From assembly GCF_921293095.1 (NCBI RefSeq), contig NC_060259.1, positions 46,915,812-46,979,811 on the forward strand: a stretch of 64,000 nt of DNA. Direction: 5' to 3'. Numbering within the stretch: position 1 is the stretch's first letter; every line of letters starts with the position of its first letter. Below, one piece after another: positions 1 through 64,000 of the stretch. A program made the position numbers and the translations under genes. The notes beneath the pieces were generated by a model, which was not told the origin of the DNA, made no database searches, and saw only the letters and a list, made by a program, of their open reading frames with translations. Origin of the DNA: Ischnura elegans. Its lineage: Eukaryota; Arthropoda; Insecta; Odonata; Coenagrionidae.

Positions 1-75
1 GAGCATTTGTTTTATATATGTTGACGGCTGGTGTCCTAGTATCCCCTGCCACACGCCTTTGAACTCGTGAAAAGC
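1..75 (+). repeat. LINE 3' tail fragment
   Basis: The phrase around 28-60 (GTGTCCTAGTATCCCCTGCC followed by ACACGCCTTT) recurs at 26241-26270 directly after a recognisable LINE C-terminal coding remnant, so this is probably the 3' untranslated tail of the same LINE family. It is cut by the window edge on the left. Confidence 0.35.
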
Positions 76-1213
76 GCCATGCAGGAATACTTCACATACC
101 ATTCATTTTTCATAGCTTTGCAAACTGCCATTTCGGTACACTCCCTCTGCAGGACCTTCTCTAGCATTGTCAGCTTTTTTTATGTTATGGTCTAATTCAT
201 CTCACTTTTTCACTCATATATTGGTTTTTATCCTTGAGTGCAAACGAGAACTCCAAATCTGAAACTACGTGTAGCGTGGTAGCCCAGTCAGCAGATAGTT
301 GAGCTACTCGCTGAAGGGTTCTGAGTTCTCACACCAGATTAAGGCACCCCAAAATTTTTTCCCCAATTTGAGAAGGCTCAGGGAAAGTACTTGACCTTCT
401 ACCATAAAATAGTGTCATTCACACATCTGTTGCATTGTCTGGGGAAAACTCTCTACCTAAAAACTACCAATCACAAATGAGGGGCAGAACTGAATTTATC
501 TGAGAGTTGAGCAGTGTGAGTTCTCATATTTTAAACTCTATATCGTTAATCGATAAATACTGAACATTTAAACATGGTCTTAGGTTCACTCCAAAAATTC
601 TAAATACTGACAAATCTTTTTCTTAACCAAAGTATAAAACGAAAAGCAAGAATAAATGCGTAGGTTTTATAAATAAGTTATCAAATAAAAGTTGCCATAT
701 GAAAAGTTTAATTTTCTTTAATATCCCAAACACAGGGTACAATTGTAGATAATGACAGTCTTTCATTTGTTTAGCAAGTAAAACATTTCGCATGTTATAA
801 ATTTTATTGCCCATTCAATTATTTCTGGGCAAAAATATATGAAGCATAAAAAGTTCTGATTGGAAATAACTCATTGCCGAAGCCATAGATGGTAGTCTCA
901 AATCCCATCCACCGGGAATATTACACTAAAGGTATTGTATCAATACCGATACCATCTCCAGAATACATCCTCTTCTTGATGGAAATATTGGAACGTACCC
1001 CTTGTGAACGAAACCACATTGATTTGTACTCCATTATAAATTTACTACCCTACCCCGAAAATCTTGGGAGATACCGCCATAAATGCTCAATATGGATCAC
1101 TTTCCCCTCCAAAACGCACACATTCAAAAGAAATCCTACTCCAAAAATATTTTTTTCCAAACGATAGCCTTCTGCCTCTCTTGGTAACATCTTCGATGAT
1201 ATGTTTGGGCCCT
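76..1213. other. no gene recognised
   Basis: AT-rich sequence with scattered stops in all frames. Short open frames at 623-814 (minus) and 889-1167 (plus) show no recognisable motif. I see nothing definite here. Confidence 0.4.
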
Positions 1214-1383
1214 TCACATCACAAAGGGTAGAATGATTCCTCGTTGAAGTGCATCGTGGATGTCGTGTATCTCCTTCGGCAGGATCTCCATCTTTTCTTG
1301 ATAAACCTGAGTGCTAGTGCCGCAAGAGAGTGGGCAATCCCCAGATATAATAATGCGATGAAAGCAACGCGGATTCTTAAAAT
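1214..1383 (-). CDS. terminal coding exon, unknown small protein
   Basis: On the minus strand a pyrimidine-rich acceptor (CTATTCCTTTCAG) is followed by an uninterrupted 55-codon frame ending in TGA at 1214-1216. The frame enters with two bases of a split codon. It encodes a hydrophilic peptide with three cysteines (RCFHR, then GDCPLSCG) and a charged helix-like tail (EKMEILPKEIHDIHDALQ). A longer apparent frame overlaps it in another phase, but that frame runs through the acceptor and is less protein-like. Upstream exons would lie above 1384; I could not identify them. The family is not recognised. The spaced cysteines suggest a secreted peptide, but that is inference. Confidence 0.4.
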
Positions 1384-3147
1384 CTGAAAGGAATAGAAAA
1401 CTACTTTAGTCGTGAATGAACCAGAGCTTGGCATAGTCACCGCGCAAATTCTTTGAAATTATAACTGTTGAAAAGCATCTAACTATTAGTTAATATCCAT
1501 CTCTGGCATAAATTAAGTATTGAGAGCAGGTGTTATTATTGCGATATAATATAAATACAATAAAAATGATCTAAACTATGAAATTAATTTAATCATAACC
1601 ACTTAGATGGGTAGATAATAAATAGCAACATTTGAATTTCATCATTTCAGTAGTTATTTTGATAAGTCTTCTGATACTATGGTAAGTGATAATGATATTT
1701 TAATTTTAATTCTGACCGTAATAATAATGTCTTGTGTATCATTGCAAAACTCCAATGATACAAGTGCAAATAAAATTTGTTCTGGATTCACATGTAATTC
1801 ACTACAATTGCAGATAGGTTAACCTTTCATCTGTTGGCAAACAGAACAGCGAAGATAGTGGTATGATAATTTGAACGAATGCTGTGTGTATGAGTTTTGA
1901 TCATAGGTTACCTAGGATTAAGTAAGTAATTTACTTAAACGTTGGTCCACGTCGTTCAGGCAAATATCCCACTGTCAAGCTTTAAAATAATAATGCTTTG
2001 CGTGGAGTCAACTTATTTTTGAATTTCAAATAGTGAAGTTCTAGAAGAATAGTCGCAGTAATTTTCGAAACGTTTGACTGGTATGTGGATTAATGCTTCA
2101 ATGCCAACGATAGAATAATGATAAGAAAAAAATATTTTGCACTAAGTCTAATTGAAAATCAGGAAAAATATCAAATTAACCTTTAAAAACCTATTAAATG
2201 ACACAAAATATTGAATTTAATTAATATGTTATGCGATGAAAGAACTGTTTATTCGAGGAAAACACTCAATTAAAAATGTTTCATCCTTGATTAGGCAATT
2301 ACATCTAAACATGCGAGTGCTTAGAATTTTTTTGTCTCTACCATTAATTAAAACAATACTATTTCAGATAGTGCATGGTATGTGATACCTGTTGGAGCTA
2401 TCTATATGGTCTAAGTATACCATTACGCTATGCTACAAAAGAATTAATTTTCTACATCTGTGTGAAGGCCACATACCCAGTCTGATGCATGGGAGTCCCT
2501 TTCATAAAACGTCGGCCGAAATTTATTGAAAATGTAACAATTAGATAAAAACTCCCGAGATATATTAGAGAATAGTATATGTTAAAATAACAGATACGCA
2601 AATCCAAAAAAAGAATGAAAATGTGAGCCCGTGGCGTGATTAATAAAATTGACAATTAAACTGATGGAGGCCGGCATTGCTTTGTGGTTTGATTGCAATA
2701 ACTTTCGTAATGGTTAATTTTGTGCTCGTCCGTAATTTTTATGGCACGGTACTCAACGAATTCAACAGATCGATTACATTTTCAAATTGTCTCTAGCAAT
2801 AAAAGAAAAACTTTTCCATTTACGTGGAACCGTTCAAACTGATACAGATTTCATCTAAACACGTTTAAAAGTATACTTTATGTACTGTCAAAGGTGCTTA
2901 CCATGACTAATCACAAATTATGCAATTGGTGGAGCTTATAAGGATGAAAAGGACTTGTAGTTGACAAATTAGAAGACTTACGGAAATATTGAAAGGTGAT
3001 GTTAAATTTTCAATTATATGGTAACGGGAGAAATGTAGTGAGAATCGGTAAAAGGTCGTCACAAGGTCCTTAAACAGCTCTATTCAGGAGAGGGGCCAGA
3101 ATACATGGAGCATTTAAGTGTCCAAAGGTTACTAAGAAGGAAATGTA
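1384..3147. other. intron or intergenic, no gene recognised
   Basis: AT-rich, no convincing coding frame. A short stretch around 2470-2545 on the minus strand ends in a good donor (GACTGG followed by GTATGT) and could be an exon, but its phase does not fit the terminal exon at 1214-1383, so it is not called. Confidence 0.35.
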
Positions 3148-4355
3148 TCAAGTATTCCGCAAGTCTACCGTTTGACGGCCGGGCTGTTCAGTTGGCTTTG
3201 ATCCTCCGGTTGAATTGCGGGTCTCATCTGCTGAGAGGTCACTGCTCAGGTCTGGTGCGGTGGCTCCTCTTTTGCGCCTGCCCTTCTTGCCGGGACCCGA
3301 TTTGCCACTATTGGCTCCACCTTTGCGATTTTTGCCAGCGCGATGGGGTTTCTTCTTATTCTGCTCATTATTAATGTCCTAAATGAAGACATAAGTGAGA
3401 CTAAGTAACTGAGACAGGCGAGATAGAGTGGAATGTCATCCTGATTTGGAGCAAAGGAGAGGCAATTTTCCACAACTTTATGTAACAATATACGACGCGT
3501 TTTTTAATTTCTATTACATGCACATTTTCGAAATAATTTTTGGAAAAACCTCATGTGCAGAAATATTCTGCTATGCTTGATAGCCTCGCCAACGTGTTAG
3601 AGCTAGAGTGTTTGCCTGTTGCAATGCATGTAAAAGGCAAATACTAGATTCTGAATGAAGCACTAGCCGAAAGTATGATCAACTAATCTTCCACAAGAAT
3701 AAAATATAATTCAGAATTATCCTTAATAATTTTGCAGAAAATAAAAGCCCGAAAATTATTTACATTTTATCGCTGACAAATAGTTATGAAGTAAAGCGCA
3801 ATTTAGTTTTACCTATGTATAACACTAACTAAACCTTGATAGAAGTGACAGAAGCTTATAAAACATATACAGTTGTATTCATCAAATACATCTGACATGC
3901 ATGAAAAAACTGATTAATATACCCTTCATCAAGACCTGGGATACACTGTTCAGTCGTAAACCATTGAAGTAAAAGAATAAATTTTTAATCACTCTCATTA
4001 GAATCTGTATTTTCACTGAGCATACCTTGTCGTGGTCACCGTCTTGGATGCTAGGTGCTGAGGCGATGGTTTTGATTACATCGCCCGTAGCACTGGGAGG
4101 GATATGGTGTGAACCGCAGTCAGGTATTCCGTCGGACATCATGATGTTCTCAATCACTACCACTCCTTTTACGCCATGCTCGCCACCACCGATTTCCTGA
4201 TCCTTCACTACTTCTGGTATGCTATACTCGTTCATCTCGGTGGCTCTCACCAATTTGTCTAACGGAGGTGGATCATTCTCACCATAGCCCAATTCCACAA
4301 TCACGGAAGCTACTGCAATGACGGAAAGTATAAGGAGGAAATTCATCGCTGGCAT
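3148..4355 (-). CDS. two-exon gene for a small secreted, highly basic protein
   Basis: Exon 1 coding part 4026-4355 (110 codons) starts at an ATG followed by a hydrophobic signal peptide (MNFLLILSVIAVASVIVELG) and ends at the donor AAG|GTATGC. Exon 2, 3148-3378 (76 codons plus TGA), starts at the acceptor TTCATTTAG|GAC. Both junctions are phase 0, so the reading frame continues without repair, giving about 186 residues. The mature part begins acidic (ENDPPPLDKL) with a single Cys (IPDCGSHH), then becomes Lys/Arg/Gly-rich in exon 2 (QNKKKPHRAGKNRKGG, GPGKKGRRKRGA) with a furin-like RRKR site, and ends in a Ser/Thr-rich acidic tail. The basic block suggests binding to heparan sulphate or nucleic acid; this is inference. 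No family is recognised. Intron 3379-4025 is AT-rich. The two coherent exons and matched phases make it a likely host gene rather than a transposon. Confidence 0.6.
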
Positions 4356-4383
4356 ATTCCCTCTCCAATGGCGGTTCGCGCTG

Positions 4384-4580
4384 CTGTTTCAAAAAGTAAA
4401 ACCTTGAAAAAACAATATGAAAAATTTGACTGAGTGAAATAATAACTGTTGTGATGAAATACTGCTGCAAATTAAATAAGCTAATAACTTTGTGAGTACT
4501 TACTCAGGATATAGTTGATGGGAACGCTTTTAAATTTCACTCACGAGGAGTAGTAGGTTAACTAGTTGTATACAGTGTTG
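4384..4580 (-). promoter_or_regulatory. probable 5' noncoding exon, leader intron and promoter of the 3148-4355 gene
   Basis: Upstream of the ATG on the minus strand there is an acceptor (TTTTTGAAACAG at about 4384) and, about 120 bp further up, a consensus donor (CCTGA|GTAAGTAC, exon end 4504). This implies a short noncoding first exon. A TTTAAAAG and a GTATACAA element lie further upstream and could serve as TATA boxes; which one is used cannot be told from sequence. Confidence 0.35.
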
Positions 4581-6364
4581 ATCTGCTTCATATGAAGTCA
4601 CGGCGCCAACTGTATCGCGTTATGCCGGCGCAACCAAAGCGCGACCCCAGATTCGTGGTTGTCTCCCTCTTACCCCTCCCCACCACATATCTCCGGCAAT
4701 GAGATGTGAAGAAGGAATTCGGAAGAAGTGCAGAATGTGTGACTTGTCATTTCCTTAAGAGGCCACACGGATCTCACGTTAAAGACGCTGGGCTGACAAT
4801 TCCACTTTGGAAGCAGATAAGGGATGTGCAGCGGCGATGGTATGATTTGTCAGGGAGGTATGCGGAGCTGGTCAAATTTGTTATCTCTCTGAATAAATGT
4901 GGTGCCCGCAAGTTAGTGCTATACGTAGTAGCATTAGCTGCTGATTTTTTCTATCAATGAATATAATTTCTTTACGTCCGAAAGTTCCGGCTTCTGAGAG
5001 TAATTCGTCTATCGTGCTAATTTTTTTACAGGGCACATAATATCATTCCTGATTGAGCATTATTCCTCATAATTTTCACATATGTGTATAATCTTTTGGT
5101 ACCGTCAGACAGTTGAGTCACCTTGCGTCAATGGTGAGGTTACCTTTGGATTGCAATACTTAACAATCCACGGCAATTCAAATTATACATAAGTGAACTT
5201 AAATGCATTTTCAAGAAACATTCCTCCTCTTTTCATACCCCTGCGAGCGAGATAGAAGTTTCGAGTCTTGTGTTGATTTAAAGAGTGTTCATTGCACACG
5301 CGGTAACCATGTGTGACATAACATCAATGTAATGCTGAAAATATAATTCTTTATACTTATTACATTTATCATACTTGCTGGTGGAGACTTCAGCTTGGCT
5401 TTTGGGTAGTCTTCCACGTCGATTCATCTTCGTGACAACAGTTTCACCGGCATTGGAGCAGGCGTCAGGTTTAAGAACTTCAAACCTGAAGACGTTGTCG
5501 TCATGAAGAAATTCAAACCTATTGACGCCTGCACGTCGAAGGTTCCATCATGGATTTTAACTACAATTTTAATATCATTTACAAAAAGTTATCGCCAATG
5601 GCAATGACTTACATATCGAGATATACGAATTTCCAACCTGATGTCATCAGAATTAGGAAAAGCCTCACTTGTCTTTTCCTCCCTTATTGTAGATATTTTT
5701 GTATTAGCGCAAAAATTCCTCTACCTACATACGCCGCAAAGTGGGCTGAAATTGAAATAAGGGGGCCAAAAATATTATCTTCCCTATTTTTATAATTAGC
5801 TCGATGAAATATATCCTAACAGTCTTGTTTAGGCTATATAACATGAATATAATGTAATTTTGCCGAAAAGTTGATCCGGGGAGTTGTTTCTAGACAAATT
5901 CGCGAAGACGGAAATTTAAAAAAAAAACCAACTATTTGGACCGCTTCAGTAGAGAGGGAATATTTCATTGAAATTAATAGTTACGAATAAAAAAGTATAC
6001 AGTTTAACATTGAATTTAATAATTTACATAAAAAATTCATATTAAATGCATAATTTTTTTAACATTATTAATTTTATCAATTAAATTTACGCCAATATTT
6101 TGTCTGAGTGAACACACGTAAGATATCGCCCAGCAAACAATTTCTACCATAAACCACAATTCCACATAAAATTATTTATGAACCATAGTAAATTAACATA
6201 AATATATAAAACATTAGAAAACATAAGGTGTAAATTTACCAGCCCACTACCAGTTTTCATCGGATTCCCAGCCGTCACTGTCCTCATCAGAAGTTGGCTC
6301 CTCTTTTACGAGTAAGTTTCGTTTATCCTTTGAAACACTTCTTTTAGCATTTATAGATAGATAA
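4581..6364. other. no gene recognised
   Basis: Contains open frames at 4706-4960 and 5550-5795 on the plus strand without recognisable motifs or good starts. A short imperfect inverted repeat around 5467-5528 (TTAAGAACTTCAAACCTGAA versus related GAAATTCAAACC) is visible. The rest is AT-rich. Confidence 0.35.
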
Positions 6365-7010
6365 CTATTGGATATTAAGAGGATCCGAAGTAAGGAGGAG
6401 CCTTCGGAAAAGGTCTGCCATTTCAGCTAAGCGGGAAAGTTTTCGCGTGTGGTGCGCTCGGAATCTTCTGATATTTTTGTGGCGGAATTCGTAAGCTTCC
6501 TCCGAGAGTTGGCCAATTGGAAGCACTGCTGCCCTGACAATCGATGCTCCATGAAGCTGCACCATGGGCGGCATGTAGTACCACGGAAACAAATCCACAA
6601 AAAGGGATGCAGTTTCTGAGCAGTACTCGCTGAAATTGGCGTAATCTATCCTAAGCCCGGATGACAGAGCTTTTAAAATTGAGGCAAACCTTGAGATGAG
6701 TTCCTCATCAATGCCTATTTAAAGAGGAAAAAAAATCCTCGCCAAATCCTATTCCAAAAAAATTCTTAATATTCACAACAAATTTTGGAATTTACAAATA
6801 AAAATCTTTATAATAATATGAGTTTTGATGGTAAATGTACCGGTAACTTCTGATGTTAGCTTAGGATCAGAAAAAATATCGGGCAGACTTCCCATCATTA
6901 GTCGTGCCTTGACCATGCTTGAACAGGGAATCTCAAGAAGAGATTCGTGCATATCTGTAGGGAATGGTATATCCTTCTTTAACACATTCCATGCGGCCGA
7001 CAAAATCTTG
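6365..7010 (-). pseudogene. Transib transposase, C-terminal part with the catalytic Glu region
   Basis: Two exons on the minus strand. The upstream exon ends at 6841 (TTACCG|GTACAT) and the downstream exon starts at 6714 (TAAATAG|GC). The junction restores the continuous motif SEVTG-IDEELI, typical of Transib transposases. The second exon gives DLFPWYYMPPMV, then LPIGQLSEEAYEFR and RFRAHHTRKLSRLAEM, and ends LLLTSDP. The LSEEA-E segment aligns by eye with the RAG1 region holding its third catalytic acid (SEGNESGNKLFRRFR). The N-terminal half with both catalytic Asp residues is not visible upstream, where a piggyBac remnant begins. The copy is a fragment. Family identification rests on remembered motifs, not on a search. 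Confidence 0.65.
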
Positions 7011-7772
7011 GGTGGTCCGTGTGACGGAATTTTTTTATTTTAATTTCCAATAGATTTCGGTTTAAAATGATTACCTTGATATCTAAAGTTGCCGATAACA
7101 TACGGGAAATATTTATTTTTAAACTTTTTTTCGTGACATCTTAAGATGTCGTCCGCCATGGCGAAACAATTTACGTATGCAACCGGCAATACACCAATAC
7201 CCGCAAATTCTATTTTTCAAATTGCAACAAACCCCTTCTTATTCTAAAGTTCATTCCAATTTTAGTTGCTAACATTAAATAATAATAAGTACTGGATATA
7301 ATTTTGACAGTTAAACTGCAATATTTCGTGAAGTATTTTTAGCTTCCTGCATATCGAAAACAAAACAAATGATTAGAAACACTGCAATGATTCGGGCAAT
7401 GGTCTGTTGGGTTCTCTACAGCAAACTTACATTTTTTCCCGCACATTTGGCAATTCACAGTAGTGAACCTGATTGGCTAGGTCCTTCCAAAGTAATACTC
7501 AGAGGAAGCCTTAGCTAGGAAGCAATATAAGTCGATGAAGAAGAATACACATTTTTCTTCAATTTTTTTGATTCCAACAATTTGCTGTAAGCTTTCTCTG
7601 CATGACCAATACAATGCTTTTTTGAAAGTAAACCATTACTATTATACATTTTTAGTGTTTTATTTTAGTTTAAAGTAAAATACATTGTTGTAAAAATAAA
7701 TATAGCACTTATCAAAAAATAGCATACAAAATAAAGAGTAACTTTTTCATTACACTTAAAAATACATATTCA
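7011..7772. other. between transposon remnants; possible Cys-His fragment
   Basis: No long frame. On the minus strand near 7385-7465 a short frame reads NCQMCGKKCKFAV then HCPNHC, a Cys/His spacing like a zinc-binding element, but it is too short to assign. The remainder is AT-rich and probably includes the 3' end of the piggyBac copy. Confidence 0.3.
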
Positions 7773-9010
7773 TTATTTCTCTGGCATCTTCCCATGATAT
7801 TCAGTGAAGCAGGGACGAAGACATAATCCGGGCTCATCCGGACAATCTGGGCAGAAAGTGGTGACGGTCTTCCTGACTCCTTTGGTGTGACAAACGTGGC
7901 ATCGCTTTTGTTTCCGTCTATTCCCCCCGTCGGCAGGAAAGAAAGCGGGAAAATGAGATTCGGGGGGCTTCGGTGTAGATGGACGTGAGGTTGGGCCTGT
8001 TTGTGCTCCTGCCAGGGATCGTATTAGCTCTATGCGGAACTCGTACAGTGTTTTTTTGTGTCCACTGTATTTTTGATACAATAAGTAACTATTTATAATG
8101 ATCAACTGAAAGATGTGTATCCCTAATTTCTTATACCACTTGACCGATTTATGCTCATAGGGGTAATATGCTAGCATTTGGTCGCCGTGATCAATGCCTT
8201 TCATAAATTTGTTACACATAACTATCGCCTCCGGTTTTAATTTCACTATTCCTTTTCTGTTCGGGACCTCAAGCAACTGGCTCCCATACTCGGAGGTGAT
8301 GACCAAAACGTCCCGTTTGTCCCTCCATTTCAAGACGCAGATGCCATCATGACTCCACTGCTTTACTATTTCACCCTTCTTAATTTTTTGGGACACAATT
8401 TCCTTGGGATTCCCTGCTCTGTTTACCCGCAATGTGCCTGTGCTATATATTTCCTTTCCCAGAAGTTCTCTAGACAATTGCACACTGCTGTAGTAATTAT
8501 CTAAATAAACAGAATGGCCAAAACCCTCTCGGCCCTGAAGTAGTTTATGTACTACATTTCTTACGTGCCCCTGCCCTCCTACTTCCTTATCTGCAGACCC
8601 AGGGTATACCAGCATTCAAATTACTATTCCGGATGATTCCGTTGACAAATAAATTTAATGCCATATTTATGACGTTTTCCTTTCATGTACTATCGAAAAA
8701 TCAGACGGCCTCTCCATAAAACCATTGATTCATCCAACGATAAATCTTTAGCGGGTGAATAAATGGCATGCATTCTACCTTGAAAATGATTAATCAATGA
8801 CCTGATTTTGAACAATTTGTCCTCTAGTAGAGGCTCATTTTCCGTAGGATTTGCAGCGAAATGAAGCGTTTGCAAAATGCCAAGAAACCTATCCCGAGGC
8901 ATGTACCGTGAAAAGCACGTTAAATTGAATGAATCATCCTTTTTCCAATAATCCTGGATTCTATTAAGCCTAATTGTTCCCATGTGGAACAATAAACAAG
9001 GAACTTTTGA
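7773..9010 (-). pseudogene. piggyBac-family transposase, broken
   Basis: Two minus-strand pieces. The first (8690-8992) has the family block RIQDYWKKDDSF ... FSRYMPRDRFLGILQTLHFA and LSLDESMVLWRGRL. The second (7773-8615) has VYLDNYYSSVQLSRELL, KGIDHGDQMLAYYPYEHKS and a C-terminal Cys/His-rich finger (CHVCHTKGVRK ... FCPDCPDEPGLC). The three Asp residues expected for the DDE/D catalytic triad (in DESM, LDNYYS and DHGDQ) are all present. Between the pieces, around 8616-8697, an in-frame TAG follows the FR of WRGRLIFR and the KGKRHKYGIK segment then shifts frame, so the gene is inactive. The N-terminus is degraded past about 9000. I found no TTAA-flanked terminal inverted repeats, so element limits are unknown. 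Confidence 0.85.
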
Positions 9011-9101
9011 AATTGTCTCTCGACATATGTTTCCAGTCGGCTATTCTGGCATGTGGCGATACATTTGCCAATTGAAGGGTCTCAGCCTGCCTGTTGGTTT
9101 C

Positions 9102-9350
9102 TGCCGCAATGTTATCATTTTATCTAACTTGAATAGGCAACTATTATTTCACTCGTTCATCATTTGGCGCTTCTCTCCACATAGAAATAACATATTTATA
9201 TTTAAATATGAAGTTTGCCGCAATGTTATCAATTTCTCCCATTTGTAATAGGCAACTATATTTCATTTTAATCGTCAGCCATTGATTCCCTTGGCAATAA
9301 AAAAAGGTATTTGCTAATAAGTATGAGGTTTGCCGCAATATTATCATTTT
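9102..9350. repeat. three degenerate tandem repeats, period about 115 bp
   Basis: TGCCGCAATGTTATC occurs at 9102 and 9216, and with one change at 9331. The first two copies are followed by similar text containing AATAGGCAACTAT. Spacing is 114 and 115 bp. The array directly abuts the degraded 5' end of the piggyBac copy and may be subterminal transposon sequence or an unrelated minisatellite. Confidence 0.7.
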
Positions 9351-10613
9351 CTGTGGGCTTCAGTCTTCCGCCTTAAAATTTTGGGCGTCCTCGAATGTTT
9401 TCCATCAGAAACGCTCAGAAAATCATAGAGTGAGCATAATGTAGGAATTGTGTTAAACTTTTCCTACAAAATATGCATTACTTACACATAAATTGTTAAT
9501 TATTTTCTAATTATGAAGAATGTAACGTTATTTTGAAGTCAGAGAAATATTTTATCATGGACAGTTTCCGCTGTTTATTTAATTCTTACTCTCAAATTGA
9601 AATAATTAGTTACACTCGACTCATTTTATTCGCGGGAAAAATGTGTTAAAATTATATTCTAATTAATAAATATATTAATTAAATATTATTAATTAAAAAT
9701 ATATTAATAATATAAAATAATTCGTGTGAAAATGAGGTTATAAAATAATTACGTTAATTTTTCTTACCAATTTATCAAATCTACTTATCTAATATACAAT
9801 TTGTGGTATGAGGCTCAGTTACGAAGCAAAACCTAACAAATGAAATATTAGTAACGGATTACATATATCTATAAGTAAAGAGAATTTATTGTTGTGATTC
9901 GAAGAATGACCTTCCATTCCGTCTTTTTCTCTTTATTATCGGTATTTTCAATGCTACTTATCCAATAGAGAGGCCAATTGAAGTTACTCTATTCGCCCGT
10001 AAGCAGTGTTTGATCGATTCTTGCCATTTTCGTCATGGATCTAACCAGCAAGCCACCAATTGTATTAAAAAATTGCGTCAAGTAGAACAGAATATTTCTC
10101 ATTTACTCCATTCTGAGGTTTTTACTACATAATAGTTGCTTAACTGAAATGTGCATTGAAGATGAACTAATGGAGCGGATTATGTTACTAAAAAATAAAA
10201 TTAATGGAGTTGAATGATGAATTAAACATTCATCTTTCTATCATTTTGGTGGTATCCTATCTTTGCCAACAATTACCAACAATTTTCCTTCCATGCTGTT
10301 CTGTATTAAGGTTTGGTGCTTGAGTTATTTTCCGATGACGTTTTCTTCCTTATTAAAATTTTTCTAATGGTTCTTTTTCTGCATGGGATCCAATTGAAGC
10401 GTGATAAATTAAATTTCACTTCGTCTACCTAGTTATTGTAACCCTCTTACAAAACCACATGTTCGCTTTTAGTTGGGTCATCCCACCCTTCCTTGGTGTC
10501 CATGTCTCACATCCATGTTATCAGCACATTCCATTCAAAACGCTTCGGGAATTTCTTCCTCGTCTCAACATTAAAGCTACTTGCGCGAAAAATCCACAGA
10601 AAAACAATCAATC
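9351..10613. other. no gene recognised
   Basis: AT-rich intergenic sequence. 9655-9720 is a low-complexity run of TAATTAA-type units. Nothing coding is seen. Confidence 0.4.
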
Positions 10614-10685
10614 GCCTTGACCAGGATTCGAACCCGGATCCACCGATTTCTAGTCGAGTGCTTTAGCCAGTTAAACGACCGAGGC
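10614..10685 (-). repeat. tRNA-derived SINE head (tRNA-like sequence)
   Basis: Read on the minus strand, this is a tRNA-like cloverleaf: acceptor arm GCCTCGG with six of seven pairs, a box A-like D arm (GTTTAACTGGCTAAAGC), anticodon loop CTAGAAA (AGA), and a near-perfect T arm/box B (CCGGGTTCGAATCCTGG). An AGA anticodon would mean serine, but the long variable arm of tRNA-Ser is missing and no CCA-type or terminator context stands out. A RNA polymerase III-derived SINE or tRNA pseudogene is therefore more likely than a functional tRNA. Confidence 0.6.
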
Positions 10686-11387
10686 GTCATTCTCCCCTGT
10701 GGAAATTTGAGGACGAAACCGGAAAAAGTGATATGAACTGCTGAGCATATGATGCAACAAGCAGTCCAAATCGTGCGCACAGCGACTCAGTCGGAGAGCA
10801 AAGCCCGAACTTAGACAACATAGAGGAGGCCGCTCTTGAACCAAAGCTAATGTTTGCTATGAGATTTTCCTGAATTTAAGGATTCTCTTGGCTAATGCTA
10901 TACTTTCTTGTAACCTCAGAGGAGTATTTTTTATTATTCCTCTTTCTCCATGTACTACCAGAGCAGCAGAACTATGTAACTACTTTCTATTTCATTCCGC
11001 CATTTCATATGGTCGTAATCTTTCCAATTCTATTGGTTTTCTTGGAGTTCATTGTACCAGTTGGTCTTAAAGAAATATCATTCAGAATTTCAACTATTTG
11101 ACTTAACTCCTTCTCTGATTCATCCATTAGAGGTATGGCCTCTGCAAATCGAATGCAAAAGTTTCTTTGCCATTTGATTGGTTTACAAAGGAGTCATATT
11201 AAAGTTAACCTTTGAAGGCTGAAGGGAATATCTTTTAAAAAAACAATACAAAAATGTTGTCGTCCTCCCTCACCTTTGTTTGACCCCTCTCATTAAGGAT
11301 TTCGCCTTATATAGGAATCCGAAATTAATTGGACTCCATCCTTTCTGGGTTTAAACCCCTACCAACAGCATTAGTCCATAAGTGATC
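10686..11387. other. no gene recognised
   Basis: May include the body of the SINE's 5' neighbour. Plus-strand frames at 10888-11101 are hydrophobic but featureless. Confidence 0.35.
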
Positions 11388-12058
11388 AATAGGGTAGTTT
11401 CCTTCATCAAAGAAAACGAAAACTATTGATTGCGATTCGTTACCCACCATTAGTGTATTCATAATATACAATTTATTTGGTTTTAGAAATCCCAGTTTAG
11501 ACGAATGGCAATGTTTAATTTTAACCGCATTTGAAAAAGGCCAGATTGGCGCCCATGCTATGCCACTCTACGTGACGTCACAGGGACCTAGTTTCTATAC
11601 GAGTGGATAGGAGATTTACATCGTCTGAGGTTACCAATGTATGCATGAGGCACAGAGCTCAGGGAAACGTTTCTTAATAATTGCCTATTAAAACTGCCTA
11701 TGGTCGGAAAGTTTCCTCCGTTTGATAAGGTATTAATAATCCTTATTTAAGCCAAGCGCTACCTGCTAGCAGGGTACTCTGCTACCTGCTAGCAACCTGC
11801 ATCGTATCAGCGCTCAAAGCCTCGCCCCAAGGTCACCTCACACGCCGACAGCGGGAACCAGAATGACGTCACACGACGTTTTCCCAGCATTCATACTTAG
11901 CCGTCGCGTTTTCGCGCGCTTGAAAATTTTCACTTTTCATTTAATCGCTAAAAATAGATATCGTCATTTAAAAATGTAAAAGCGTGAGATACGTACTCCT
12001 AGAGTTCTTTTCAATCTATCGATTTAGGCAATAAAAAATGATAGGAAACCACCCTATT
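11388..12058. mobile_element. MITE with short terminal inverted repeats
   Basis: The left end AATAGGGTAGTTTCCTTCAT and the reverse complement of the right end AATAGGGTGGTTTCCTATCA are nearly the same and lie about 670 bp apart. No transposase is encoded. An internal 11730-12050 section recurs, diverged, at 35550-35885, so this is a dispersed family. The right end abuts the second Transib fragment, suggesting insertion into or next to it. Target duplication is not clear. Confidence 0.6.
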
Positions 12059-12430
12059 CTCTAAAACATAAGGAAACATAAAGAATAATTTTACCAGCCC
12101 ACTGCCAGTTTTCATCGGATTCCCAGCCGTCACTGACCTCATCAGAAGTTGGCTCCTCCATTAAAAGAAAGTTTCGTATGTCCTTTGAAATATTTATTTT
12201 GACATTTCCACAAACATATCTATTGGATACAAAAGGATCCGAAGTTAGGAGGAGCCTTCGGCAAAGATCTCCCATTTTGGCTACGCACGAAAATTTTCGC
12301 GTGTGGTAAAGTCTATACATTAAACGATACAGGTACCAACCTGAGCAAGGAGCCTCAATGAGATAATTATGCATGTCTGCTGGGAACGGTAGATACTTTT
12401 CCAAACAACATCGAATTTAGCGTGGTTTGG
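12059..12430 (-). pseudogene. second Transib transposase C-terminal fragment
   Basis: The minus-strand frame has PFPADMHNYLIEAPCSGW, then jumps to YHTRKFSCVAKMGDLCRRLL, LTSDPF and an acidic Ser/Glu/Asp tail (TSDEVSDGWESDENWQW). It parallels the fragment at 6365-7010 (PFPTDMHESLLEIPCSS and HHTRKLSRLAEMADLFRRLL; the nucleotide tail also matches) but has lost the middle, including the WYYMPP and LSEEA catalytic segment. It is therefore a related but separate, internally deleted copy. Confidence 0.65.
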
Positions 12431-12804
12431 TGAACTGTGATACGTTTAAGTTTAGATTTATGCTGAAATGAAACATCGCATTTCACCTAATTGAAGAATA
12501 TATGAAAAACTTATGTTCCATCTTACTTTATAAGAGATTTTATCACCTGTCTATTACATAAATCAGCTATCGACACTTAAGGTTATGTCGACTCTTTGAT
12601 CATGCTGTATCAACTTCAGTTGCTTTAAAATCCAACTGTAAACAGAAATATGATTTGATGCTTTCCCGGCGAATGATATGGGTTAACTCTAAATCTCTCT
12701 CTTTGTCCATTATTGAAAAATGAACCCGGTGGGAATCCCGAGAAGAGTTTACCCACACGTAAATAGAAATTTTTTTGTTGGGTAAAGTGGACTACCATCG
12801 TCTG

Positions 12805-13060
12805 TACCTACGTTAAGAAAACCAGACCATGGATGTGTCCCAAGTACGCTGAAGAAGATTTGAAATGTGCTGCGCAACAGGTCAAAACTGGCAGAATGTA
12901 AATTTGGAAAGCTGCAGAGATGTTTTGTGTTCCTCGTAAAACAATTCGTCATAGGGAGAAAAATTTACATCCTCTGAAATATGGCAAACAAACCGCCCTC
13001 TCCGATAGTGAGAAAGATTTCATGATACGAGGTTTCCTGGTTCGTCACTCAGAAATCACA
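12805..13060 (+). pseudogene. Tigger/pogo-type transposase, DNA-binding N-terminus fragment
   Basis: The frame gives WMCPKYAEEDLKCAAQQVK, a stop within GRM*IWKAAE, then MFCVPRKTIRHREKN and TALSDSEKDFMI, typical of the helix-turn-helix (psq-like) region of CENP-B/Tigger proteins. It jumps straight to a second DNA-binding segment (RGFLVRHSEITARFRTNINR), implying an internal deletion. The DDE catalytic domain is absent. Confidence 0.7.
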
Positions 13061-13619
13061 GCAAGATTTCGTACGAATATAAACAGAAGCAGAGCCCATG
13101 TTGATGTTGATACCTTAAACAATTTATTAATTTAGCAATCTCGAAGTATCTCTGACAGATGCTCCACTAAACTTTTTTGTTAACTATTATGAGATTAACT
13201 GTATTTGTGAGTTTTATATTCACAAAAATGTTTTAAAAACGGTGGTTGACTTTACCTTATTGCTAGCATAAACAGGCTCTAAGCACCAAATAGATTAGCG
13301 GTCCTTAATATGTATCATACCTCGTGAGGTAAAGCGGATAACTATTTTTAATTTATAAAATAAAAATTATTGGTAAGTCGGCTCACCTTCGTGCAAATTG
13401 CATTTGGAAGTTCTTTAAGGTATTATATGTGGAATACTTAAGGGGTACTTAATTAATAACTGGTACTTTTATATAAAAAATGATAAAAATTGTCTACTTT
13501 ACACCACTCCACTGTACTTCACTTTATCTGTCGCATTTATGTTGCTAATATCCACAATATATAAATAGGGGTAGCGTTAAAAACAAGCGTGCCGAAATCG
13601 ATTTTATATTTCAGGACGC
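13061..13619. other. no gene recognised
   Basis: AT-rich sequence without coding features or clear repeats. Confidence 0.4.
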
Positions 13620-13790
13620 AGACGTAGCCATGGAAACGGAGAGCTGGTTTACGAGAGATATAAGCGACAGCGAAGTTTTTTCTCCGGGATATTAAATTTA
13701 CAGATGCGATGGACGCAATAGAACAGGGGGCGGAGTTCTTATAGCAGTTAAATCACATTTACACAACGCCATCCATGAATCAATTGACAA
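13620..13790 (+). pseudogene. LINE endonuclease fragment
   Basis: The plus-strand frame reads METESWFTRDISDSEVFSPG, a stop, then IYRCDGRNRTGGGVLIAVKS. This is the APE-type endonuclease block of non-LTR retrotransposons (the TET glutamate and the R-x-D-R..GGGV signature). Only this block is left. A mirror copy lies at 14623-14790. Confidence 0.75.
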
Positions 13791-14179
13791 CTCGATTAAT
13801 TAATTCGACCCGAAGTAGTTTTGACTCCGATTTCGTTTCGACCCTGAGTTAAGCTCCCCGGGTTTAAATCCATTTCATTACATTTCTACATTTCGCTACC
13901 AGGAACGAAACAATTGAAATTTTACTGGTTTCAACTTTTGTTTAGTTTCTGTTGCCATCCCTGCTTAAAACAACACAGGTGACAAACTTAACAATTCCTA
14001 AGTGCCCATCCAACTGTGTTCTATTAACATTTTCGAAGAAAGAGTACCACGCAGTGCTTCTACAAAATTCCTCCAGCGATCCATGTCCTCCTGGGAAACC
14101 ATTATCCCATGCTCGCACCATCCACAGCCGGACTCATGAACTACCATAGACTATTGTGAGATAACGTGAATAACTCAAT

Positions 14180-14390
14180 GTGCCCCTGCTAATCCTCTCT
14201 TTCTTCTCCAACACCTCTACCTTCCTTAGCCCCTCGTTTCCTCACCCACCTTACTCCCTCCCTTCCCTCGCTTGTCAAATACCTATCCACACAGGGAAAA
14301 CCCCCCTCCCAAACCAAGGGTTCTCCCCCTCCCCCACCCGTCCCAGAATAACCCCCACCTCCCACTCACCCAATCCACTCCTTTCCGATA
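14180..14390. repeat. C/T-rich low-complexity tract
   Basis: About 210 bases are almost purely pyrimidine on the plus strand, with runs of C and CCT/CTCC. It gives a spurious open frame at 14180-14440. It sits between two inverted LINE fragments. Confidence 0.7.
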
Positions 14391-14622
14391 GATGTCCTCA
14401 CTGTCGCATTCAAATATGCATAAATATAAGATGCATGTAGTATCAGTCACACGAATATGAAACTACGCTACGAAACCCGGGTTGAGCCTATTTAAATATA
14501 CAAGTGAACCTTACAAAGTTTAATTCTTTTATTTCCAACATGGAGAGGTTTCACAGAGTCAAGCCTGAAGTCAGTTATACTCCTTTCGTTGTTTAATTGT
14601 ACACCATATAATTTCTATTTAG

Positions 14623-14790
14623 ATGTCAATTAATTCATGGGTGGCGCTGTGTAAATGTGATTTAACTGCCATAAAAGCTCCGCCCCGTGTTCAATTGTGT
14701 TCATCGCATCTGTAAATTTAATTTCCTGGAGGAAAAACTTCACTGTCGCTTATATCTTCCGTAAGTCAGCTTTCATTGCATTCATGCAGT
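14623..14790 (-). pseudogene. LINE endonuclease fragment, inverted copy
   Basis: The reverse complement matches 13620-13790 closely: GATATAAGCGACAG pairs with CTGTCGCTTATATC, and the following TTAAATTTACAGATGCGATG block is shared. It covers the same endonuclease block, so two copies of one LINE region face each other about 830 bp apart. Confidence 0.7.
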
Positions 14791-15563
14791 TTATTTCGCA
14801 TTTTTAAAGACAGGAAATACCTGTTTAAACGCATGTATATGTATATGATAACCTATACTATTTGTAATCATTATTTGCTATCGCGTGAAAAAATGTACAT
14901 TTAATTCCCTTTTTTAATACGATTTTTTTTTATTTCCTAATTTTTAGGTGCTTTGTGGGATCGGAAGATGAAGTCCATTTTTTTATTATTTCTTCCTTTT
15001 CTTCGACTAACGTATCGCAACTTTTCCGCGCTATGGCGAGACGAGATTTGTAACTTGAGTTTTTTCGCACCTCCCTAATGCAACAATGGTCCATTTTTAG
15101 ACAATGCTTGCATGATCCTTCGATGTGTTGTGTAATAATGATTACTCACTAAAAATTCAAAGAAAAAGAAAGCCGAAAAAGTCTCAGACGATTCGTTATG
15201 TTGAAAAATAAAAAGATCTGGTCCAGTACTTTTCGCATAAGTTCAAGATTTTCGAATTCCTAAAATCATAAGAGCCTCCATAGAAAGTTGATTGCCTCAG
15301 TGAGTGCTGTACAACTCACCGTATTGCTTCCAGGAACATACCCTACATGCAAAAGGCATACGACAGGAATTATTCATTGAGGGGAATAAACAAGGGTTTT
15401 TGTCCGCAAGCAAATATTGTTACAAAAAGTGACCTACTTCTTTCTACCGCTTAACTTATTTAACGTAAATTTATTTAACGCCATTTGGAACAGGGTAGGA
15501 CCATGTTTGAGTCGACACGAAAGGACCCAACAATAAATCTCAAAATACATGAGATGCGCATTT
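14791..15563. other. no gene recognised
   Basis: AT-rich sequence without identifiable features. Confidence 0.4.
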
Positions 15564-15838
15564 GTGTTGTTGATACTCGATCAAAGCTCTCGTTTTATTA
15601 AGCTGAAAGATAAATTGTTTCCGACAATTATTATTGCACATTATCTTCCAACCTTAATTATTTTATGTCCTTTAAAATCTATAGCATTAAATCGTGAGTC
15701 ATGCAATTGTATTGTTGATACTCGTTTAAAGCTCTCATTTCATTAAGCTCGAAGATAAATTGTTTCAGAAAATTACTATCACACATTATCGTCCAACCCT
15801 AATTATTTCATCTCCTTAAAAATCTAGAGCTTAAAAAT
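15564..15838. repeat. two diverged tandem repeats, period about 147 bp
   Basis: The unit starting GTTGATACTCG (15567) recurs at 15714 with the shared downstream text AAAGCTCTC, AAGATAAATTGTTTC, CACATTATC and CCAACC.TAATTATTT. The open frame at 15549-15746 is a by-product. Confidence 0.7.
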
Positions 15839-17989
15839 CTAAAAATCTAGAGATTAAAAATCTGTTAATAAAAAGAGTATCAAAGGAATTTATTTTTTAA
15901 TGGGAATTTTACTTTTAACGCACAGAATGGTTTTCTGGCAGTCAAGGTATAATGTTGCAATGACGGCATTTACAGCCCTATTATCAATTTTAATTTCACA
16001 ATTCTGAAAGTGTCAATGTGATGGCTCGGGATAAGTTGCACGCCAGTGCTTGTCAGTTAATGTAGTATTAGTAAACCTCTGGCGAAGAACCAGGAATATG
16101 GAGAATCGGAAGTAGCACTATATATTTGGAGTGTGCCTCCATGCCTAGATTACTAGTCATATCTTAACGATATCACTAAGGTAAAATTTGACAAAGAGAA
16201 ACTCTCTGCAATACCCTCATTGAATGTCCAACTGCTAAAGCAGTGGGGTTAATAGGAAGAATGAGGTTTGAGTGTCGGGAAGTGGAACTATTGAAGGTTG
16301 TGGGAGAAAGGGTCGTTTCATACGATTTATGTTTTTATTATAACTATTATTAATGACTAGCAGGCCCTCCAGCATTGCTCGGTAAGGATATTACCCAGAA
16401 GAGTGGGGATCTTGGAATTCATGATAACATAGCATGATATTAATGTTCTCTTTTTGAGTTTGTCAAGAGGTGTGCCTACCCGGCAGGATGTCCAACAGTA
16501 GAATTTCTATGGCGTGACTTCGTGACTTTGCAAATGGTAATCAGAAAAGGACGCGTCGAACGCAATCGGAAGTAGCACTAATCATTTAAGAATTTTAGGT
16601 AACGAATTATAGCATATATAAAGTCAAACATTCTGCTTTGTGCAAATTTTTTTACGATGAATATTTATTTATGTATATCTCCGTTTAAAATCGCTATTTA
16701 TAAGCGAGGGCCCTTTAAACTTACCCCCTTTCAAAACAAAGGAGAAAAGGAACTTAATTCGTGTGACCTCTTAGCCCTTAAAAAAACGTACAAAATAATT
16801 TTTGAATAAACTATCTACCATGAAAAATGAAGGCGATTATTTGAGAGTTCAATCATTTTTTTTAACTTCGAAAAGCGAAATTCAGAGCATCATAATCGAC
16901 AATTCTGGTAGATAATTTTTGATGCTACACGTTCAGCACTAACAGATAACACCTTAATTTACTCCAAAATAAACACGCATTCCTATAAAATGTGTATATC
17001 CACATCTATATGAGTGCATGTATACGCTCGCACGCCCGTAACGTGTGCGCATGCGTGCAAAGGGAAGAATGGAAGCCGTGCAGTATCCGTTAGATTGTGT
17101 TCAGTGCAATGCATACATGATTATACATTTAATTATTTACCGTTGCACCCCTTTATAATGAACAAACAGCCTGCACGAAAAGAACTTATAAAAATGATTG
17201 TATATAATCACAAGAATAGGTGCGTCGTTTCATGTGGCTGAAGAAAGTGGAATTACATTGCAATTCTATTTGTTTTGGGTACTTTGATGAGGATTGTGCA
17301 GTATGAGAAGAAAACAAAGATGACGTCGACGACCGCGATGGTAATATATTTTTTGACGATTAAAATATTTTTTTTTAAATCTGTATTTGTAGTCAGTATT
17401 TTTAAATGGGGTGGGGGTTCACCGAAGATTTCGGGAGCCCTTTAGGGAGTGTATGGATAACACCCCAGGGCAAAGGAGAGTCCGTGGATTTATGACGCTG
17501 ACAAAGGGATTTTTAGGACTCAAAAATAGTAATTTGTACGAGTATTCATTAAAATAAATAATGTTTTTATTTATTGAGGCCATCCTACTCGTTTTTTGCG
17601 CCTATTTTAAAGGCTCAAGGGGGAGGGGTAGTAACCCGAAACAGGGGGAAGGGGGTTATACGCCACTGATATCGTTAATTATATTGCGATAGCGTTAGTT
17701 ATTATTAGTACTGATATTATCTCTTGAAATTATATGTGATCAAAAATGTCCCCTTCAGGGCATAGTTAAAGAAGGATGTGCTCTGTGAATTATTTAGTTA
17801 AAAAAGAGAATAATATTACTGATGTGCGGGTGGTTTGGGCAAAGTGATTCTGTTTCGAAGTCCTCCATGTTGGGAGGGAGGGGCAGTTTGGAACGAGTGG
17901 CTATGGTTGCGATTGATGTTGGAGGGTGAGGTAGCGGGGGAGAGGATCAAGGCAGCGATGCACTTCGTGAGAATGGTCTCCGACGAAAG
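15839..17989. other. no gene recognised
   Basis: Long noncoding stretch. GGAAGTAGCACTA occurs at about 16107 and again at about 16569, a minor repeat. A minus-strand frame at 17816-18007 overlaps the promoter region of the next gene and looks accidental. Confidence 0.35.
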
Positions 17990-17997
17990 TATATAAA
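17990..17997 (+). promoter_or_regulatory. TATA box
   Basis: TATATAAA, followed by a GC-rich step (CCGCGCGC). It lies about 100 bp before the ATG of the 18094 exon, compatible with a transcript start near 18020-18030 and a short leader. Confidence 0.5.
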
Positions 17998-18093
17998 CCG
18001 CGCGCATGAGTCTATCGTAATAGCTTGGCTCTGGACGTTGTTCTGGGCATGCTTAAATCGGCCAGGTTTGTGTGCTAAAAATCACAATTCGAC

Positions 18094-18953
18094 ATGGCAT
18101 CAGGAATGGCCGCTGGCTTAACTCGGAGCTATCTTGAGCTGATGGAGAATGCTGGTGAGTGTATTTGAAAAGGTATAGAGTGTCTTATTCGTAGCATTTG
18201 TACCTATGAGGGGTTACTACAATAATATTTTTCCCTGGAATAAATTGTAAACACAATTATATTTACGTTTACTACTAACCCTTGTGGAAATTGCGTGTGA
18301 GGCTAATCCAGCAGAACCTACAGTTTGATTTTTTTAAATGTACAGCTTAAGCACAATTTAGTGCTAGTATATAGATGATGCATTTCGTCCATTCTAAGGT
18401 GAAGCAGTAGCACAGTTATTTTGAGTAGCCTGGTTTGTTCATACGCTCGGCGATGTTAGCCGAAGCGTATTTTATTTATTTGATTTAGAAATATTGCTGT
18501 GGTTGAAACATCACCCGATGGTAGCATGGATATTGAGATTTGCTTCGTCGACTGTAAGACCTCGTACTAGTGCCTTTAAGTTGCACTGATGTCGACCCTT
18601 GCGTAAGTACTTGGATAATACTGTAGATTTCTTGATTTAGTGAAGAAACGCAGGTATCGTATTAATGCAATTTAAAATAATCCCACGTTTCTATATTTTT
18701 AAACCTTCTAATTTTTCCATAAAAAAGTAATAATGCAATATTATTTATGAGCGCTTTTAGAAAATAATTTTTAAGCTCGCGGAAAGTTCCTAAAATGTTA
18801 GTAGTTTGTAGTGTGTTGTTGAGTATCTCATTGTTTTACGTCTACACTCATTTGAAGAACATATGTTTTTAAACATGTCTTGTAAATGTGAATTTTTATT
18901 TAATTTTATAGGTGTTGTAATGCCTCCCTTTGTATCTAAAGGGTGGTCACAAG
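18094..18953 (+). CDS. first two coding exons of an unidentified gene
   Basis: ATG at 18094 opens a 61-nt exon (MASGMAAGLTRSYLELMENA) ending at a consensus donor (GCTG|GTGAGT). A 42-nt frame-compatible exon follows at 18912-18953, from acceptor TTTTATAG to donor CACAAG|GTATTA. It joins in phase to read GVVMPPFVSKGWSQ. If the second donor is not used, the frame ends at once with IKN and a stop. The protein is not recognised. Further exons, if any, would lie beyond 19 kb, possibly past the Transib insertion at 20.1-24.6 kb, which would then be intronic. The promoter, ATG and splice sites all agree, but the gene's extent is unknown. Confidence 0.45.
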
Positions 18954-20117
18954 GTATTAAGAATTGAGGTAGGGAGGTTTTTTCTCCTCGTCCATTCTAT
19001 TTTCCGTTCTGATAAAATATTTTCTTCGCCTATGTCATAAGAAACTCGTAATGCAGTGCACTAAAAGTTAAACTGATGCAGACTTTCGTGAGTTTACAGG
19101 GTTAGGATTCAAAAGCAGTGCATTCCAAAAAAAGTCCTATTAACCTCTTCAATCCAAATGTACCAGATATGGTACATCGTTTTTTTATCATTTCCTGTTC
19201 TAAGAGTGTCTCCAAGTGCTGATCACCGCTTGCATTGTATTCTATACATTCTGTTCTTGAACATACTTTGCTGGTTTCCATCTCTCGCTTGAAAATCAAA
19301 CGTAGTTATGGCGGGTGATTGAATTGATTTGCATTATTAAATTTCATACATAATTAGCACCCACACTTTATTGCCCGTTTACTGAAAAACTTTTTTTTAT
19401 TTTTTTGTGTTTATATTTCATGCTGTTTTGGTAAAAAGGGTGTTTTTTAAATAATTTTTATTTACCACTATTTAGTGGAAATTCAACTATTTAGTCAGCG
19501 CATTAGATGAAAACGGATACATTAGTAAAGACATCAGGGACCCAAGCCACTAATACAATACCTCGGATAGTTTGTGGTTAGTTCTCGGATAGACGTCATA
19601 ATATCGGAATGCGCTACCCACTAAGGCCATCGTATGTGACTCGTAGCAAAAAGATGTATTCAAATTGTTACGATAAGCAGAGTGGTGGAACTGAAATAGT
19701 TAGGTATAATGAATGGTATGCCAAACCGATCGAAGGGAGAAATTTACATTTACGCATTTGCTACTAATGAGTGTTAAAAATTTTTTTAAAGTAATTCTAC
19801 CATAAATATTAACTTTTATCTCGATCTTAGTAAACATGTCACAAAAACCCTTCATAATGCCGATAGCATCTCCAATTCCTCTATGTACTATGATTGTTTT
19901 CATTTTATGGAAAGGAGAGCTATTTTATGGTATTATGGATTTTTGACTTCCTAAGTGATTGATTGCAAAGTTTTGTTGATTTTCTTGTGAAATAAGTGTT
20001 TTGTTCACCATTCAATGATTCAAAATGCTGTTCAGTGATTTTACATGCCATTTTTACTATTGTTGTCATATTCAATACTCTCTCTGTTACGCTCAATACG
20101 CGTTCGCTATAGGGCTA
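18954..20117. other. possible intron; possible piggyBac-like end at 19137
   Basis: No coding frame is convincing. TTAACCTCTTCAATCCAAAT at 19140, followed by the small palindrome GTACCAGATATGGTAC, resembles ends of some TTAA-inserting elements, but no partner end was found. Confidence 0.3.
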
Positions 20118-20122
20118 CGCTC
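20118..20122. other. target-site duplication, left (CGCTC)
   Basis: CGCTC immediately before the element start is repeated exactly at 24617-24621 after its end. A 5-bp GC-rich duplication is characteristic of Transib insertion. Confidence 0.9.
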
Positions 20123-21171
20123 CACAGTGGTCGGAAATCGAAAAACGCCGGACAAAAGTCCGAAATGGCTTTTTTTGAGGTAGACAATTGAAATTTGGCA
20201 CAAATACGGGGAAATAGTTGCTGATTTTGAAATAGCAAGTCATTTTTATTAAGTCTCAGCCGTTACGGAGTTACGGAGGCTTAAACATGACGAAATTTCG
20301 AAAAACACGCCATTTATCATTTGTCTTCGAAAATGTAAAACGTTACGCAGATGGTAGAGCAGTGGATGGATTTTCATGAAATTTTTAACATGTTCATCTG
20401 TCATTATAGTTTCTCGCCTGTACTTTGCATAAGTTTCAGACATTTTTGTTGATATTTGTGTGCTGTAATGTATCAAAATGGCGGAAGCTTTTTTCAAGCA
20501 AAATTTCACTTAAAGCAGTCATTATCTTTTTTATAAGAAATATGTATGTCGAGATATTTCGTAATAATACTGAGAAAACATATTTAAACGTTTGTCTGCA
20601 AAAGGTTTGGGAAAAAGTTTGCGGCCCTGAGAGAAAATTCGAATTTTCGACCGCGCGTCGCGGTCCGGCTCCACGCGGCGGACCCCGGTAATATCGATTG
20701 CGTGTGATGGTTGAAGTTGTTTGCACCTAAATTCCTCAAATTTGCCTTTTTCAAGCAAAAAACACTTTTGTGGATTTCCTAAGGTTCTATATCGAAGATA
20801 TTTTGAAAGCAGTGTTGGTCATTAGGTCATAAAATGGCGGACATTTTGTTAGGCAAAAGTTAACATAAAGTAGTCATTATCTCTGGTTTTAGAAAAATGT
20901 ATATCATGATTTTTTGTCAGGGTATTAAGTAAACATAATTTTAAAGTATTCTGCAAAAATCTGCGGAAAACGTTTGCGACCCTGAGAAAAAATTTCAATT
21001 TTCGATCGCGTTTCCCGGCCCGGCTCGGCTCAGCGCGGCCTCGAAACTCCGACTCCTCGTACTGACGAATTTCTGAGGACCTTAATGTCCTGTAATCGCC
21101 TTACTCAAAACATCCATGCTGTCAATGGTAACCAAATGTCATATATTTATTATCATGGAGGGATACTATAT
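20123..21171 (+). repeat. Transib left inverted arm
   Basis: It ends at 21171, where pairing stops (21172 against 23567 mismatches). Within it, 20475-20690 and 20831-21045 are diverged copies of each other: AAAATGGCGG, TCATTATCT, GCGGAA..GTTTGCG.CCCTGAGA and TTTCGA.CGCG occur in the same order. The arm is thus built from a duplicated module of about 220 bp whose GC-rich tail differs. Small frames inside it are not real genes. Confidence 0.9.
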
Positions 21172-21887
21172 CCAGCGCATGTGTTTGTAGACTGTGATGC
21201 CTAACTGTGATGAATATGCTTTTCTTCGGTTACTCCACGGAATTTTCCGAGTAATTATGAACTCCTTCAATTCCTGAGTGCACATGAGGGTGTTTTTTTC
21301 CTCATACACTCTTTTGTGGAAGGGTGTTGGGTTGGCTGTTTTCCCTTTCCACTCTCTTTGCATTTTCAAACTGCAAGCCGCCAAATCCCTCCGCCTTCAC
21401 AGCACCATGCGACTCGGTCCCTGAGGGAGTTTTTATGACACCGCGCACCCTTTAACAGTTATGATGGGTTTTCCCTGGGTGGTCCTTCCCTATCCTTTAA
21501 AGAAAATGCATGTTGAACAGTAGTTCCATCTTGGCATTTGCGGTGAAGTGAATTGGGAGAAATCTGTTCTGAAAAAATATTTTTTTTACTCGCGATATTG
21601 AGTGTGAGTGATAGGAATCCCTACCGATTTTTTTTTCTAAGGTTTACATCGGTGTTTTTTTCCTCAGCAATCCACACCTTATTCGAGGTAAGATATATTT
21701 CCATGTGTTTTTGCCTGGTGTTAGTCATTCGTGCTTTTTCGTCCCAGGTATCTTACGTCCCTTGAACTATTTTTTACAAACTTTCTTCAATACCGATTTT
21801 TCGCCCCTACTTTCTGGTGTTATGTAGCCTATCGTTGTTGAACAATTTGTGGAATGGGTAGATTCATTCTATTAGATTAATTTTCAG

Positions 21888-23292
21888 ACCTTAGACAAGT
21901 TTTTCAGTCCTTATTGGATGTGTCTTTCAATTTTATCACACGGCTTGAGCTCCATAATAGATTTATGGGCATAAAGTTAAAATCACCAACTGAAAAAATG
22001 GAATATTTGTTTAATTTTCTTGTGCGAAGATTTGATTTAGGTCAATTTGATGACGCTATTAGAAGTCTTCGTGAATTTGTCAGATTAAGCTTTTTGTTGC
22101 CCTACTTGCAAAGGTGGAAAAGAAGTTCTCGGAATAAAAAAACATTTTTAAAGCGAAATAACGCATGGCTCATGGAGTCGATGAACTGTCCTGACACCGT
22201 GCGTCAGTATTTGACTAGCACTTCTGCTGAGACTAGTAAATACCATCCGGTGAAAACCTTTCTTTTTCATTGAACGACATAATATTTTTATTCTTGGGTT
22301 ATTTACTTTTAAATAATTACTTCCTAGGTTCACTGGGAAGGCCGGAAATAGATTTTAGTGTTTCCTCGGAGAGATCAAAAAGACTTAAGGTCCAAAATAT
22401 TAAAATGTCTTCCTCTGCTGCGGAGCTCGCATTGGCAACCTCTCTGAGTTTAAGGGAGGAAGGAGATATTGCGGCCGCCGAACTATTTTCCGAAGTAACG
22501 ACAACCACTCCTAGTAGGGCGAGAAGAGTTTTGTCTAAATGGAGAAAAAGGGATAATCCCCAGAGGGAAATGACCCCTGAAGAAGCTGTGTCTCTCGTTA
22601 TTACAACTGAGCTAACGAAGAGTCAGTACAATACACTGAGACGCTCGGCTCAAAATTATGGACACAAGCTTTATCCAAGCTACGATAGAGTCCTAAACGC
22701 GAAAAGTATGGCATACCCCGAAGGAATCAGGGTAACTGAAAACATGTGCGAAGTGAGTCTTCAAACTCTTAAAGCACACAGCTTCGCGAATTCTGTCCTA
22801 CATTTCAACTGCTGAAACCTCATATGATGAAGTAGATTGCACACTAGTGTGCAAATATGGATTTGATGGCAGTTCGGGCCATGCCCAATATAAGCAATTG
22901 TGGGAACTATCTGACTCATCAGATGACTATTTAATTATGATCTCCCTGGTGCCACTTAGGTTACTAAATGACAATACACGTATGAGATTTACGTGTCTAT
23001 TTTCTCTGTATTTTATCCAATTGGAATCATTACGGGAATTTTTAGTACTTTTAATATTCCAGGTGAGATATTATGGGCGAATCCTCGGCCATCTTCTACG
23101 AGATTTTGCCGACCTATTCGCCTTCAGTGGCTAAAAGAGACTAGAGAAGTTGCGAAAGCAGAGAGAGATTACATAAAAGAACAGAATGATGGATTGGATA
23201 AATTGAATTTTAGGGGTTATTAAGTAGCATTCAATTTGCTATTAACAATGATAAACGGAAAAGTAAGGCCAATTCCAATCTCAAATGCAGTA
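21888..23292 (+). pseudogene. Transib transposase gene, broken and truncated
   Basis: Exon 1 is 21888-22235: acceptor TTTTCAG, then an N-terminal Leu/Phe/Arg-rich part (SLREFVRLSFLLPYLQRWKR), then donor ACTA|GTAAAT. Exon 2 is 22328-22979 (SLGRPEIDF, RSKRLKV, HKLYPSYDRVLNAKSMAYPE, then KYGFDGSSGHAQYKQ with the first catalytic Asp, and SLVPLRLLN). Exon 3 starts at 23063 (EILWANPRPSSTRFCRPIRL, comparable with the RAG1 segment around AKPNSELCCKPLCLM). Defects are a one-base frameshift near 22768, an in-frame TAA at 23221-23223, and LLTMINGKV where the family has TMIDGK, so the second catalytic Asp reads Asn. The C-terminal part with the catalytic Glu is absent before the right arm begins. It cannot make active enzyme and would need help in trans. 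Confidence 0.85.
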
Positions 23293-23567
23293 AAATAATA
23301 TATGGCTTAAATTATTAACCTTAAAAAATATTCTCTTAGGCCTTATTCTTCTTCCTCACAACCCCAGCTAATCTGCACTTCGAACCTTCTCACTTCGGTT
23401 GGAGACAGGAAATACGCCGCGGGACACCATTTTTTCCTCGAAACTCCATGAAAGTACAGGACAGGCATGTAGAACCCAGCTGCTTTGGAGTCGCACAGAA
23501 AAATACCAAATCTTATCCCGGAGGTTTACCATGTTTATTTTGTAATATTTCGTACCTTAGCATCTAA

Positions 23568-24616
23568 ATATAGTATCCCTCCATGATAATAAATATATGA
23601 CATTTGGTTATCATTGACAGCATGGATGTCTTGAGTAAGGCGATTACAGGACATTAAGGTCCTCAGAAATTCGTCAGTACGAGGAGTCGGAGTTTCGAGG
23701 CCGCGCTGAGCCGAGCCGGGCCGGGAAACGCGATCGAAAATTGAAATTTTTTCTCAGGGTCGCAAACGTTTTCCGCAGATTTTTGCAGAATACTTTAAAA
23801 TTATGTTTACTTAATACCCTGACAAAAAATCATGATATACATTTTTCTAAAACCAGAGATAATGACTACTTTATGTTAACTTTTGCCTAACAAAATGTCC
23901 GCCATTTTATGACCTAATGACCAACACTGCTTTCAAAATATCTTCGATATAGAACCTTAGGAAATCCACAAAAGTGTTTTTTGCTTGAAAAAGGCAAATT
24001 TGAGGAATTTAGGTGCAAACAACTTCAACCATCACACGCAATCGATATTACCGGGGTCCGCCGCGTGGAGCCGGACCGCGACGCGCGGTCGAAAATTCGA
24101 ATTTTCTCTCAGGGCCGCAAACTTTTTCCCAAACCTTTTGCAGACAAACGTTTAAATATGTTTTCTCAGTATTATTACGAAATATCTCGACATACATATT
24201 TCTTATAAAAAAGATAATGACTGCTTTAAGTGAAATTTTGCTTGAAAAAAGCTTCCGCCATTTTGATACATTACAGCACACAAATATCAACAAAAATGTC
24301 TGAAACTTATGCAAAGTACAGGCGAGAAACTATAATGACAGATGAACATGTTAAAAATTTCATGAAAATCCATCCACTGCTCTACCATCTGCGTAACGTT
24401 TTACATTTTCGAAGACAAATGATAAATGGCGTGTTTTTCGAAATTTCGTCATGTTTAAGCCTCCGTAACTCCGTAACGGCTGAGACTTAATAAAAATGAC
24501 TTGCTATTTCAAAATCAGCAACTATTTCCCCGTATTTGTGCCAAATTTCAATTGTCTACCTCAAAAAAAGCCATTTCGGACTTTTGTCCGGCGTTTTTCG
24601 ATTTCCGACCACTGTG
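23568..24616 (-). repeat. Transib right inverted arm
   Basis: Reverse complement of 20123-21171 with very few differences (one seen: GGTTATCATTG here against GGTTACCATTG). It ends in CCACTGTG at 24609-24616. Confidence 0.9.
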
Positions 24617-25010
24617 CGCTCCCTAGAACCCCCACCGGACGGCTTCGCCATTCGCCGTCCACGTCGGTCAATGGCTTGATCGGAGGCGTGTGTCGCAACC
24701 CGCGGTTGCGCCGCGGCTCCCCATTCCTTCGTATTGGGGACCGCTGTGCCGCTCAGCGCCGTTCCTCATTTTGGGGTTATGTGCCCCACCGCGGCTACCA
24801 CTTTGATCCTTCCAACAGCTTCGCCATTCCTCGTCAAGGGTTCACTTCGACGCCCGACGATTACCGTAGCCCACCCGCGCTCACGACTCCTTGGAACGGC
24901 TTAGCCGCAAAGGCTTTCACTCCTCACCAAGCATTGCGTACTACCAGCTATCGTCCATGGATTCGGTAATGATGAGTCCAAGGGGCAAAGAAGATGCGGC
25001 AGAATCTAGA
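24617..25010. other. GC-rich flank with open frame, unassigned
   Basis: It begins with the right target duplication CGCTC (24617-24621). It is far more GC-rich than its neighbours, with repeated CTTCGCCATTC and CCGCGG-type words. A frame covers 24496-24969 but starts inside the Transib arm, so it is not a single gene. It may be part of an older element that the Transib entered; no family is recognised. Confidence 0.35.
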
Positions 25011-25870
25011 CGCATAGTACCCAAGAAGGTGGCTCGTTAGCTTTTTTAAATTTTTCGAAGGGGGTCCAGAGGATTACCGGGGGTTCTTATGTGTGTACTG
25101 ACTGCGTTCACTATCGTCCACATGAATTACATAGCGACGAGTCATAGGGGCACGATATTACTGGGAAAATATTCGAAAAGAACCAAAATTTTGCGACTTA
25201 TAACAACATTTTATTTTTTCGGGGGCTTCCAGTGAGCCAACGGAGTTTTTGAGGTGTTTAAAAAAATCGCGTTGAAATGTCCGTACCCCAGGATGGTCAT
25301 TTTTTGTCTGCTATTTTATGAAGAAAAGTACATTTCAAAATTTGAAGATTTATTGCGGATACGCCAATAACTCTGGAGAAATGAAATTGACGAGGGAGAA
25401 AGCCTCTTCTTTTGCCTTTCTGAATCAACTAAAGCATTACGTGTAGGATGATAGGTAGCCGAAAAATGAGACTTATTAACTAATTTTAATTTTTTATGGG
25501 AGGGTCCAGAAGGTTATCGGGGGACTTTAGGTGCTTTTCCCGTATTATGTGTATTTCATCTTTCTGAGACATTTACAATTACGCATTAAAAGGAAAAAGT
25601 TTTAGTCCCATAAGGCTCCCATGTTAATTCAAATCGATATATCTCGAAAACTAATGAACTTTTTCGAGTTTTCGGATTTTTCCCCCATTACTTTTTCCCC
25701 CACCTTCGGTAAAATTTCCTCTTCCCAGCACGTCTGGAAGTGGTCGGGAATTTGTGCACGTGAATGAGTGCTCAGTGAGGTATATGTCACACTTCGGGCT
25801 GTATATATAATAGATTTGAAGACAAGGAAATGAGGAAACAAGGAATGAGTCGAGTAACATCTGCACAAGT
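25011..25870. other. no gene recognised
   Basis: AT-rich with two similar phrases about 440 bp apart (GGGGGTCCAGAGGATTACCGGG near 25069 and GGAGGGTCCAGAAGGTTATC near 25500), so it is probably repeated or transposon-derived. No protein motif. Confidence 0.35.
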
Positions 25871-26290
25871 TTGAACTTCTATTACTGGCACTGCATCACT
25901 CTTTGCGCTGCGCGGTTCGTCAAAAACTGCTGCGGGCGTACAAACAGCGTTACTCAGATGTTACCCGAATTAGGCTGGGAACCGCCGGACACTCGGAGGC
26001 TGCGCACTGGGCTTAGATTATTTGAACAATTGAGAATGGATGTCTTTAAGAGCGACACGGGTAACATAATATTAGAGCCCCACCATATTTCCAGGTCCGG
26101 CAGAAGCGATATATTAAGAGAAATGTTTTTCCGAACGCATAGACATGCGAATTCCTTTTTCCCCGAACCATAAAGGACTTTAATAAATGAGCAGTCGTAA
26201 TTTCGCTAGACCATTTCCTTTTCATGTGCAAATAGCTGGCGTCCTAACACCCACTGCCACACGCCTTTTAGGCGGCCTTCGGGGTAGTCT
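25871..26290 (+). pseudogene. LINE reverse-transcriptase ORF, C-terminal end and 3' tail
   Basis: The frame contains AARFVKNCCGR, then SVTQMLPELGWEPPDTRRLR, LFEQLRMDVFKSD and FFRTHRHANSFFPEP, the conserved closing block of many arthropod LINE (Jockey/CR1-type) polyproteins (LGWExLExRR ... R.Y.FFPRTI..WN). A one-base frameshift follows at FFP (the next frame gives TIKDFN). The tail 26241-26290 (GTCCTAACACCCACTGCCAC, then GGCGGCCTTCGGGGT) matches the LINE tail at the window start. Confidence 0.75.
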
Positions 26291-26395
26291 GAACACCTAT
26301 GACGTCATCAACTCATGAAAGCGGACGTCAACTTATGCGTATTTTCATTTTTAACTCGTGATAGAATGGCTGAATTAGGAAAATATTTTTAATGG
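26286..26395 (+). repeat. direct repeat copy A
   Basis: Text from TAGTCTGAAC through GACGTCATCAACTCATGAAA to GAATGGC..GAATTAGGAA recurs at 30143-30256 with about four-fifths identity. The family or function is unknown. It contains TGACGTCA, a CRE palindrome. Confidence 0.6.
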
Positions 26396-26747
26396 AAAAA
26401 TATCGGGACGATAGTAATGGCAAATTGGCATACAACTGATGGCTCATACATAGAATTTCTCCCAAAATCGTAAACCATTTCTAAAAAAGATAGAATAAAA
26501 CGACCTGTTTTAAACGTTATAGGGGGAACTTTTAATCACGACAATTAACCGTCAACTTCATCACCGTTCTACCCGCAGGTTTGAAAGTAACCGCAAGCGG
26601 CAATATTGAAATTAACCACACTTCCCCGCCAACGAAGGCGTTAGCGGCATAATGGACTTGACCTACCCTCAGCGTCTTTTTGGAAGCACATATTGCCTTT
26701 CGCAGCCATCCTGAATGGAATCATCTGCTAGTTAATTGGCATGGGAG

Positions 26748-29179
26748 CAGTGGCACAGCGAGGGGGGGTTTTGGGGGTTAAACCCCCCCCCCCCAGAGCT
26801 CAGAGAAGTTTTTAAGTTTAATCCATTTTATTTAATGGGATTGATATTTCTAATAGAATACTGTGAGGATGAATAAAATATCCCTCAGAAAGCCGTATAA
26901 CTCACCATTTTGAACAATTTATCTTTAAAATTCCGCAATTTATTAATCTCGCACCTACCGCTTATCCTGGTAGGTATTCCATACCTCAACACACCCTGGT
27001 ATTAGTTGCACCTAACGGTAATAGGCCCCTTTCAGACGCAACGGCTTTTCGCCGGCCGCCGTCCACGGCGCCGCGCCGTGAAATTCAGGCAGCTTTCAGA
27101 CGAGACGACTTTCCGCCGGTCGCCGTTCACGGCGCGGAGCGTCGTTAAATACAGAGAACAGTACGGCAAGCAATCGGCACGGCCATCAGCGACATTTATT
27201 CAATAGTTCTTGAGTCGTTATCATGAATAGGAGCGAATTTTAAAATATTAAATAAATTATTATTTTAATTGTTTACTGCTGTGAGATCAACCTTCACTTA
27301 AATCTATACTGCTGATATAAATTTTATCTATGCTGCTTATATATAAAATTTAGTTTAGGTAACCTCGATACAAATATAAAATCTGTAACTAGCCAATGAG
27401 TAACTCATTTGATAGGTTATTATTATTTAATTTCTTTTTAAAATTATTTATTTAAGCATTATTTTACATAAAATTGTTTTTAGACAAAGGAAACATAAAA
27501 TTTCATTACTAAAGAAAGATAATGTAATAGATCTTAACACTTTCATGTGAGCTGGGGTGTGTATCATAGTGATTTTTTCATTCAGTCCGATTTTAGAATT
27601 TTTTATTGTTTACTTCTCAAAACATTATCTATCAGAAATTCTTTCCAGTACTTTCAAATAATTAAAAAGATCAAACAGGAAGAAAAAAATACAAAGAATT
27701 TTTACAAAATACATAAAATATTGATAAAGTTGAAACCTTTCGCTGCATCCCATATCCCAAAACACTATACCACTTCTCTCACAGAATAAGTTGACTGGTT
27801 TGACGGCGTAGAATTAAGTGATGTCGGAGAATGAATTGATCCTGCTAGAGGAGAAGAAACTGCTCGCAACTGCTGTATCCTCTCCAGAATGTTCAATACC
27901 TCGATTTGGTAGTTAACTGTTTCCGCATCCTTGAGGTTATGCATGCTTGGTAGAGTTCCTTTAAAAAAGTTTAAATTACTAGGCTCCTCTTTTCCTCAGG
28001 CTCAACTTTTATGTCCATGTAGGATTATAAAAAAAGGATCACCGAGTTACCTCGAGATATTTACACCACATATGCAACAAAACCTATAGAGAGTGATACC
28101 AAAAGGAGAAAGCGACCACTCGCGACGCCGAAATTAAGATCGATTTTTCGAACGTGCGGCACAGTTCGGAGCTTTCAGCTGTCCACGGGGAATACCGTGC
28201 TCGACGGACGTTGGAAAGTGAATTTTTTAGCAAGTTAATTACATATAAGATATAATTTATTTAGTGCCACCTTCAATTTACATTTCATATAACCTAATTT
28301 CTTCGTTATAATTATCGATATTTATCGTCGATACGATACAAATTGTAAAACTGTTTTTCGTCGAAATTTTGTGTTTATTTGGGATCATAAGAAAAGGGTC
28401 ACCGTGCTATCTCAAGATATTTACATTTAATTACATCAAACATTTTAGAGTGTCCATCAAAAGAAATCAAATACGACCATTAGAATCAACTAAAAATAAA
28501 AATCGATGTTTTTGCCGCGCGCGCAGTCCGCGGCAGCTCCCCGATCGTATGGAATGTCTAGACTCGGTGTAATTTACAATTGATATGTACATAAAGTCAT
28601 ATAGACTATTTTTGCGTATATCGTTAGTCTTATTATTTACTTAATAGAATACACATATTTAAGCCTTTTTTTCTCTATTTCTCCATTTAAATAAATGATT
28701 AGCTCTAGATAGGTTGATAGCTGTTGGACATATCGCACACGTAATTGCATGACTTGGATTTGGTAGAAAAGCGTCAACATCCACTATAAAATCTCCCATC
28801 TCGTTCAAAAACACAATTTAAAATTTGGGAACGATGAAATATTATTCATGTCCGCATTTCTTCGCCGATCACGCTACTCTGAATTCTATAGAACTACGCG
28901 GCGGACGGCATAAGTCGTCGCGTCTGAACAGTCCAATACACCACAGTGTTTATTTCACGCCGTGGACGGCGTACGCCGGGCCGGATTGAAATGGGAGCCG
29001 TGGATACCACGGCGGCCGTCCACGGCGTCGTGTCGTCCACGGCGTGATTCGACTCGTCTGAAGACACCCATTGCTAACAATGGTTATTTAAAGGCATTGT
29101 GCCGTGCCGTGGACGGCGGCCGGCGAAAAGCCGTTGCGTCTGAAAGGGGCCTAAACCTTAATTCTTAGCTACGCCCCTG
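26748..29179 (+). mobile_element. hAT-like MITE split by another element
   Basis: The left end CAGTGGCACAGCGAGG and right end (reverse complement) CAGGGGCGTAGCTAAG are flanked by a perfect 8-bp duplication CATGGGAG (26740-26747 and 29180-29187), the hAT insertion size. The outer parts match the uninterrupted copy at 31149-31449 in inverted orientation (AGAGCTCAGAGAAGTTTTTA, AATTTATTAATCTCGCA). The copy is interrupted at 27022/29153 by a 2.1-kb element. Confidence 0.85.
27023..29152 (+). mobile_element. 2.1-kb non-autonomous DNA transposon with 47-bp TIRs
   Basis: The left end AGGCCCCTTTCAGACGCAAC (continuing GGCTTTTCGCCGGCCGCCGT) is repeated in reverse complement at the right end, giving about 47 bp of perfect TIR. 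Versions of CCGTCCACGGCG recur inside both ends (27050-27150, 28960-29120). No transposase is recognisable in the AT-rich middle. The ends resemble Harbinger-type or hAT-type GC-rich TIRs, but the target duplication is ambiguous, so the superfamily is open. Confidence 0.8.
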
Positions 29180-29187
29180 CATGGGAG

Positions 29188-30142
29188 TACCCGCATTTCA
29201 CCGAGACATGACTTGGAAAGGTTCATTAGTAAACGACATTGCTTTCACGCCGTGATTACTTTTTGCAGGAAGTGTACGGGAACAAGGATCATTTTATAAA
29301 TTTGGGCAATGAGCTTGGATGATGTAGGGATATTAAATCATAGGGTCACAGGTTACGACGAGTTTTAAAAGCAAAAAAATGCTTGATAAAATAGTGATGG
29401 TGTAGCAGAAAATTCAGATATAATATCGGCAATTTATTCTCAATTCCATTAATCGTCGAACTATCAGCATGAACTCTATAATTATTTCATTTTACACCAC
29501 ATCATTGGTTGTTTGAATGAAAAAGAAACTTTTTAAGTTTTGCATCGGAGACGTTACTCATTTGCTACTTGTTTCTACGGATTATTAGTATTATCAACCA
29601 TGAAATTACTTAAAATAGGGGAGATTTTCGATCCATACGGTTCATCTTAGCTTCTGAATTACCTGGTCCAATTCGTCTTGGTTTTTTAGAAACCACCTAT
29701 CAATAATACATTCCCTGCTATAAAGGTTTGTATCTGAACACTGGAGAATAAGAAGAAAAGTTTTCACAAGAACTCAGTAAAACTTTAGGGAAGTTAGTCA
29801 CAGAGACAAGAACGTTATGGGGAGTATTCACTAACGTCCCTTACGGTCAAAGAGTCATCGGATGACTCTTTCAACCCAGAGTCCTCTGAAATTCTCTTTC
29901 CTAATATTATTTTTACCGTCAACTGTGATAGAGATTTCATCTCGACGGCTGGTCTTCAAGGTATTCGCCACGAAAAATGACGGCCTCAACCCTTTCGCAG
30001 TGAAGTTAATGATGTCGGGAACTCAAGTCGAATTGATTACTACAGGTGCGCCTTGTGCTTGGGCCTGATGCGGTTCTTTGCATTTACACCACTTTGTGTG
30101 ATTCATTTTCCCAATGAATGCTTTCCTTTAAATGATTAAATG
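29188..30142. other. no gene recognised
   Basis: AT-rich; the plus-strand frame 29862-30068 lacks features. Confidence 0.35.
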
Positions 30143-30256
30143 TAGCTGAACTCAGATGACGTCACCAACTCATTAAAAGCGGACCACAAATTACGTGTGT
30201 TTTCATTTTCAACTTATGATAGAATTGCCGAATGACGAAGATATTTTTAGTAATTT
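30143..30256 (+). repeat. direct repeat copy B
   Basis: Partner of 26286-26395 (AACTCAGATGACGTCACCAA, TTTCATTTTCAACTTATGAT). Confidence 0.6.
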
Positions 30257-31148
30257 GTATTTTGCAACGATTTATTAATAAAATTAATGACGTCACTCAC
30301 TGCGACGATTCATTATATCTTTATTTTTCCATTTTCCTAACCTTGTGTAGATTTATTTCAGGAATTATTAACCGTAGCAAGTTTTGCTTCAGCATGAAAT
30401 TGGACGTTATAATATGTTCTTACCCGCACGGAGGCAGGAGGCTTACCAAGCGAGGAGATAGGGGGCAGCTGCCCCCTCTCCCCCCTCCATCAGAAGCAAA
30501 AATCGCAAAAGCCGCTAAGAAAAATCAGTAAATTGAAACGAAAGTATTCAACAAATTTTCTTTAAACCCACGAACAATGATAGGTATTAGTATAAGATAT
30601 GTAACTAAAATAAAACTATTTTTTCAAGGAAATAATCTCATAAACTAATGTCACAACTTGGCTTACCCCCCACATAGATCATGGCTTGCCCCCCCCCCCC
30701 CTAGTTATAATCCTGGATAAGCCCATGTTTGCGCGTAATATTTTATGACCGTAGGGTATGGATATGGCGGTAGGTGAATCAAACAGGGTTCTCAAATGGC
30801 CGTCAAAGACACCACTCTTCAAAACCAAAAAACACTTAACCTGAATGCCCACCTCAGGCAGTTTACGAGAATTACTTGCACGCCAGGGACTGCCACAGAC
30901 ACAAGCATACCCCCAATGGACACCTTCACAAGGCTCTCAGATCTCGCTAAGGTAACCCTGGGTTGTAACCTGGGATCCTTCGTAGAGATGGATGGTCTCT
31001 ACTAAGGATGCCAAGTAAATATGCACACACACTTTTATGGTGATTTACGGAAATGTTTCTTCCCCACCAAAGACCACCACAGACCATACACACTACCCAG
31101 AAGTATCCTTTTTGCGGCTGTAGTGACCTCGCTAGAGTAATCTGAGTC
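30257..31148. other. no gene recognised; C-rich runs
   Basis: Includes poly-C runs near 30475 and 30688-30702 and the phrases CCCTCTCCCCCCTCC and TTACCCCCCACATAG typical of decayed repeats. Open frames at 30232-30531 and 30796-31005 have no motif. Confidence 0.35.
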
Positions 31149-31449
31149 ATGGGCGCAGCTAGGATTTAAGACTGGGGGTGTTTAGGGGCAACTATAACCG
31201 GGGCATATGGGGGTATGGAATATGCACCAGGATAACCAGCAGATGCGAGATTAATAAATTGCGGAATTTTAAGATAAATGGTTCAAAATGGTGACTTTTA
31301 CGGCTTTATGAGGGATATTTTATTAATCCTTACACAGTTCTATTGGTGATATCAATCCAATTAAGTAAAATGGATTAAACTTAAAAATTTCTCTGAGCTC
31401 TGGGGGGGGGGGGGGGTTTATCCCCCAAACCCCCTCACTGCGCCACTGA
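31149..31449 (-). mobile_element. hAT-like MITE, intact copy of the family at 26748
   Basis: A 300-bp copy in inverted orientation relative to 26748. Ends are CATGGGCGCAGCTAGG on the left and CCTCACTGCGCCACTG on the right. Flanks ATCTGAGT and ATCTGGAT agree at 6 of 8 positions, consistent with an aged target duplication. A poly-G run of about 16 bases lies inside. It gives the uninterrupted form of the split copy. Confidence 0.75.
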
Positions 31450-32478
31450 TCTGGATTATAACTTGTCATCCTTTGCAGAGCTGTAAGGACTCTGCTTAAG
31501 GATAACAAGTTTTGCCACAATCACATACAGAAGCACTGAGCACAATCACTCAAACAAGCACTAGGGTATGGATTTCTAGTAAACCGCTCAGAGGGCAAGG
31601 TCAGGGTAACAAAAACACACTAACGAATGAGGATGAAAATCTAATACGTATTTCGGTCACAAAGTGACCCGCTTTAGCCAACGGAAGGGAAAAAAGCACT
31701 TCCAACACATAGTCGAAAGTGAGACGGAAAGGGAGCACAACCTAGTTTAAATAGGGAAGGGACTTAAAAGGGTTTTCGGGACTCAAAACAGCAGGGATCC
31801 TGCCATTCATTTGGAAGAGGGCTCAGCTATCTACGCTCCTCTTTGCTTTTGCATCCATTGGGAGATAAAAGCTTTTGTACATAATTGAATATTGTAAATA
31901 ATATTTTTCATTAAGCTATTTTTCTATTGACATGAAACCATTTATTTCTGTGCTTGACTAATACATTTAGAAATTACTTTGCATATTATTTTTCATGGTT
32001 TATGTTTGACGTTACTTTAATTATTTTCGTGTAGATGAAATGAAATGTTCCTCCTTTCACTTTCAGGCTTTCCACCGGTATTTACGAGGATAATTATTTT
32101 TGCATTTTTCATGTTATTTAATATTTCTCATTTTCCAAAATTTTTAAATTTTTCTCAATGCATATACCATCTCTATCTTTTTAAAAAGTCTTTAGGAGTG
32201 TAAAATAGAAATCCCACGATGCAAAGAGTAACATCACGCACATCACACATATCATTATCTTTGTATTCCAGAACCTCAATTATTTAAGCCTTGAGCACAA
32301 GTAACGAAGATATATTTGCCGGTCATTTGTCATTCGCTAGGTACAGCTCAAAAAACGCATCCCTCAATTAGGAAAGGGGCTTGAAAGCTGTCACTATATA
32401 TGACTTATTAATAACTATAAAATAAAGTAAAGAAAATCTCTTGTACAGCAATTGTTGTATGCTGCTGTGAATCTCAAA
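31450..32478. other. no gene recognised
   Basis: 31640-31690 has a phrase ATTTCGGTCACAAAGTGACC that is palindromic in its core (GGTCACAAAGTGACC). The rest is AT-rich. Confidence 0.35.
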
Positions 32479-32978
32479 CCCAGTGAGAAATGGGTGGTGG
32501 AATCCACGTGGAACCCACGTGGAATCCACGTTGAGTGGTGGATATTTGGTGGTGGTGGATATTGAGTGGTTGGACCCACGTGGAATCCACGTTGATTTCA
32601 AGTGGATTTGTGGTGATTAGCATTAAATGTTAAACAGAATTTCTAATTTGTGGTACTTAACTCTCCGGTGACATTGCGTCATTTATCATCCTGAAACCAC
32701 GCTAGTTATGTGAAAATGTATCGCACATTCTATTTTTATATAATTCGTGGAAAGGCAGCCATGAGAGCACATGAAAAATCGTAGACACATATATAGAAGG
32801 TTTAGATATAGAGTGGTTGAGGTTTTAATGGTTTTAGGACAGCACCTACTGCTGTTTTAATTTTTCCACCAAATTTCCACGTGGATTCCACGTTGATTCC
32901 ATGACCAAAAACACGTGGTGTCCACGTTACATCTCCACGTGGGTTCCACGTGGATTCCACCACCCATTTCTCACTGGG
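32479..32978. mobile_element. 500-bp MITE with long TIRs carrying repeated CACGTG
   Basis: Left CCCAGTGAGAAATGGGTGGT and the reverse complement of the right end agree over at least 44 bp. Both ends then carry tandem 11-bp words of the type CCACGTGGAAC / CCACGTGGAAT / CCACGTTG. More degenerate copies continue inward (32571-32605, 32880-32945). No coding frame. Target duplication was not found, so the superfamily is unknown. Confidence 0.85.
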
Positions 32979-33924
32979 AATATCATTGACCGTTTGCCTG
33001 TCAGATCATTGTGAAAAGAAAGATCCCCCTCAGAAAAATCCTGCATCGGCCCTTGCATTGTGTTCTTCCTGTAATTTTTGTTTGTTTACATTTTTGATTT
33101 TTCAGGCTTTACGATTTTTTTCTCCTCGACTTATATTTCTTCTCTGCCCGCTAACAGTCTTTTTGGAGTGTGAAATATCTACCCTTCAACCCCAATAGAA
33201 ACATCACACATGTATCGTATCTCGTGTCTTTTTCCATTTTAACTGCATATGACTAACCTTTCTAAGGGAGATGTTTTTATCGATCTCTCAGAAAATATTC
33301 GTGAGGAAAATAAATAAATCTCTTTCGCGAATGTTAATGGAAAATTTTCTCTTGACCTCCTTCCTAAGGCATAATTTTCCGAGGTGTGGCCTTTACTCAT
33401 GATTTATCAGGAGTAAGCTGAAATTTTTAAATGGAAAAAATTTTTTTCGACGCAAGTTCAAGCTATAATGCATTCAGTACTGCGAACTGCAGCATGCAAA
33501 ACTGGAACGATTCGGGGGCCTTAATGAGTCAGCTAGACATGTATGTTGCTTTCGGTACATACACACCCAAACTTTCACTTACCATTGAGACCTTAGACTG
33601 ATTCTGCTATTTTTTTACCGTTTTAATACATCCCCTCATCAACTTCAATTTTTTTTTGTGATTAGAACAATGGAAGTTTTTGCAACAATTCCAGGTTATG
33701 GTCAGCCGTTAGAAACCTCTTAACTACTGAAGGTTTTCTTTGCGGAAATGTTTAATTGAATACAGTAAAATGCATATTATCTTTTAGAACAATTTACTAA
33801 TGCATACCATCTGTACACCTTTGATAAAGTCGACGAAGCAGGACACTATGCTAAAAAAACTAAAATGTGTGAATGAAGACTGGACAGGAGCAGTAATAAT
33901 ATTTCCAAATAAACCTAGCATTCA
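32979..33924. other. no gene recognised
   Basis: AT-rich; the plus-strand frame 32950-33198 starts inside the MITE end and is not a gene. Confidence 0.35.
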
Positions 33925-34299
33925 TTGCAAAGGAAGGCATTTGCATCATTCTCAACTGATCCTGGAAGCGACATGAAGCCAATTGTTATTCTGCTCCTTA
34001 AACACGGCCACTTACATGGCCATACTAGATATATGTACTCAACACAGGCTAATAGGTCCATCTACAGGCCTCACCACCTCCTCTATATGAATGAAGATAC
34101 AAAGACCCTTTTTCTTAGAAAACCATTAAAAGCCAAAGGACCCATGAAATGCCACCAGGCCCTATATAAAGAAATCATTCATATCAAGCAATATTGTCAG
34201 CATTTAAAGAAATACACTGCCACAATTTGGTATAGGGTAGGCATCCGTACCATCTCTACACCCTATATAAATATGGTGGCCATATACCTTTTTTCCTGA
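33925..34299 (+). CDS. open frame of 124 codons, unassigned
   Basis: One of the longest frames in this part, with a basic, Tyr/His-rich translation (RYMYSTQANRSIYRPHHLLY) and no recognised motif. The first codon is not clearly an initiator and no splice signals decide its limits. It may be untranslated or repeat sequence. Confidence 0.15.
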   Translation: MQRKAFASFSTDPGSDMKPIVILLLKHGHLHGHTRYMYSTQANRSIYRPHHLLYMNEDTKTLFLRKPLKAKGPMKCHQALYKEIIHIKQYCQHLKKYTATIWYRVGIRTISTPYINMVAIYLFS

Positions 34300-34902
34300 C
34301 ATAATGTTAGAATATGGATAATACAGGAAAACTTGGAAATGCAGAAATGATATAGATGCAGGTACATTACAAACACATATTTATTCATACCATAGCATAT
34401 TTGTAACCTTATGAATCACACAGTTACACAGTGCAAACAAATACACATGAGAGCTCGCCACAATCACATGACAAAAAAATTACAAATATAATATTTATCA
34501 GCTGACAATACTTGAAATATATATACATATATTATTGGTAAGCATACATATGCAAGCAATACAGTTCAACAAATAAGAACATATCAGGTAGCATTGTCAA
34601 AAGCTATACAGTCGGGGAAACATGGTTGCCATTTTAAATTTACTTTACTACAGTGTATCCAAACATTATATATCTAGATAAAATTGACCAACAATGCAAA
34701 GGTGCATAAAAAATAGCACATAGCCCTTTATTCTCATAATACATGTTTTTGTGATGCAATCAATGAGATTGAGGTTCTATCGAACAGATTTCCAAAGACG
34801 GGAAAATTTGGCCCACAGTAATTGCTTATTGTAAGTATTACACGGAGTGATATTACACATTGAATTACTCACGGCAAGTTATTTATTCATAATTTTCCCT
34901 TT
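34300..34902. other. no gene recognised
   Basis: AT-rich, A-rich on the plus strand, resembling a 3' untranslated or repeat region. A short TATATATACATATATTATTG stretch lies near 34520. Confidence 0.3.
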
Positions 34903-35472
34903 AATCCTTGTAGCTGATGTAATATCAGTTCCTTTTCAGCCTTTGACTTCCATGTTGACTAATGCATTCAGCTGGTGCCAATATATTTTTTATATAAAAT
35001 ACCTTCTTTGTTTCATGTGCCATTCCCAAAACAGGGAGTAAATACTAATGAAATGTCTTCTGTCAGGTAGGTAGTTCCATCTCATACTACACCCAGAGAG
35101 GAAAAAGGGCACTTCATCACTGACAACAGAACACCACCATCACTTAAGTGGGCTCAGACTGAAATGCATGCGGAGGACTTGCATCAAGAAGGGAGGGATA
35201 TTTAGGTTTGTCTCTGAACGCTCCCCCAAAGTGTTGCAAGGAAAAATAAGAATGAGAATCAAAACCTTAAGAATTAAATAAAAATGAACAGCTAATTTTA
35301 CTTCTAAGCCTTGTAGCTGATGTAATAGTAGACCCTTCTCAGCCTATGAGATCAATGTTGACTATTTCATTCAGCTGCAGCAAATATAAAATACCTCTTC
35401 ACTGTTTCATGTGCATTCCCAAAACATTGAACAAAATATTACTGGAATGCCTTTCGTAAGGAAGGGAGGGAA
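34903..35472. repeat. direct duplication, unit about 180 bp, offset about 403 bp
   Basis: CCTTGTAGCTGATGTAATA at about 34907 recurs at about 35310. It is followed in both by similar text: CTTTTCAGCCTTTGACTTCC against CTTCTCAGCCTATGAGATC, then ATGTTGACTA, CATTCAGCTG, TTTCATGTGC and TTCCCAAAACA. The copies are clearly diverged. Function unknown. Confidence 0.65.
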
Positions 35473-35549
35473 TTAACAAACATAATAAATGAATAAAATA
35501 AAGAATATTTTTTTCCCAAATGATAGAGAATGATAAGAAATATAAAAAA

Positions 35550-35885
35550 ATTATTAATGATCCTTATTTAACCCAAGCGCTATCTGCTTGCAGGGTGCTC
35601 TGCTACCTGCTAGCAGCCTGCATCGTAGCTGTGCTCAGGGCTCGCACCAAGGTGGCCTAACAGAGCACCAGCTAGAACCAGGTATACATCACACGGGCTT
35701 TTCTCAGCATTCATCAGCATTCATAATAAGCCATGACATTTTCCCACACTAGACAATTCTCACTTCACATTTATGTAGTCGCCAAAAATAGATGTCCTCA
35801 TTTACAATTTTAAAAACATAAAATATGTACTTCAAAGGTAACAATCTTTCGATTAAAGCATTTAAAAAAGAAACAATCCTATTCA
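35550..35885 (+). repeat. diverged copy of the 11.7-12.06 kb MITE interior
   Basis: Shares AATGATCCTTATTTAACCCA, GCGCTA.CTGCT, CTGCTACCTGCTAGCA.CCTG and AGCATTCAT..TAGCC with 11735-12060, in the same orientation. Its end (AAGAAACAATCCTATTC) is a decayed form of the other copy's TIR. Confidence 0.65.
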
Positions 35886-36074
35886 AAGAACGAGGTTAAA
35901 AATTGAAATTACCTGACTGAAGTAAGAGAAACACAATTAACAAAAGAAGTTAGTAAAAATTCCACAGATAAAAATCATTCACCTCAACTGGGATTTGAAA
36001 AAGATTTTGAATCGTGTTACTTCTGCTATATTAGGGGAAAAGTGTGTAATGTGGGCATCACTGGGTTACAAGCT

Positions 36075-36190
36075 GCTTGTGGATTTTGATTTGTGGTATA
36101 TAAACATAAGAATTCTCACAAGATATCGTTCGATTAAATGTAAAAATGCCGTAATAATCCTCAAGTATCAACAGCTTATTTCAGTGTGAA
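36075..36190. repeat. degenerate terminal repeat S, copy 1 of 4
   Basis: Contains ATATCGTTCGATTAAATG, then ATAATCCTCAAGTATCAACA and TTCAGTGTGAACA. Related sequences lie at 38935-39079 (inverted), 40146-40290 and 43035-43150 (inverted), so each palindrome arm has S at both ends in opposite orientation. Confidence 0.5.
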
Positions 36191-36375
36191 CAAATTGCAG
36201 CTGTGCCAGAAGTGAGATCATTTATAATTCACCTCATGGATTTGGTACCTGAATTTTGATTTGTACGTCGGAGATTTGATTGGCTCCGTATTTTTTACGT
36301 GTTAAGAATAATGATAACAACATTGACGCGAATAAATGAATCACCAAGAAGAAAACGAAGACATAGTTAATAAGA

Positions 36376-37175
36376 AGCAAGGAAAGCTGCCAAGGAAGTT
36401 AAAGATGATGGGATCGTAGATACTTCAAACAGTCCATGGGTATCTCCAGAGGTATTGGTCATGAAGAAATATGCATCAATGAGATACTGCATCGACTACC
36501 GCCTCATGAAAAATATCAATAAGGACAGCTTTCGGTTGCCATTAATAGATGACACATTAGACACCCTCGGAGGATACAGATTAGTTTTGTTATTGGATCT
36601 GAAAAGTGGATTCTAACAAGTGGGCCTGAAGTCGGAGGACAAAGACAACTGCATTAATAGTTGCTGAAGGACTATGGCATTTATATTTCATGCCATTTCG
36701 TCTCTGTAATGCGCCAGCTACCCTTGAAAGGCTTATGGAAAATGTGTTGACATAACTATCTTGGAAAATCTGCTTGGTCTACTAAGATGAAATAATTGTT
36801 CTGGGAAAGTCCTTCAATTACTACCTTCCCAAATTGAAGAAGGTATACCAAAGGTTAATGCATGCAAATCTCAACCTGAATTCAAAGAAGTGACACCTCT
36901 TCAGAAGGCCACTCAACTACCTTGGTTACGTGGCATCCAACTCAGGAGATGTCCCGCACTCTGAGAAAAAAGAAGCTGTAGCTGCTTGGCCAGTTCCAAG
37001 TAACAATGATGAGATTAGACCTTTTCTTGGACTGTGCACATATTATCGGCAGTTTGTGAAGGGGTTCTCAAATGTGGAACACCTCAAACTAAGGGTACTG
37101 AGGAAAAGAGCAGCTTCACTTGGGATGATAGCTGTCAGCAAGCATTTGATGAGCAAACACGTGATCAGGCCACAT
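36376..37175 (+). pseudogene. Ty3/gypsy reverse transcriptase, left arm unit 1
   Basis: Successive frames give [33 protein letters not shown] followed by a stop and QVGLK, MPFRLCNAP, a decayed Y.DDIIV region, then NYLGYVASN and RPFLGLCTYYRQFVKGFSN. These are the ordered RT blocks of Ty3/gypsy pol. The segment has several stops and frameshifts and breaks off after the thumb. A second copy follows about 974 bp downstream. Confidence 0.8.
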
Positions 37176-37329
37176 CAGAAGTTGGATCCTTTACTTTTTA
37201 AATCTCTCACGTGGTACCTGAATGTAGACTTTTACCTTGGAGACTTGATTGGCTCCGTATTTTTTTCGCGTTTAGAATAATGATAACATCATTGACACGA
37301 ATAAATGAATCAGCAAGAAGAAAACGAAG

Positions 37330-38150
37330 ACATAGTTAATAAGAAGCAAGAAAAGTTGCCAAGGAAGTGAAAGCCGATGGGATCATAGAGCCTTCAAACA
37401 GTCCATGGGTATCTCCAGTGTTATTGGTCATGAAGAAATATGCATCAACGACATACTGCATCGACTACCGGCTTTTGAACAATACCTATCAATAAGGACA
37501 GCCTTCCTTTGCCATGAATAGGTGTTACATTAGACAGCCTTGGAGGATGCAGATTAGTTTTGTTATTTGATCTGAGAAGTGGATTCTAACAAGTGGGCCT
37601 GAAGTTTGAGGACAGAGAGAATACTGCACTAATAGTTGCTGAGGGACTATGGCAATTCAATGTCATGCCATTTCGTCTCTGTAATGCCCCAGCTACGTTT
37701 GAAAGCCTTATGGAAAATATGTTGACAGGACTATCTTGGAAAATGTGTTTGTCTACTAAGATGACATAATTGTTCAGGGAAAGTCCTTCAATTACTACCT
37801 TCCCAAATTGAAGAAGGTATACCAAAGGTTAATGCATGCAAATCTCAACCTGAATCCAAAGAAGTGACACCTCTTCAGAAGGCAACTCAACTAACTTGGT
37901 TACTTGGCATGCAACTCAGGAGATGTCCAGGACCCCGAGAAAAAGGAAGCTGTAGCTGCTTGGCCAGTTCCAAGTAACAATGATGATATTAGACCTTTTC
38001 TTGGACTGTGCACATATTATCGGCAGTTTGTGAAGGGGTTCTCAAATGTAGAAAACCTCAAACTAAGGGTACTGAAGAAAAGAGCAGCTTCACTTGTGAT
38101 GATACCTGTCAGCAAATATTTGATGAGCTAACACCTGATCAGATCAGATC
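37330..38150 (+). pseudogene. Ty3/gypsy reverse transcriptase, left arm unit 2 (tandem copy)
   Basis: Repeats unit 1 at an offset of about 974 bp, including upstream noncoding text (GACTTGATTGGCTCCGTATT) before each unit. It again shows YCIDYRL, MPFRLCNAP and RPFLGLCTYYRQFVKGFSN with different point changes and indels, so the two copies have drifted since duplication. Confidence 0.8.
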
Positions 38151-38199
38151 AGAAGTGGGATCCTTCCTTTTTTACGTCTCTCAGGTGGTATCTGAATGT

Positions 38200-38880
38200 A
38201 GATTTTTACCTTGGAGACTTGATTGGCTCCATATTTTTTTCATGTTAAGAATAATTATAACAACATTGACAGAAAAAACTGAATCACCAAGAAAAAAATG
38301 AAGACATAGTTAATAAGAAGCAAGAAAAGTTGCCAAGGAAATGAAAGCCGATGGGATCATAGAGCCTTCAAGCAGTCCATGGGTATCTCTTGTGGCATTG
38401 GTCATGAAGAAATATGGATCAACGGAATTATGCATACACAACACCCCCACCCTATGTAACCCAAGGCAGAAGGCAAGTTCATCTTGGATACAGATTCTAT
38501 CAATGTGGCCATTCAAGGAGTTTTCTCAAAGGAGCGGGAAGTGATTGAAAAGGTCATTGGATACTTCGGTAAGGTTTTGTCAAAACCTGAGTGCAACTAC
38601 CGTGTCACCCTTGGGGAGCTATTGGCAGTAGTTAAAGACGTTGGACACTTTTCCATGTATTTGCCTGGAAGATACACTATACTCAGAAGTGATCATGCAT
38701 CGCTGAAGTGCCTTCTTACTTTAAAAACTCCTGTAAGGCAAGTAGCATGCTGGATATAACAGCTCCAGGAATCTGAATTTCAATCAGTCCATCCAGCAGG
38801 AGCCACTCATGGAAATACTGATTTTCTTATCAGGAGGGCCGTGAGAGGAAAGCTGCAAACACCGCTCATGTCATGACAAC
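38200..38880 (+). pseudogene. third partial unit fused to Ty3/gypsy RNase H, left arm
   Basis: A third unit starts with the same leader (GACTTGATTGGCTCC near 38218) and the RT start block (DGIIEPSSSPWVSLVALVMK). It is then deleted directly to RNase H: ILDTDSINVAIQGVFSKE, VIGYFGKVLSKPECNYRVT, ELLAVVKDVGHF and LRSDHASLKCLL. Integrase and gag are not visible. Confidence 0.8.
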
Positions 38881-38934
38881 AAGGAAGTATTATTATCTTC
38901 GGGGTAAAGGCAGAGAATGACAGGAAAATAGTGT

Positions 38935-39079
38935 ATGTGTTCACACTAAAATAATTCATCCTGTTTGTTGAAAGAAGCTTTGACACTTGAGGGTAATAAC
39001 AGCACTTTATATAAAACACTAAAAGAACGATTTCTTAAATTAATTTCTTTCATTCCAAGCCACAAATTAATATCTAGTA
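38935..39079. repeat. degenerate terminal repeat S, copy 2 (inverted)
   Basis: TTTGACACTTGAGGGTAATA, GCACTTTATATAAAACACTA and ATTCCAAGCCACAAATTAAT; mirror of copy 3 across the spacer. Confidence 0.6.
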
Positions 39080-39211
39080 ACAGCCAGTTACCCATCGATA
39101 TCTGCAGCATACTCAGGGGTCGCTACACCACTCCCACTATAAAAAAATGTTTTTCCCTGATGAAATGAACTTAGCTCTCACCACATATTATGAAAGTCGG
39201 AGACATTGGCG

Positions 39212-40063
39212 TTATCTTGGGGTACCAATGTTTGACTCAGTGGATGAATTAAGTCCTCCACTTCCAAGGCCACTAGATTTCCCAGGGGGTGAAGGAACCA
39301 CCTTTACTGGTATAGGCTTCACGGAAACCATTGGCAGAGTTGCAGGAAGAGCTTGAATAATAGAAGGTGGCCTGAGGATAGCAGGAACAGTGGATGGTAG
39401 TCTAATCATTGGTTGAACCATTCTGACAGTTGGTGAACGATGATTAGATAAGACTGCTTACACTTCATCAGGTTGAGCTCGGCCATTGAGAGCTGGTGGT
39501 TTTTAAGTTATCTGTAAGTTGAAATAAGCCATTTTCTTTTAAGTACGATGTCCCTCAACAGTGGTTAATATGATGAGGCTTACATCTTTTTCAGCTTCTC
39601 AGCAGCCACCAGCACCATCCGACTCTTCATTATTGTCAATTTATCCTGGTAGCGATGTTTATCATTATATGCGTAATACTTCTTGGGAGACTGAGTGACA
39701 ATACCATCCCGAAATCCATTAGCTGCCAATGGGCACAGCATCTGAGCTTCTTGTTCTTTCTCCAGACCATTACTAGCATGAAAAGGGGCCGAACGATTAA
39801 AAATGATAACTCTTGGCTTCCCACTTGGAGGTTTCTTCATCCTACAAAGTACATCATTAACCTTCGTAACAACCTCTTACAGTTTTTCCAACTGGTTCTA
39901 GAGGCACCTGTGAGTGATGAGTGCAGCGCTGGGTAAGGTATTTTTCTCGATATTGATTCATGGCAAAGAAGGAAAAAGAGTTCTCTTTGGAGATCTTTTG
40001 TGCAAATGTATTGAAATTACTGTATGTATCTGATATAGTCCCACTATTTTCCAAAAACTGCCC
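39212..40063 (-). pseudogene. unprocessed fragment of a host-like gene in the palindrome loop
   Basis: Minus-strand exon-intron pattern. Exon X is 39881-40063 (acceptor ACTTTTGCCAG; NFNTFAQKISKEN, QRCTHHSQVPLEPVGKT; donor ACT|GTAAGA). Exon Y is 39584-39841 (acceptor CTTTGTAG; KPPSGKPRVIIFNRSAPFH, NGFRDGIVTQSPKKYYAYND, MVLVAAEKLKK; donor AGAT|GTAAGC). Exon Z runs from 39511 (acceptor AACTTACAG) down to a stop at 39212 (KPPALNGRAQPDEV, RMVQPMIRLPSTVPAILRPP, a Pro/Ser/Val-rich tail, TPR end). The Y-Z junction is in phase. Z has two early stops, and the X-Y join is off by one base and spans only 39 bp, so the copy is decayed. Retained introns mean it is not a processed retrocopy. The protein family is not recognised; the tail resembles nuclear cofactors, which is only an impression. 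Confidence 0.55.
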
Positions 40064-40145
40064 CTGGCAAAAGTAAAAAGGGTCTATATTTAAGTATGTT
40101 TTAAAAATTTTTTCTCAGAACTAAGACCTTAAATATAAATCCAGA

Positions 40146-40290
40146 TACTAGATATTGATTTGTGGCTTGGAATGAAAGAAGTTAATTTAAGAAATCGTTC
40201 GTTGAAGTGTTTTATATAAAGTGCTGTTATTACCCTCAAGTGTCAAAGCTTCTTTCAACAAACAGGATGAATTATTTTAGTGTGAACACA
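40146..40290. repeat. degenerate terminal repeat S, copy 3
   Basis: Inverted partner of copy 2 (TATTGATTTGTGGCTTGGAA, AAGTGCTGTTATTACCCTCA). Confidence 0.6.
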
Positions 40291-40345
40291 TACACTATTT
40301 TCCTGTCATTCTCTGCCTTTACCCCGAAGATAATAATACTTCCTT

Positions 40346-41026
40346 GTTGTCATGACATGAGCGGTGTTTGCAGCTTTCCTCTCACGGCCCTCCTGATAAG
40401 AAAATCAGTATTTCCATGAGTGGCTCCTGCTGGATGGACTGATTGAAATTCAGATTCCTGGAGCTGTTATATCCAGCATGCTACTTGCCTTACAGGAGTT
40501 TTTAAAGTAAGAAGGCACTTCAGCGATGCATGATCACTTCTGAGTATAGTGTATCTTCCAGGCAAATACATGGAAAAGTGTCCAACGTCTTTAACTACTG
40601 CCAATAGCTCCCCAAGGGTGACACGGTAGTTGCACTCAGGTTTTGACAAAACCTTACCGAAGTATCCAATGACCTTTTCAATCACTTCCCGCTCCTTTGA
40701 GAAAACTCCTTGAATGGCCACATTGATAGAATCTGTATCCAAGATGAACTTGCCTTCTGCCTTGGGTTACATAGGGTGGGGGTGTTGTGTATGCATAATT
40801 CCGTTGATCCATATTTCTTCATGACCAATGCCACAAGAGATACCCATGGACTGCTTGAAGGCTCTATGATCCCATCGGCTTTCATTTCCTTGGCAACTTT
40901 TCTTGCTTCTTATTAACTATGTCTTCATTTTTTTCTTGGTGATTCAGTTTTTTCTGTCAATGTTGTTATAATTATTCTTAACATGAAAAAAATATGGAGC
41001 CAATCAAGTCTCCAAGGTAAAAATCT
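40346..41026 (-). pseudogene. third partial unit with RNase H, right arm
   Basis: Mirror image of 38200-38880, with the same protein blocks on the minus strand. Confidence 0.8.
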
Positions 41027-41075
41027 ACATTCAGATACCACCTGAGAGACGTAAAAAAGGAAGGATCCCACTTCT

Positions 41076-41896
41076 GATCTGATCTGATCAGGTGTTAGCT
41101 CATCAAATATTTGCTGACAGGTATCATCACAAGTGAAGCTGCTCTTTTCTTCAGTACCCTTAGTTTGAGGTTTTCTACATTTGAGAACCCCTTCACAAAC
41201 TGCCGATAATATGTGCACAGTCCAAGAAAAGGTCTAATATCATCATTGTTACTTGGAACTGGCCAAGCAGCTACAGCTTCCTTTTTCTCGGGGTCCTGGA
41301 CATCTCCTGAGTTGCATGCCAAGTAACCAAGTTAGTTGAGTTGCCTTCTGAAGAGGTGTCACTTCTTTGGATTCAGGTTGAGATTTGCATGCATTAACCT
41401 TTGGTATACCTTCTTCAATTTGGGAAGGTAGTAATTGAAGGACTTTCCCTGAACAATTATGTCATCTTAGTAGACAAACACATTTTCCAAGATAGTCCTG
41501 TCAACATATTTTCCATAAGGCTTTCAAACGTAGCTGGGGCATTACAGAGACGAAATGGCATGACATTGAATTGCCATAGTCCCTCAGCAACTATTAGTGC
41601 AGTATTCTCTCTGTCCTCAAACTTCAGGCCCACTTGTTAGAATCCACTTCTCAGATCAAATAACAAAACTAATCTGCATCCTCCAAGGCTGTCTAATGTA
41701 ACACCTATTCATGGCAAAGGAAGGCTGTCCTTATTGATAGGTATTGTTCAAAAGCCGGTAGTCGATGCAGTATGTCGTTGATGCATATTTCTTCATGACC
41801 AATAACACTGGAGATACCCATGGACTGTTTGAAGGCTCTATGATCCCATCGGCTTTCACTTCCTTGGCAACTTTTCTTGCTTCTTATTAACTATGT
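41076..41896 (-). pseudogene. Ty3/gypsy reverse transcriptase unit 2, right arm
   Basis: Mirror image of 37330-38150; its open frames are identical to those of the left arm where checked. Confidence 0.8.
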
Positions 41897-42050
41897 CTTC
41901 GTTTTCTTCTTGCTGATTCATTTATTCGTGTCAATGATGTTATCATTATTCTAAACGCGAAAAAAATACGGAGCCAATCAAGTCTCCAAGGTAAAAGTCT
42001 ACATTCAGGTACCACGTGAGAGATTTAAAAAGTAAAGGATCCAACTTCTG

Positions 42051-42850
42051 ATGTGGCCTGATCACGTGTTTGCTCATCAAATGCTTGCTGACAGCTATCA
42101 TCCCAAGTGAAGCTGCTCTTTTCCTCAGTACCCTTAGTTTGAGGTGTTCCACATTTGAGAACCCCTTCACAAACTGCCGATAATATGTGCACAGTCCAAG
42201 AAAAGGTCTAATCTCATCATTGTTACTTGGAACTGGCCAAGCAGCTACAGCTTCTTTTTTCTCAGAGTGCGGGACATCTCCTGAGTTGGATGCCACGTAA
42301 CCAAGGTAGTTGAGTGGCCTTCTGAAGAGGTGTCACTTCTTTGAATTCAGGTTGAGATTTGCATGCATTAACCTTTGGTATACCTTCTTCAATTTGGGAA
42401 GGTAGTAATTGAAGGACTTTCCCAGAACAATTATTTCATCTTAGTAGACCAAGCAGATTTTCCAAGATAGTTATGTCAACACATTTTCCATAAGCCTTTC
42501 AAGGGTAGCTGGCGCATTACAGAGACGAAATGGCATGAAATATAAATGCCATAGTCCTTCAGCAACTATTAATGCAGTTGTCTTTGTCCTCCGACTTCAG
42601 GCCCACTTGTTAGAATCCACTTTTCAGATCCAATAACAAAACTAATCTGTATCCTCCGAGGGTGTCTAATGTGTCATCTATTAATGGCAACCGAAAGCTG
42701 TCCTTATTGATATTTTTCATAAGGCAGTAGTTGATGCAGTATCTCATTGATGCATATTTCTTCATGACCAATACCTCTGGAGATACCCATGGACTGTTTG
42801 AAGTATCTACGATCCCATCATCTTTAACTTCCTTGGCAGCTTTCCTTGCT
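42051..42850 (-). pseudogene. Ty3/gypsy reverse transcriptase unit 1, right arm
   Basis: Mirror image of 36376-37175 with a few nucleotide differences from the left arm (for example at the YCIDYRL block). Confidence 0.8.
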
Positions 42851-43034
42851 TCTTATTAACTATGTCTTCGTTTTCTTCTTGGTGATTCATTTATTCGCGT
42901 CAATGTTGTTATCATTATTCTTAACACGTAAAAAATACGGAGCCAATCAAATCTCCGATGTGCAAATCAAAATTCAGGTACCAAATCCATGAGGTGAATT
43001 ATAAATGATCTCACTTCTGGCACAGCTGCAATTT

Positions 43035-43150
43035 GTTCACACTGAAATAAGCTGTCGACACTTGTGAATTATCACAGCACTTTATTTTATGTAATTAAAT
43101 GAACGATCTCTCAAAAGAACTCTTTTACTTCCATTCCATAAATCAACATC
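43035..43150. repeat. degenerate terminal repeat S, copy 4 (inverted)
   Basis: GCTGTCGACACTTGTGAATT, ACAGCACTTTATTTTATG and GAACGATCTC match copies 2 and 3 loosely and mark the right end of the palindrome. Confidence 0.5.
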
Positions 43151-43252
43151 AACAAACCGTCACTCAGCTATGCCCATAACTCACACAGCGGCAGCTTTAA
43201 AAGCACATGTAGGAGGATTTGAAAACCTTTTCAATTTGCATTCAAGGCGAAT

Positions 43253-43418
43253 ACCGTCTTTCTCAGAATATAGTCCCCCTATGAATATAGTCGCCCCCCA
43301 ATTTTGAGGCTTCATTTTTGGGAACACTTAAAAAAAATGTGTTTGAATATAGACCACCCCTTTACTTTTACCGCAGGCATTTTTAGAAAAAAAATGGGGG
43401 ACTATACTCCGACATAAC
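43253..43418. repeat. short MITE-like inverted repeat
   Basis: Left AGAATATAGTCCCCC and right GGGGGACTATACTCCGA form an inverted pair about 150 bp apart, with further AATATAG(T/A)C.CCCC words between them. It is likely a small decayed MITE. Confidence 0.45.
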
Positions 43419-44661
43419 AATTTTTTTTTGTGCAATTTTTTCACATTTTCTGTGTGCAATTTGTTTCTCTTACTTTAGTCTAGTATTTTCAAGTTTTCAC
43501 CCTTATAGTGCCAGCGGGCCAATACATCTGCGTTGGGAGTTTGCACGAAGAATGACAAGGTCTGATCGTTCCGCAATGCTTTTTACACTGATGCCTTTTA
43601 CAAATCTTTTTAGTATTTATCTTGCACTAACATAGCTGTAAAATTTGTATAAAATAAAAAATGGTTTCTGGAAATGAATACTAGCCTTAATGTCCATTCG
43701 CATGTGCAAACATGTAAATTCACCAAAAAAAGCCCTGGCATTCTACTGCGTATCGGGAAAAATAGGATGGCACCAAAGAGGTTAACCTCGTTCATTGAAT
43801 TGCCCATCACAGACAAGGATGCAATAATGGCATTTTTGCAAGTTGACTGTTTCATGTAGCATAGCTGACGCCTTCCTTTGTAATTTATTGACATTCTCTA
43901 TTGTTTGTGAAAAAAACTATTCTTGATTTTATTAATTTATTATGCTGGTTATTATCCAAGCATAATGTTTTTTTAATCCTATTTAGTTTTACTACCATTT
44001 GTATTTTTCCTAACAACACTTGGGGGAGCATCAGAGTCAACTTTTTTTCCTCCCATTCTATGCCTCTACCCTGGAGATAATAATATGCTTGGGTATCATC
44101 CTAATGAATAGAGTGAAAACTTTTGTGAGAAATACTACTTTTGCTGTCTAGAGTGCCTTGGATAGAGGCCAGTGCCATTTTGCCAATCCCAATCCCATCA
44201 TGGAGATTGCTTCCACAGGGGCGCAAAGGAGTGAGCACAATCGTCAAAACAGTTCTTCAATAGGAACATTGAATAGGTTCCACCCACCATGGCATTCAAA
44301 TAAGCAGTTGAGAGGTAAAAGTGAATTTCCATTCAAAATCCGGGGGTCCTGTTCTGCCGCAGATTGGTATCATGGGTCGCAGTTGGGGTCTCCACAGCGC
44401 CATGTCATGATCATGGAGAGCATGGCACTCAGCCTGTAAGGATATAAAAATAATGAAGAGTCTTTAAACAAGCTGGATGGTCCTTAGCAGGTGAATACCT
44501 CAGAAAGACAGCTTTCTAAGCACAAGCATGTATTTCACAAGGCAGCAGATTACAACCTTCTCCCTCCAACTTGGAGATAGCGCAATCATATTATTTAATG
44601 TGATAGTGCCCGAAATGCACAGTTGTGCTCTTAGAGATGTATAACTGGAGCATATATATCA
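43419..44661. other. no gene recognised
   Basis: Open frames at 43674-43859 and 44158-44439 on the plus strand. The latter ends near a donor-like GCCT|GTAAGG and is the more gene-like, but neither has a recognised motif. Confidence 0.3.
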
Positions 44662-45882
44662 CTAGAAGGACGGCAGGGGTTATTTGACCCATTTTCAGAA
44701 TTCAAATTTTTTTTGTCTCATTAAAATATTTTATTTTAGTTTGTAAATTTTTCACTTTATTCATTTTGGGCTATATATTTTGATAAACTAGTGAAAAGTC
44801 AACTATAATGTTTTGTTTTAAATATTTGTAACATGTTATATCTAGAAGGACGACTGGGGATCATTTGACCCATAATTTGTTTCCACGCTATTTTCTACTT
44901 TTTATTGCCCATGGCCTCTTTTGTGCTATGTATATCATAGAATCAGCAAGAGACTGGTGTGGTAGATGATTTCATTCATTTTGAACCTGCAGGTACCCGG
45001 TACAATGCCAGTTTCGTCCCACAGGTTCCTACCTGTATTCCAAAAACTAGGCATAGTAACTTGTTGTGCTCAATTTTTCGATATTTTATGGGCAGCAAAG
45101 GGAAATAAAATGTTCTCAATCCTAGATTAGCGTAAACTCATGCAATTAAGATATTTTAATTTTGTTTTATTTATTGTTCAATGATTATTTAATTACCCAC
45201 ACCAGAAAATCATCACGTATCTCATGATTGTTTTCCATCGGCCAAGATTCAGAGGTCTTGCAGAGATTGTTTTTCATTATTGCCTCATCATGTTTACCAA
45301 AAACTTTCATTTTTCTGGCCTGACGGTACTGTCACTCAGCCTTCCCCCTTTGTCGTGTGTCCAACCTTAGTGCAGCCTGACCCCGTCGGGGCTTAGGGCG
45401 GGTGGACTGCACGCTGTGCCCTAGGGAAAAATTCTGTCTCCTTTTGAGAAAGCGGAGGAATTGGGTGGACTGTAAAAAAAAATATTTTGTGGAACAGGGC
45501 TGAAAAAATACTCTCTGTCTGAGATTTACTACAAAGTAATTATTTTTTAAAATGTTAATGCATTTTTATAAACCCATTATGTCTATTGTGCAAACATGTA
45601 ACACAAATTTTGTATTGAGTGTATGTATTTTTATTATTAGATTTGCAATCGACAACTAAATATGGTTTAATTCATGATTCTTTAAAATAATTGCTATTAA
45701 CTTTTCACATTGGAAATATTATTTAATAATGTTATGGAGTGTTTATTATGAACTGATTCAACAATTAATACGATTAACCTGAATTTTGGATGAGAATGAG
45801 GCGTTTTATTCCAAAACACAATTTAGGGGTCAAAGGATCCCTAGCCGTCCTTCTAGGTAGTGCGGAACTCCCGTCCTCCTAG
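44662..45882. mobile_element. TIR element with repeated CTAGAAGGACGG ends
   Basis: CTAGAAGGACGGCAGGGG...TTTGACCC at 44662 is repeated in the same direction at 44842 (CTAGAAGGACGACTGGGG). It appears in reverse complement at 45824-45856 (GGGGTCAAAGGATCCCTAGC then CGTCCTTCTAG) and in part at 45871-45882. This gives an outer and an inner left end and two right-end remnants. No transposase frame is visible in the 1.2 kb. Confidence 0.65.
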
Positions 45883-46599
45883 TAATATGATTCATTTGAC
45901 CTAATGGTGACACTATGCACCTGTTATGAATAACAAAATTTCACATAGAAGAAGTAATCAGTGCAATAAGATTTAATTAGTTCATGCCATTATGTTGTAC
46001 TATTATATCAACCCCAACAAAGCTGAACTAATAAAGGATAGAAATTTATGACAGCTATGTATTAACGTTCACACCATCCTCTATCACATGAGGTGTCATT
46101 TCACAATGTATCTGAATCTCAATAGAAATAGAGCCAACTTACACATTACAAATTATAAATAATAGATTAATTAAGCAGAGGACTCTTTTCATTGAAGTGA
46201 TCTTGTTCAATTCAAGCCCAACAACTATGTCCAGGGACAAAATTTGTAATAAATAATTTTGCATGCAAAGAAAAGTAATAGTAATGAGAAAAATTCATTT
46301 CAATAATTTTACAGTTCACAAAGAAACAATAACTATTGATAATTCAAGTTAGTGAGCACATGCATAAAATCAAATCTTCATCAAAATTATAATTATCTGG
46401 TCAAAGGTATCTACGGACCTAAATGTGATTGTGGTTTCACCAACTGTAAGGAGCTGGGTTGGCATGGAAACTAAATTTTTGTCAAAACAACAAACTTGTG
46501 AAAACAATTTCAGACACATTAACGGTGGTCATGAGCAAGCACTCGAACATTCAAGTTGCATCGAGCATTAGGTGGTTGAGTTGAGTGCTTTGAGTACTG
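45883..46599. other. no gene recognised
   Basis: AT-rich sequence, nothing definite. Confidence 0.35.
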
Positions 46600-46887
46600 T
46601 TATGAATGTCGAGTACAATGGGTAAGTAGTTTTGATAACAGAGCTGTCAAGGCGAGTGACTCAGAAATCTGCTGGTAGGATGCACCATCATCAAACTCAT
46701 GCAATAATTGCCTGTGTAGTCCATAGATCATTTGATTGCCTTGACCTGGAAGTTTGATCTTGCTTTCTTCATAGCAGTAATCTACTATAATAGTCAATGT
46801 AAGAGTCAAATATGTTTCTGTCGGTGACAGCAGCCTACCCCAGAGAACACGTGCAGAGTAATCAGAGTGGACCACTACATCTCTCAT
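46600..46887 (-). CDS. open frame of 95 codons, possible exon
   Basis: The minus-strand frame has protein-like composition (KIKLPGQGNQMIYGLHRQLL, HEFDDGASYQQISESLALTA). It shares orientation with the gene fragment in the palindrome loop and the coding-like exon at 50.2-50.7 kb, so all three could belong to one minus-strand gene. No splice sites settle this and no motif is recognised. Confidence 0.2.
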   Translation of the reverse strand: MRDVVVHSDYSARVLWGRLLSPTETYLTLTLTIIVDYCYEESKIKLPGQGNQMIYGLHRQLLHEFDDGASYQQISESLALTALLSKLLTHCTRHS

Positions 46888-47390
46888 TATGTCTTATATA
46901 ATTATTTTATACCTTCCCCTATAATCTTTACTGAAACACATAGAGAACATGTTAAAATGACATAGGGGCAGTAGAGCAATAATAAGAAATTTGATGCTAA
47001 TTCTAATATACAAGCAAATGTCGATTGCAAGCAAAATAATCAGGAAATCGGTCTTTTGCAACCTAAAAATTAACTCTACCGCCCCAAAAATGGAATAACT
47101 GGTGTTTTTTGGCTCTGGGAACAATTGAGATGAAAACTTTGATAACCAAATTATTAAGCAAAATGTATAGCAGCATTATCGAATTCATTACTCGTGCATT
47201 TAGATTGTCCCACAGCCCGTGTGACATTTTGGACCTCTAATTTTTAGTAACTTTGCCTTGAGAAATATACAGGAAAACTGGCCAGATAATGGGGAAAGGC
47301 CCTTTATTTTTTTCACTGTAAGCAAAATTTTGACCTCACAATGTGGGTCCAAAGAAAAATATCAAATTTGCCATATGAGGCTTCAATGTT
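46888..47390. other. no gene recognised
   Basis: AT-rich sequence, nothing definite. Confidence 0.35.
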
Positions 47391-47591
47391 AAAAAGATTA
47401 AGATACAAAAAGAGTGAATTTAATTGACCAAGACATCAAGGTTTTTGGACACAAGAAAACCAAAAATATTACTTTTATTTACGAAAAAACCACCGCTGAC
47501 TTAGTAGGGTCACAGTCAGGGTAATAGGAGGGGCTTTTAATAAAAAGATTAAGATACAAAAAGTGTGAATTTAATTGACCAAGACATCAAG
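47391..47591. repeat. 50-bp direct repeat, 101 bp between copies
   Basis: AAAAAGATTAAGATACAAAA through GACCAAGACATCAAG at 47391-47440 recurs at 47542-47591 with one difference. Downstream at 47612-47642 is a hairpin (TTGACCTCCAA...TTGGAGGTCAA), and TTTGCAGTTAATA.ACCTCT is doubled at 47726-47777. Confidence 0.8.
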
Positions 47592-47946
47592 AATCAATCT
47601 TATCCACCGATTGACCTCCAATTCTTATTTGGAGGTCAAAGGTCATAGAAGTAAACATCCCACCATCAAGACAACCAACCTGTCCAACCAGATGTTTTAA
47701 AGAGTCTCCAAGTCAGATTTTGCAGTTAATAGACCTCTGTGAGTGAGACCTCTTTGCAGTTAATAAACCTCTCTACAATCTACATTGTTGATTTTTTTAT
47801 CTCCAAAGGTTATGTACAAGGAAATGGCCTAACTTTTTAGAGGTATTAGAGTAGTTCTTTGGAAACTTAAAAATTGATATATAATTTTAGGACTTGGTAT
47901 GTGTCTCTTATTTTTTTAAACTGAAACACCATATGATTTGTAGGTA

Positions 47947-48936
47947 CAGTGTGTCCTCGTTTAACGTCGTCCCGTTTAACGTTGTTTCACGATAACGTTG
48001 TCCAAAAATTGAAACCCTTGATCATTTAACGTCGTTATTGCTTCGCGATAACGTTGTTCAAATTATGCGCGACGAAAAAAAAATGAATGGCGATTAGGAC
48101 GCAAGCGCATCTGATGTATAGTAAATATTACTATATTAATGCGATTGGTAATTTTTGTTCGACAGAAAAGGTTGGCGTGGGTAGCGTATGTTAAATATGC
48201 ATCTGAGCGAATAATTATCGCCTCATTTACCCATTATCCGTATATTTTTCTGATGCCAACCGAAAAAAATGTCCACGAAGAAGCGAGTGGCTATCCTGGT
48301 GGTTCTTCAGACGTGAAGAAAAAACGGCGATATTAGAACAAAAACTTGGTATTATTAAAAGAATTGAAGAAGGTGCAACTGCTGGAGAGATCGGTCGAGT
48401 TTTAGGTTTGCAGGTCGAGTTTTTGCAATTAAAATTTCTTCTGTTACTGAAAATATCGATGTTTCGCCATTAAAATTCTTTTTAGTTTTTATATTTAATT
48501 TAATAATGCCTTCTTCCCAACCTTTTCGTTATGAAAATTCGTTTCGAATGAATCGTTATCATGCTGAAGTGAATAATCGGTAATGAATGTTTCTCGCAAT
48601 TTCCGCCGGGTTAAAGAATTCATATCATTACGAAAATTGACTCGCCCTTCATCCTCGTGCTTCCGAATGTTAGATTCAGATTTTTTTTTCATTTTGGCCT
48701 GATTCAGGTGTCTCCCGATTGGTCACGAAGTCTGCTTAAAGTTACGGCTCCGATAATTAGCCTCCTTGGATTCTCGCCCGGGAAATTCTGGATTCTTTAC
48801 GAAGAAATGGATTGTTAAGAACCAATTTAAATTTTTTACATTGTTTCTTATGGGAAACACTGCATCGTTTAACGTTGTTTCGCTTAACGTCGAGTTTTTC
48901 AGGAACGAATCAACAACGTTAAACGAGGACTCACTG
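47947..48936 (+). mobile_element. Tigger/pogo-type element, non-autonomous
   Basis: The ends CAGTGTGTCCTCGTTTAACG and (reverse complement) CAGTGAGTCCTCGTTTAACG are flanked by TA on both sides, the mariner/Tigger target. Both ends carry repeated AACGTTG/AACGTCG words. The interior (48330-48440) keeps part of the CENP-B-like N-terminal helix-turn-helix (LEQKLGIIKRIEEGATAGEI then GRVLGL), followed by noncoding sequence, so the DDE domain is deleted. Length is 990 bp. Confidence 0.9.
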
Positions 48937-50140
48937 TATATATGCCTTCCCAATGTCCTTTTCATCTTTCATTTATCCTTAGACCCTTGGTTTTTCCTGC
49001 CTTTTTTCTCGCAGTTTTATTATTCTCGCTAAAGCTCTATGAATGAAAATGAATGTGTATTAGTTACAATTGATGTTACAATTTCCTGGGTAGCCAGTAA
49101 ATGATTACTGGTAAATTAAAATTGGAATAAAATCACAATAACAAATGCTTATTTCTTTTATACGAAAAATCTCAAATTTCCTTTGGATTAGATCTGCCAA
49201 AACTGCATTTTAATCTGGGATGTATTAAGTCATCAGCATAAAAGCTTGCTGACTGAATGCTTCCGTGGAGGCAATATGTAATCAAACTACGTAAGCAAGT
49301 GCTAGTGCAGGCAGCTATTCGGGGCGTATCTTCAACCGATCATTCACATCACGAGGCCTTGGTTCATAGGCAGTTGTAGGCTGAGGTTCATGTGCCCATT
49401 GATGTTGCCACTCGGTCTTCCACCTCTGGGAAGCCTAACTTGTTTTAATATCCTATTATGTGCTCTAATTATTAAAATAATGCATTATTGGCACATTTAT
49501 GCATTCATTATTCCTTAAAAACTACATTTTGAATGGAAATAAGTGGCTAATCTGCCATACCGATTGGCCCATCAGAAATGACAATATAAGGCAATTTTGC
49601 AATACGGATAGCTTTAGGTTTTCATTTTTCCTCCGAATATTCAAGACAGTTCCGGCTTTAATAAATGTTGGGTGGGATTCAGCGGTGAAGTATTTCGAAT
49701 GCACACCATATTTAATTTTCCCTTTTTTTGCACGAGTGATTCAAAAACCTCTTCCACACGCCTATCGCAGTGGTTTGCGGTCTAGGTAGTACATGCAGAC
49801 TTCATAGCAAACTGGCATTAAGATCGGTGAATTGAGAACTGATGGCACCAATAAATGTGCTAGTATTTATGAATTTTGTATCTCGATGTGATGGCAGGTT
49901 GACCAATACTTGTAGTTTATTAGTACCTGAATAAACCAATTGTCTTACCAATTTCTTGCAAAAATCCATTTAGTGCGGTCAACCTGTGAGATTAAACCTA
50001 CTATATACTTTGACCTATACTCATTATCATTAAATTCATTATCAAGAATTATTTTATCATTAATTAAATGAGGCCAAGATAAGAGGAAAGTGAGATTGGA
50101 TCGGGATTAGGCTTCAAAGTGTCAACTATACTCATTAATG
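48937..50140. other. no gene recognised
   Basis: AT-rich; the plus frame 49499-49789 has no motif. Confidence 0.35.
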
Positions 50141-50155
50141 CTACACAAAGGAAGA

Positions 50156-50760
50156 TTCACTCACCTCTTGATGGAGGGCAGCCACGGGGCTCAAATGGGA
50201 CCCTTGCCTTGGGGCCTGGCCTGCGGAAATCGTACCGCTGTGGCAGGGCTGGGTGGCCCAGGAAGACCACCACGACGTCACCGTGGACCACCACGACGTC
50301 ACCGTGGACCACCCACTCTTCTCCGATATCTTCTGCCAGCACATGGATGAAGACATTCATAATGCTCATTGGATTTGCATCCACGCCTGGCTTCCCTGGT
50401 GTATACCATGGAGGGGCTTGATAATGTCTGGGCCTGCACCACCCGCCCCAAGATTAGGCTGCTGGAAATTGGGAATGAGTTCATATTCTTCTTCCTCCTC
50501 CACTAACGAATCCGGGCATTGTGGACTTGACCTTCCTGCCCTTGAGTCTAGGGTGCTGGCTGGCATCCCTAATTTGCCCGTTGCTGTGGAAGTGCCAAAG
50601 GTGATCATGTTAATACTTCTTTGGGAGGGACAGTGGAGGAACCTCATCTATCCTTCTCGCTCCTTCCTCGTCCATCGTGGTCCTCGTGCTTCACCACCTC
50701 TTTGCTCTTGCCTGGCGAGAAATGAAACATATGACAGTCCTATAATCTCTCTATGAAGAC
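50156..50760 (-). CDS. GC-rich coding-like exon(s), unassigned
   Basis: A GC-rich block in AT-rich surroundings. On the minus strand two long overlapping frames are protein-like. One has PDSLVEEEEEYELIPNFQQP and GAGGAGPDIIKPLHGIHQGS; the next has PWYTPGKPGVDANPMSIMN, VFIHVLAEDIGEEWVVHGDV and PALPQRYDFRRPGPKARVPF. The block ends at a consensus donor (AAGAG|GTGAGTGA at about 50156). A 24-bp unit containing TGACGTCGTGGTGGT is doubled near 50270-50318, giving VVHGDVVVVHGDVVVV. The frame change may be an intron, a frameshift or decay. The family is not recognised. Confidence 0.35.
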
Positions 50761-51181
50761 GATCGTCGAAGGGTAGGTGGACAGGGAGAAGGGTAAGGGG
50801 GGATAGATTTCTCCACAAAGCCTCAGAGAAAAAAAAAAATATTTAAAACCGCTCTCTACCCAGACGGCACAGAACCCTCCGTATCTAATTCGTATGTACA
50901 TAGTACCCATTGACTAAGGGGATACTGTGCCGCTCCGTCGCTTTTCGTCAATGGATACATACCATTCGCGGCCTGTCGACGAAGCGCGTACGCAGCATGT
51001 GAATGTCCGCTACTAAGCACGTACGATTGGATACATAGCGCGCAGGAACACGGCAGGAACAGGCTAATCTCAATCGATTAGGTCGAAATTAGTTATATCG
51101 TAACTCGCACGATCGAAAAATGTATCGAACGCAACACAATCGATAACTACCGACCGTAGCGAGAACCTTGATACGAATGAA

Positions 51182-51330
51182 TTGTAAGTTCTCAATAGGT
51201 AAATAACACCATATCATGAATTCTAATTACCATGAAAGACTCACGACCGACAAAGTTTTTGTCGGTTGTGAGTTTTTCATGGTAATTAGAATTCATGATA
51301 TAGTATTATTTACCCATTGAGAACTTACAA
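51182..51330. repeat. 149-bp near-perfect palindrome (hairpin)
   Basis: Arms of about 74 bp pair around 51256 (left TTGTAAGTTCTCAATAGGTA, right TACCCATTGAGAACTTACAA) with only a few mismatches and essentially no loop (CCGACAAAGTTTTTGTCGG). It lies inside the THAP element. Confidence 0.9.
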
Positions 51331-52110
51331 AACTTACTCGGCCACTTAAATAACTCTGCGAAAAATGAGATTCTCACGGCTAATTCACGCACCACCAGCA
51401 TCCAGCATTGTTAAGTGGCTCGTACTTACTTGGAAACCTTGAGATGTTAATGAGAGTAAATTCTTATTAATTTTGACACAAAATAAGACATCACATAGCC
51501 CACGAGCATTAAAAAGCTTACCCTAAAGCCTGACGAAATAAGATTTTTAAATAAAAATTGCCGATGAAACAGGATTGCTGACACATCTGCTATTAGTATG
51601 ATCGAATTCATCAAAATGCAAGCAAAAATTAACGTATAGTTCAGTCTCAGCTACTAAAACTTACCCATATCAGGCGCTAAAGTATTTGAAAAATTATTTG
51701 GTATGAGTAAAAGTCCCTAGGTAACTGCAGTAAATGTATCAACCTATTAAAAATATGAAAGTCCTGCCAAATCACCAGCATAAACACTTGTAAAATAAAA
51801 CATGTTATCTCTTAGATCACACCTCCGATTTTATACTTACTTTGCATGAAGTCACCACCGCAAGAAATTTTAAAGAGGCAGGAAAGAAAAAAACCCACAG
51901 AAATACAATACATATATTATGTATTTTCTATTGTCAACCACAATAATATTTCCAATTTTCTCTTCTATCCCACATCTAATTTAGCGAAACAATTACTCTT
52001 ATTCTCTTTCGAATAGAAAATTATTTAAAAGAGGACTGGTCGATACATACAAACTATCGTCAATACTTTCTCCGATGAACGTCCACTATCACTGCACCAA
52101 CTTGCACAAA

Positions 52111-52903
52111 TCAAATCCACATCCACAAATATGTCACTTCTGCCACAATGTCTGTCTTCTTGGCGACAGGTAACAGTGAAGCAATGGTACCTTCCTCCAA
52201 TCTGGGCACCTTCCATTCAGCAAGAATTTTCTCCTCGTCTTCTCGTCCAAGGCCACAGATTACTTTCTGATATCACAATGGTGCAATGTGAAGCTCACAC
52301 ACCTAAAATTAATAAATAATAAAATACCATGTAACTTATTAGGTCAAATCATTTCCAATTTTTGGTATTTCTGCATGAGAAATCAAATTACTAGGCTCGT
52401 AAATATAGTAAATATTTGTATGCCTGATATTTTTATTGTTTTAAACTATAGCATAAGATAATTTGAAATGATGAAAGCCGACGTGTAATACACCATAGGG
52501 CAAGCTAAGAAGCAATATTCGATCCTATAAACTTGGCAGCTTATTCCTAGTTTCTCCTTTAACCACACGTTTACCGAATGAATTAATACAAAAAAGACAA
52601 CTAAAATGCAAGAATTTTCAAAAGAATTGCTGCTACAATATTTTGAATCACCATTTTTAGTACTGAATAGTTCGGGATGTTGATGCATCAACATCCCGAA
52701 GCCACTTCTGACTTAAAATTACATCCAAATAATTACAGCGAGAAAGAGTACATACCTCACAGTTTTTCGTAGGGGTGAAATGTTTTCTTCTTATCGCCCA
52801 AATGCACTTCTTCTTCAACTCAGGATCTTTTGGAGAGCTAAAAACTTGAACCATATGTCCCGGAGTTTCCATTACATCCCGACAATACACACACGAAAGG
52901 CAT
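52111..52903 (-). pseudogene. THAP domain in two exons, disrupted
   Basis: Exon 1 (52756-52903) starts MPFVCVLSGCNGNSG, the usual THAP beginning with the first C..C pair. It then needs a one-base shift to continue as VFSSPKDPELKKKCIWAIRR and FTPTKNCE. It ends at donor GAG|GTATGT. Exon 2 (52111-52302), after acceptor AATTTTAG, gives VCELHIAPL, which supplies the second Cys and the His. A TGA follows, then VICGLGREDEEKILAEWKVP and RLEEGTIASLLP, the usual THAP tail position. The C2CH ligands are identifiable, but the frameshift, the stop and HI in place of HF show it is inactive. The intron (52303-52755) is unspliced. Confidence 0.75.
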
Positions 52904-53341
52904 TTCTAACAAAAATATCTCACAAACACGTTTCTGAAGCCCAGTGAATGAAATTAAAGAATAAGGGAAACTTCACCATTACCAGACACTCTATTCTTCA
53001 CTAACTTAACCACAAAAATCCCTGAAATGTAGTGAGACGTGACGTAAACGACGCGATCTCCAACGGCTTGTGAAGGCATGTGATCTTTCTAGGAGGATAG
53101 GGCACGATGGCACCAGATGGCACCACCCGCGAAAGAAAATAGTCCCAGACCGAATACAGTTTTATCGATGAGATACAATTTTATCGATGCATATGAATTT
53201 GCCAGTCCTCTTGCATCTTTTTTCGTCATTAAAGGAAATAAAGAAACAAAACCTTCTAAGTAACTTCCTAAGCGCGATTTTTGTATCTTGATTGTCCACC
53301 CTCGTATTTAGGTACGAAAACTTCCTGTGCCGTCTGGGTAG

Positions 53342-53581
53342 TTTTTACATATAAAAACTGCATATGTCTTGAGTTAAACTTGAGGTGCCAAAATGATGTA
53401 TAATGTATTTCCTGGGTAGGTAATTTTTCAAAAGTGGTATGGTTGTTGCCTGTGGGAGGTCGCATCCTCAGATCCTCCCCTTGTTGCCCCCAAAGCATTT
53501 TCCTATTTACGCCAATGGGTCAGATTATTGAGGATGCAAAAGAGAACAAATTTGCCAATATGAAATAAAAATATCTATTTC
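53342..53581. other. no gene recognised
   Basis: Short AT-rich gap between two elements. Confidence 0.4.
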
Positions 53582-53872
53582 CAGTGGTGTAATCAGGCCG
53601 GTAGGGCACAGAGGGCACTTGCCTTCCCCTCAAAGCATTTCATTTTAGCAGAAAAAATTTAACCTATAAAATAGCTTTATTCTACTACGCAAATATATTT
53701 TACCAAAACAGTTTCCTGACGACACATCAATTGCGTAATATTAAGTTCCAGAATAGCATAAAATGTGATTTCTACAGATTAAAATTTTCACATTTACCCC
53801 ATAGGATGCTCCAAATACCCTGTACCCCCTGGTCATGCAATCCCCAACCACATTGTCCTGACTACGCCCCTG
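53582..53872 (+). mobile_element. hAT-like MITE
   Basis: The left end CAGTGGTGTAATCAGG and reverse-complemented right end CAGGGGCGTAGTCAGG share most positions. Flanks TCTATTTC and CCTATTAC agree at 6 of 8, consistent with an aged 8-bp duplication. It has no coding capacity. The ends resemble those of the MITEs at 26748 and 31149. Confidence 0.7.
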
Positions 53873-55210
53873 CCTATTACAATAGATACATATCACCATT
53901 GTTACACAGTAATGCTGGTAATTCATCAAATCATATTAAGGAAAGCAACACTTCAGCGAGTCATATATTTTTTTAAGGACAATTTCATCCCTTCCCATTT
54001 CCATTTCTGATCAAAAACGAATGTATGTACCTCACATCAATTAATTTGATTTGAAACATACATGATAGAAAAATGGAAGTAGTACTTTTTGATCTCGAGA
54101 CGAGTATCAAGTCGAGTATGGGAATTCCTGAACAAGGCAATGCAGCAATGCATGCTCCAACATATTCTCACTTTTCCAGGACCCTCGTTTATTTTCTATT
54201 CTGAATGCTCCGCTTGATCTAAAAAGGAAAAGGAAATGAGGAATGAACATATGTTAGGAATGAGTGTAATTCCTTCCCATTTTCATTGTAAACACTGAGG
54301 TAAGTGTTCAACTACAGGTTCCTTATCGTATATATTTGCCCGGGATGCCGAAACATTTTCCCACATAGGGATATACATATTAAGATTCACTCCTCCAGAA
54401 TTAAAAAAAAATCACCACCACCATAATTATTCTTGATGCTACAGAGGTGAAGATAGAAGTAATGTAATCATTAATGCAGCGATGGCAATTACTTTCTACC
54501 AACAAATCTGCCAACATCCTAAAAAAAGGTGGTTGACTGTGATCCAAAGGATGGAATTATCGTTGCCCCCTCCGCCCCCCCCCCGGTTGTTCACCAAGTA
54601 AATATCTGACAACCAGGTAACTCAGGAGAAAGGCATGTATAGTAATAATAAGATGTCTTTATTTGGGCGAGGTTGAGACTAAGAAGCCCTCTCTTCCACC
54701 TAACCCCTCGATAGCATGAATGCAAACATATTTAAAAACGGTAGATAAACGTTTACAGTATCAAGCATATAAAATATACACTATTTGTGAAATGTCAAAA
54801 AGGTAAACAAGTATATGTGAAAATTTTGTGTTAGAAAAAAGATTTCTGTTTGTGGGAAAAAAACATGAGGATAAGGGTGTAATATCCTTCATCAAAAAAA
54901 CCCGCTGCAGGAAAATGCCTACACAAAAAGGGGGCATGAAAGACCTGCATAAACCTACTGAGTGAAGGCTAATGTCATGTTGCATGCTAAATACAACATA
55001 GTTAATAAGGTACATAGAATACACAAATATTTCACATGCAATTAGGACACAAAATATAACATATGTACATATAAACATTTAGTGATGCATATCACTTGGT
55101 CGTAGGCGATGCTCTGTGTCGTGTATATTAACCAGCTAGTTGTGAGGTGAAAAGTGCTTTGTGTAGCCTCCTCTGATTTATGTGTGTATGAGGTGCTAAG
55201 GCAGAAAATT
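53873..55210. other. no gene recognised
   Basis: AT-rich with a C-rich run at 54575-54592. The minus-strand frame 54761-55078 is long but low-complexity and hydrophobic, and is probably accidental. Confidence 0.35.
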
Positions 55211-55479
55211 ATGGCTGATGCCATTCATGAAGGGGACATTGTCATGCCAGACAAAAGTTTCAGTACCAGAAACGGAATTGAAGGTCTTGCTACTTCCGAA
55301 GCCCAGAATTTCAATGAACACTTCATGACCAGTTCTCCTCAATTTTAAAGGAGGAAGTGTATTTAACTTGAGTGATAGCATCTGGCCAAGTTTATGTGAA
55401 GATAGCAATAAGGAGGGTGAAAACTTTTCAAACACTTCAGGGAAAAATACCAATTTCCCAGATTTTCCTCATAATTGAA
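55211..55479 (+). pseudogene. coding-like sequence with one frameshift, unassigned
   Basis: ATG at 55211 opens MADAIHEGDIVMPDKSFSTR ... EAQNFNEHFMTSSPQF and stops at 55346. Switching frame at that point gives KGGSVFNLSDSIWPSLCEDS then KEGENFSNTSGKNTNFPDFP to a stop near 55479. Both halves are hydrophilic and protein-like, with Ser/Asn/Glu bias. It may be a decayed gene or a short protein ending at the first stop. A good acceptor (TTTTTTGCAG) lies near 55604. The family is not recognised. Confidence 0.35.
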
Positions 55480-56089
55480 ATATGGACTATGCTGCCTTCT
55501 TTCCTTATTCAGGTGTATCACTCAGAGTAAATAGTGTTCATACAATAGCACCCCTATTTTCCTAGCCTTATTAATGAATGATTTATTTTTATTTTTTGCA
55601 GTGATTGACCTTGTTGTATCCGTCTGTGTCTATTTATATATCTGTATTGCAACCATGTTTGTAATCCTGATATTATTGCCTACAGCCCATATTGCTAGTT
55701 ACTTCAACTGAATTGAATCCCTTTATTTAGCTTTTTATGTCTGGATTAGATCCATCTTCATTAAGAACCACGTACTCATTATATATGAGTTGACCATGTG
55801 CCAGTTAAATTTTGCTGTCATTATTTTTTTATCAAAGGTCCTGTGTTTATTCCTATGATATGACCTAGATTGCATTCATAGTTCCTCCTTTTGCAATATA
55901 TATTTGAATTTGGGATATACGAAACAGGTAAATACTGTGTTGGCAGAGGGTTGCACATCTAAGACAGACTAAGACGATAAAGAAGTGGAAGATGCCCAAT
56001 AAGATATCATGGAAGTAACGACACCAGTAAGAGGTGAAAAAAAACAACATCGTTTTTTGTGGCTAGAGTGCTGTCATGAACAAAGGCCA
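55480..56089. other. no gene recognised
   Basis: AT-rich sequence without identifiable features. Confidence 0.35.
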
Positions 56090-57540
56090 TGATGGAAGAA
56101 TAAATGAAAAATATGGATTACGAAATCAAAATTAGGGATGAGAAAGGCTACAGGTATTCTGCACTGAGTACATATCAGTGGTTGTCAGTGCACTGTTTAA
56201 GAATCACATGCAAAAAAGATTTACATGAAATATGTCAGGAGACAAAAGAAGATTTCAACTTTACTGTAGTTTAATGATGCAGTGGTTACGGAATCAGATA
56301 AAGAACTGCAAAAGCTACCCAGGGACAGACAGGAACAGTGAGCATCAGGGCCGGCCCAAGCAGGTGCGGGGCCCTTCACTTAAAATATTAAACTCTATAC
56401 CCCATCTACAAACTCGAGCATTTTGAATCCCTACTACTCTCTGGCTAAGTTTGTGTTCCCCTCCCAAATTCAGACTTCGTAATTTCGCCGTTATGATACC
56501 ATCACGCAGTAGAGTTCAAAATAGTATAATACAAATAAAATTTATAATTATATTTATTCATAAAATTATAATGTAAAATAAACATATAAAGCGCGCTTTT
56601 TCAATAGGTACGTATTTTTAAAAGTTAGACTATGAAATTTAATTAGTTGTAAGCCTAAAGCCCTCTCTCACTTGTTGTTATCACTCACACGACACAGTAC
56701 TGTACTGACAAATGCAATTGCACAATAAAAATTACTGCATTATTATTCCTTTTTCATAATATTATTTTTTTTCTAGCACGGACTTAACAATACAGTGATA
56801 GTTGAAATTGCGATTTCAAAACTATCGTATATTTTAATTTTTTTCACGAACCTTCACCCCGGGCCCGGGGCAGTCGCCCCGCCCTAAGGCCGGCCCTGGT
56901 GAGCATAATCTAGTGATGGTGAAATGCCATCTGCAATTCTTGAAATAAAATTAATCAGCAAAGAACTCATAACGAGTGAGAAACTGAAGGTGCCACAACA
57001 AAGTGTGTATTTTAAAAAGCAGTGAAGAGGGAATATATGAGTATATTTGGCTGAAAAAAAATCAGAGGAGGATAGTAGGAAATACATAATAAAAAGGATT
57101 TCAAGGGGGCACAAGAGAAGTTCTAGGGAGAAAGAAGTTGATAATAAAAAGCCATGGATCATTGATGAAGTTCTAGACCTGATTGAAGAGCAGATCAAGT
57201 ACATATAAGAATCCAAAAAATGAGGAAGGAGAAAGTCATTCAACATGAGAATAAGGAACCAGATTTGCCACAAGGCAAGGAAAGCTAGAGAAGCATGGAT
57301 GATGAAACCATTTGAGACTGAGCAAAATGAAATCATACAAGGGAAAATGGAAGGGTCCCATGCAATAGTGAAGCACTATGTGATGGAATGGAGTGCAACA
57401 TGTAATTCCATAAAGGACAAGGATGGATATCATTGAGTGGAAACAAATACAAAGTGAAGAGAGAGAAAGAATACCTGGAAGAGGTACACAAGGGAACCAA
57501 ATTTAGCACTCCGATAAGAGACCTGCGAATGAGTAAGTCA
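56090..57540 (+). pseudogene. LINE endonuclease and linker fragment, interrupted
   Basis: Frames give EKYGLRNQN, VVVSALFKNHMQKRFT, MSGDKRRFQLYC, LRNQIKNCKSYPGTDRNSEH, then after an inserted MITE NLVMVKCHLQ, KKPWIIDEVLDLIE, RNQICHKARKAREAWM and IKDKDGYH. This is the C-terminal half of a non-LTR endonuclease domain (YPG.D.DSDH signature) and the linker to RT, closest in style to RTE-type elements. Numerous stops and frameshifts are present. It ends before the RT core. Reading 56338-56345 directly into 56907 restores the coding phase. Confidence 0.75.
56346..56898. mobile_element. hAT-type MITE inserted in the LINE
   Basis: TIR CAGGGCCGGCC at both ends, flanked by the perfect 8-bp duplication GTGAGCAT (56338-56345 and 56899-56906). 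The interior is AT-rich with no coding capacity, and the subterminal parts are G/C-rich. The undisturbed LINE codons NSEH and NLVM on either side confirm the empty site. Confidence 0.93.
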
Positions 57541-57559
57541 CACTCAATCACTCAGTGAT

Positions 57560-57798
57560 TCATCCCATGGTTGGTTTGGATATGTATTTTCCACATGAGG
57601 AAAGATCTCACCCTAAACCTAGCCACAAGTATGTGAATTTCACTTATTCAGAGTAGGAAGTCCAGTTCCTTTCCCTGGGCTACTTTCCCCCTTGAGGATT
57701 TAGTTCCTAGGATTGTCCAAAGGCTTCACCTAGGATTTGAACTTGGAACCCTTCCATCCATAATAAAGAGCTCTATCCACTATACTATTACCCTCCCT
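57560..57798 (-). repeat. tRNA-derived SINE
   Basis: Read on the minus strand, the head (57798 down to about 57721) has a box A-like GTATAGTGGATAGAGCTC and box B-like AAGTTCAAATCCTAGG, as in tRNA genes transcribed by RNA polymerase III. It is followed by a non-tRNA body to about 57560. It lies immediately beside the next TIR element. Confidence 0.6.
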
Positions 57799-58415
57799 AA
57801 AGCCAAGGTCACACTAGGCTGTTGAGCACTTGCCACTAACCAGCTGCTGGTTAATATTGCCTTCAGCCAGCGGATCTGTAGGGTTCACATTATAAATAAA
57901 TAGCTACAATTGCAGTGGCTGCTAATGAGCGCGTGCATGCAATATGTCATCTAATGGAGTGAGTCGTGACATTTTGAAATGGGATTTAAAAGCTGGAGTT
58001 ACAGATTTGTGGGAGCAGATGTTGAAACAGAAGAAAAGGTGATAGTGGGTTATATCCTGGATATGAAGAAGGAACTACGTGGGGGAATCAGAAAGACTTA
58101 TTAAGGAACTATAATTTAAGATCATCTTAATGGCGAATTTTATGAATGTCAGTTCCTAAATTTAAAGAGTAATTGGAAGTCGTGACACTGCTCGCTCAGA
58201 AAATAGACACCAAAGTCTGAAACATGACGGCCAGCGTATGGTAGGCAGTGCTGAAAAGTTAAATGTATTCAAGTAATCACTAGCCCGCTGGCAATCACTA
58301 GCAATGCTGGCAATCACCATCCGCTGGTTCTGGATCAGACTAGGCTGCTGGCTGGCAATATTACCAGCAGCTTGTTAGAAGTGGCTGCTAAACAGTCTAG
58401 AGTAGCCATGGCTTC
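57799..58415. mobile_element. TIR element of about 620 bp
   Basis: The left AAGCCAAGGTCACACTAGGC ... CAGCTGCTGGTTAATATTGC and the reverse complement of the right end AAGCCATGGCTACTCTAGAC ... CAAGCTGCTGGTAATATTGC form TIRs of about 60 bp with mismatches. CAGC/GCTGG words abound near both ends. A short frame near 57950-58035 (SRDILKWDLKAGVTDLWEQM) could be a remnant of a DNA-binding protein. Its superfamily was not determined. Confidence 0.6.
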
Positions 58416-61019
58416 AGGAAGGCATCGCAGAGATGAATAAAATATAAAGGCTAGTAAGGATGTGAAAGAGAAAAAATATATCGCGATTAAAATACTAATG
58501 GATAGGGGAGCAGAATGGAGAGCTGCATCAATCCAATCATAGCATTGATGAAAATTTGTGATGATGAATTACAAAGTTTGCCAAAGCTTAGGGTTACAGC
58601 ATTTCTTGCAATTTCATTTATTGATTTTTGATGCTTCAATGAACAAAATTTGGTTCGATGCTCCTAGGATCAACTTTATATAATGATTAGGTGGTGTTTC
58701 CTCAATATGGCCAGGAGATACCAAATCTCTTTGCATCCCATTTTCCATCAGTATTCACTAATGGTTTGTGCAAGCATGGTTAATTAAAGTTAAGGAAGGA
58801 CTTTTAAAATCATTATAATAGCTAGAGCATGCTATAGCATATTTTCACTTAAATTTCCTCCTTGAATATAGAAATTCATGAATGCATCATTCATTTGAAG
58901 GGTTTGAGCTTGAGACCACTCGAGTTGCCGATCATCAAAAATAAAACATGCTTCAAAATAGTGTAAGTTATGGTTACATTCACAACAAATTCTTTGAGGA
59001 GTAGACTTCTTGAATTTGTCAGTGGTAATAGATCCTAGAGGTAAATATGGAGTAACCAGAGTGAATGTTATGGCCTCACTTGAGAGAAAGAGAAGGTGCT
59101 ACGACTGAAGAAAAACTAAATGGAGAGACGAAGAAGGCAGGCAATAATAAGCAAGTGTTAAATTGAATGTTTCAACGACATTAATCATGTGTCATCCATT
59201 GTACTTCCATTATGGCGACCTACAACTACATATAACACTTGAGGGAGACAACCAACTGCCAGTGCTCTATCCACAATGTAATGTCACGTGATGTTTTCTC
59301 CAGCACACCAGTTTCATGTGATACATATAGGCCTGATTAAAACTCAGTTTTTCTAATGCTCAAAAGACTAATCTTCTTTGCATGAATGAAAAACCACCAC
59401 TTCATTCCTATAGTTAATTTTGAAAATAAATTCCTACTATGTAAAACTTTCACTTCTTTCAAATTCAGCATTGACTTTCACAATGAAATCGAAATATGAG
59501 CGAATTATTGAAAAATAAGAATGCAAAATATGAATAACAAACCAGTGTGTGTGACTTAAAAGACTACTGTCCATTTTGTTATAAAAATCTCTCGAATTTC
59601 TGAGTAAAAGACTTACTCAAGTTCTTTTTTCAAGCAATATGGGTTTTTAAAAAAAGGCACTCATAACTGACCTGAGGAGACTTAATGGGCATTCTATCCT
59701 TGAACCTCTCCCGGTTGAAGGTTACCCATGGATGAGAAGTTCTTGCGTCCATTCACAGAATATGATGCTATGAGAAGAGGAACAGAGTGGTCTGCAAAGT
59801 TGTTGGGATGAGTGGCATTTGAACTGCCAGTTTTCTTGGCCATAACACCCCATCTGGGAAAAGAAATATGTCGGGAAACATTGAAGAAAAATTTTTCAAG
59901 AATATTATAAGAGTGTAATGTAAAAGTTGTTATTTGTTAGTCTGCTTCTGCTGCGAGTTTTAATGCTCAATTATTTTACATTACTCTCTGCGCATGCTGC
60001 TTCTGGGATGCAAGTTGGCAATGTGAATCCCAGGATGGCGAGCACGTCCCTGGAAAGTGATTGTGCATACGTGCATGTTGAATTAAGTATTGCTTAAAGT
60101 GAGACTAACTGGTTGTTAAGTTCAGCTGATTCAGGCGTGATATGGTGGACGTTTGACATTTCAAAATGAAAGGAAATTGCAACTGGTTGATATTTCACAA
60201 ATCCATAACACAGAGGTACCAAGAGAATCATATGAATATTCTACAAATTTCAAATTGAGAATTTATTACTGATTCGAGGCGACAATTTATTTTTACCGGA
60301 TGGATTGGACAGAATCACAGTAAAGAAATCAACTAGTTTTCAATGCTTTCCATACTTGTATGCCACTCATACAACCAGTCCCTAACTTCACGATTTGAGC
60401 GAGCACTTCCATTTATTTTTTGTTGAACATACTTTGTAATGCTAACGTTAAATAAAAATGATGAACATACAGGTTTTTGGAAAGATTGTCGCCATTTTCT
60501 TTAACTATTGCAGTTATGGTAACGCATACAAACGACGGACGTTTAACTCAATTATGTGTCATATATTTTTACATAAAACTGCTGACTTACTAGGAATTTA
60601 AGTTATTTCACTTTTAACTTAACATCTTAAGTTGTCATTTGAAAGTTGAATTTCAAATAAATCTTGCATAAAGTGGAAATACACCATAAACAACCCATGC
60701 GATGGCTTAAAATAACCATCATACTTCGCCGCTGAGTTCGATGAGTCGCAAATATTAATGATTATGGCATTGAACTATGTGACAATTAATTTCCCTCAAG
60801 AGTGAATTAATTAACGGCAAAGCTGACCCCCGCGGCTTCAATTTTTCTTCTTAGAGACTGAGAAAAGCCTTTAGGAAAATTTTTCAGACAAAAAAATATT
60901 CATATCGCAAACACTTTTGTCGAAGCTATATCATCTGTTGACCGAGTGCTTTTAAAGTAATAAAAATACAATTACTACCAAATGGAACTCAAAAACATAG
61001 ACGTGTGCACTAACCTCAT
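58416..61019. other. long stretch without recognised genes
   Basis: About 2.6 kb of AT-rich DNA without long frames, clear TIRs or RNA genes. I see nothing definite. Confidence 0.35.
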
Positions 61020-61900
61020 CATTGGTAGGTTATGGTGGCCCTTTCCTCGAGGATGTACGCAATTATATCCACACATGGGTTAATTTTCCGACATCTTTGG
61101 CACTCCGTGCTCAGAAGCCGCCAGCGGCTCATTGTCTTTCACGATAAACGACATCTGATGAACGTAGTTTGAAATTTTCCGGCCCCTGAAAGTTTCATAT
61201 ATTCATGTTAATTTCATCTCATTTTATCCTACACACATAAAATATTTTAGAAAATTTCTCGCCAAAGCGCAGCAAACAGTGCTATGAGTAATTCTCTTGG
61301 AAGACAATTTTCAGGAATCAGAAAACGGTTCGACCTGATGATCCGTGAAATTTATCTTGGTTATGAGGTTTTACTATATAAAGCTAGATTAAGCTCCGAA
61401 GCTATTTCATTTATTTCAATCAAAATACTTCAGAGTCAAAAAATAGCGTCTACCAACCAAATGCAGATAGAGATAGTATATCACGAGAAGCAATAAAGTA
61501 TGAATAAAAAGCACAATCTTGTATATTTACTCACCCAATCGTAGATTGAATCAAATAACCATGTTCTTGATAATGACGGAAGTCAGACAAGCATTTTGGT
61601 AATATTCCTAACATTACTGGCACGTGCTCTGTTCTCATCGCAATGAACTCAGCAAATGGCTCCTCCGTTCGAAATGACTGGTTCAGTTGATGAAAATGGC
61701 GCGAAATTTTCCCGCCTCCGAAAGTTTCTCGCGTTGGTAATAGTTCAAGTAGTCTAAAATCACCACACGCTCTGCGCCTTTTTTTGACGACTCCTGCCCA
61801 AAATTCACTGAAATATACACTCTGAAAAATATATCCCCTCCATTGCAGAACATTCTAGAATACGTGAACGATTCAACCGGATGAACCATTCGTCGAGAGT
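61020..61900 (-). repeat. diverged tandem pair of exon-like units
   Basis: Unit 1 (about 61020-61340) and unit 2 (about 61540-61900) share GGAAAATTTCAAAC/GGAAAATTTCGCGC, GAAAGTTTC and, further upstream on the minus strand, GGATCATCAGGTCGAACCGT/GGTTCATCCGGTTGAATCGT. Each has a minus-strand frame with related residues ending at a donor. Unit 2 is SFRTEEPFAEFIAMRTEHVP ... CLSDFRHYQEHGYLIQSTI|GTGAGT; unit 1 is MSFIVKDNEPLAASEHGVPK ... GKGHHNLPMM|GTTAGT with a stop. They look like duplicated first exons of unknown family, one possibly intact. Confidence 0.4.
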
Positions 61901-62436
61901 CGTTCACCTACCCTTTCCCTTACCCCTAGTCTCTCTGTCACAATTGATTCTTAAAAAATTAATTCGGAACACAAAAGTCACATTCCAGTAATCCCTAGAA
62001 TTATCGGAGATCCCTATAAAATATATCCATTCAGTGGAAGCCCGCCTCGACGATTTCCAGCCTCTTCGTTTTCCCGCCTAGAAGATTTCCCGCCTTTTCG
62101 ATGTACCCACCCTTCTTGTTTTCCCAGCTTTTTCTGACTATTCTTTTTGTTGGCTATCTGCTCGTTCAAAAAATCCATACACCATAGCCTCCTTTAATTT
62201 AATGATTAAAGGATCAGTAATAATAATATATGTATTAAAATGGTTGATAAAAACCCTTTGTATAGTTGTACATTGATTGTAAGTACTTAAAGTAAAAAAA
62301 AAGACGCATCAAGGGTATAATAGAGAGCTTCAAAAATATCTTAGTAATAGTAACAAATGTCATGATTAAAAAGGCAAACAGTCAAGAAACATTGATGTGC
62401 GTTTACACTGTTTAACATGTTTTTCAAAAATATTTC
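61901..62436. other. no gene recognised
   Basis: Contains a run of similar short phrases (TTTCCCGCC.. near 62073-62110) and AT-rich sequence. Confidence 0.35.
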
Positions 62437-63357
62437 GTGCTTTCAATCGTTCAAAATGATTTTTCAAAATATTATGATATATTGTGTGGTACCGTCTATC
62501 AGTATACTCCTCTGAGATCTGTCTCCTCATCTTCCTTTCCAAAGTGGTTCACTCCTGAATTGAGGTCTTTAATCAAAACCAAAAAGTCTCTCCATCTGAA
62601 ATTCAAACTTACAGGAGCTCAGGAGGATTGCTGTGCATTCATGATACTTAGAAAGTGCAAGTTGCTTTCTGCCCATTGCCAAAGGAGTTACATCAAGGAG
62701 GTTGGGGAATCATTAGTTGACAATGCACGCTCTTTTTGGTCTTATGCTAATTCAGTTAGGATAATCATGTGGCTTCCTGGAAGCATGCATCTGGATGACA
62801 GTGTTGCCGATTCAAAGAGTGAAATATCAGAATTATTTACCAAACATTTTTCGTCTGTGTACAGTCACGCAGACCACGATGTCACGCCTAAGTTCAGTTT
62901 CGAAAATGCAATTTCACTGTCTAAAGTGCATTTATCTGTTAGGGAAATTGATGATAAACTAAGGTCTTTGGATACAACAAAAGGTCTGGGGCCTGATGAC
63001 ATTCCTCCTATCAAAATAAAAATGTTGTATGTAACCGCTGTATCCACTCTTTATTTTGTTCAATATGTCTTTAAATTGTGGCTCATTTCCTGAAGCATTC
63101 AAATTATCATCTGTAATCCCTGTCTTTAAAAACGGTAAAAGAAACAATATAAACAACTATCGCCCTGTTGTGATACAATCCTGTTTGGCCAAATTACTTG
63201 AAAGCTTAGTTGTTGATAATTTGATACCCGTACTAAGACGTATCATTGACCCACATCAGCTTGGTTTCTGTAAAGGTATCTTTACTACGTCTAACTTATT
63301 AATACTACAGAATAACATTATATCTGGTTTTAATCAGGGGAAACAAACTGACACAAA
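62437..63357 (+). pseudogene. LINE reverse transcriptase, 5' part, truncated
   Basis: The first frame has PKWFTPELRSLIKTKKSLHL (linker), FWSYANSVR, then SLDTTKGLGPDDIPP, the classic start of LINE RT. A frameshift near 63020 moves to MSLNCGSFPEAFKLSSVIPV, FKNGKRNNINNYRPVVIQSC, LAKLLESLVVDNLIPVL and DPHQLGFCKGIFTTSNLL (RT blocks 1-3). The sequence breaks off at NQGKQTD, before the F/YxDD catalytic block. The endonuclease lies upstream and is missing. It resembles Jockey/CR1-type elements; the clade was not determined. Confidence 0.85.
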
Positions 63358-64000
63358 TAACATGTTACAGATTGCATTTTTGGCTCCGCTGGACTCCTCA
63401 GAGATTGATGAGGAGATGAGCTCAAAGAGATTGATGAGGAGAATAATTACAATTACATTCAACATATTAATAAATTACGTAAATTTCACTATAGAATCCG
63501 AAACAATATCAATTACCTACCCCAATTCACATATTATATATATTTTTTTTGTGGGGGGAAATTAATAGCTTGCCTATATTATGTATTATGCAATATTGTT
63601 CAGAAGCTTCTTAAAAGCTGGTCACTTGAAAGCCTGAATTTATCGATGCCCTTAGTGATGGAATTAGCATCACGCATTAAGGTTGATACAGGTGAAAAGA
63701 AAGAATAATTGGTGGAGTGATGTGGAATACTAAATATGGCAGGGTTTCTCACACCATTGGATGGTAGGTTCCTAGAATGTAATGGCCTGTAGTAATTCAG
63801 GTACATATATTGAACTCATAACTAAACTATGTAGAAATATAATACCGAGATTCATCCTCTGCACATATAGTGGTTCAAGATTTAAAATCGAGAGGATAGC
63901 AACGATGTCTAAATAGGGTTGTTCACCATATTTTTTTTATTTAAGAAATCGAAAGAATCAGAAGGAGCAATGACAATAATATTATGCTATTTTCTTCATT
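63358..64000. other. no gene recognised
   Basis: AT-rich sequence to the window edge, probably partly unrelated filler after the LINE breakpoint (GAGATTGATGAGGAGA is doubled near 63401-63442). Confidence 0.35.

Follow-up and report, generated by a model that had tools for sequence, protein, structure and literature searches.

A Transib lineage with kilobase inverted arms in the genome of the damselfly Ischnura elegans

RAG1 descends from the Transib superfamily. In a window of 64,000 nucleotides from Ischnura elegans (assembly GCF_921293095.1, contig NC_060259.1, positions 46,915,812 to 46,979,811), a Transib copy of 4,494 bp occupies positions 20123-24616 and is bounded by inverted arms of about 1 kb, compared with terminal inverted repeats (TIRs) of 40-45 bp in the Drosophila elements transib1-4 (PMC10299278). 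Are such arms an accident of this copy or the property of a lineage, and in the latter case how did they arise, and what keeps the two arms of a copy alike?

The left arm (20123-21171, plus strand) and the right arm (23568-24616, minus strand), each 1,049 nt long and separated by 2,396 nt, pair without a single indel and have two mismatches, at arm positions 987 and 1006. Both tips carry the sequence CACAGTGGTCGGAAATCG and start with the heptamer CACAGTG (20123-20129, plus strand; 24610-24616, minus strand), and the copy is flanked by an exact duplication of the pentamer CGCTC (20118-20122 and 24617-24621). The description in the initial annotation of near-identical arms, of their terminal heptamer, and of the 5-bp duplication was thus accurate. 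The arms also contain an internal 192-nt repeat, which that annotation had not recorded: its two copies within an arm are 73% alike at an offset of 355, and they lie at 20489-20680 and 20844-21035 (plus strand) in the left arm and at 23704-23895 and 24059-24250 (minus strand) in the right arm. The left arm has two occurrences of an 11-bp AAAATGGCGGA box (20475-20485 and 20831-20841, plus strand).

The superfamily assignment made from the sequence alone is confirmed by several transposase exons, which match the solved Hztransib transposase 6pqn (E 5.4e-38 and 2.7e-16; E 2e-21 for the related family B), although no family model of Pfam (seven frames) or NCBIfam (four frames) was matched. In the window copy, all on the plus strand, the stop-to-stop frame at 21881-22273 holds the N-terminal exon (inferred exon limits, with an intron likely from about 22253), and the frame at 22240-22815 holds the second exon (6pqn, E 1.8e-6). 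The latter breaks near its end and is continued in another frame (22757-23134) with the motif GFDGSSGH, which includes the first catalytic Asp; most of the third exon (GEILWANPRPSSTRFCRPIR...) falls in the frame at 22972-23223 (6pqn, E 4.6e-6). Homology, tips, and duplication together establish membership in the Transib superfamily. Another superfamily was considered and rejected, Galileo and the P superfamily being ruled out by the Transib-type exons and the 5-bp duplications.

The window element is an internally deleted copy of a family that we call family A. Relative to the 6.2-kb form of this family, 1,637 bp (positions 3192-4828 of the element at locus L017) are missing at a junction at 23340, which takes out the C-terminal exons; the inner limit of the right arm is a second junction, where 125 bp (5058-5182 of the same element) are gone. 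The arms of the 6.2-kb copies measure 1,126-1,127 bp, as against 1,049 bp here. Because the window copy has lost its C-terminal exons and its frame is broken, any movement of this copy must be in trans.

The first 40 bp of the element (at most three mismatches) occur at 158 places in the genome, whereas a reversed-pattern control occurs at none. Among the 33 family-A loci read, 29 have both arms of at least 960 bp (up to 1.13 kb), and exact 5-bp duplications flank 25 of the 26 independent insertions read. On one strand, 25 of these 26 duplications fit CGNNG, the sole misfit being the CGCTC of the window, and 12 of the 26 fit CGNCG. With tips, arms, and duplications common to independent copies, chance is excluded. 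In other words, family-A elements transposed as entire units with CACAGTG at either end, and their target duplications are 5 bp long and of the CGNNG type, the pattern expected of Transib cut-and-paste transposition. Three derivatives that consist of arms only (L055-L057) also have exact target duplications, and one of them (L057) includes an inverted 23-nt piece from the inner end of the arm. Kilobase inverted arms common to the family, together with these arm-only derivatives, place family A in the long-TIR (foldback) class.

The short TIRs of Drosophila transib1-4 (PMC10299278) and the presence of short-armed relatives in the same genome might suggest an otherwise ordinary Transib whose long arms are confined to the window copy or were produced by duplication in the assembly. 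We give this reading next to no weight, and the multi-copy evidence already refutes it: many sites in the genome have the same arms, in either orientation and with independent duplications, and alleles specific to a copy are found in the arms within that copy. The uniqueness that would have spoken against the initial annotation was not observed, as arms of about 1 kb recur with duplications of their own, and both an assembly artefact and a copy-specific duplication were rejected on the same grounds. Long arms are also found in two further families. Convergent pairs numbered 11 among 41 matches for family B and 15 among 42 matches for family C, and both arms match over at least 960 bp in 10 of the 11 and 12 of the 15 pairs, respectively, the others having one shorter arm. 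The relatives D and N have TIRs of only about 39 bp, and the inverted matches of family D reach 39 bp at most. Long arms thus mark a lineage (A, B, and C), and a single origin of the arms has modest support from the tree (95.5/88 unrooted; 95.4/80 and 93.1/76 rooted), in which, among the few families read, no short-armed family was found nested between A/B and C. That the arms of A and B share just 77-79 bp with those of C by BLAST would fit separate origins in A/B and in C, which we consider unlikely.

From which end were the arms made? Four of six tests show similarity between the arms and the 5' end of D or N, with a score that none of 200 shuffles attains; no such resemblance was found to the 3' ends of D or N (six tests) or of G (three tests), although the comparison of the A arm with the 3' end of N is not clean (its score is attained by 9 of 200 shuffles). 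The arms of A and B do not resemble the 5' end of D (Z -0.3 and 1.4, respectively), so the evidence for a 5' origin comes from C against D and N, and from A and B against N. The likeness to short-armed relatives is thus confined to their 5' end, which makes it probable that the 3' end received a copy of the 5' end.

The two arms of a copy are much more alike than arms of different copies: within-copy differences total 34, whereas 2,000 re-pairings of 23 insertions give 483 on average and never fewer than 352. Changed columns private to one copy are found in both arms in 86 cases and in one arm in 24, and 14 of the 86 represent a single deletion common to both arms of one copy (L034). Further evidence comes from five segmental duplicates of one insertion, whose flanks differ at 0-3 of 536-600 positions. 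Among these duplicates, 9 columns vary in both arms and 14 in one arm, and in 7 of the 9 the allele is absent from the 22 other copies. Novel alleles in both arms of an insertion that was later duplicated with its flanks indicate that sequence is copied between the arms in place. What keeps the arms alike is thus arm-to-arm copying, at least partly in place and without new transposition. This copying is incomplete, because 34 arm differences persist and one-arm columns outnumber both-arm columns in the duplicates.

Could selection on arm function, such as transposase binding, a promoter, or host-factor sites, account for the likeness without any copying? The AAAATGGCGGA box is a candidate for such a site: it is invariant across five arm repeats from the three long-armed families, its position is kept near 355 and 712-719, and it is absent in families D and N. 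Nevertheless, this explanation is very improbable, and selection alone was rejected as the keeper of arm likeness, because changes private to a copy, the 14-bp deletion included, are present in both arms. Moreover, over 553 bp about 31% of positions differ between the arms of A and B, which implies that most positions are unconstrained; D and N exist with ends of about 39 bp; and exact duplications also flank derivatives in which one side is only 166-450 bp long, perhaps through shortening after landing. It might also be argued that arms are never equalised in place but solely as an element transposes or as the resulting gap is repaired, as most of the both-arm changes (86 private columns and 174 shared copy states) cannot be dated relative to insertion. 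The five segmental duplicates, among which 9 columns show allele differences present in both arms, make this quite improbable as well.

To return to arm-to-arm copying, we infer that in a common ancestor of the three long-armed families the 5' end, a stretch of about 1 kb that precedes the transposase gene, was copied onto the 3' end, which would have lengthened a TIR of about 40 bp to an arm of 1 kb. The palindrome would then be kept uniform by homology-directed repair from one arm to the other, through gene conversion or through synthesis-dependent repair with template switching, and the same repair would sometimes collapse a copy and leave an arm-only derivative. We regard this explanation as a whole, a long-armed Transib lineage with copying of the 5' end and arm-to-arm repair, as probable.

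A similar design is known from Galileo, a Drosophila element of the P superfamily with TIRs of 18-1,250 bp (mean 668) in D. mojavensis, internal direct repeats in the TIRs, 98-100% identity between the TIRs of one copy, and two-TIR derivatives; its TIRs were proposed to extend by the copying of one end onto the other, and its authors regard long TIRs as a convergent trait (PMC3573991). Galileo differs in its superfamily and transposase and in its 7-bp flanking sequences (PMC3573991). The families described here share with Hztransib and Drosophila transib1-4 a RAG1-like transposase, CAC tips, and a GC-rich 5-bp duplication, and the TIRs of D and N are close in length to those of transib1-4 (PMC10299278); A, B, and C differ in their arms of about 1 kb and in an Asn that replaces the second catalytic Asp. 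CAC-start TIRs, 5-bp duplications, and a RAG1-like enzyme are also found in RAG-like transposons such as ProtoRAG, protostome RAGL, and TransibSU (PMC7204232, PMC4411706, PMC8289069). These carry a RAG2-like gene, and the conserved part of their TIRs is either short (13-bp identical TIRs in TransibSU-1_PM; about 13-15 bp common between protostome species) or asymmetric (27/31 in ProtoRAG). In the 6.2-kb form of family A, the exons recognised when the longer frames of its interior were read by eye are all of Transib type. As for the proposal that the element is a new structural variant, no description of kilobase arms in Transib was found in the literature searched, but Galileo is a precedent for the design, and Hztransib "has long TIRs" in a text that states no length (PMC1852546). 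The long-arm design of Galileo and foldback elements is thereby extended to the superfamily from which RAG1 arose. With long- and short-armed relatives in one genome, the origin of the arms (which end, and when) becomes testable, and in the segmentally duplicated insertion the copying between arms can be seen to happen in place.

The 23-RSS of V(D)J recombination consists of a heptamer, a spacer of 23±1 bp, and a nonamer with the consensus ACAAAAACC. At the left tip of the window copy, the nonamer-like sequence ACAAAAGTC (20152-20160, plus strand) follows 22 bp after the heptamer and agrees with the consensus at 7 of 9 positions; the corresponding box at the right tip, placed by arm position, is at 24579-24587 (minus strand). 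The same arrangement of heptamer, 22 bp, and 7/9 nonamer is found in A, B, C, and D, although shuffled tips of A, C, and D reach a 7/9 match in 2.1-3.4% of cases, and the match is 6/9 in N and 5/9 in G, where the best match has a spacer of 10-11. The recognition tip of about 38 bp (heptamer, 22 bp, and [AC]CAAAA box) is the outer edge of arms of 0.96-1.13 kb, and the tips of short-armed relatives in this genome are nearly the same; the RSS-like tip can thus be separated from the remainder of the arm. The long arms had been expected to bear on how RSS-like ends evolve. They say little about it, because only the outer 38 bp or so is RSS-like and this part is nearly shared with short-armed relatives. 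Nor do they give a 12/23 asymmetry, as the two tips of a copy are alike and form no 12/23 pair.

That multi-copy lineages have Asn at a catalytic position is a separate puzzle, and a directly testable one. The triad of active Hztransib is D126-D225-E436 (PMC6941560). Here it is incomplete: the first Asp and the Glu are present where readable, and in family A the position of D225 is Asn (codon AAC at 23254-23256, plus strand, in the window copy) at all 20 readable loci of the 33 examined, some of which are duplicates of one insertion. Families B, C, and G, each represented by one copy, also have Asn there, and the form Asn-Gly-Lys occurs at 272 of the 340 motif places found in the genome; one copy each of D and N, as well as family P, the sister of B, has Asp. 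The long-armed families multiplied despite this Asn, and we claim neither activity of the encoded enzyme nor that A, B, and C are moved by an enzyme of their own. An enzyme made inactive might become competent later, for example through Asn-Gly deamidation as a built-in delay, or the Asn forms might be DNA-binding regulators, with the long-armed families moved in trans by rarer Asp-bearing relatives through the shared tip of about 38 bp and with self-copying arms keeping both tips intact; such proposals are tentative and improbable. Local folds of 141 nt around the codon give no support to A-to-I recoding, with z-scores of 0.05 (A), 0.11 (C), and 0.59 (G), and of -0.55 (D) and 0.98 (N) in the Asp-bearing relatives. 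The family-B stretch folds a little more stably than its shuffled versions (z -2.04; 8 of 200), but the first base of the Asn codon is in a loop. The dN/dS ratio between A and B is 0.10, the remaining pairs being saturated at synonymous sites; because P has Asp, the purifying constraint may predate the Asn, and this ratio proves nothing about the Asn forms. Within family A, the mean pN/pS is 0.57 (13 copies with exons of equal length among 20 tried). As a minor observation on the window itself, its sole Rfam find at the gathering threshold is a tRNA.

The element at window positions 20123-24616 (4,494 bp; window C19:46915812-46979811 of the 1.72-Gb genome) belongs to a Transib family, family A, whose terminal inverted repeats (TIRs) are arms of about 1 kb. 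As the initial annotation had described, its arms (20123-21171 and 23568-24616) measure 1,049 nt apiece, pair without indels and are nearly identical, with mismatches at arm positions 987 and 1006 only; both ends begin with the heptamer CACAGTG, and the target duplication CGCTC flanks the element on either side. The long arms, which the annotation regarded as a possible structural variant, recur elsewhere: further copies have the same long arms and 5-bp duplications, and a genome search with an arm gave matches on many contigs at 98-100% identity (best 40 of 804 candidates scored). The 40-bp tip, with at most three mismatches, occurs at 75 forward and 83 reverse places genome-wide (reversed control, 0 and 0); the first 100 places listed include 34 convergent pairs, which span 1.0-8.0 kb, while another 32 of these places have no partner among those listed. 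We read 33 family-A loci (the window and L017-L048), and in 29 of them both arms cover at least 960 positions; L038, L040, L041 and L045, with one or both arms absent from the stretch fetched, were left out. Because several loci are segmental duplicates of a single insertion, they collapse to 23 insertions. When three short derivatives (L055-L057) are added, 25 of 26 independent insertions carry exact 5-bp duplications, the exception, L042, differing at one base. The duplications read CGNNG on one strand in 25 of the 26, the odd one out being the window's own CGCTC, and 12 of the 26 fit CGNCG.

Among the complete forms read, the longest span 6,231-6,233 bp and have arms of 1,126-1,127 bp. Compared with this 6.2-kb form, the copy in the window is missing 1,637 bp that hold the C-terminal exons, and the loss of another 125 bp shortens its right arm; it also has 49 bp near exon 3 that are absent from L017. 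Several independent insertions share the shortened right arm, and therefore the shortened form has moved. Each arm contains a 192-nt internal repeat with an offset of 355.

Searches of the genome with the C-terminal exon (4,207 candidates, best 150 scored) and the second exon (1,890 candidates, best 150 scored) gave matches at many identity levels, so Transib looks abundant in I. elegans; according to an excerpt of Kapitonov and Koonin (PMC4411706), autonomous Transibs are typically single-copy or number no more than a few per genome. Two related families are also long-armed: in family B (L050) the arms measure 999-1,011 bp and the exact duplication is CTCCG, and in family C (L051) the arms measure 973-999 bp and the exact duplication is CGTCG. 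Both arms reach at least 960 bp in 10 of 11 convergent pairs among the 41 matches listed for B arms, and in 12 of 15 among the 42 listed for C arms. Two other relatives are short-armed. Family D (L052) is 4,154 bp long with a 39-bp TIR and the duplication CGACG; its genome search gave 138 matches, among them five copies covering all 4,154 positions, and no inverted match is longer than 39 bp. Family N (L054) has a TIR of about 39 bp at about 88%, with flanks CGGCG/CGGAG that differ at one base. For a further relative, family G (L053), a single tip falls within the stretch read, and the same holds for L049, another copy of B. In a maximum-likelihood tree A, B and C are grouped, with support of 95.5/88 unrooted, 95.4/80 when rooted with Hztransib, the Transib transposase of solved structure (PDB 6pqn), and 93.1/76 when a further relative, family P (L058), is added. 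Around these copies, an inverted repeat with 54-nt arms (96%) at 672-791 and 6143-6196 of L051 encloses the family-C copy and may be of host or transposon origin; in L049 the left end of the family-B copy was not found within the stretch read, and gag-like and reverse-transcriptase-like frames, retroelement-like by eye, lie nearby at 1-2448 on the minus strand.

The eight tips from families A, B, C, D, N and G have CACAGTGG in common, followed by 21 bp and then [AC]CAAAA, with 23 of 40 positions invariant. The D-family TIR ends where this shared tip ends, which places the extra ~1 kb of A, B and C outside the shared recognition end. The nonamer consensus of the V(D)J recombination signal (RSS) is ACAAAAACC. 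The initial annotation had raised a nonamer-like motif after the heptamer, and a 7/9 box does stand at a 22-bp spacer in A, as in B, C and D (6/9 in N, 5/9 in G); however, shuffled A, C and D tips also reach 7/9 at spacers of 22-24 in 2.1-3.4% of cases, and the best match in N and G is at spacer 10-11 instead. These scores and shuffle rates suggest at most a faint 23-RSS-like layout, the same at both ends. For the Hztransib TIRs, an excerpt of PMC8289069 reports little or no nonamer similarity.

The pattern of differences points to sequence copying between the arms of an element. Over 964 columns in the 23 insertions, the arms of the same copy differ at 34 places in total, whereas arms re-paired among copies differ at a mean of 483 and a minimum of 352 (2,000 trials). 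Private changed columns number 86 in both arms (14 of them a single deletion in L034) against 24 in one arm, and shared alleles account for 174 both-arm copy states against 10 one-arm states; in L037 a short tract of another subfamily's alleles is present in one arm only. Copying without transposition could be tested on L043, L044, L046, L047 and L048, duplicates of one insertion with 0-3 flank differences over 536-600 positions. They vary at nine both-arm columns against 14 one-arm columns, and at seven of the nine (167, 271, 323, 452, 503, 720 and 783) the allele is unseen in the 22 other copies. The both-arm differences of these duplicates arose after insertion, at a fixed site, and then reached both arms. 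Per-base divergence among the five is higher in the arms than in the inner part or flanks, and this excess may represent import from other copies. Two other duplicate pairs are uninformative, since L017 and L028 match each other throughout the arms and L030/L031 show two one-arm differences. The five duplicates lie on C19 (twice), C4, C3 and C5, about 0.1-4.2 Mb from contig ends.

The short derivatives L055, L056 and L057 (1,041, 1,272 and 1,343 bp) each consist of one long arm and a piece of the other (166, 450 and 229 bp), flanked by the exact duplications CTGCG, CGTCG and CGATG, respectively; the join in L057 contains an inverted 23-nt piece from the inner end of the arm. They look like repair products across the inverted arms, and may either have moved in collapsed form or have been reduced after landing.

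The family-A transposase appears to be split by introns, judging from its frames and GT/AG signals. Pfam and NCBIfam searches of the transposase frames matched no family. Alignment with 6pqn gave E values of 5.4e-38 for the family-A C-terminal exon, 2.7e-16 for the zinc-motif exon, 1.8e-6 and 4.6e-6 for the window exons, and 2e-21 for the family-B exon holding the first catalytic Asp. An excerpt of PMC6941560 gives the Hztransib catalytic triad as D126, D225 and E436. In our alignments D126 and E436 correspond to GFDG and SEEA.EAR, each at an offset of 17 relative to the 6pqn chain; applying this offset to D225 identifies it with the Asp of IDGK. This position is Asn in all 20 family-A loci with a readable motif (33 examined), including the window copy (codon 23254-23256), and also in copies of B (L050), C (L051) and G (L053); it is Asp in one copy each of D and N. 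The exact degenerate motif, a pattern that misses variants such as family B's, gives 272 Asn against 68 Asp genome-wide, with one each for the controls. Family P, sister of B at 97.7/100, bears Asp, and therefore the state has changed more than once. Local RNA folds give no support to RNA editing of the Asn codon.

Published tables list TIRs of 40-45 bp for Drosophila transib1-4 (PMC10299278), and TIRs of 13-27 bp with CNNNG duplications for Helicoverpa armigera Transib MITEs (PMC7764229); an excerpt of PMC1852546 states that Hztransib "has long TIRs", their length being given in a figure. Beyond this statement, no description of a Transib with long or foldback arms was found in the literature searched. 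Galileo, a long-TIR transposon of Drosophila, shows nearly the same biology but belongs to a different superfamily (P): as excerpted, PMC3573991 reports 98-100% identity between the TIRs of one copy and proposes that one end was copied onto the other. The long-armed form may thus be new for Transib, and the design itself is known from elsewhere.

The window holds other inverted repeats. The largest (36143-39020 and 40206-43083) has arms of 2,878 bp around a 1,185-bp spacer, with 12 mismatches, all in the outer 363 bp, and internal repeats of about 975 bp that are 91% alike. A hairpin at 51182-51330 has 73-bp arms, 93% complementary, with 3 nt in between. Two further inverted repeats at 82-89% (26783-27015/31182-31413 and 13639-13792/14621-14774) are perhaps older elements. 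The minus strand carries a tRNA gene at 10613-10685, which matches Rfam RF00005 with 41.8 bits.
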